A stretch of DNA of 32,470 nucleotides from a candidate division WOR-3 bacterium (GTDB taxonomy: Bacteria > Hydrothermota > Tepidihabitantia > Tepidihabitantales > DTDR01): positions 14,875 through 47,344 of the forward strand of contig JBDRVE010000010.1 of NCBI GenBank assembly GCA_039801725.1, in the 5' to 3' direction. The notes under the pieces are model-generated. The model had not been told where the DNA came from. It was given only the letters and a program-made list of their open reading frames with translations, and ran no database searches. Positions 1-32,470 of the stretch are shown here, piece by piece. The position numbers and the translations under genes are program-made. Position 1 is the stretch's first letter, and every line of letters begins with the position of its first letter.

Positions 1-35
1 TTAGGATTTGTTTTTAAAACAAAAACTTCGCTCAT
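1..35 (-). CDS. 5' end of an unidentified gene, translationally coupled to the prenyltransferase
   Basis: An ATG at 35-33 overlaps the TGA stop (34-32) of the upstream prenyltransferase in an ATGA arrangement. The frame stays open to the window edge and reads MSEVFVLKTNP. Only 11 residues are visible, so the family cannot be named. The ATGA overlap suggests that this gene is translated by ribosomes finishing the prenyltransferase and belongs to the same transcript. It is too short to exclude a chance ATG. Confidence 0.5.
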   Translation of the reverse strand, partial: MSEVFVLKTNP

Positions 36-913
36 ATTATTTTATAAATAATAAGGATTACACAAATAAACCATAAGATAATATTTATTAACAAAGGAAT
101 ATCTTTGATAAATGCCTTATCAGGATTTTCAAAAAATTGGCGATGATAAACTAAATAAAGATAACGAAATATTCCGTAAATAACAAAAGGCACTGTTAAA
201 ACCAAATTTTTTGTATTAAATTTATGTATTGTTTCAGGTGCTACCGTATAAAGAGTATAAGCAATAAGAGAAGAAGCGGTTGCGACACTAATCATTTGGT
301 CAATAAAATTATGGGAATAATCCTTTAAAACTTTTCGGTGAGAAATCGCCTTTTCGTTAAGCATTTCGATTTCGGTTTTTCTTTTGGTTAATGCTAAAAA
401 TAACGCAAGTAAAATAGTGCAGATAAAAAGCCATTCAGAAAGAGAAACATTGACCAAAACAGTTCCTGCCCAGGCTCTTAAAAGGAAACCAATCGCAACA
501 ATAATAACATCTAAGATGACAATATCTTTAAGATAAAGAGTATAAAATATTGATAAAATAATATAAAAGATTAAGACAAAAAAGAAAGAACGGGATAAAA
601 GATAAGAAAAAATTAATGAAAAAATAAGCAAAAGGAGCGCTAAAATAAAAGCAACCTCTTTTTTTATTAAACCGCTGGCAATTGGTCTTTCTTTCTTTTC
701 TGGATGAAGTTTATCTCTTTCGTAATCTTTTATATCATTCAATACATAAAGGGAACCAGAAGCAAAGGAAAAAAGAAAAAAAGCAAAAATTGTTTTTAAA
801 AATAAAGAAATGTCAAATAACTTTTGAGCAAATACTAAACCAGCAAAAATTAAAATATTTTTAAACCATTGATGGGGTCTTAATGAGATAATAAAATAAT
901 AAACACTCTTCAT
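32..913 (-). CDS. UbiA-family prenyltransferase, decaprenyl-phosphate phosphoribosyltransferase-like
   Basis: A 293-aa integral membrane protein of the UbiA superfamily. The N-terminal RPHQWFKN, the aspartate-rich NDxxDxExDxxHPxK signature (residues 59-73, then RPIASG) and the later LDV...GFLLRAWAG and LALTKRKTE segments match the subgroup that joins phosphoribosyl pyrophosphate to polyprenyl phosphate (DPPR synthase-like), as I know the family. Seven to nine hydrophobic helices are visible and the length is normal. The ATG at 913 has no Shine-Dalgarno. A TTGAAA-17-TATAAT promoter ends 10 nt upstream, so the transcript is near-leaderless. The gene diverges from kbl and overlaps the next gene by ATGA. 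The exact substrate is inferred; a different lipid acceptor is possible. Confidence 0.85.
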   Translation of the reverse strand: MKSVYYFIISLRPHQWFKNILIFAGLVFAQKLFDISLFLKTIFAFFLFSFASGSLYVLNDIKDYERDKLHPEKKERPIASGLIKKEVAFILALLLLIFSLIFSYLLSRSFFFVLIFYIILSIFYTLYLKDIVILDVIIVAIGFLLRAWAGTVLVNVSLSEWLFICTILLALFLALTKRKTEIEMLNEKAISHRKVLKDYSHNFIDQMISVATASSLIAYTLYTVAPETIHKFNTKNLVLTVPFVIYGIFRYLYLVYHRQFFENPDKAFIKDIPLLINIILWFICVILIIYKII

Positions 914-923
914 TAATTAAATA

Positions 924-952
924 ATTATACAATTGAAATTATTTATTTTCAA
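924..952 (-). promoter_or_regulatory. Predicted sigma70 promoter of the prenyltransferase gene
   Basis: On the minus strand, TTGAAA (952-947) and TATAAT (929-924) are separated by 17 nt. The -10 box ends 10 nt before the ATG at 913, leaving almost no leader. It overlaps the divergent kbl promoter. Confidence 0.7.
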
Positions 953-960
953 ATTATAAT
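933..960 (+). promoter_or_regulatory. Predicted sigma70 promoter of kbl
   Basis: TTGAAA (933-938) and TATAAT (955-960) are 16 nt apart, followed by a leader of about 18-20 nt containing TGGAGG (975-980) before the ATG at 985. The -35 boxes of this promoter and the divergent one lie in the same 20-bp segment. Confidence 0.65.
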
Positions 961-984
961 ATATAAAATAAAAATGGAGGTTTT

Positions 985-2229
985 ATGGCATACGGTGCAA
1001 TTAGAGAGTTTTTAAGTAACGAATTAAAAGCAACAAGGGAAGCAGGACTTTACAAAGAAGAAAGATACATTTTAACTCCTCAATCTTCCGAAATTATTGT
1101 CGAGTATCCGGAAGGTGCCAAACCAAGAAAGGTTTTAAACTTTTGTGCCAATAACTATTTAGGTTTATCAAGCCATCCGAAAGTAATTGAAGCAGCGAGA
1201 AAGGGTTTAGAATCTCATGGTTTTGGTCTTTCTTCGGTTCGTTTCATTTGCGGAACTCAAGATATTCATAAGATTTTAGAAAGAAAGATTGCTCAATTTT
1301 TAGGAACAGAAGATGCCATTTTATATTCCTCTTGTTTTGATGCCAATGCTGGACTTTTTGAACCACTATTTAACGAACAAGATGCCATTATTTCTGACCG
1401 ATTAAATCACGCCTCAATTATTGACGGAATAAGAATGTGCAAAGCCGAAAGATTTATTTTTCAACACGGTGATATGAAAGATTTGGAAGAAAAATTAAAG
1501 GCAACCCAACATAAAAGATTTCGGATTATCGCCACCGACGGAGTATTCTCAATGGATGGTGATATTGCCAATCTTGCTGATATTTGTGAATTGGCTGATA
1601 AATATGATGCCTTAGTAATGATTGATGATGCCCACGCTACTGGTTTTATTGGTAAAACTGGCAGAGGAACACCAGAATATCATAATGTAATGGGAAGGGT
1701 TGATATAATTACAACAACTTTTGGTAAGGCAATGGGTGGTGCTTCTGGTGGTTGTACTGCTTCCCGAAAAGAAATTGTGGAGATTTTAAGACAACGTTCA
1801 AGACCTTATCTCTTCTCTAACACTTTAAGTCCGGTAATTGTTAATGCCACGATTGCCGTAATTGATTTATTAACCGAAACAACTGAATTAAGAGACAAAT
1901 TAGAATGGAATACAAAATATTTTAGAGAAAAGATGATGGAATTAGGATTTGATATCAAACCAGGAATTCATCCGATTGTCCCAATAATGCTTTATAATGC
2001 TCGGTTATCTCAAGAATTTGCTCGGGATTTATATTATGAAGGGATTTATGTTGTTGGTTTCTTCTATCCAGTAGTTCCGAGAGGTGAAGCAAGAATTCGG
2101 GTTCAACTTTCTGCTGCTCACGAAAAAGACCATCTCGACCAAGCCTTAGAAGCCTTTAAGAAAGTTGGTGATAAATATAAAATCCGTGGTAAGAAGAAAG
2201 AAGAGATTATTGCGATGTACGGCGAATAA
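985..2229 (+). CDS. kbl: Glycine C-acetyltransferase (2-amino-3-ketobutyrate CoA ligase)
   Basis: A 414-aa PLP enzyme of the alpha-oxoamine synthase family. It interconverts glycine plus acetyl-CoA with 2-amino-3-oxobutyrate in threonine breakdown. The N-terminus ([13 protein letters not shown], residues 21-33) and [14 protein letters not shown] (52-65) are typical of Kbl. IDDAHATG (213-220) binds the cofactor, and [10 protein letters not shown] carries the Schiff-base lysine at K248. The last ~20 residues (KIRGKKKEE...) are a short basic tail beyond the usual ~398 aa. The start is fixed by TGGAGG 4 nt upstream of the ATG. No threonine dehydrogenase gene adjoins it. 8-Amino-7-oxononanoate synthase (BioF) is the main alternative, but the N-terminal motif favours Kbl. 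Confidence 0.9.
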
Positions 2230-2258
2230 TTCATAATTCAATTATTCATTCTATTTTT
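2224..2258 (+). terminator. Candidate AT-rich terminator hairpin after kbl
   Basis: GAATAATT (2224-2231) and AATTATTC (2240-2247) form a perfect 8-bp stem with an 8-nt loop, followed by ATTCTATTTTTA. The stem includes the kbl stop codon. It has few G:C pairs, so its strength is uncertain. Confidence 0.4.
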
Positions 2259-2703
2259 ACGCAGGATAACGGGATTTTCTAATATTTAGAAATTTAATAT
2301 AATCTACTCCTTTTGAAATAAAAAATCATCTTTAACTTATTTTTATTTAGATTTAAAATTTAAAAACCTTTTTTATTGCCAACATTTTCCAAAAATACCT
2401 GCTTAACCAAGAGATTATCTATACCTTGTGTTAGAAATTTTATTACAGAAATTTTTATAAATTTATTAAATTTTTTCTTTGTAGAATTACTATCACTCTG
2501 TTTATAATTCTTAGAAAGAAACATCTCCCCGTAGCGCTCTCCTTCTTTGGATTTTTTCCTCTCTCAGTGTTTAAAAATGGGTTAATGAACTCATTAGCAT
2601 TTAATTGAAAAATTAGAAGCAACTTTCTTATCATATTTAAAATTTTAAACCAAGTGGAAAGTCTAATCGAATAAAATAAACATTTAGATGTATCCGAAAG
2701 TTA
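2259..2703. other. Intergenic stretch without a convincing gene
   Basis: About 450 nt between kbl and the next promoter. Two overlapping minus-strand frames open with ATG (2634-2455, 59 aa; 2524-2360, 54 aa), but neither has a recognisable motif and they share the same DNA. I see no tRNA, repeat array or strong hairpin. It may be decayed sequence. Confidence 0.5.
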
Positions 2704-2731
2704 TTGATTTTATTTAATAAATGGGTATACT
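2704..2731 (+). promoter_or_regulatory. Predicted promoter of the PepSY-like gene
   Basis: TTGATT (2704-2709) and TATACT (2726-2731) are 16 nt apart. A leader of about 23 nt carries AAGGAGG (2749-2755) before the ATG at 2761. The TTG inside the -35 box could be read as an upstream start, but it would precede the transcript. Confidence 0.55.
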
Positions 2732-2760
2732 TATTTAATATGTTTAAAAAGGAGGAATCT

Positions 2761-3204
2761 ATGAAAAGAGTTTTAATTTCTTTAATGCTTTTTATTTTTT
2801 TTATTCCGCTAATCTCTTTTTCTCAAAAGAAAGTGTTGAGTGAGAAGGACATTCAGAAGATAATTGTTGCCGAATACGAAGACGCTCAGATTGAGAAATT
2901 GGAAAAGAAACAAGAAGAAAGTAATATCTTTTATTATGCTGATATTACCTTTGAGAATAAGAAATTAACTTTAAAAATTGATGGAAAAACTGGTAAAATA
3001 GTTGAGAAGAAAGAAATTTTAACACCAGTTGATATTAAGGCAATGGAACTGGCAAAATCAATCTTGGATGGTGAAATTATGAATTGGTCAAAGGAAGTTG
3101 AAGAGGAAGAAATAACTTATTATTTTGAAATGAAAGATAATAAAGGAATAATAAAAAATATTGAAATTAGTATTAGTTGGGAAGTTGAAGAAGAGGAAGA
3201 ATAA
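2761..3204 (+). CDS. Small secreted PepSY-like protein
   Basis: A 147-aa protein with a clear signal peptide (MKRVLISLMLFIFFIPLISFS, about residues 1-20). Two similar ~55-residue units follow. The first contains YYADITFENKKLTLKIDGKTGKIVEKKE, close to the PepSY pattern (an alternating beta segment, then 'D-x-x-T-G-K-I'). The second has YYFEMKDNKG...IEISISWEVE. The C-terminus is a run of glutamates. PepSY domains are known as propeptide or inhibitory modules of secreted peptidases. The gene sits 47 nt upstream of a C25 peptidase gene, so a chaperone or inhibitor role for that enzyme is a reasonable inference. The start is chosen for its SD and signal peptide. Family assignment is moderate because the units are divergent. 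Confidence 0.65.
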   Translation: MKRVLISLMLFIFFIPLISFSQKKVLSEKDIQKIIVAEYEDAQIEKLEKKQEESNIFYYADITFENKKLTLKIDGKTGKIVEKKEILTPVDIKAMELAKSILDGEIMNWSKEVEEEEITYYFEMKDNKGIIKNIEISISWEVEEEEE

Positions 3205-3251
3205 AAAAATAATAAAAATAAAAAAATAATAAAAATAAAAGGAGGAAAAAA

Positions 3252-6200
3252 ATGAAGAAGTTAATTATTCTTTTATTTCTTATTATCTTCTCTGCTTTTA
3301 GCGGAGAGATTACAAAAAAAATTGATTTTCCTTTAAGTGCTCTTTCTTTAACTCAAAAAGATGGTTATACGGTTGTTGATTTATTTGATGCTCCTTATTA
3401 TGAAGGTCCTTTGGGTTCGCCCCAGATTCCAGTAATTCCTATTTCTTGTGTTATTCCACCAAATGCTTATTTAAAGGATGTTGAGATATTAGAAATTAAC
3501 GAAGTAAAAATTCCTGGTGAATATTTATTATATCCTATCCAATATGGTCAAACCTGGTCAATTAATCAAGAGAAGAAAGAGTTTGTTTTACCAAAAGAAG
3601 AATATTATTCATTAAATACAATCTATCCCGAAAAAGTAATTAACTATCTAAATACTGGAAATAAAGGTGGTTTTAAAATTGGTAGTTTCTTATTATTTCC
3701 TGTTCGTTATCTACCGGCGAAGAGAGAATTGTATTTTATTACTTCTTTAAAAGTAAAGATTGTTTACGAAGAGAAAAATATTTCAATAAAAAGAATTTCA
3801 CCCTTTAAAAAACAACTACTTTTATCCAGTATTTATAAAATGGTATGTAACCCAGAAGATGCCGAAAGATTTTCGCCTTATGTTGAGAATAATTTAGGTA
3901 AAAAAGGAAGTTTATATTTACCACCCGGTTATTATGAATATGTGATTATTACACCAAATATGTTTGTTCCGGCTTGTTCTTCTTTATTATATTGGCGGAA
4001 TAAACAAGGTTATCCAAGCACAGTAATGACGATTGAAGAAATCCAAAGCACTTATCCTGGTAGAGATTTACCCGAAAAGATGAGGAATTTTATAAAAGAT
4101 GCTGATACTATTTGGCAGACACCTTTCTTTTTCATTGTTCGGCAAGACCATCCCGCACAACAATACCGAAGGTGTTATGTGTATTATACCGGTTCTTATC
4201 GGGACACATTACCTTGTGACCTATATTTCTCTGATTTAGATGGAGATTGGGATTTTAATAGAAATAATATCTTCGGAGAAGTTGCTGATTCAGTAGACGG
4301 CTATTCGGATGTTTATGTGGGAATGATTCCTGTTGACAGTTTAGAAGAAATTACCAGATATATTTCCAAGGTATTTAGATTTGAAAAGACACCGGATAAT
4401 TCAACTTTATATCCGATAAAAGTTTTATTGCCGGTTGGAGTCACCTTCTCCCAAGAATTTAATGATTCAATATATTATGCAATGCCTGCCCATTGGTTTG
4501 GTTGTCGGATGTATATGAGTGGCGGCAGTATAACACCCACTCCACAAAGATATTGTGATTCAATAAATTCTGGTTATGGTTATACCTCAATTATTGCCCA
4601 CGGAAGTGAAACATCTTATGACCTTGGTGGTTCCGTAACAATTCCGATGATGATGAATTTAAATAATACTAATAAATTAAATGTGTTAACCGCGGTTTGC
4701 TGTCATACAGGTGCTTTTGATTATTCTACTTCTGATTGTATTGCAGAATATATGACAACTCATTCACCAAATGGTTTTGCAGCAGTAATGATGAATTCAA
4801 GATACGGTTGGGTAAGAGTAGCAGAATATTATAACTACCACTTCTTCTATAAATTCTTACCAAGACAACCTATTGGTCGCAATCCCTTATGTTCTGCTTA
4901 TGTCTATGTTGGTGAAGCCCTTGCCCATTCTAAAGACCAGTTAAGACCATTATGGCCAATGACTGACTCTTCCCGATTTCGTTGGGAAGCATATGAAAGA
5001 AACCTTTTTGGCTGTCCTATGATTTTGTTATGGACAGATACTATTACCTATGCACAAGTTAATTTTCCGTCAACAATTCCCATTGGCTCAAATATTCCTG
5101 TATATATCACTGTTTCAACGAATGGCATACCGATAGAAAGTGCTTTGGTTTGTTTATGGAAAGGTAATGAAGTCTATGCCAAAGGAAAAACAAATAGCAG
5201 TGGCGAAATAACTTTATATGTTACTCCCCAAACACCAGGAAATATGTTATTAACTGTTAGTGGTAGGAATTTCTATCCTTATGAAGATTCAATATTAGTT
5301 ATTCCGACAGGTCGTTATGTTGCCTATCGTAGTCATTTAATTAATGATGACCCACCAAGAGGAAATGGTGATGGTATACCAAATCCTGGTGAAGAATTAG
5401 AGATTCCTGTATGGGTTAAAAACTTTGGTGAATTACAAGCGGACAATGTCTATGGATATTTCTTTAGTCGCGATACCAACGTTACTTATAATGATACTGT
5501 AAAATTCTTTGGTAATATACCTGGTGGCGACTCAGCATTTACCGGTGAAAATGGTTTTAACTTAACCCTTTCTAATAATCTAACAAACGGTTATTCAATA
5601 CTCTGTTCATTAAAATTAAAAGATGCTTATGATTCTATTTGGTATTCAAGATTTACTATTACCGTTGGCACACCAATTTTATCTTATGAAGATTTCTTTG
5701 TTAAAGACTCATTCTCCCAAAGACCAAATGGTAGAATTGACCCTGGCGAAACTGCTGATGTTTTAATAAAAATAAGAAATACTGGTTTAGGTCATGGTTA
5801 TAATGTCTATGCTATTTTAAAGAGTTCTGATACTTTATTTACAATTGTTGACTCTTTTGCTGATTTTGGAACTGTATTAAGGGGTGATACTGCAATCAAT
5901 TTTAATGACCATTTCAAAGTATTTGCCTCGCAATTAATTAGGCCGGAGACAGAAATTCTTTGTACATTGAAACTATATGCTGTTAATTATGAGAGGATAA
6001 CAACTTTTAGAATACCAATTGGTAGATTGACAATAACTGACCCGATACCTGACAATCGCCAGCCTGAGCCATTATATTATGCTTATGATGATGTTGATAC
6101 TTTTTATCAACAGACAGAGCCTTTTGAGTGGGTTGAGATAAGAAATGTTGGTACAAGATTGCCGATAACTTCTGATGACCAGACAATCCAGATTAACTTA

Positions 6201-6980
6201 CCATTCCCATTTAGATATTACGGAGTTCTTTATACTGGCCAATTATCCGTCTGTGGCAATGGTTGGATTACGCCTGTCTATACTACTTCAACAGTTTATA
6301 CTAATCAGCCGTTACCTGACCCGACATCATCAAATCCGAGTGCAATGATATGTCCAAATTGGGATGATTTATATCCACCGACGGGTAATGGAATTTGGTT
6401 TTATTACGATACATTAAATCACCGAATGATTTTGGAATGGGATAGTGTTCATTATTATAATCCAAGAGAGCAATGGGATAAGTTTCAGATTATAATATAT
6501 GATACCACAGTTCAAACTCCAACGGGTGATAATATAATTAAATTCCAGTATTTAACAGCGAATTATTATCAATCAAACACGGTTGGTATTGAAGACCAGA
6601 CAAATACGATTGGAATCTGTGCGGTTTATAATAATAATTATCATCGGGCATCGGCACAAATTCAAGCAGGAAGAGCAATAAAATTAATTACTGGTCAGCC
6701 ATTACCAAGAGTGAATATCTTTGAGTTTACTAAAAAAGAAGGTGAAATTAATAAATATGGAGAACTCCAAAGATTACCGACAATTCTTAAAGGAAGTTCA
6801 ATTATTCTGCCAATAAAAGCAAATAAGGTGGCTATCTATGATATTACCGGAAAGAAGATTAAAGATATTGAACGAAAGAAAGAAAAAGAGATAAAAATTG
6901 AAAATCTACCAACAGGAATTTACATAATAAAAAATCTTGAAAATAAGAAGGAGATTTACAAGATAATTATAACAAAATAA
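3252..6980 (+). CDS. Exported gingipain-like cysteine peptidase (family C25) with T9SS sorting domain
   Basis: A 1242-aa exported protein. A signal peptide (1-18) is followed by a ~200-residue propeptide-like region. The C25 catalytic domain spans about 225-620: DLYFSDLDGDWDFN (323-336) and DVYVGMIPVDS (353-363) are family landmarks, H450 (in IIAHGSETS) and C484 (in AVCCHTGAFD) align with the catalytic His and Cys of gingipains. Next come an Ig-like segment (about 600-680) and two CARDB-like domains that each begin near 'NPGEELE' or 'DPGETADV'. A beta-sandwich follows, with PFPFRYYG and VCGNGWI. The final ~75 residues carry the T9SS type A sorting signature (KVAIYDITGKKIKDI ... PTGIYIIKN). 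It is expected on the cell surface or secreted. SD is AAAAGGAGG. It follows the PepSY-like gene in the same direction. Confidence 0.88.
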   Translation: MKKLIILLFLIIFSAFSGEITKKIDFPLSALSLTQKDGYTVVDLFDAPYYEGPLGSPQIPVIPISCVIPPNAYLKDVEILEINEVKIPGEYLLYPIQYGQTWSINQEKKEFVLPKEEYYSLNTIYPEKVINYLNTGNKGGFKIGSFLLFPVRYLPAKRELYFITSLKVKIVYEEKNISIKRISPFKKQLLLSSIYKMVCNPEDAERFSPYVENNLGKKGSLYLPPGYYEYVIITPNMFVPACSSLLYWRNKQGYPSTVMTIEEIQSTYPGRDLPEKMRNFIKDADTIWQTPFFFIVRQDHPAQQYRRCYVYYTGSYRDTLPCDLYFSDLDGDWDFNRNNIFGEVADSVDGYSDVYVGMIPVDSLEEITRYISKVFRFEKTPDNSTLYPIKVLLPVGVTFSQEFNDSIYYAMPAHWFGCRMYMSGGSITPTPQRYCDSINSGYGYTSIIAHGSETSYDLGGSVTIPMMMNLNNTNKLNVLTAVCCHTGAFDYSTSDCIAEYMTTHSPNGFAAVMMNSRYGWVRVAEYYNYHFFYKFLPRQPIGRNPLCSAYVYVGEALAHSKDQLRPLWPMTDSSRFRWEAYERNLFGCPMILLWTDTITYAQVNFPSTIPIGSNIPVYITVSTNGIPIESALVCLWKGNEVYAKGKTNSSGEITLYVTPQTPGNMLLTVSGRNFYPYEDSILVIPTGRYVAYRSHLINDDPPRGNGDGIPNPGEELEIPVWVKNFGELQADNVYGYFFSRDTNVTYNDTVKFFGNIPGGDSAFTGENGFNLTLSNNLTNGYSILCSLKLKDAYDSIWYSRFTITVGTPILSYEDFFVKDSFSQRPNGRIDPGETADVLIKIRNTGLGHGYNVYAILKSSDTLFTIVDSFADFGTVLRGDTAINFNDHFKVFASQLIRPETEILCTLKLYAVNYERITTFRIPIGRLTITDPIPDNRQPEPLYYAYDDVDTFYQQTEPFEWVEIRNVGTRLPITSDDQTIQINLPFPFRYYGVLYTGQLSVCGNGWITPVYTTSTVYTNQPLPDPTSSNPSAMICPNWDDLYPPTGNGIWFYYDTLNHRMILEWDSVHYYNPREQWDKFQIIIYDTTVQTPTGDNIIKFQYLTANYYQSNTVGIEDQTNTIGICAVYNNNYHRASAQIQAGRAIKLITGQPLPRVNIFEFTKKEGEINKYGELQRLPTILKGSSIILPIKANKVAIYDITGKKIKDIERKKEKEIKIENLPTGIYIIKNLENKKEIYKIIITK

Positions 6981-7037
6981 AGTAAAACTAAATTTTTAAG
7001 ATATACTTCTGAAATTAAAAATTTAAAAAGGAGTAAT

Positions 7038-8363
7038 ATGCGTCCAAAAATCATTACAAAATTACCCGGTCCCAAGGCATTAAGATATTTAAGAAAAGAT
7101 AAGAAATATATTTCACCTTCTTATACTCGTGTTTATCCAGCAGTAATTGAGAAAGGAGAAGGTGTTTGGGTCTGGGATGTGGATGGAAACAAATTCCTAG
7201 ATTTTAATGCCGGAATTGCTGTTTGTGCCACTGGCCATTGTCATCCAAAGGTAGTGGAAGCGGTAAAAAAACAGGTTGAAAAACTATTTCATTATTCGGG
7301 AACCGATTTTTATTATCCTTATCAAACAATCTTAGCAGAAAAACTTGTTGAAATAACTCCTGGCGGAATGAATAAAAAGGTATTTTTCTGTAACTCCGGT
7401 ACCGAAGCAACTGAGGGAAGTATTAAACTTGTGAGATATTATACTAAGAGACCATATCTTATCTCTTTTTTAGGTTCTTTTCATGGCAGAACATTAGGTG
7501 CCTTATCCCTTACAGGAAGTAAATTTATTCAAAAGAAAGGTTTTGCCCCTCTTCTACCTGGTGTTTTTCATATTCCCTATCCTTATTGTTATCGTTGTGT
7601 TTTTAATTTAGAATATCCCAGTTGCAATTTTTACTGCGTAAAATATATTGAAGAAGAAATTTTTAAAAAGGTATTGCCACCAGAAGAAGTAGCAGCAATT
7701 TTTGTTGAACCAATCCAAGGAGAAGGTGGATATATTGTACCACCTGATGGTTATTTTCAGGAATTAAAGAAATTATGCGAGAAATACGAAATTCTCTTTG
7801 TTGCTGACGAAGTCCAATCTGGAATGGGAAGAACAGGAAAAATGTTCGCCTTAGAACATTGGGGTATTTTTGCTGATGTCTATTACTTGGCGAAAGGTAT
7901 TGCTTCTGGACTTCCTTTGGGTGCGATTATTGCCCGCTCTTCAATAATGACTTGGAAACCAGGAAGCCACGCTTCTACTTTTGGTGGCAATCCGGTTGCT
8001 TGTGCTGCCGCAATGGCAACAATCGAACTTTTAGAAAATGGCTTGATAGAAAATGCCGAAAAGGTGGGTAAATTTATTATAAAAAATTTAGAAAAATGGC
8101 AAGAAGAATATGATTTTATTGGCGAAGTACGCGGTAAAGGATTAATGATTGGTATCGAAATTGTTGAAGATAAAATTTCTAAAAAACCTGTTCCGGAAAA
8201 AGTTCAGGCAATTATTCATAAAGCCTTTGAAAAAGGACTGCTTATTCTTCCTTGTGGAATCTCAACAATCCGAATTGCTCCACCACTAATCATTACCGAA
8301 GAAGAAGCAAGTGTTGGTTTAGAAATTTTAGAAGACACTTTAAAGGAGATATTCTTAAAATAA
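7038..8363 (+). CDS. Class III aminotransferase, archaeal GABA/ornithine transaminase-like
   Basis: A 441-aa fold-type I PLP enzyme. Landmarks are GDV-type glycine strand W-D-V-D-G (46-50), NSGTEATE (119-126), SFHGRT (147-152), the PLP-contacting D257 in ADEVQSGMGRTG, and the Schiff-base K286 in YLAKGIASGLPLGA. The N-terminal LPGPKAL and the four-cysteine segment CYRC...CNFYC (C184, C187, C196, C200) resemble the group of archaeal and thermophilic 4-aminobutyrate/ornithine transaminases and amino-acid racemases. Substrate cannot be told from sequence alone. AAAAGGAG precedes the ATG. It is flanked by two exported-protein genes and has no obvious pathway partner here. Confidence 0.85.
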   Translation: MRPKIITKLPGPKALRYLRKDKKYISPSYTRVYPAVIEKGEGVWVWDVDGNKFLDFNAGIAVCATGHCHPKVVEAVKKQVEKLFHYSGTDFYYPYQTILAEKLVEITPGGMNKKVFFCNSGTEATEGSIKLVRYYTKRPYLISFLGSFHGRTLGALSLTGSKFIQKKGFAPLLPGVFHIPYPYCYRCVFNLEYPSCNFYCVKYIEEEIFKKVLPPEEVAAIFVEPIQGEGGYIVPPDGYFQELKKLCEKYEILFVADEVQSGMGRTGKMFALEHWGIFADVYYLAKGIASGLPLGAIIARSSIMTWKPGSHASTFGGNPVACAAAMATIELLENGLIENAEKVGKFIIKNLEKWQEEYDFIGEVRGKGLMIGIEIVEDKISKKPVPEKVQAIIHKAFEKGLLILPCGISTIRIAPPLIITEEEASVGLEILEDTLKEIFLK

Positions 8364-8385
8364 AAAATTTAAAAGGAGAAGAAAA

Positions 8386-11118
8386 ATGGGAAATTTATTA
8401 ATTTATTTAATAGTTTTTACTTTGACTATTCCTTTTAAATTTAATAGATCCTTTAAAAACTCTTATCTAATAAAAAGAAATTTCCCTAAAAGAAAAGAAT
8501 TTACCCATTCTTTAAATAAAAAATTCTTTTCTCCTTTTTCATTATTGGGAAGAAAAAATTTAAAAAAATATTATCAATCTCAGAAAAATTGTTTATTAGA
8601 GGAATTTTTATTAGATACTACCCGAATTTTTGGACCGGCTCCTTCTGATCAAGAATTTTCTTCAATTGCTTTTGATGGCACAAATTATTTTGTTGTTTGG
8701 CACGACTGGCGAAGAGACGGCGATATTTATGGCGCAAGAATTACTTTAGATGGAATTTTACTGGATACTTTTGGAATTCCTATCTGTACTACTTATGAAG
8801 CACAAATATGTCCTGCAGTTGCTTTTGATGGCACAAATTATTTAGTAGTCTGGGAAGATTGGCGTAACATAGAAGCCGATATCTACGGAGCAAGAGTTAG
8901 TCGAGAAGGAATTGTCCTTGACCCAGAAGGTTTTCCAATCTCCACAGCTCTTTTTGACCAAACTCTTCCAACGATATGCTTTGATGGCACAAATTATCTG
9001 GTGGCTTGGAATGACTGTCGAAATAATATTGAAGAACCAGATATTTATGCTGCCCGAGTTAACACTAATGGAATCGTTCTTGACCCAAACGGCATCCCTA
9101 TTTCTACCGCTCCTTTTTACCAGATGCTCTTTCGTGGCATTGCTTTTGATGGTCGAAATTATTTTTTAGTTTGGATGGATGACCGAGATGGCGATTGGTA
9201 TTTTGACATTTATGGAGCAAGGTTAACAACTAATGGTATTATTATTGATACAAATGGAATTCAAATTTCCTCAGCTGGAAATAACCAATATCTACCTCAA
9301 GTCAGTTTTGGTGGAAACAACTTTTTTGTCGTTTGGTATGACGATCGAGAAACAACTGAAGATTTCCGAATTTATGGGGCAAGAGTGAGTACTCAGGGAG
9401 TTGTTCTCGACCCAGATGGTATCCAGATTTCCCAATATCTAAGTACTATCCCAACTATAAAATTTGATGGTACAAATTATTTAGTAGTTTGGAGTGATTA
9501 CCGCTCAGGTTGGGAATTCGATATTTATGGCAGTCGAGTAACTCCTGGTGGTATTGTTTTAGATCCCGAAGGTATCCCAATTTCTACTTATGAATCTGAC
9601 CAAGGAATACCATCAATTTCTTTTGATGGTAATAAATATTTTATTACCTGGTCTGATTACCGATTCATTTACTCGGACATTTATGGTACAAGAATGACAA
9701 CCTCTGGAATAGTTCTCGATACAAACGGCATTCTTTTGGATTACGGTTATAGTAGCCCCGAACAACTTTTTCCTAAAGTTGCTTTTGATGGTCGAAATTA
9801 TTTTGTTGTGTGGGAAGATTATCGTAATGGCGAAGCCGATATCTATGGTGCCAGAGTTACTCCTGACGGCAGAATCCTTGACCCAGAGGGAATTGGAATT
9901 TGTAACACTGAAAATTATCAAATATCACCAGCCATTGCTTTTGATGGAACCAACTATCTGATAGTTTGGACAGATTACCGTAATGGTGAAGCTGATATTT
10001 ATGGAACAAGAATAACACCACAAGGAGTTGTGTTAGATACCAATGGCATCCCAATTTCTACTGCGGAAATTGACCAAATTTCACCTTCTTTAGCATTTGA
10101 TGGAAATAATTATTTGGTAGTTTGGCGAGATTTCCGTAGCGGTTGGTCTGATATTTACGGTGCTCGAGTTACTCCTCAAGGTATTATCCTTGATCCTGAT
10201 GGTATTCCAATTTCTACTGCTATTAATGAACAATATGACCCAAATGTAGCATTTGATGGAAATAACTATTTAGTAGTTTGGGATGATAATCGAAATGGTG
10301 AAAATTTTGATATTTATGGTGCGCGAGTAACACCTAATGGAATTGTTCTTGATCCGGAAGGAATTCCTATTTCGACAGCCGAATATGAACAATGGTATCC
10401 CAAAATTGCTTTTGATGGGAATAACTATTTTATTGTTTGGATGGATGATCGGGACGGTGATTGGTATTTTGATATCTATGGTACAAGGGTAAACCCTAAT
10501 GGCAATGTTCTTGAACCACAAGGAATCCCTATTTCTACTGCTGATTTTGATCAAATAGAACCATCATTAATCTATGATGGAATAAATTATTTTGTAATCT
10601 GGACCGATTGGCGTAACTTGAGTGGCGATATTTATGGCGCAAGAGTAACATCACAAGGTATTGTTCTTGATCCCCAAGGTATTGAACTTATCAATCAAGA
10701 AGAAACCCGTTCCTCTCCTCATTTAGTTAAAGGTTTGGATGCCCAGCTTTTACTCACTTTTTCTGGTTATGTTTCTTTATTTGGTGTTAAAAAAGTATTT
10801 GGCGCTTTCTATCCTGGACCAAGTCCAGAAGTTAAAGAAAGAAAAAATAACAAAAAATTTGATTTAAAAATTTATTCTAATTTTATAAGAAATTATATTT
10901 TAATAAAATTCTTTTTAGAAAAATCAGAAAGAGAAGACAATATTAGACTCGAACTTTTGGATATCTCCGGAAAAATGATAAAATCGGTAATTAGTGAATG
11001 TGCATCCGATAGTCAACAGATAAAATTTTCCCTTCCAAATATTAATTCAGGAATATATTTCTTAAAATTAGCAACCAATAAAAGATGTTTTATTACTAAA
11101 ATTACTATTGTTAGATAA
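8386..11118 (+). CDS. Exported 13-repeat propeller-like protein with T9SS sorting domain
   Basis: A 910-aa protein with an N-terminal hydrophobic signal (residues ~1-17). Residues ~20-90 are basic and low in complexity. Thirteen tandem repeats of 51-55 aa run from residue 95 to ~780, each of the form AFDGxNYLVVWxDxRxGxxDIYGARVTPxGIVLDPxGIPISTA. The last ~75 residues match a T9SS sorting domain (LELLDISGKMIKS ... NSGIYFLKLATNKRCFITKI). The repeats look like four-stranded propeller blades, though 13 is unusual for one propeller. SD is AAAAGGAG, and the gene starts 22 nt after the aminotransferase. Its likely role is a surface adhesive or scaffold protein; no catalytic motif is seen. Related repeats are known from secreted proteins of several phyla, without a firm function. 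Confidence 0.8.
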   Translation: MGNLLIYLIVFTLTIPFKFNRSFKNSYLIKRNFPKRKEFTHSLNKKFFSPFSLLGRKNLKKYYQSQKNCLLEEFLLDTTRIFGPAPSDQEFSSIAFDGTNYFVVWHDWRRDGDIYGARITLDGILLDTFGIPICTTYEAQICPAVAFDGTNYLVVWEDWRNIEADIYGARVSREGIVLDPEGFPISTALFDQTLPTICFDGTNYLVAWNDCRNNIEEPDIYAARVNTNGIVLDPNGIPISTAPFYQMLFRGIAFDGRNYFLVWMDDRDGDWYFDIYGARLTTNGIIIDTNGIQISSAGNNQYLPQVSFGGNNFFVVWYDDRETTEDFRIYGARVSTQGVVLDPDGIQISQYLSTIPTIKFDGTNYLVVWSDYRSGWEFDIYGSRVTPGGIVLDPEGIPISTYESDQGIPSISFDGNKYFITWSDYRFIYSDIYGTRMTTSGIVLDTNGILLDYGYSSPEQLFPKVAFDGRNYFVVWEDYRNGEADIYGARVTPDGRILDPEGIGICNTENYQISPAIAFDGTNYLIVWTDYRNGEADIYGTRITPQGVVLDTNGIPISTAEIDQISPSLAFDGNNYLVVWRDFRSGWSDIYGARVTPQGIILDPDGIPISTAINEQYDPNVAFDGNNYLVVWDDNRNGENFDIYGARVTPNGIVLDPEGIPISTAEYEQWYPKIAFDGNNYFIVWMDDRDGDWYFDIYGTRVNPNGNVLEPQGIPISTADFDQIEPSLIYDGINYFVIWTDWRNLSGDIYGARVTSQGIVLDPQGIELINQEETRSSPHLVKGLDAQLLLTFSGYVSLFGVKKVFGAFYPGPSPEVKERKNNKKFDLKIYSNFIRNYILIKFFLEKSEREDNIRLELLDISGKMIKSVISECASDSQQIKFSLPNINSGIYFLKLATNKRCFITKITIVR
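8668..10725 (+). repeat. Thirteen in-frame tandem repeats of about 156-165 bp
   Basis: These units encode the propeller-like blades. The most constant DNA segments are TTTGATGG(C/A)A(C/A)(A)AATTA and GATATTTATGG. Units 4 (from about 9148) and 12 (from about 10408) share the rare insertion WMDDRDGDWYFDIYG, which suggests past duplication of an eight-unit block. Confidence 0.85.
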
Positions 11119-11144
11119 ATAAAAAAATCTAAATTTATCTTATT

Positions 11145-11173
11145 TTGAAGAACTTTATCTCTCTTTGTAAAAT
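11145..11173 (+). promoter_or_regulatory. Predicted promoter of tilS
   Basis: TTGAAG (11145-11150) and TAAAAT (11168-11173) are 17 nt apart. The -10 box ends 8 nt before the tilS ATG. There is no SD, so transcription probably starts at or next to the start codon. Confidence 0.5.
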
Positions 11174-11181
11174 ATTTTATT

Positions 11182-12558
11182 ATGAAAGGAAATAAGATTT
11201 TAGAAAAGGTTAAAAAAACAATTGAAAAGTATCAATTATTAGAAAAGAATGATAGAGTTTTGGTTGGTTTTTCCGGTGGCAAGGACTCAGTTTGTCTTCT
11301 CTATATTTTATATTTATTAAAAGAAAAATTTAAATTAGATTTAATGGCCTTTCATCTTAATCACTTATTAAGAGGCAAGGAGGCAAAAAGGGATGAAGAA
11401 TTTTGTAAAGAATTTTGTAAGAAATTAAATATTCCAATAATTGTTAAACGTAGAGATGTGAAGAACTACAGCCAAAAACATAATTTAAGCATTGAAGAAG
11501 CCGGTCACAAATTAAGATATTATTACTATGAAAAAATTGCTGAAAAAGAGAAATGTCAAAGAATCGCTTTAGCCCATACTGCTTCCGATAACGTAGAAAC
11601 AATTTTGCTTTCTTTAATTTATGGCCAATCTTTGGGAAGAATTGCCGGCATTCTACCAAAAAGAGATAAAATCATTCGCCCACTGATTGATTTAACAACC
11701 GAAGAAGTTTTGTTATTTTTAAAAGAAAATAATCTTACTTATGTAGAAGACTCCACTAATCAAGACTTAAAAATTCCCAGAAATTATTTAAGAAATATCA
11801 TCATCCCCAATTTGAAAAAATTAAATCCTAATTTAGAAAAAACTTTTAGACAGATAAGCGAAATTCTTCTTCAAGAAAATGAATATTTAGAAAAAGAAAC
11901 CAACGGGATTTTCAATTCTTTAGTAAAAAAACAAAATGACGACATTCTTATTTCCAAAAAAGATTTTATTCCTTTACCTTTAGTATTGAAAAGAAGAGTA
12001 TTAAAGAAACTATTTCCTGATGCTTCTTTCTGGCAAATTGAAAACATAATTAATCTGTTTAAAACGCAGATTGGTAAGAAAATAGAAAGGAAGAACGAGA
12101 TTATTTATAATGATTATGAGTGTTTAAGAATTAGTAAAAGAAAAGAAAAGAGAAAAAAAGAGATATTTAAAATAAAATTGAATAGGGTAAATAACTTTAA
12201 AGAAATTAATTTAAAATTGACTTGCGATGTTATGGATATTGAAAAAATCAAGAAATTTGATTATAATAATTGTGAATACTTTGATAAAGATGATATCAAA
12301 TTACCCTTGTTTATTAGATTTAGAAAAAAAGGTGATATTATTAAAATTAAAGAAGGAAACAAAAAAGTTAAAAAACTTTTTATTGATATGAAAATTCCGC
12401 AAGCAATAAGAGATAAAATTCCTTTTATTTGTGACCAAAAAGGAATCCTTTGGATTTTGGGGGTTTATCGTGCTTACCGAGGTTTAATTAAAAAAAACAC
12501 TAAAAAAGTATTGAGAATAAAAATTTTAAAATGGCAAAATCCAATCTACCAAAATTAA
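11182..12558 (+). CDS. tilS: tRNA(Ile)-lysidine synthase
   Basis: A 458-aa N-type ATP pyrophosphatase. It converts C34 of the AUA-decoding tRNA(Ile) to lysidine with ATP and lysine. The PP-loop is SGGKDS (31-36). [19 protein letters not shown] (about 56-74) and [14 protein letters not shown] (about 131-144) are the usual substrate elements. EDSTNQD...RNYLRN lies near 190-205. The C-terminal TilS domain is present ([11 protein letters not shown]...[20 protein letters not shown]), so the enzyme is full length. The next gene, ftsH, overlaps its end by 28 nt. The tilS-ftsH neighbourhood is widespread in bacteria; the hpt gene often found between them is absent. No SD is seen. Confidence 0.93.
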
Positions 12559-14363
12559 TTATCGGTCAAGTTTTTATTTGGCTACTTATTATTGTTATTG
12601 TTTGGTTAGCTTTTAACCTTTTTAATATTCGAACAACAAAAATAAATATTGATTATTCTCGGTTTTTAGAAGAAGTAGAAAAAGGCAATATTGAAAGTAT
12701 CATTCTTATTGATAAAGAAGTTAACGGAACTTTCCGTGAACCGATCGCTTTAAATGAAGGTGAAAAAAGAAGATATAAAGAATTTAAAACTTACTTACCT
12801 TTTCCCGATCCAAAAATAATTGAAAAATTGGTTAAAAGTAAAACGGAAGTGATTGCACGGCCACCTTCTAATATTTCTAATATCATCTTAGGAATTATTC
12901 CTTGGCTTTTTTTCATTTTTTTAATGACTCTTTTTTTCCGAAGAGTAGCATCCGGACAAGATCGGGCTTTCACTTTTGGTAAAAGCCGGGCCAAAATTTT
13001 AAACGAAAGCAAACCTAAAGTAACTTTTGAAGATGTCGCTGGTGTTGACGAAGCGAAAGAAGAGTTAAAAGAAGTTATTGAATTTCTTAAAGCACCAGCG
13101 AAATTCCAAAAGTTGGGCGGAAGAATTCCCAAGGGTGTTTTATTAGTAGGTCCACCCGGTACTGGTAAAACTTTATTAGCAAAGGCTGTGGCGGGAGAAG
13201 CGGGAGTGCCTTTTCTTTCTATTTCGGGTTCAGAATTTGTGGAGATGTTTGTTGGTGTAGGCGCTGCCCGAGTGAGAGATTTATTTGAACAGGCAAAGAA
13301 AAATGCTCCGTGTATTGTCTTTATTGATGAAATTGATGCTGTGGGTAGACAAAGAGGCGCAGGAATTGGTGGTGGACATGACGAAAGAGAACAAACTTTA
13401 AATCAACTTCTTGCCGAAATGGATGGTTTTGATACTACGGAAGGAATAATTATCATTGCGGCAACCAATCGGCCGGATATTCTTGATCCGGCTCTTTTAA
13501 GACCGGGTAGATTTGATAGAAAAATTGTTGTTGACCGACCTGATGTGAAAGGTCGAGAAGAGATTTTAAAAGTTCATACAAGAAAGGTTCCTTTAGATAA
13601 AGATGTCGACCTAAAAATTTTAGCAAGAAGCACACCGGGTTTTTCTGGCGCTGATCTGGCAAATATGGTAAACGAAGCCGCCTTACTTGCTGCTCGTAGA
13701 GGAAGGGATAAAGTTACTATGCAAGATTTTGAAGATGCCAAAGATAAAGTTTTAATGGGAATAGAAAGAAGAAGTTTATTAATTTCCGAACAAGAAAAAA
13801 GATGGATTGCTTATCACGAAGCTGGACATGCATTAGTTTCAAAATTAATTCCCGGCACTGACCCAATTCATAAGGTGACAATCATTCCTCGCGGAATGGC
13901 GTTAGGAGTTACTCAACAATTACCGATTGACGACCGGAGAATCTATTCTAAAACCTATTGTGTAAATCAATTAACCGTGATGCTTGGTGGCAGAGCAGCC
14001 GAAGAAATAGTTTTTGGTGATATTTCTACCGGTTCTCGCGACGATATTGATAAAGCAACTCAACTGGCAAGAATGATGGTCTGTGAATGGGGAATGAGTG
14101 AAAAATTAGGACCTTTAACATTGGGAAAAAGGGAAGAAGAAATATTCTTAGGTAAGGAATTTGGTCTTCACCGAAGTATTTCTGAAGAGACTGCAAAAAT
14201 TATTGATGAAGAAATTAAAAATTTTGTTGAAGGTGCACACCAAAAGGCATTAGAAATTATCAAAAATAATGAACAACTACTCCATAGAATTGCTAATAAA
14301 TTATTAGAAAAAGAAATTCTTACTGGTGAAGAAATAGATGAAATTATAAAAAGTTCTCAGTAA
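12531..14363 (+). CDS. ftsH: ATP-dependent zinc metalloprotease FtsH
   Basis: A 610-aa membrane AAA+ protease that extracts and degrades membrane and short-lived soluble proteins. Two membrane helices (about 10-31 and 116-136) flank the extracytoplasmic domain. The AAA module has Walker A GPPGTGKT (207-214), the pore loop MFVGVG (239-244), Walker [10 protein letters not shown] (262-270) and the second region of homology [20 protein letters not shown] (311-330). The zinc site is HEAGH (429-433), with the downstream acidic ligand in [12 protein letters not shown] (about 505). Length is normal. Translation starts inside tilS (28-nt overlap) with no SD, implying coupling. It is followed by dapA after 38 nt. 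All catalytic residues are present. Confidence 0.97.
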
Positions 14364-14401
14364 TAGTATAAATTACTTTTAATTTACAAAAGGAGGGTTA
14401 A

Positions 14402-15277
14402 ATGTTTAGGGGTTCCATAGTTGCCTTAATTACGCCTTTTAAAAATGGTAAATTAGATATCGAAGGTTTAAAGAAAAATCTTCAATTTCAATTAGAAAAT
14501 GATACCGATGGTTTTCTCCCTTGTGGTACAACTGGTGAAACACCTTCTTTAGAAGAGGACGAGTGGATAGAAATAGTAAAAACAACAATTGAATTTGTGA
14601 ATAAAAGAAAACCGGTAATTGTTGGAACCGGAACGAATAATACTAAAAAAACAATAAAATATACGGTGTTAGCTGAAAAACTCGGTGCCGATGCCTGTTT
14701 AGTTGTTGCACCTTATTATAACAAACCAACCCAAGAAGGTTTATATCAACATTTTAAAGAAGTGAGCCAAAGTGTAAAAATACCAATTATTCTTTATAAT
14801 ATTCCTTCCCGAACCGGTGTAAATATCTTACCAAAAACATTAGCAAGACTTGTTTCTGATTGTAAAAATATTATTGGTATAAAAGAAGCATCAGGAAATT
14901 TAGATCAGGTTTCAGAAATTATTTCTATATTGGGAAATAATTTTGTTGTTTTTTCTGGTGATGATTCGCTAACTCTACCAATTCTTTCTCTTGGCGGTAA
15001 AGGTGTAATTTCTGTTTTGGCGAATATTTTGCCAAAAGAAACTCATTTATTGGTTAAAAATTTCTTGGAAGGCAATATTAGAGAAGCCCAAAAAATTCAT
15101 TTAAGATATTTTAAACTGATGAAAGCATTATTTATTGAAACAAATCCGATACCGGTTAAAACTGCAATGAATTTAATGGGTTTACCAGCAGGAGAATTAA
15201 GATTACCATTAACACCAATGACAAAAGAAAATTTGGAATATTTAAAATCAATAATGCAGGAATTAAATCTAATATGA
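14402..15277 (+). CDS. dapA: 4-hydroxy-tetrahydrodipicolinate synthase
   Basis: A 291-aa class I aldolase-type TIM barrel. It condenses pyruvate with aspartate semialdehyde in the lysine/diaminopimelate pathway. CGTTGETPSL (41-50) carries the catalytic threonines, YYNKPTQEG (105-113) and YNIPSRTG (132-139) carry Y132 and R137, and K161 in IGIKEASGN is the Schiff-base lysine. Length and motifs are standard. A strong SD (AAAGGAGGG) precedes the ATG. The stop overlaps the dapB start by 4 nt (ATGA), so the two consecutive pathway enzymes are translationally coupled. Other members of the family (N-acetylneuraminate lyase etc.) are less likely next to dapB. Confidence 0.95.
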   Translation: MFRGSIVALITPFKNGKLDIEGLKKNLQFQLENDTDGFLPCGTTGETPSLEEDEWIEIVKTTIEFVNKRKPVIVGTGTNNTKKTIKYTVLAEKLGADACLVVAPYYNKPTQEGLYQHFKEVSQSVKIPIILYNIPSRTGVNILPKTLARLVSDCKNIIGIKEASGNLDQVSEIISILGNNFVVFSGDDSLTLPILSLGGKGVISVLANILPKETHLLVKNFLEGNIREAQKIHLRYFKLMKALFIETNPIPVKTAMNLMGLPAGELRLPLTPMTKENLEYLKSIMQELNLI

Positions 15278-15984
15278 TAAAAGTTATCCTTATTGGTGCT
15301 TTAGGGAAAATGGGAAGGGTTTTAGGAGAAGTAATTAATAAAGAAAAAGATATGCAAATTATTTACGGAATCGAAAAGGAAAATCATCCTGATTTGAATA
15401 AACATTTTTATGATGGCTATCTTCTAAGTAAGTTAGAAAAAGTTATAAATGAATGCGACATCTGTGTAGAGTTTACAAATCCTCAGGCAACTTTAGAACA
15501 TTTAGAAATTATAAAAAAAGCAAAAAAACCATTTTTGATAGGAACCACCGGCTTTACAAAAGAAGAAATGGAAATTTTAAAATCTGCAGGCAAAGAAATT
15601 CCTCTCCTCTATTCTTCCAATTATTCTTTTGGCATTAATTTCATTTTTAAAATTTTAAAAGAGATAATAAAAATCCTTCCTGATAATTATGATATTACTT
15701 TAATTGAAACCCATCATAAAGAGAAAAAAGATGCGCCTTCGGGAACAGCAAAAAGAATGGTTGAAATTATCAAAGAAAGAAAAGATAAAGAGATAAAGAC
15801 AATTTCTTTAAGATTTGGTGATATTATTGGTAAGCATACTTTAATTTTTGCTACCAATGGTGAAGTTATTGAAATCACCCATAATGCCCTTTCTCGTTTT
15901 GCCTTTGCTAACGGTGTTATTTATGGAATAAGATTTTTAATTAAACAAAAATCAGGATTTTATTTATTTGAAGAGATAATTTAA
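15274..15984 (+). CDS. dapB: 4-hydroxy-tetrahydrodipicolinate reductase
   Basis: A 236-aa enzyme that reduces the DapA product with NAD(P)H. The dinucleotide-binding loop is GALGKMGR (8-15). EFTNP (66-70) and GTTGF (90-94) are core motifs. The catalytic/substrate segment ETHHKEKKDAPSGTA spans 145-159 and holds H147/H148 and K152. The C-terminal HNALSRFAFANG is typical. It is about 30 residues shorter than the E. coli enzyme, mainly in loops of the N-terminal half, as is common in compact bacterial and archaeal forms. It begins within the dapA stop codon (ATGA), and an exported-protein gene follows after 17 nt. Confidence 0.94.
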   Translation: MIKVILIGALGKMGRVLGEVINKEKDMQIIYGIEKENHPDLNKHFYDGYLLSKLEKVINECDICVEFTNPQATLEHLEIIKKAKKPFLIGTTGFTKEEMEILKSAGKEIPLLYSSNYSFGINFIFKILKEIIKILPDNYDITLIETHHKEKKDAPSGTAKRMVEIIKERKDKEIKTISLRFGDIIGKHTLIFATNGEVIEITHNALSRFAFANGVIYGIRFLIKQKSGFYLFEEII

Positions 15985-16001
15985 TTTAAAAGGAGGGGAA
16001 T

Positions 16002-17096
16002 ATGCAGAAAATAATTTTGGTATTAATATTTTTAATCTTTTCTCTTTTTGCTGAATCTTTAAATGTGAGATTTATTGGTTATTATGACACTCCGGGTTTT
16101 GCCAATTCTCTTTTTATTGTCAATAATTATGCTTATGTGGCCGATAGTGATAGTGGATTAAGGATTATTAATATTTCTAATCCTCAAAATCCCTATGAAG
16201 TGGGTAATTTTAAATTACCACTTGTTAATTTTAAAATTCCCTTTTTTTCTTCTCCTTATCTTTATCTTACCGACTATTATTTTGGATTAAGAATTGTTGA
16301 TGTTTCTAATCCACAACAACCTTTTCAAGTAGGTGCTTTTCGCACACCCGGTTGGTCTTATGGTATTTGGGCATTAGATTCTTTTGTCTATATTGCTGAT
16401 GGTAGTGGTTTAAGAATTATTAATATTTCTAATCCCCAAAATCCTTATGAAGTTAGTTTCTATGATACACCATCTTGGTTATGGAATCTATTTATTTCTT
16501 ATCCCTATTGTTACCTTGCTGATGCCAGTGGTTTTTTAATTCTTGATATTTCTAATCCAAGAGAACCTAATCTTCTTAGTTTTTATCCTACTTCTGATGC
16601 TGTTTTGGATGTGTTTGTAAAAGATTCTTTTGCCTATCTCACAATCTATAACCAAGGTTTAAAAATTATTAATATTTCTAACCCTCAAATGCCCGTGCTC
16701 ATGGGTGAGTATTTCATACCCAACGAATGTTGGGGAATTTTTGTTTCAAATTCTTATGTCTATATTGCTTGCGGTGAAATGGGAATAAAAGTTATTAATG
16801 TGAGCAACCCAAATAATCCTTATGAAATTGGTTACTATAATACACCTGGTTTTAGTAATGATATTTTTATAGTTGAACCTTATATTTATGCTGCTGATGG
16901 TGATTTCGGCTTCCAAATTTATCAATTTTATGGCACACCTAATATTGAAGAGAAGAATTATTCTCTTTTTAATAAAAAAGAAGATTTTAAAAATACTCTT
17001 CTATTTAATAAAGTGGGCAGAAAAATAAGAAATTTAAAGAAAATAAATGTTGATTATTACTTCTTAAAAAATAGCAAAGTCCTCCTTCTCAAATAA
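16002..17096 (+). CDS. Exported LVIVD-repeat beta-propeller protein
   Basis: A 364-aa protein with a signal peptide (1-18, cut near FAES). Six clear repeats of about 42-46 residues follow, each with 'Y-x-Y-(V/I)-A-D-...-G-L-R-I-I-N-I-S-N-P-Q-x-P', plus a worn seventh (YIYAADGDFGFQIYQF). This is the LVIVD repeat, a propeller blade found in surface proteins. The last ~45 residues (LLFNKVGRKIRNLKK ... DYYFLKNSKVLLLK) look like a shortened or worn T9SS sorting domain, where 'D-x-x-G-R-K ... G-I-Y-F-L-K' would be usual. SD is AAAAGGAGGGG, 17 nt after dapB, so it is probably read on the dap transcript. No enzymatic motif is visible. Confidence 0.8.
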   Translation: MQKIILVLIFLIFSLFAESLNVRFIGYYDTPGFANSLFIVNNYAYVADSDSGLRIINISNPQNPYEVGNFKLPLVNFKIPFFSSPYLYLTDYYFGLRIVDVSNPQQPFQVGAFRTPGWSYGIWALDSFVYIADGSGLRIINISNPQNPYEVSFYDTPSWLWNLFISYPYCYLADASGFLILDISNPREPNLLSFYPTSDAVLDVFVKDSFAYLTIYNQGLKIINISNPQMPVLMGEYFIPNECWGIFVSNSYVYIACGEMGIKVINVSNPNNPYEIGYYNTPGFSNDIFIVEPYIYAADGDFGFQIYQFYGTPNIEEKNYSLFNKKEDFKNTLLFNKVGRKIRNLKKINVDYYFLKNSKVLLLK

Positions 17097-17101
17097 TCTA
17101 T

Positions 17102-17129
17102 TTGAAAAAATAGAAATTTTCTTTATATT
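17102..17129 (+). promoter_or_regulatory. Predicted promoter of the phosphohexomutase gene
   Basis: TTGAAA (17102-17107) and TATATT (17124-17129) are 16 nt apart. The -10 box ends 5 nt before the ATG at 17135 and no SD exists, which predicts a leaderless mRNA. Confidence 0.6.
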
Positions 17130-17134
17130 AATCT

Positions 17135-18499
17135 ATGAGTAAAATTAACCCCCAAATTTTCCGTGAATACGATATACGCGGCATTGCTGATATTGACTTA
17201 ACTGATAATAATGTTTATTTAATTGCTTGTGGTTACGCAACTTATATCAACCAATTTGGTTATAAAGAAGTAATAATCGGTCGAGATGTGCGACTTTCTT
17301 CCCAAAGAATAAGAGATGCGTTAGTGGCTGGTTTTTTAGATAGTGGTTGTGATGTTATTGACTTAGGAATAATTCCGACACCAGTTTTTTATTTTTCTGC
17401 TTTTTATTATGATAAGAATGCCGGAATGATGATTACTGGTAGCCATAACCCAAAAGAATTTAATGGTTTTAAAATTGGATTGAATAAAACAACTATCTAT
17501 GGAAAAGAAATTCAAAAATTACGAGAAATTATTGAAGAAGGAAAATTTGTAAAGGGAAAAGGAAAATTATCTTACTTAAATCCGATTCCTGATTATCTTA
17601 ATTATCTAAAATCAAAAATAAAGTTTCAAAATAGTTTAAAAGTAGTATTTGACCCTGGTAACGGAACCGGTGGTTATTTATTAGAAGAACTTTTCAGAGA
17701 TTATCCGATTGAACCGGCTTTTATTAATTTGGAACCTGATGGCAATTTTCCCAACCATTTACCTGACCCAACGATTATTGAATATATGCAAGATATAATA
17801 AGTTTAGTTAATGAACTTGATGCCGATTTAGGAATTGGTTATGATGGTGATTGTGATCGTATTGGTGCAGTAGATGATAAAGGAAGAATAGTATTTGGTG
17901 ACAGATTACTTTGTCTTTATGCTTGGGATATTGTGAAAATAAATCCAAAAGCAAAGGTTGTTTTTGATGTGAAATGTTCCCAAGGATTAGTGGAATATTT
18001 AAATAAAATTGATGCTATACCAATTATGTGGAAAACTGGACATTCATTAATAAAGAATAAAATGAAAGAAGAAGGTGCCTTACTTGCTGGTGAAATGTCT
18101 GGTCATATGTTTTTTGCTGATGATTATTTCGGCTACGATGATGCCATTTATGCTTCATTAAGATTGATGAAAATTGTTGCTGATAGTGAGAAGAAACTTT
18201 CTGAGTTATTAAAAGATATTCCAGAATATTATTCTACACCAGAAATAAGAATTGAGTGTCCAGACGAAGAGAAATTTCGAGTAGTAGAAGAAGTAAAAAA
18301 TTATTTCAAGCAGAAATACGATACTATTGATATTGACGGCGTAAGAGTTGTGTTTCCTGATGGCTGGGGACTTTTAAGGGCTTCAAATACCCAACCGGTT
18401 TTGGTTTTAAGATTTGAAGGAAAAAACGAAGAGAAATTAAAAGAGATAAAGGAATTGTTTTTCTCAATATTAACAAAATATCCCTTTATAAAACTCTAA
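17135..18499 (+). CDS. Phosphomannomutase/phosphoglucomutase
   Basis: A 454-aa alpha-D-phosphohexomutase that interconverts hexose 1- and 6-phosphates for sugar-nucleotide synthesis. REYDIRG (10-16) opens domain 1. The phosphoserine loop is TGSHNPKEFNGFK (101-113, S103). The metal loop is DGDCDR (237-242). The sugar-binding loop is GEMSGHMFF, and the C-terminal phosphate-binding loop is RASNTQPVLVLRFEG. All four domains are complete. The motif set fits the AlgC/ManB-type dual-specificity enzymes; the main sugar cannot be fixed from sequence. The TtcA-like gene follows after 6 nt. Confidence 0.92.
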   Translation: MSKINPQIFREYDIRGIADIDLTDNNVYLIACGYATYINQFGYKEVIIGRDVRLSSQRIRDALVAGFLDSGCDVIDLGIIPTPVFYFSAFYYDKNAGMMITGSHNPKEFNGFKIGLNKTTIYGKEIQKLREIIEEGKFVKGKGKLSYLNPIPDYLNYLKSKIKFQNSLKVVFDPGNGTGGYLLEELFRDYPIEPAFINLEPDGNFPNHLPDPTIIEYMQDIISLVNELDADLGIGYDGDCDRIGAVDDKGRIVFGDRLLCLYAWDIVKINPKAKVVFDVKCSQGLVEYLNKIDAIPIMWKTGHSLIKNKMKEEGALLAGEMSGHMFFADDYFGYDDAIYASLRLMKIVADSEKKLSELLKDIPEYYSTPEIRIECPDEEKFRVVEEVKNYFKQKYDTIDIDGVRVVFPDGWGLLRASNTQPVLVLRFEGKNEEKLKEIKELFFSILTKYPFIKL

Positions 18500-18505
18500 A
18501 AAATT

Positions 18506-19225
18506 TTGGAGAACAAAGAGACGTATAAGAAGGCTTTTAATCTTCTTAAAAAGGCAATTGAAAATTATGGTCTTTTAAGCGAAAATGAAAAATTTATTGT
18601 TGGTGTCTCTGGCGGAAAGGATTCTTTATGTCTTGTTCATCTTTTAAATGAATATAACAAAAAAGAATATAAAAATTGGGATTTTATTTGTGTTTATGTA
18701 AAGCCTGATTTTATTAAGTTTGATACAGAAAGATTAACAAAATTCTTTAAGAAATATAAAATAAAATATGAAATATTAGAAGCAAATATTTTAAAGAAGA
18801 TAGAGAATAGTAAGAAAAGCCCTTGTTTTTTCTGTTCAAGAGAAAGAAAAAAGAGCCTTTTTAATTTCGCTGAAAAATTAAATATTAATAAAATTGTCTT
18901 AGCCCATCATTTAGAAGATGTAAATGAAACTTTTTTGTTAAATTTATTTTTTAACAGTGAAATCTCAACCTTTCTACCAAAACAAGATTTTTTTAATGGT
19001 AAATTTTATATTGTTAGACCTATGTATTATTTTACTAACTCTTTAATCAAAAATTATAACAAGATTTTTAAAATAAAACCAATAAAAAATCCTTGCCCTT
19101 ATATAAAAAAGAATAGAAGAGAAGAAATAAGAAAATTTTTAGAGAAATACTATAAAATGGATGAAAGAATAAGGGAGAATATATTTAAGGGGATTAAAAA
19201 TATCAAAGAGAAGTATTTACCCTGA
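18506..19225 (+). CDS. TtcA/TilS-family tRNA thiolation enzyme
   Basis: A 239-aa PP-loop ATPase. The SGGKDS loop is at 35-40. A CxxC pair (PCFFCSRERKK, C107/C110) and a later cysteine in NPCPY (C197) match the three iron-sulfur ligands of TtcA-type 2-thiocytidine synthases. LAHHLEDVNETFLLNLFF (132-149) is the conserved helix. This family thiolates a tRNA base, C32 for TtcA itself; related members act on other positions. The only start giving the usual ~34 residues before the PP-loop is a TTG at 18506, 6 nt after the previous stop and without SD, so coupled translation is likely. The last 9 nt overlap the convergent rarA end. Confidence 0.82.
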   Translation: MENKETYKKAFNLLKKAIENYGLLSENEKFIVGVSGGKDSLCLVHLLNEYNKKEYKNWDFICVYVKPDFIKFDTERLTKFFKKYKIKYEILEANILKKIENSKKSPCFFCSRERKKSLFNFAEKLNINKIVLAHHLEDVNETFLLNLFFNSEISTFLPKQDFFNGKFYIVRPMYYFTNSLIKNYNKIFKIKPIKNPCPYIKKNRREEIRKFLEKYYKMDERIRENIFKGIKNIKEKYLP

Positions 19226-20506
19226 TTTCTTTCTATAATGTTTTCCTTCAAAGCCTCGATTAGTAGGAAAATAATATCTTTTCCCTTTTAATAATGGCGG
19301 TAGATAATCTTGCTCAACTCTTCCTTCGGGATAATTATGAGGATATTTATAATCTTTACCATAACCAAATTTCTCCATTAATTTTGTTACTGGATTTCTT
19401 AAATGTAAAGGAACCGGCTCATTATAGGTAGTTAGGGCATCTTCTTTTGCCTTATTATATGCCAAATATACCGCATTACTTTTTGGTGCCAAAGCAAGAT
19501 AAATAGTTGCCTGTGCCAATGCTAATGAACATTCGGGCATTCCAACAAATTCACAAGCCTCTTTGGCGGAAGTTGCCACTACCAATGCCATTGGGTCGGC
19601 ATTACCAATGTCTTCGGAAGCCAAGATAATTAATCTTCTTGCAATATATAATGGGTCGCAACCTGCTTCCAACATCCGAGCAAGCCAATATAAACCAGCA
19701 TCCGCATCAGAACCTCTTACCGATTTTATAAATGCTGAGATAAGATTATAAAATTCTTCACCCTTTTTATCAAAATGTAAAACTTTCCTTTCTAAAAGTT
19801 TATCAATCTCTTCAATTTTGATTATTCTTTTTCCATTTTTATCTTTTTCACTACTTAAAGTAGCAAGTTCTAAAATATTTAAGGCAACTCGAGCATCACC
19901 ATTAGAAATATGAGCAATATGCTCTAACACTTCTTCGCTTATTTCAATATCAAAATCTTTTAAACCATTAGGATGATTAATTGCCCTTTTTAAAATCTCT
20001 TTTATTTCATCAATACTTAATGGATTTAAAATATAAACTTTTAGACGAGAAAGCAAAGGAGGAATAATTTCAAAAGAAGGATTTTCAGTAGTAGCACAAA
20101 TTAAAATAATTTTCCCTTTTTCTACATAAGGTAATAAGGCATCTTGTTGGGCTTTATTAAAATGGTGGATTTCATCAATAAAAATTATTGTCTGCCTCTT
20201 ATAATATTTCAAATCTTTTTCGGCTAACTTTATTGCCCTTTTTACTTCATTAATCGTCGTATCAACAGCGCTAAAAGGGATAAAATTGGCATTACTCATC
20301 TCAGCAATAATCCTTGCCAAAGTAGTTTTTCCTGTTCCGGGTGGTCCCCAGAAAATTAAAGAATGTAATTTTCTTTTTTCTACCAACTTTCGAAAAGGAC
20401 TATCATTAGAAAGTAAATGTCTCTGACCAACAATCTCATCAAGATTTTTTGGTCTTACCCTTTCTGCCAAAGGCGGTAAAAAACTACTCTTCTCAAAAAG
20501 TTCCAT
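19217..20506 (-). CDS. rarA: Replication-associated recombination protein RarA (MgsA)
   Basis: A 429-aa AAA+ ATPase of the clamp-loader clade that acts at stalled replication forks. LAERVRPKNLDEIVGQRHLL (13-32) is the family opening. Walker A is GPPGTGKT (54-61), Walker B is IIFIDE (107-112) followed by IHHFNKAQQDALLP, and sensor 1 is in CATTENPSFE. The C-terminal tetramerisation part has RRLIILASEDIGNADP and the HLRNPVTKLM...YKYPHNYPEG end. The ATG at 20506 is preferred over the in-frame TTG at 20527. A perfect consensus promoter ends 6 nt before this ATG and would place the TTG upstream of the transcript. Convergent with the ttcA-like gene (9-nt tail overlap). Confidence 0.94.
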   Translation of the reverse strand: MELFEKSSFLPPLAERVRPKNLDEIVGQRHLLSNDSPFRKLVEKRKLHSLIFWGPPGTGKTTLARIIAEMSNANFIPFSAVDTTINEVKRAIKLAEKDLKYYKRQTIIFIDEIHHFNKAQQDALLPYVEKGKIILICATTENPSFEIIPPLLSRLKVYILNPLSIDEIKEILKRAINHPNGLKDFDIEISEEVLEHIAHISNGDARVALNILELATLSSEKDKNGKRIIKIEEIDKLLERKVLHFDKKGEEFYNLISAFIKSVRGSDADAGLYWLARMLEAGCDPLYIARRLIILASEDIGNADPMALVVATSAKEACEFVGMPECSLALAQATIYLALAPKSNAVYLAYNKAKEDALTTYNEPVPLHLRNPVTKLMEKFGYGKDYKYPHNYPEGRVEQDYLPPLLKGKRYYFPTNRGFEGKHYRKKSG

Positions 20507-20512
20507 CAAAAA

Positions 20513-20541
20513 ATTATAAGGCTTCAAAAATTAAATGTCAA
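20513..20541 (-). promoter_or_regulatory. Perfect-consensus sigma70 promoter of rarA
   Basis: On the minus strand, TTGACA (20541-20536) and TATAAT (20518-20513) are exactly 17 nt apart. Only TTTTTG separates the -10 box from the ATG, so the first transcribed base should be at or next to A of the start codon. It also starts 4 bp past the predicted end of the neighbouring propeller gene. Confidence 0.85.
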
Positions 20542-20544
20542 TGA

Positions 20545-22955
20545 TTATTTTAAAAAAATTGATTTTCTTACTACTTTCCCTTCTGGCAGGTTTATTTCAA
20601 TGAAATATATCCCCTTTGCTAAATCTTTTAGGGAAAGAGAATATTCCCCTTCTTTTTTATTAACTTTTCATCTCTTTTAACTAAACTACCTTTTATATCA
20701 TAAATCTCAATTATAATTTTACCAGTAATATCTAAATAATATTCTAACATATCTTTGTAATAAGTTTTATTTAAACATAAAACAATTTTTTCGCTTCCTT
20801 CTAAATCTTTGCCTAAATATTCTTCTTCGTTTCTAAAGTATTTACCTTTTGTATAAAAGATATAAGTCTTCTTTTCTAAGATAGGAGAATTGCTACTACT
20901 TTCGGCAAGAAAAGAGATAAAAATATTTTCGTTCTTTTTTAGAGGAATTTTAACATTGTCTTCTTCATTTATTATATCAGTAATTTCACCATATAAGTTA
21001 TGATAAGCAGAAACCAATTTTAAGGTTTCAATTTGAGTTATGGAAATAAAAGAAGATATTAAACCTAAATAATCAATTTCTGCCCCCTTTAGAAAAGAGA
21101 AATTTATTACTAACTCACCGTTATAATTTTTTAACTCTTCTCTTAAATCCCAATAGGTATATGCCCAATTTTTTCTTCCATAAATTGTTTCTGAGGAAGA
21201 AAAAGGCTGGTTTCTACCGCCAACAAGTTGTGTTTTACTTCTCAAAAGAATCACAATTATTCCGCCATTTGGCAAAGAAACTTCACCAAAATTGGCAATT
21301 AAATAACCGCTATCTTTTAATGAAAGATAATTATTATCAAAAGGTGTTAATATCTCATTTCGCCAATCTTTATTAGTATGGTCAATGAAAGAAATTGGTG
21401 AGATTGTATTTTGGTAACCAAAAATAAAATTATTAACAATTCCAATATTTAGGCTTTCGTTATGAGAAATTGACAAAAGAGAAAATTTATCAAAATAAGA
21501 AGAATCTTCATAATCTTCTTTAATAAAAATTTTATAAAAACCATCTTCTTCTTTTAAATTCTCTTTTAGAATATGATAATCAGTAGTTTCAGAAAAGGAA
21601 ATTGGCAGAATATTATTATCTTCATAATATGTGGAAAAGGAATAGGGATAAATAATTGGGCAAGGGAGTTCACCCGGAGGCGGTTGAGTACCGCCACCTC
21701 CGCCGCCACTTTGATCAGAAATATAAAAAATAGAACTTCTCATATCCTGTATTGGTGGTTCATTTTTTATACTCTCAAATCTTGATTTAGCAATAATTTG
21801 AGCTTCATATCTGCCAGGATTACCATAGAAAGTAATTTCATAATAACCAGGTTCCTTATATTCATTATTAATTAATGTAATTGTATTAAGGTTTATGACT
21901 TTTAAAGTTACATAAGCAAAATCGGTAAGTTTAAATTCAATTTTGACACTATAAGGATTAGAAGCACGAGAAGCCTTAAAATCTTTAACTTCTACTCCTA
22001 AACGATAAATTTGGATTCCACAATCACTCTCCCATCTTCTTTCACCAATAATCATTCTGTCAAAATAAACCAACTTATTATTTTTTATTCCAATTGGAAT
22101 AGTAATATGATTTATACCTTTGAATTGATTCCTGCCTGTTCCATAACTACCAAAAGTATAAATACTTTCACTTAAATCCTCTTTCCATCTTAAAAGTCTT
22201 GAATTAGAATTATCAGCAATCCATAAGGTTCCATCAAATTCAATGTCACTAATTTCAAAATCAAAAGTTCTTTCATTAACAAGAGTTGTCGTGTTATTAT
22301 CCTTACGATGTTTTAATCTAACAATTCTTCGGCTATTACTATCTACGACATAAAGATAATATTCCTGATTATTTAAACTTCTTCCGCGGGCAATAATTCT
22401 TGGACTTTGTAGGCCCCAAAATTGTGCCTGAAAATTTCCATCATAATCAAATTTGATAATCCGATTATTAATTGAATCGCATACCCAAAAACTTCTTTCC
22501 GGACAAAGAGAATCGTTTGCCATGGTAGCAATGCCTAATGGAATAAAATTATAGGAAAAATTTCTTATATAAATAAGTGAATCTCTTTGCCAATCATATT
22601 TATATTTTAATATTCCCCATTCAGAAGAATTAGTTATAAATACATAACCGCCAGTATCCACAGCAATTCCCCGGAGACCTACAAAATAATTAGATATTAA
22701 TGGTGGGTAATAAGCAGAAATATCTAATCTTGTTAAATCAGGAGAACTTATTTTTAGTATTCTATGCCAATAAACATCGTTTATGAAAACTAAATATTTA
22801 TTTCTTATTAATCCAAATGAAATCGTAGGTTGGCCCATCAAATTACGTGCCAAATACGCTAGAGAAGTATCTCTTGTTAATTTTTTAAAAAAATTTAAAG
22901 TAATTGCCTGTAAGAAAGATATATAAAAAAGAAATAAAAAAAATAATATTTTCAT
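20545..22955 (-). CDS. Exported NHL-type propeller protein; sorting domain reached by -1 frameshift
   Basis: The uninterrupted frame runs 22955-20628 (775 aa). A signal peptide (1-17) precedes NHL-like blades (about 90-300; CDSINNRIIKFDYDG, TLWIADNSNSRLLRW). An Ig-like segment with EPGYYEITFYGNPGRY follows (about 345-395), then a glycine/proline linker near 415, a beta-rich domain and the start of a T9SS sorting domain (IEIYDIKGSLVKRDEK). This frame stops at 20628. The -1 frame continues with GEYSLSLKDLAKGIYFIEI and ends in KSIFLK with TAA at 20547-20545, giving a normal sorting domain of about 802 aa in total. The switch point is an in-register A AAA AAG. SD is AAGGAGGG; the ATG overlaps the previous stop (ATGA). 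Either a frameshift mutation, a sequencing indel or programmed frameshifting. Confidence 0.8.
20652..20658 (-). promoter_or_regulatory. Slippery heptamer A AAA AAG, candidate -1 frameshift site
   Basis: On the minus strand the zero-frame codons ATA AAA AAG contain A AAA AAG in the X-XXY-YYZ register known from E. coli dnaX. A small GGGAA/TTCCC stem (8-nt loop) lies about 3-4 nt downstream. No strong upstream SD-like stimulator is visible. A -1 slip joins the frame to the rest of the sorting domain. Confidence 0.5.
22419..22523. repeat. 105-bp near-identical block, copy in the long propeller gene
   Basis: It matches 24813-24917 at 103 of 105 positions by eye (mismatches at 22422 and 22510). 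It encodes the MAND-LCPERSFWVCDSINN segment and onward to DGNFQAQF. Flanking parts of the two genes are far less similar. Confidence 0.85.
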
Positions 22956-23905
22956 TTAGCCCTCCTTTTTGATTCATAGTAAGAAGGATATTTTTCCATA
23001 AGTTCCTTTTCCCATTTAATCTTTTCTCTATTTTTTAAAGTATATTTTGGTCCACCAAATATAAAATTAAACTCCAATTGGCGAGTTAAAAAATGGTTAG
23101 GAAACTTTTTTTTCATTTCTTTAACAATATTTAACCATTCTTTTTCTAATTCCCTTCTTGCTCTTTCCTCCCTCATCTTAATAATTTTCCTTATCTTCTC
23201 TCTATTCTCTCTTCTTTCTTTCTCACTAAAACCTTCATAAACTTTGTTTAGAGTATAGTGCAGCAATTTATAATAAAAAAAGTAAAGATAAGGTAAAAGG
23301 TTACTATATTTATACTTTAAAATTAAATTCTTAATTTTGTTAAGTAGTACTATCTTACTTCCTAAAAGTATGGGATCTCTAAAGGAAGCTAAAAAATTAA
23401 TTATTTCTGCCTCTTTTTCTTCTCTTTGGGAATTTCTAAAGAATAAAATAATAGAATCTAATTTTTCAAAAACTCCTTCTGGAGAACAATACACTGAAAT
23501 TATAAAAAATTTGATCGGAAGAATTTCCTTTTGGGTAGGAAATAAAAAAGGTTTTCCATCTTTAGTTAAAAAATCTTTTAGAAAAACACAATTAAAATTT
23601 CCATATATAGAATCATTGGGTTGAATGATAAAAGTATCAAGAGAAGGAGGTTCAGCATCTATATAAATACCAAACAGAGAGAGGTCAAAAAAGAATGTAT
23701 CTTTATTATGGACAAAATAAATTCTATCTAAATTAATACCAAAGGCCCAACCCTCTTTAAAAATTAATTTTTTGGGATTATTTTCTTTATTTTTAAATTT
23801 TGGTTGAATAAAAATTGGTTCCCAGATAAAAAGCGTTTCTTTTGGTGCCTCAAAATAAGGAAATTCAAAAGAATTAAATATTAAAAAAGTTAAAATATTT
23901 ATCAT
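22952..23905 (-). CDS. Secreted protein of unknown family (cassette gene 2, copy 2)
   Basis: A 317-aa protein. The ATG at 23905 is chosen because AGGAGGA lies 4-5 nt upstream; an earlier in-frame start would fall in the preceding gene. A weak hydrophobic N-terminus (MINILTFLIFNSFEF) suggests export. Residues ~20-150 are beta-rich and open with KETLFIWEPIFI, like an Ig-type domain. Residues ~160-317 are helical and highly charged, with a run rich in E, K and R around 235-270, then KKFPNHFLTRQLEFNFIFGG and a terminal YPSYYE. The same landmarks (KETLFIGEPI, KKFPNHILTEYHEFN, YPYNYE) occur in the gene at 25391-26281, so the two are paralogues. I do not recognise the family. It lies 8 nt after the metzincin gene and overlaps the propeller gene by ATGA. 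Confidence 0.75.
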   Translation of the reverse strand: MINILTFLIFNSFEFPYFEAPKETLFIWEPIFIQPKFKNKENNPKKLIFKEGWAFGINLDRIYFVHNKDTFFFDLSLFGIYIDAEPPSLDTFIIQPNDSIYGNFNCVFLKDFLTKDGKPFLFPTQKEILPIKFFIISVYCSPEGVFEKLDSIILFFRNSQREEKEAEIINFLASFRDPILLGSKIVLLNKIKNLILKYKYSNLLPYLYFFYYKLLHYTLNKVYEGFSEKERRENREKIRKIIKMREERARRELEKEWLNIVKEMKKKFPNHFLTRQLEFNFIFGGPKYTLKNREKIKWEKELMEKYPSYYESKRRAK

Positions 23906-23913
23906 ATCTCCTC

Positions 23914-24612
23914 CTAAGGTTTTTGCCTTCTCATACGTTCTGCACAAGTATCACAAAATTTATCAGGTATCCTTTGGCCCGGATACCGGTGAGGATACAT
24001 TATGCATTTAAGAGCGGTTGCATGCTCATTAAGATTAAAAGCATGTCCAATCTCATGGGCAATTGTTGAGTTAATTACCCCATATGCTTCACCCCCATAC
24101 GTTTGTTTAATATATTTAACAGCAATAACACATCTTGCTTCACCACGTACATCAGGTCTACAATAACAATATCCTAACAAAATACTTCTTGTATCCCAAT
24201 GGCTTATAAGAACATATTTCACACCACATACATAAAGACACCAACTATCACGCGCTTTTTGAACCCATCCTTTATAATAATCATAATTCCACCACAGCCG
24301 GCTGCTTAAATCATCTTTCAACACATCAATAGTTTCCTTGTCCGGGAAAATATCGGTTACATATTGATTGTCTAAAACTACCTTAATATCCCATATCGTA
24401 TCTCCTCTACTCCTATCTCCCGGTCTTATTCTCTTAATTTCATTTTGAATATAATTAAAATAACCAAAATCCATCCGTATAGGATATAAGGTATCTTCAG
24501 TAGCATCTGCTTCTATTGCAAGATAACCTGTTGGAATATCAGGATCGGATACGCCGCATTTGAACATCATCATAATTATAAAAAATAATATCAATACTAA
24601 ATTTTTCTTCAT
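23914..24612 (-). CDS. Archaemetzincin-like zinc metallopeptidase lipoprotein
   Basis: A 232-aa protein with a hydrophobic N-terminus ending MMMFKCG (C19), a likely lipoprotein signal. The zinc site is AHEIGHAFNLNEH (H186, E187, H190, H197), followed by CIM (C203-M205) and CDTC (C220/C223). This order, a metzincin helix, a C-x-M turn and a closing CxxC zinc-finger pair, is that of archaemetzincins, although here the third His is one residue further out than in the classic HExxHxxGxxH. Seven more cysteines lie between residues 120 and 165. The expected role is a cell-envelope or surface peptidase with unknown substrate. A promoter ends 5 nt before the ATG and no SD exists, so the transcript is leaderless. 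It leads the cassette with the next two genes. Confidence 0.82.
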   Translation of the reverse strand: MKKNLVLILFFIIMMMFKCGVSDPDIPTGYLAIEADATEDTLYPIRMDFGYFNYIQNEIKRIRPGDRSRGDTIWDIKVVLDNQYVTDIFPDKETIDVLKDDLSSRLWWNYDYYKGWVQKARDSWCLYVCGVKYVLISHWDTRSILLGYCYCRPDVRGEARCVIAVKYIKQTYGGEAYGVINSTIAHEIGHAFNLNEHATALKCIMYPHRYPGQRIPDKFCDTCAERMRRQKP

Positions 24613-24719
24613 TAAAAATTATAACTATGAAAAAAAAAAGTCAATAAGAAAAATTAATTTTTTAACATCAATTTCGTCCTTATTTTTCAAGGATTTTTTG
24701 AAATTATAAAAATTTATTT
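24613..24719. repeat. ~107-bp direct repeat, promoter copy 2
   Basis: Nearly identical to 27041-27146 (about 103 of 107 positions by eye; one length change in an A-run, and changes near the -10 box). It holds the promoter of the metzincin gene at 24612. Both copies end abruptly at AATTTATTT. Confidence 0.85.
24618..24644 (-). promoter_or_regulatory. Predicted promoter of metzincin cassette copy 2
   Basis: TTGACT (24644-24639) and TATAAT (24623-24618) are 15 nt apart, shorter than the optimum, with a poly-T spacer. The -10 box ends 5 nt before the ATG at 24612. Confidence 0.55.
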
Positions 24720-24738
24720 GTTAAAAATAAGGAAGGGT

Positions 24739-24768
24739 ATAAGAAAATTCCCTCTTTTCCAGAGAGAA
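24739..24768 (-). terminator. Candidate terminator of cassette copy 1
   Basis: On the minus strand TTCTCTCT (24768-24761) pairs with AGAGGGAA (24755-24748), 7 of 8 pairs with a 5-nt loop, followed by TTTTCTTAT. It lies just after the truncated propeller gene and before the next cassette's promoter. Confidence 0.45.
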
Positions 24769-24782
24769 ATATCATTGCTTAC

Positions 24783-25394
24783 CTATATCGCAATTTTTTG
24801 TAAATATCTGATAAACTGTGCCTGAAAATTTCCATCATAATCAAATTTGATAATCCGATTATTAATTGAATCGCATACCCAAAAACTTCTTTCCGGACAA
24901 AGATAATCGTTTGCCATTACTGTAATACCACAGGCACAAATTGAATAATCATACTCTCGCACATAATCCAATTTGTCTCTATCCCAATTATATTGAAGCA
25001 TAGTAATTTTTGTTTTAAAATCACCATAAGGAAGAGTGGGACTTCCCGAAGTAACAAAAAGAATCCCACCAGTATCAACAGATAAAGAATGAATTCTGAA
25101 ATAATAACACCAATTAAGATTACCTGGGTAATAAAAAGCATCTATCTTCCAATTTTTAGGGTTATTAAAATCTGTGCCAAATATTATAGGCATTCTTTTC
25201 CAATTTGGATCACCAATAATAGTCACAACTTTATTTAAATCTTTTCGACAGACACTTGCTGAAGCCTTTGGCATACCCATAAAGAATGCTCGCCAATATT
25301 TAAGAGTAGTATCTCTTGTTGCTTTATAGGTTAAAGAAATTGTTTGAGAAAAAATAAAATTAACCAACAATAGAAATAAAGAGAAAAATCTCAT
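24783..25394 (-). CDS. Truncated propeller protein (cassette gene 3, copy 1)
   Basis: A 203-aa protein with a signal peptide (1-16, FSQ). It aligns with the first ~190 residues of the 775-aa propeller gene: ATRDTTLKYW versus LTRDTSLAYL, LSVDTGGILFVT versus IAVDTGGYVFIT, then CPERSFWVCDSINNRIIKFDYDG identical. Shortly after this identical stretch it ends with IRYLQKIAI and a stop, so all later blades, the linker and the sorting domain are missing. It is coupled by ATGA to the gene before it. It is probably a remnant left by recombination at the shared 105-bp block, though a short exported product is still possible. Confidence 0.65.
   Translation of the reverse strand: MRFFSLFLLLVNFIFSQTISLTYKATRDTTLKYWRAFFMGMPKASASVCRKDLNKVVTIIGDPNWKRMPIIFGTDFNNPKNWKIDAFYYPGNLNWCYYFRIHSLSVDTGGILFVTSGSPTLPYGDFKTKITMLQYNWDRDKLDYVREYDYSICACGITVMANDYLCPERSFWVCDSINNRIIKFDYDGNFQAQFIRYLQKIAI
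24813..24917. repeat. 105-bp near-identical block, copy in the truncated propeller gene
   Basis: Partner of 22419-22523 (differences at 24816 and 24904). The truncated gene departs from its paralogue right at the end of this block, which points to a recombination junction or conversion tract. Confidence 0.85.
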
Positions 25395-26281
25395 TTTCCT
25401 TCTAATTTCTTAATCTTCGCTTCAAACTGTTTAGTAATCATTTTTACTTCGTAATTGTAAGGATATTTTTTCTTCAATTTCTTATATAACTTGTACCCTT
25501 TTTTGGGGTCGCACATAAAATAATTTCCACAAATGTTAAATTCGTGATATTCTGTGAGAATATGATTTGGAAATTTTTTTCTCATCTTATTTAACATTTT
25601 CTCCCGTTCATAAACCCATCTCCACGGATTTTTTTTATCTTCCACATCAGTCTTTATAACTGATACCCAATTGATATAAGGAAGAAGGATAGTATCTTTA
25701 TATTTTTCAATAAGTTTTTCAAGTTTTCTCCAATCGCCTCCAGACTCATAATATTTTATAAAATCAAAAAATTCTTTCTTTTTCTCATCTGTTGGCTCTT
25801 TAAAATAGAGAATAATACTATCCATATATCTAATAATACTGTCTCTGAATCCTTGCTTTTCTTTGATTACCAAAGGAGTCCAAATTTTAATAGGTGTATA
25901 AATAGTAAATTTTCCATATTTAAATGGTAAATATTCAAAATATGAAAATCCGGTTTTTTCCAGTAAACGAAAATCGCGATAAAAGAACGGTGGATTGATT
26001 ATATAAAAAGAATCGCCCGGAAAAATAGTTATAGTTTCCCTCTTAACCCATCCTTCGATTACCAATCGGGGTATTTTATACTTCTTTCCTTCACAAATTA
26101 TATAAAAATCAAAATAATCTGAGGGCCAATCCAAAATTTGCTGAAGAAAAGGTGTGTCATTTTTATAGCAGAAAATTGTAATAATGGGTTCACCAATAAA
26201 AAGGGTCTCCTTATACGCTACCCATTTGGCTTTTGAAAAGATTATATTAATCAAAAATAAAAACAAAATAATTTTTTTCAT
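25391..26281 (-). CDS. Secreted protein of unknown family (cassette gene 2, copy 1)
   Basis: A 296-aa protein with a signal peptide (MKKIILFLFLINIIFSKA, about 1-18). KWVAYKETLFIGEPIITIF (19-37) opens a beta-rich domain like those of Ig-type exported proteins. From about residue 140 it is helical, with SIILYFKEPTDEKKKEFFDF, LEKLIEKYKDTILLPYI and KKFPNHILTEYHEFNICGN. The last part, KLYKKLKKKYPYNYEVKMI, resembles a TPR-like helix pair. It is a diverged paralogue of the gene at 22952-23905, with shared landmarks at both ends. No enzymatic motif is seen. It lies 17 nt after the metzincin gene and overlaps the truncated propeller gene by ATGA. Confidence 0.72.
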   Translation of the reverse strand: MKKIILFLFLINIIFSKAKWVAYKETLFIGEPIITIFCYKNDTPFLQQILDWPSDYFDFYIICEGKKYKIPRLVIEGWVKRETITIFPGDSFYIINPPFFYRDFRLLEKTGFSYFEYLPFKYGKFTIYTPIKIWTPLVIKEKQGFRDSIIRYMDSIILYFKEPTDEKKKEFFDFIKYYESGGDWRKLEKLIEKYKDTILLPYINWVSVIKTDVEDKKNPWRWVYEREKMLNKMRKKFPNHILTEYHEFNICGNYFMCDPKKGYKLYKKLKKKYPYNYEVKMITKQFEAKIKKLEGK

Positions 26282-26298
26282 CTCTGTGCTTTTTAATT

Positions 26299-27039
26299 TT
26301 AAGGGTGATTACTTCCATATCTTTTAGGTAAATAATAATCACGAAACCTTTGTTTACAATTATCACAAAAGAATTGATATGTGTGGGGTTGTAAGTATGG
26401 ATACATTATACATAACCACCAATCACAATGAGTAGTATCTTGTGGGTCAAATACATGACCTATCTCATGAGCAAGAGCCACTGCTTTTAAGTAGTCTACC
26501 TTCATGTTGTTTTGATAGAGAGCATAAATATAACCACCTGCTACTATTGAAAGAGGTGCCCAATATTCTTCTTTAACACAGAAAGTTATTCCTGCAGCAT
26601 AACGACCAGTAGCAACATTATAAAGAGAATCCGCTATTAAAACATACAGACACCAACTATCACCTTTCAAAAGCCAAGTGTCTCGATAGGTGTAATTTTG
26701 TATTAATAATCTTATTGTCTTCCTATTAATAGTATCATAATTTTCTTCAGTAGTATAGCGAAGTACAGACGGAATCACATTTTCTAAATTATTATTTTCC
26801 CCATACTCCTTTATTTCTTATTTACCATAAATATTATTACTTTCTTTAATCGCATCAGAAATTATTCCCATAGAAACCCACTTTTCTATAGTATACTTTC
26901 TATAATCCACTTCTATACCAATTGTGGTATCCGGAATGTCTGGGATACTTCTACTTCCACCGCCTCCGCCACCACCGCCACAATCTACCTTATAAAATAG
27001 CATAAATAATACACTTATTATTAGTAATATATATTTCAC
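26299..27039 (-). pseudogene. Archaemetzincin-like lipoprotein gene interrupted by an in-frame TAA
   Basis: A GTG start at 27039 gives a 73-residue N-terminal part with a hydrophobic signal, YKVDC and a run of eight glycines. It stops at TAA (26820-26818). The same frame then continues without further stops to 26299, with GDSWCLYV, the zinc site AHEIGHVFDPQDTTHC, CIM and FCDNC. HC-x4-CIM is the exact archaemetzincin arrangement. The paralogue at 23914-24612 has no stop here and shares SWCLYV, HEIGH and CIMYP, so the TAA most likely inactivates an ancestral ~246-aa protein. TAA is not a selenocysteine codon. Restart at the GTG at 26778 would give a 159-aa peptidase without signal. A promoter ends 6 nt before the GTG. 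Confidence 0.75.
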
Positions 27040-27040
27040 A

Positions 27041-27146
27041 TAAAAATTATAATCATGAAAAAAAAAGTCAATAAGAAAAATTAATTTTTAAACATCAATT
27101 TCGTCCTTATTTTTCAAGGATTTTTTGAAATTATAAAAATTTATTT
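27041..27146. repeat. ~106-bp direct repeat, promoter copy 1
   Basis: Partner of 24613-24719. It places the same promoter in front of the first metzincin gene. The start codon here is GTG where the other copy has ATG a few bases nearer. Confidence 0.85.
27046..27071 (-). promoter_or_regulatory. Predicted promoter of metzincin cassette copy 1
   Basis: TTGACT (27071-27066) and TATAAT (27051-27046) have only a 14-nt spacer, one shorter than in the other copy because of the shorter A-run. The -10 box ends 6 nt before the GTG start. Confidence 0.5.
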
Positions 27147-27197
27147 AACAAAATACAATAGAAGGTATGTGAAATTATGGCAGGAAGAAATTATATT

Positions 27198-29264
27198 TTA
27201 TCTGATCTCTAAATAAGGAAAGATTTTTTTGATTTCTTCTTCCGGTAGAATTTCGTAATGGGAGAAATGCATTGAATAAGTTGCCCGACCGGAAGATAAG
27301 GAACGGATAGCAGTAGCATAGCCAAAAGTTTCTTTTAAAGGGACTATACCTGATAACACACGATATTCTTTTATTACTTCTATATTTAACACTTTTCCCC
27401 TTCTTGCTATTAAATCATTGATAATTACACCAACATATTCTTCCGGTGTTAGAATTTCTATATTCATTATTGGTTCTAATATAGTGGGATTGGCATTTTT
27501 ATAGGCTTCATTAAAGGCATTATTAGCAGCCATTTGAAAAGCAAAATCAGAAGGGTTTTCTTTATTGTAGTTACCGTCTAAAATTTCAATTAAAATATTA
27601 GTAATCGGATAACCAATCAATAAGCCACTATTAGTAATACCAATTAAGGTTTCTTCTATTTTCGGATAAAAAATTTCAGGAATTTTTTCTTTGTCTGTAT
27701 TAAAAACAATGTTAATCCCTTTCTCTTTTGGTGCTATTTTGATAGTAATCTCGGCTTGATGTAATTTATTATCAATTATTCGGGAAAATTTACCAATACC
27801 AATACTTTCTTTCGTTATCGTCTCCCGATAAGAGACCTGCGGTTTACCAATATGGCAAGGAACTTTGTAATCTCTCTGTAATCTATCAGTAATAATTTCT
27901 AAATGTAATTCACCCATTCCCATAATTATCCTTTGACCGGTTTCTTCATCATATTTTACTTTAAATGTTGGGTCTTCAATAGAAAGCAATTCTAAACTCT
28001 CTTGTAATCTTTTTTCATCCTTTTTTGTCTTCGGTTCAATTGTTGCAAAAATAACTGGTTCAGGAAAAGTTAAAGGTTCAAAAGCGATTGGTGCATGTAA
28101 ATCACAAAGAGTATAACCAGTTTTCACATTTTTCAATCCAACAATTGCTCCAATCTCACCGGCTTTTAACTCTTCTACTTCTTCTTGCTTATTGGCATGC
28201 ATTAATAATATTTTATTTACTCTTATCTTTTCCATTGTCGGCACAACTAAAATCTGTTTACCAATCCTAATCTTTCCCGAATAAATTCGGAAATAAGAAA
28301 GCAAACCACGATTAAAATCATTTTGGATTTTAAAAATTAAAGCAGATAAAGGCTGAGAAATATCGGCTTTTCTTTCTTCTACATTATTATTTTTTGGATG
28401 AAAACCAACTACCGGTGGTAGGTCAATTGGTGATGGCAAATAATCAACGATTGCGTCTAAAAGTGGTTGGATTCCTTTGTTTTTTAAGGCACTACCACAT
28501 AATACCGGATAGAATTTTAAATTTAAAGTTCCTTTTCTTATTGCCTTTTTTATTAAATCAATTTCTATTTCTTCTCCTTTAAGATATTTTTCTAATATCT
28601 CTTCATCTTCTTCTGATAAAATTTCTATCATTTTTTCTCTCATTAATTTTGTTTTCTCTTTATAATCATCCGGTATTGGTAATTTATCATATTTTGCTCC
28701 CAAGGTTTCTTCATGCCAGATATATAAAACCTGTTCAACCAAATCGATCACTCCTTGAAAGTATTCTTCTGCTCCATAAGGAATTTGAATAGGCAAAGGT
28801 TTTAAAGATAATCTCTCTTCCATCATTTTTATTACCCTTTCAAAGTCAGAACCAATTCTATCAAGTTTATTAACAAAAGCAATCCTGGGAACTTTATATT
28901 TATCAGCCTGATGCCATACGGTCTCTGTTTGTGATTCTACTCCACCAACTCCACAAAAAACAATTACTGCTCCATCTAAAACTTTTAAACATCTTTCTAC
29001 CTCAATTGTGAAGTCTACATGACCTGGTGTATCAATAATATTAATTTGATGGTCTTTCCAAAAACAAGTAGTGGCTGCAGAGGTAATAGTTATTCCTCTT
29101 TCCTTTTCCTGAATCATCCAGTCCATTGTAGCAGTTCCTTCATCTACTTCACCCATCCGATAAATCTTTCCGGTATAATACAAAATTCTCTCAGTTGTTG
29201 TGGTCTTACCTGCATCAATATGAGCAGCAATCCCAATATTTCTTATTCTTTTTATATATTCCAT
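27198..29264 (-). CDS. fusA: Elongation factor G
   Basis: A 688-aa translational GTPase that drives ribosomal translocation. G1 is AHIDAGKT (14-21), switch I has [12 protein letters not shown]3 is DTPGH, and G4 is NKLD. Domain II ([18 protein letters not shown]), domain III ([11 protein letters not shown]) and the C-terminal [24 protein letters not shown] are present. The TQ usually seen in 'RSxTQGRA' is SS here, and the domain II wording leans toward EF-G2 forms. The usual str-operon neighbours (rpsL, rpsG, tuf) are absent, so this may be a second, specialised EF-G. The ATG at 29264 is chosen; the in-frame TTG at 29303 lies inside the -35 box. No SD is present. Confidence 0.93.
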
Positions 29265-29275
29265 ATATTTTATCA

Positions 29276-29303
29276 ATTTTAATAAAATCAAGTAATTAGT
29301 CAA
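29276..29303 (-). promoter_or_regulatory. Predicted promoter of the EF-G gene
   Basis: TTGACT (29303-29298) and TAAAAT (29281-29276) are 16 nt apart. The -10 box ends 11 nt before the ATG, leaving a leader of only a few bases. Confidence 0.6.
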
Positions 29304-29877
29304 TTTAATTAACTATAAATATTGGGCTAGAAAGGTTATCTTTATACCTGTACAAGTATTTGATTTATAAAAACTTATAGATATATACCATTTTTGCTAT
29401 TTTGTAAAGAGAGTTATATTTAGATAGCAATATTCCTACCAATTATTTAAGTCCTACGGAATTATAAGAAATAAATTTGATATTAAAGTCATTAATAAAG
29501 CGAATATCGCCACCATTAATAAGGCGAATATTATTGGCATTAATAAAAATATTATTGTTCACATTAATAAAATTATTATTATTCACATAAAGGAGACCTA
29601 CCCCCTATTACCCCCTCCTCAGAAATTTTTCTCCTCTATTAACCACCCTCGAATAACAAAAAGCTCTACGGGTAAAATATCGAGTTTTATTCTAATTCAC
29701 AAATTTCCTATTAAATTAATAGTCATTATAATAATTATAGCAAAAATAAAAGATTTGTAAAGATAAAATTTGTTCCCAATTGTAAATTTATTAATAAAAG
29801 AAATCATTACCATAATAAGAATGAAGTCTTTTTATTCTTAATTTGTAACCATTATTTAACACATTTACTTCTTTTTG
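29304..29877. other. Non-coding stretch between divergent genes
   Basis: No gene is recognised. It contains the four 24-bp repeats at 29491-29586, a C-rich segment at 29597-29618 (G-rich on the minus strand) and an inverted CTCGA/TCGAG pair near 29648-29690. A frame without stops crosses the repeats (29428-29758, plus strand) but has no ATG, GTG or TTG start and a composition of mostly I, K and N. Confidence 0.6.
29491..29586. repeat. Four tandem 24-bp repeats
   Basis: The units start at 29491, 29515, 29539 and 29563, each with ATTAATAA(A/G). Units 1-2 continue with (A/G)GCGAATAT, and units 3-4 end in TTCAC. The register is exactly 24 nt with no spacers, so this is a minisatellite-like array and not a CRISPR. 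Confidence 0.85.
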
Positions 29878-29905
29878 TTGACTTTATAAAAAATATTATT
29901 AAAAT
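29878..29905 (+). promoter_or_regulatory. Predicted promoter of the selenoprotein gene
   Basis: TTGACT (29878-29883) and TAAAAT (29900-29905) are 16 nt apart. A leader of about 25 nt holds GGAGG (29927-29931), 5 nt before the ATG. Confidence 0.6.
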
Positions 29906-29936
29906 ATTAATGATGTCTTCAAAATCGGAGGTTATT

Positions 29937-30953
29937 ATGAAAAAATACCTTCCTTTATTATTTACTTTAATTTTTATTTCTTCCCTCTATTCAGCAGAAA
30001 GGATTGTTGTCGCTGAAGAAGCCTACCAAGAAGGTTGAGGTTCCTGCGCGACAGCCAGCAGTGTGCTGGACCAAATATCTTCAATATATCCAACAAGAAT
30101 TGCCGCAATTGAAATGCATGTCTCTTCGGCTTATCCACTTTATTGTGCAGAGGCAAGAAGTAAAATGTATATGTATCCACCTCCTTACTATTATAATGGT
30201 CAATGGTATTATGTAACTCCTTATATGTGGTACGATGGTAAAAAAGGTGGCACAAGTTATTATAATTGGCAATATCTTTTGGAACAAAGAATGGGAGTTA
30301 CTTCTGATTTAAATTTTGAATTTTCCGGTTGGTATAATCCAAATACAAGAAATGGTCATATTGAATTGACAATTACTAACGAATCTGGTAATCCAATTAC
30401 TGGTCGGCTTCAATTTGTAATTACTGAAGATAGTATATATTATTCAGCACCAAACGGTGATGTTTGGCATAATCATGTCGCAAGAGATTATTTACCCGAC
30501 CATAATGGTGAAATAATTACTGTGCCAGCAAATAGTTCTATTTCCCGAAGTAGAGATTTTACTATTTCTACTAATTGGAATCCTGATAAATGTAAAATAA
30601 TTGCCTTTTTACAAGACAATAACCTTCAACCCGATTCAACAAAAGAGGTTTATCAAGGCGGAATGATAAAAATTAGGGAATTGACCGCTATTAGCGAAGT
30701 TACTAATATTTCTCCAAAACTTACTTTTATTTTCAATACTGGTAAACCAAAAATTAAATTAACCTGTGGAAATGAAGGTGAATTTGTGCTTCAAATATTT
30801 TCTACCGACGGAAAGGTTCTTCAGACAATCAAAGATTACTTTGTTGGCAAAGAAAAAGAACTTTCTCTTAATCTAAAAACCAAAGGAATCTATTTCTACA
30901 AACTAAACTTCTCCGGTAAGGAATACCAAGGAAAACTTGTTAATCTACAGTAA
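29937..30953 (+). CDS. Exported thioredoxin-fold (Omp28-like) protein, probable selenoprotein with T9SS sorting domain
   Basis: Read with UGA at 30036-30038 as selenocysteine, the frame encodes 338 aa. A signal peptide (MKKYLPLLFTLIFISSLYSA, 1-20) is followed by RIVVAEEAYQEG-U34-GSC37-ATA. This is a UxxC version of the CxxC redox site of thioredoxin-like exported proteins ('VxxEE...CGxCxxA'). IAAIEMHVSS and TPYMWYDGKKGG continue the fold, the latter at the usual cis-proline position. Residues ~110-250 are beta-rich. The C-terminus (LQIFSTDGKVLQTI ... TKGIYFYKL) is a T9SS sorting domain. GGAGG gives a clear start. Codons before and after the UGA are in the same frame, and both halves are needed for a whole exported protein. 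A Cys-to-stop mutation is the alternative, but the hairpin at the UGA argues for selenocysteine. Confidence 0.78.
30036..30072 (+). promoter_or_regulatory. Candidate bacterial SECIS element at the in-frame UGA
   Basis: Directly after UGA (30036-30038), CCAGCA (30055-30060) and TGCTGG (30064-30069) form a perfect 6-bp stem capped by GTG. GGT (30039-30041) can pair with ACC (30070-30072) to close the structure. The loop begins with G, 23 nt after the UGA, within the range I recall for bacterial SECIS elements (roughly 16-37 nt, G in the first loop positions). The segment is much richer in G+C than its surroundings. Confidence 0.7.
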
Positions 30954-30981
30954 TTAATCTTATTTTATTTATTTAATTTTT

Positions 30982-31015
30982 GGGCGGAGTTCTAATTCTC
31001 CGCCCTTTTATTTTT
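30982..31015 (+). terminator. Strong rho-independent terminator
   Basis: GGGCGGAG (30982-30989) and CTCCGCCC (30998-31005) form a perfect 8-bp G:C-rich stem with an 8-nt loop, followed by TTTTATTTTT. It ends the selenoprotein transcript just before the hutU promoter. Confidence 0.93.
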
Positions 31016-31024
31016 ATTAAATTA

Positions 31025-31052
31025 TTGACAGATATTTATATTTAGTTATTAT
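31025..31052 (+). promoter_or_regulatory. Predicted promoter of hutU
   Basis: TTGACA (31025-31030) and TATTAT (31047-31052) are 16 nt apart. Only 6 nt (TTAATT) lie between the -10 box and the ATG, and there is no SD, so the mRNA should be leaderless. Confidence 0.7.
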
Positions 31053-31058
31053 TTAATT

Positions 31059-32470
31059 ATGGGAGCAATTGAAACATTAAAAGAAAAAAAGATTAAAGCA
31101 CCTCAGGGAAAAAGTTTATCTTGTAAAGGTTGGCATCAAGAGGCAGCATTAAGAATGCTTTGTAATAATTTAGACCCGGAAGTTGCTGAAAAGCCAGAAG
31201 AATTGATTGTTTATGGTGGTTGTGGAAAGGCAGCAAGAAATTGGGAATGTTTCTATGCGATTGTTGAAGCATTAAAAAATTTAGAAAATGATGAGACCCT
31301 TTTAATCCAATCAGGAAAGCCCGTAGGAATATTTAAAACCTTTTCTTATGCACCAAGGGTTTTGATTGCCAATTCTTTATTAGTTCCGGCTTGGGCAACT
31401 TGGGATTATTTTAGAAAATTAGAAGCAATGGGATTGATAATGTATGGTCAAATGACCGCAGGTAGTTGGATTTATATTGGAACACAAGGGATTATACAAG
31501 GAACCTATGAAACCTTTGCCAGTTGTGCCAAAAAGCATTTTGGGGGCTCGTTAAAAGGAAAATGGGTATTGACTGCGGGAATGGGCGGAATGTCCGGTGC
31601 CCAACCTTTAGCAGTCACAATGAACGAAGGAGTAATTTTGGATGTGGAAGTTGATCCAAAGAAGATTGAAAGGAGAGTAAAGCAAGGTTTCTGCGATATG
31701 ATGGTTTTTGATTTGGATGAAGCATTAAGATTGGTCGATGAAGCAGTAAAAAAGAAAATTCCTCGTTCTATCGGTTTAGTTGGTAATGCGAGCGATATCC
31801 ATCCAGAATTAGTAAGAAGAGGAATTATCCCTGATGTTTTAACTGACCAGACATCGGCTCACGATGAGTTAAACGGCTATGTTCCAGGAAGGATGAGTTT
31901 AGAAGAGGCATTAGAATTAAGAAGAAAAAATCCCGAAGAATATATTAAAAGAAGTTATGAATCAATGGCAAGACAGATGGAAGCAATGCTGGAAATGCAA
32001 AAGAAAGGTGCAGTTGCCTTTGATTACGGAAATAATATTCGTGGCCAAGCCTATAAAGCCGGAGTTAAAGATGCTTTTAATATTCCTGGTTTTGTTTTAG
32101 AATATATTAGACCACTTTTCTGCGAAGGAAGAGGTCCTTTTAGATGGGTCGCTTTATCAGGAAATAAAGAAGATATCTATCTCACCGATAAACTTGTTTT
32201 AGAATTATTTAAAGATAATGAAATTTTAGTCCGTTGGATTAAACTTGCCGAAGAAAAAATTCCTTTCCAAGGTTTGCCAGCAAGAATCTGTTGGCTTGGT
32301 TATGGAGAGAGAGCAAAATTTGGATTAGAGATTAATAAATTAGTAAGGGATGGAAAGATTGAAGCACCAATTGTTATTGGCAGAGACCATTTAGATACTG
32401 GTTCAGTGGCTTCACCAAATAGAGAGACAGAAAAAATGAAAGATGGTTCCGACGCAATTGCTGACTGGCC
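31059..32470 (+). CDS. hutU: Urocanate hydratase, 3' end beyond the window
   Basis: About 470 residues of an enzyme usually near 550 aa. It hydrates urocanate to imidazolonepropionate in histidine breakdown, with bound NAD+. [15 protein letters not shown] (residues ~48-62) is the family opening. The NAD site is [14 protein letters not shown] (~168-181). [15 protein letters not shown] and [15 protein letters not shown] follow. The catalytic cysteine is in [16 protein letters not shown] (~408-423), and [18 protein letters not shown] binds substrate. The frame is open to the last base. No other hut gene is in view. Confidence 0.96.

Follow-up and report, generated by a model that had tools for sequence, protein, structure and literature searches.

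The gene studied here lies at positions 29937-30953, on the forward strand of the window, by which we mean the whole stretch of 32,470 nucleotides that was analysed. With TGA read as selenocysteine (Sec), the frame runs from the ATG at 29937 to the TAA ending at 30953 and encodes 338 residues. Exactly one in-frame TGA is present, at codon 34 (30036-30038), where it forms the motif U-G-S-C. A preliminary description of this DNA had reported that codon 34 is the only in-frame UGA and that it is located between a signal peptide and a thioredoxin/Omp28-like body, and re-reading of the sequence gave the same result. The gene and its parts are as follows.

29927-29931, forward strand: Shine-Dalgarno sequence GGAGG, 5 nt before the ATG (from the sequence)
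29937-30953, forward strand: Omp28-related selenoprotein gene, 338 residues including Sec34 (from the translation and from Pfam and NCBIfam matches)
29937-29996, forward strand: putative signal peptide region, residues 1-20, composed of MKK, a hydrophobic stretch and SLYSA (from the sequence)
29997-30302, forward strand: thioredoxin-like domain, residues 21-122; U34xxC37 stands where a helix begins, and Pro95 is invariant
30036-30038, forward strand: UGA codon 34, read as selenocysteine (from the translation and the homologue column)
30045-30047, forward strand: codon of the partner Cys37 of UGSC, invariant in the 19-sequence alignment
30055-30069, forward strand: upper stem-loop of the bSECIS, CCAGC-AGUGU-GCUGG, with the stem at 30055-30059 and 30065-30069 and the loop at 30060-30064
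30303-30686, forward strand: Omp28 beta-sandwich domain with a conserved D-x-x-HNHVxR motif
30768-30941, forward strand: C-terminal sorting domain of type A for the type IX secretion system (T9SS; TIGR04183), residues 278-335
30982-31005, forward strand: hairpin resembling an intrinsic terminator, after the TAA

The selenoprotein gene is flanked by a gene for elongation factor G (opposite strand, read from its translation) and by a urocanate hydratase gene. The gap that precedes the selenoprotein gene contains two arrays of 24-nt AT-rich tandem repeats, which overlap each other (window 29480-29588; 68-86% matches).

Homologues were searched for in 147 genomes of the phylum (WOR-3/Caldifarciminota), and matches were obtained in 95 of them. 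In the 96 homologous frames that could be mapped, codon 34 was TGA in 84 cases, TGT in eight and TGC in four; no other codon was found at this position. The UGA is kept at the same codon in homologues whose identity ranges between 83% and about 30%, and its conservation therefore goes far beyond chance. It aligns with the Cys of homologues and has conserved flanks, as expected for a selenoprotein gene. A maximum likelihood tree was calculated from 92 of the 96 mapped frames and midpoint-rooted. The half containing the window gene comprised 63 rows, all with Sec (SH-aLRT 98). The other half was a mixture of Sec and Cys forms with at least five switches between the two, all outside the window-gene clade, a count that carries no direction under midpoint rooting. 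The branch of the window gene is often multicopy and, in the genomes searched, was present only within the phylum; a search among 390 wider relatives at E <= 1e-30 gave no match outside it. A scan of contigs for relatives yielded one close relative, from a WOR-3 metagenome-assembled genome (L020), with 83% identity.

Downstream of the UGA, a conserved and covarying bSECIS hairpin was found. It can be written as CCAGC-AGUGU-GCUGG or, equivalently, as CCAGCA-GUG-UGCUGG, and its loop lies 21-22 nt after the UGA. The fit to the bacterial SECIS model that had been proposed for it in the preliminary description stands, but the spacing of 23 nt given there does not. The bSECIS model has an upper stem of 4-16 bp, a loop of 3-9 nt with a G in the first two loop positions, a distance of 16-37 nt from the UGA and a free energy of <= -7.5 kcal/mol (PMC13188914). 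The hairpin of the window gene has a 5-bp stem, the loop AGUGU, a spacing of 21 nt and a free energy of -8.4 kcal/mol for the bases from +12 on, the value for the 15-nt hairpin alone being -7.1 kcal/mol. In the isolated fold of 42 nt, a competing structure was favoured over the SECIS hairpin, which became dominant (P ~0.97) only when the bases after the UGA that a ribosome would cover were left out. Judged by pair counts on the ungapped alignment of 60 homologues, pairing was found in 96.3% of the cells, compared to 3-40% in slid controls; 26 cells had changed on both sides, and none of 500 shuffles reached the cell or covariation scores. The innermost pair of the stem alternates between U-A and C-G, and in one homologue (L025) a C-G pair in the middle of the stem is replaced by A-U. 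In some members (L037, L042 and L049) the stem is shifted by about one codon and reads CCGCC-AGUNN-GGCGG. Stems of at least 5 bp that close on a loop with an early G were present in 95% of the UGA forms, whereas only 33% of the 12 Cys forms had such a hairpin. Compared to synonymous recodings, the UGA forms folded more stably (mean z -1.5; z -2.9 for the window gene), and the Cys forms were no more stable than their recodings (mean z -0.4). An Rfam search of the window and the locus returned no SECIS or other family. The homologues L100-L106 of the phylum are longer Omp28 proteins (frame of about 600 residues) with UPYC and a different SECIS-like hairpin, GGCAAG-AGGU-CUUGCC; on the tree, Cys homologues are near them.

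The genes selA, selB, selC and selD were looked for in the genome and all four were found. Profile searches gave SelB with 377 bits, SelA with 488 bits and SelD with 317 bits, each above its cut-off, and a tRNA-Sec with the anticodon tca was detected by ARAGORN at the same place as an Rfam match of 70.8 bits. The selD gene (L016:1469-2513, G000 contig 8) itself contains an in-frame UGA (CPG-U-ASK), and the hairpin GACGC-AGUUA-GCGUC starts 17 nt after it, with the same size and the same loop start as the hairpin of the window gene. Among the matches listed, SelA (E <= 1e-10) was present in 52 of the 55 genomes of the phylum with a UGA-bearing match and in none of the 17 whose matches lacked the UGA (Fisher p 8e-14, for genomes that are related and not independent). 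The three UGA-bearing genomes without SelA are only 53, 79 and 82% complete. Within the same genus, one species with a 98% complete genome (G100) has neither SelA nor the short selenoprotein. In one genome (G076 contig 1, 1643837-1645878) a SelA fragment of 97 aligned positions and an Omp28 selenoprotein gene are about 0.7 kb apart, and in three others (G094, G067 and G085) SelA lies within about 10 kb of such a gene.

Readings of the TGA other than Sec have to be weighed against these data. A premature stop in a pseudogene, or a Cys or Trp codon misread during sequencing, would leave a lone early stop of the kind seen here, and the genome is a draft of 61 contigs. The UGA occurs, however, at the same codon in 84 of the 96 homologues, representing dozens of independent assemblies, and the dN/dS ratios relative to the 83%-identical homologue L020 are about 0.13 for codons 1-33 and about 0.12 for codons 35-250. 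Since these ratios are alike, the protein is under purifying selection both upstream and downstream of the UGA. A pseudogene or sequencing error is already refuted by the homologues, and we regard its probability as negligible. If a changed code or a suppressor tRNA led to decoding of the UGA as Trp or Cys, both ordinary amino acids, this would agree with the Cys found at this site in homologues, which any Cys-like decoding fits. Yet TGA terminates five other genes of the window, where read-through would add at most 21 residues, in line with the earlier remark that UGA is a normal stop elsewhere in the window. The genome also encodes RF2 (above cut-off in a profile search), and the RF2 gene (L115, G000 contig 16) carries near its start the CTT-TGA site of autoregulatory programmed frameshifting. 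Because of these five stops and of RF2 with its frameshift site, wholesale reassignment of UGA is out. In addition, the Sec pathway is complete and the SECIS covaries, and both track the UGA. A changed genetic code was rejected on the homologue, RF2 and stop-codon evidence, and decoding as an ordinary amino acid is very improbable. Taken together, the sequence comparisons confirm the observation of a selenoprotein gene at 29937-30953, and Sec is almost certainly the residue inserted at UGA34.

Structure prediction with AlphaFold2 from 19 sequences (mean pLDDT 87.3) placed U34 between a strand (residues 24-30) and a helix (residues 37-50). In the 19-sequence alignment, residues 34 and 37 do not vary, and neither does Pro95, a candidate for the cis-Pro of thioredoxins, the place of which it occupies. 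The predicted arrangement, a beta-alpha-beta unit with UxxC at the helix start and a candidate cis-Pro, is that of thioredoxin-type oxidoreductases. Profile searches gave weak matches to thioredoxins over the N-terminal part and a match to Porphyromonas gingivalis Omp28 (2r2c). The best compact fold match was 2axo (TM 0.64 by target length), which we take to be a DUF1223 protein. The DUF1223 model (PF06764) was matched weakly by seven of the 19 members but not by the window protein itself. A model of the first domain only was of poor quality (pLDDT 66) and gave weak matches to thioredoxins; for the fold assignment we therefore rely chiefly on the full-length model and on conservation. The top hits of Foldseek, transglutaminases and RbmA, were discarded as beta-sandwich matches with poor superposition (rmsd >10, TM ~0.25).

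The protein can be attributed to the Omp28 family by its match to PF11551 (65.2 bits, E 8.7e-18, gathering cut-off 34.9), whereas its score with NF033782, the model of the Omp28 family outer membrane lipoprotein, is 64.6 bits at a cut-off of 150. It resembles the P. gingivalis protein by profile but differs from the lipoprotein family in having Sec in place of Cys and a T9SS tail, and no lipobox Cys was visible on reading of the sequence. GOS_C, a hypothetical selenoprotein with Trx fold and UxxC, has been on record since 2008, when 74 Sec and 312 Cys sequences were given for it (PMC2398784), and a 2026 review links it to NF045500, the NCBIfam model named 'Omp28-related selenoprotein' (PMC13188914). 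The thioredoxin-like fold, UxxC, the relation to Omp28 and the UGA with its bSECIS are common features, and every one of the 19 aligned members matches NF045500. The window protein, however, reaches 57 bits where the curated cut-off is 200, and the longer Omp28 proteins of the phylum that carry the UGA reach only 78 bits when scanned as pieces of 271-273 residues. The clade of the window protein carries a T9SS tail, in which it may differ from GOS_C. A UGSC-containing selenoprotein family (PMC2398784) was also considered and dropped: the likeness is limited to the letters U-G-S-C, no family model was matched, and the 'GS' varies among homologues of the window protein, where USSC, UASC, UPTC and ULPC were observed. 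DsbA-, DsbG- and Trx-like selenoproteins (PMC9312934) share the thioredoxin-fold UxxC but are not Omp28 proteins, and no T9SS tail is noted for them in the reviews searched. The literature search gave no paper joining a selenoprotein with Omp28, and for selenoproteins and type IX secretion the only co-mention was in an unrelated study of rabbit diet. The preliminary description knew of no thioredoxin-like selenoprotein exported by type IX secretion, which agrees with the literature searched, with the amendment that Omp28-related selenoproteins are already on record. What looks new is a phylum-wide branch of this known kind that has a T9SS tail and is strictly Sec.

The sorting domain at the C terminus, also proposed earlier, was detected with TIGR04183 at 25.9 and 29.4 bits, just above the cut-off of 23; the Pfam sorting-domain model gave 21.1 bits, below its cut-off of 27. 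A TIGR04183 match was obtained for 19 of the 19 aligned members, and the tail has profile similarity to the C-terminal domain of PorU. SprA, the translocon protein of the T9SS, is encoded in the genome (290.9 bits, cut-off 200). Sorting-domain matches above cut-off occur at about 50 places in the genome, one of which is the selenoprotein gene. SprA and these tails indicate that the genome encodes a T9SS, and export of the selenoprotein to the surface would be in keeping with this.

We propose that, when a ribosome reaches UGA34, the downstream bSECIS hairpin would recruit SelB with Sec-tRNA-Sec and Sec would be inserted. If insertion fails, RF2 would release a stub of 33 residues, hardly more than the signal peptide. 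The full-length product would be exported by means of its signal peptide and directed by its sorting domain to the type IX system, for delivery to the cell surface or to the outside. There, the Sec34-Cys37 pair may exchange with disulfides or other oxidised partners. The most likely role of the thioredoxin-fold domain is that of a thiol-disulfide oxidoreductase, in which Sec34 would make the attack and Cys37 would pair with it in a selenenyl sulfide. The Sec genes, the homologues, the bSECIS and the sorting tails support the core of the preliminary description, an exported thioredoxin-fold selenoprotein with a T9SS tail. It is highly probable, as far as can be judged from sequence, that the gene encodes a functional exported selenoprotein with SECIS-driven Sec34, delivered to the surface by the T9SS and likely to be a thiol-disulfide oxidoreductase.

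Both the chemistry and the destination of the protein may be seen differently. Sec in thioredoxin folds also serves peroxidases, and the second domain has an invariant HNH-x-x-R motif, so that reduction of peroxide or methionine sulfoxide, or reduction or binding of a metal(loid), could take the place of thiol-disulfide exchange. UxxC at the helix start together with the invariant Pro95 is nevertheless the pattern of a thioredoxin-type oxidoreductase, and we consider the non-thiol chemistries rather unlikely. As to destination, thioredoxin-fold exported enzymes are usually periplasmic, and the modest score of the tail would suit a protein that remains in the periplasm for disulfide formation or repair and carries a vestigial T9SS tail. 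Against this, the tail is retained in all aligned members and resembles the C-terminal domain of PorU by profile, and the genome encodes SprA and some 50 such tails; a periplasmic location seems unlikely. Surface delivery of a thiol-disulfide oxidoreductase remains the reading that we prefer.

Such genes come out split at the UGA in standard annotation, and a phylum-wide family of secreted selenoproteins is thus easily missed. If the proteins are T9SS cargo, selenoenzymes would operate on the cell surface or outside the cell; the question then is why Cys never takes the place of a residue of such reactivity and cost in the clade of the window gene. The close match between the family and SelA provides a concrete trait by which selenium dependence may be tested in a phylum known mostly from metagenomes. 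Formate dehydrogenase is the commonest client of Sec. A molybdopterin oxidoreductase was looked for in this genome and none was found, and formate dehydrogenase is therefore absent from it. Since, in addition, the clade contains only Sec, is often multicopy and tracks SelA, it is conceivable that Caldifarciminota (WOR-3) keep the Sec pathway largely to arm secreted, T9SS-delivered redox enzymes of the surface, a suggestion that we make tentatively and with less than even confidence.

Three other regions of the window encode exported or repeat-containing proteins. At 20628-27153, on the reverse strand, a cassette for exported proteins is duplicated, comprising an archaemetzincin-like Zn protease, an orphan protein and an NHL-type beta-propeller; the duplication is marked by direct repeats of 182 and 138 nt (80-83% identity), and the second copy is shortened, with a propeller of 203 vs 775 residues. 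A beta-propeller-repeat protein of 910 residues with a T9SS tail and internal repeats of about 156-159 nt is encoded at 8386-11118. Finally, an exported protein of 1242 residues with a T9SS tail, encoded at 3252-6980, showed weak similarity to the peptidase region of the PorU sortase (32 bits, cut-off 420).
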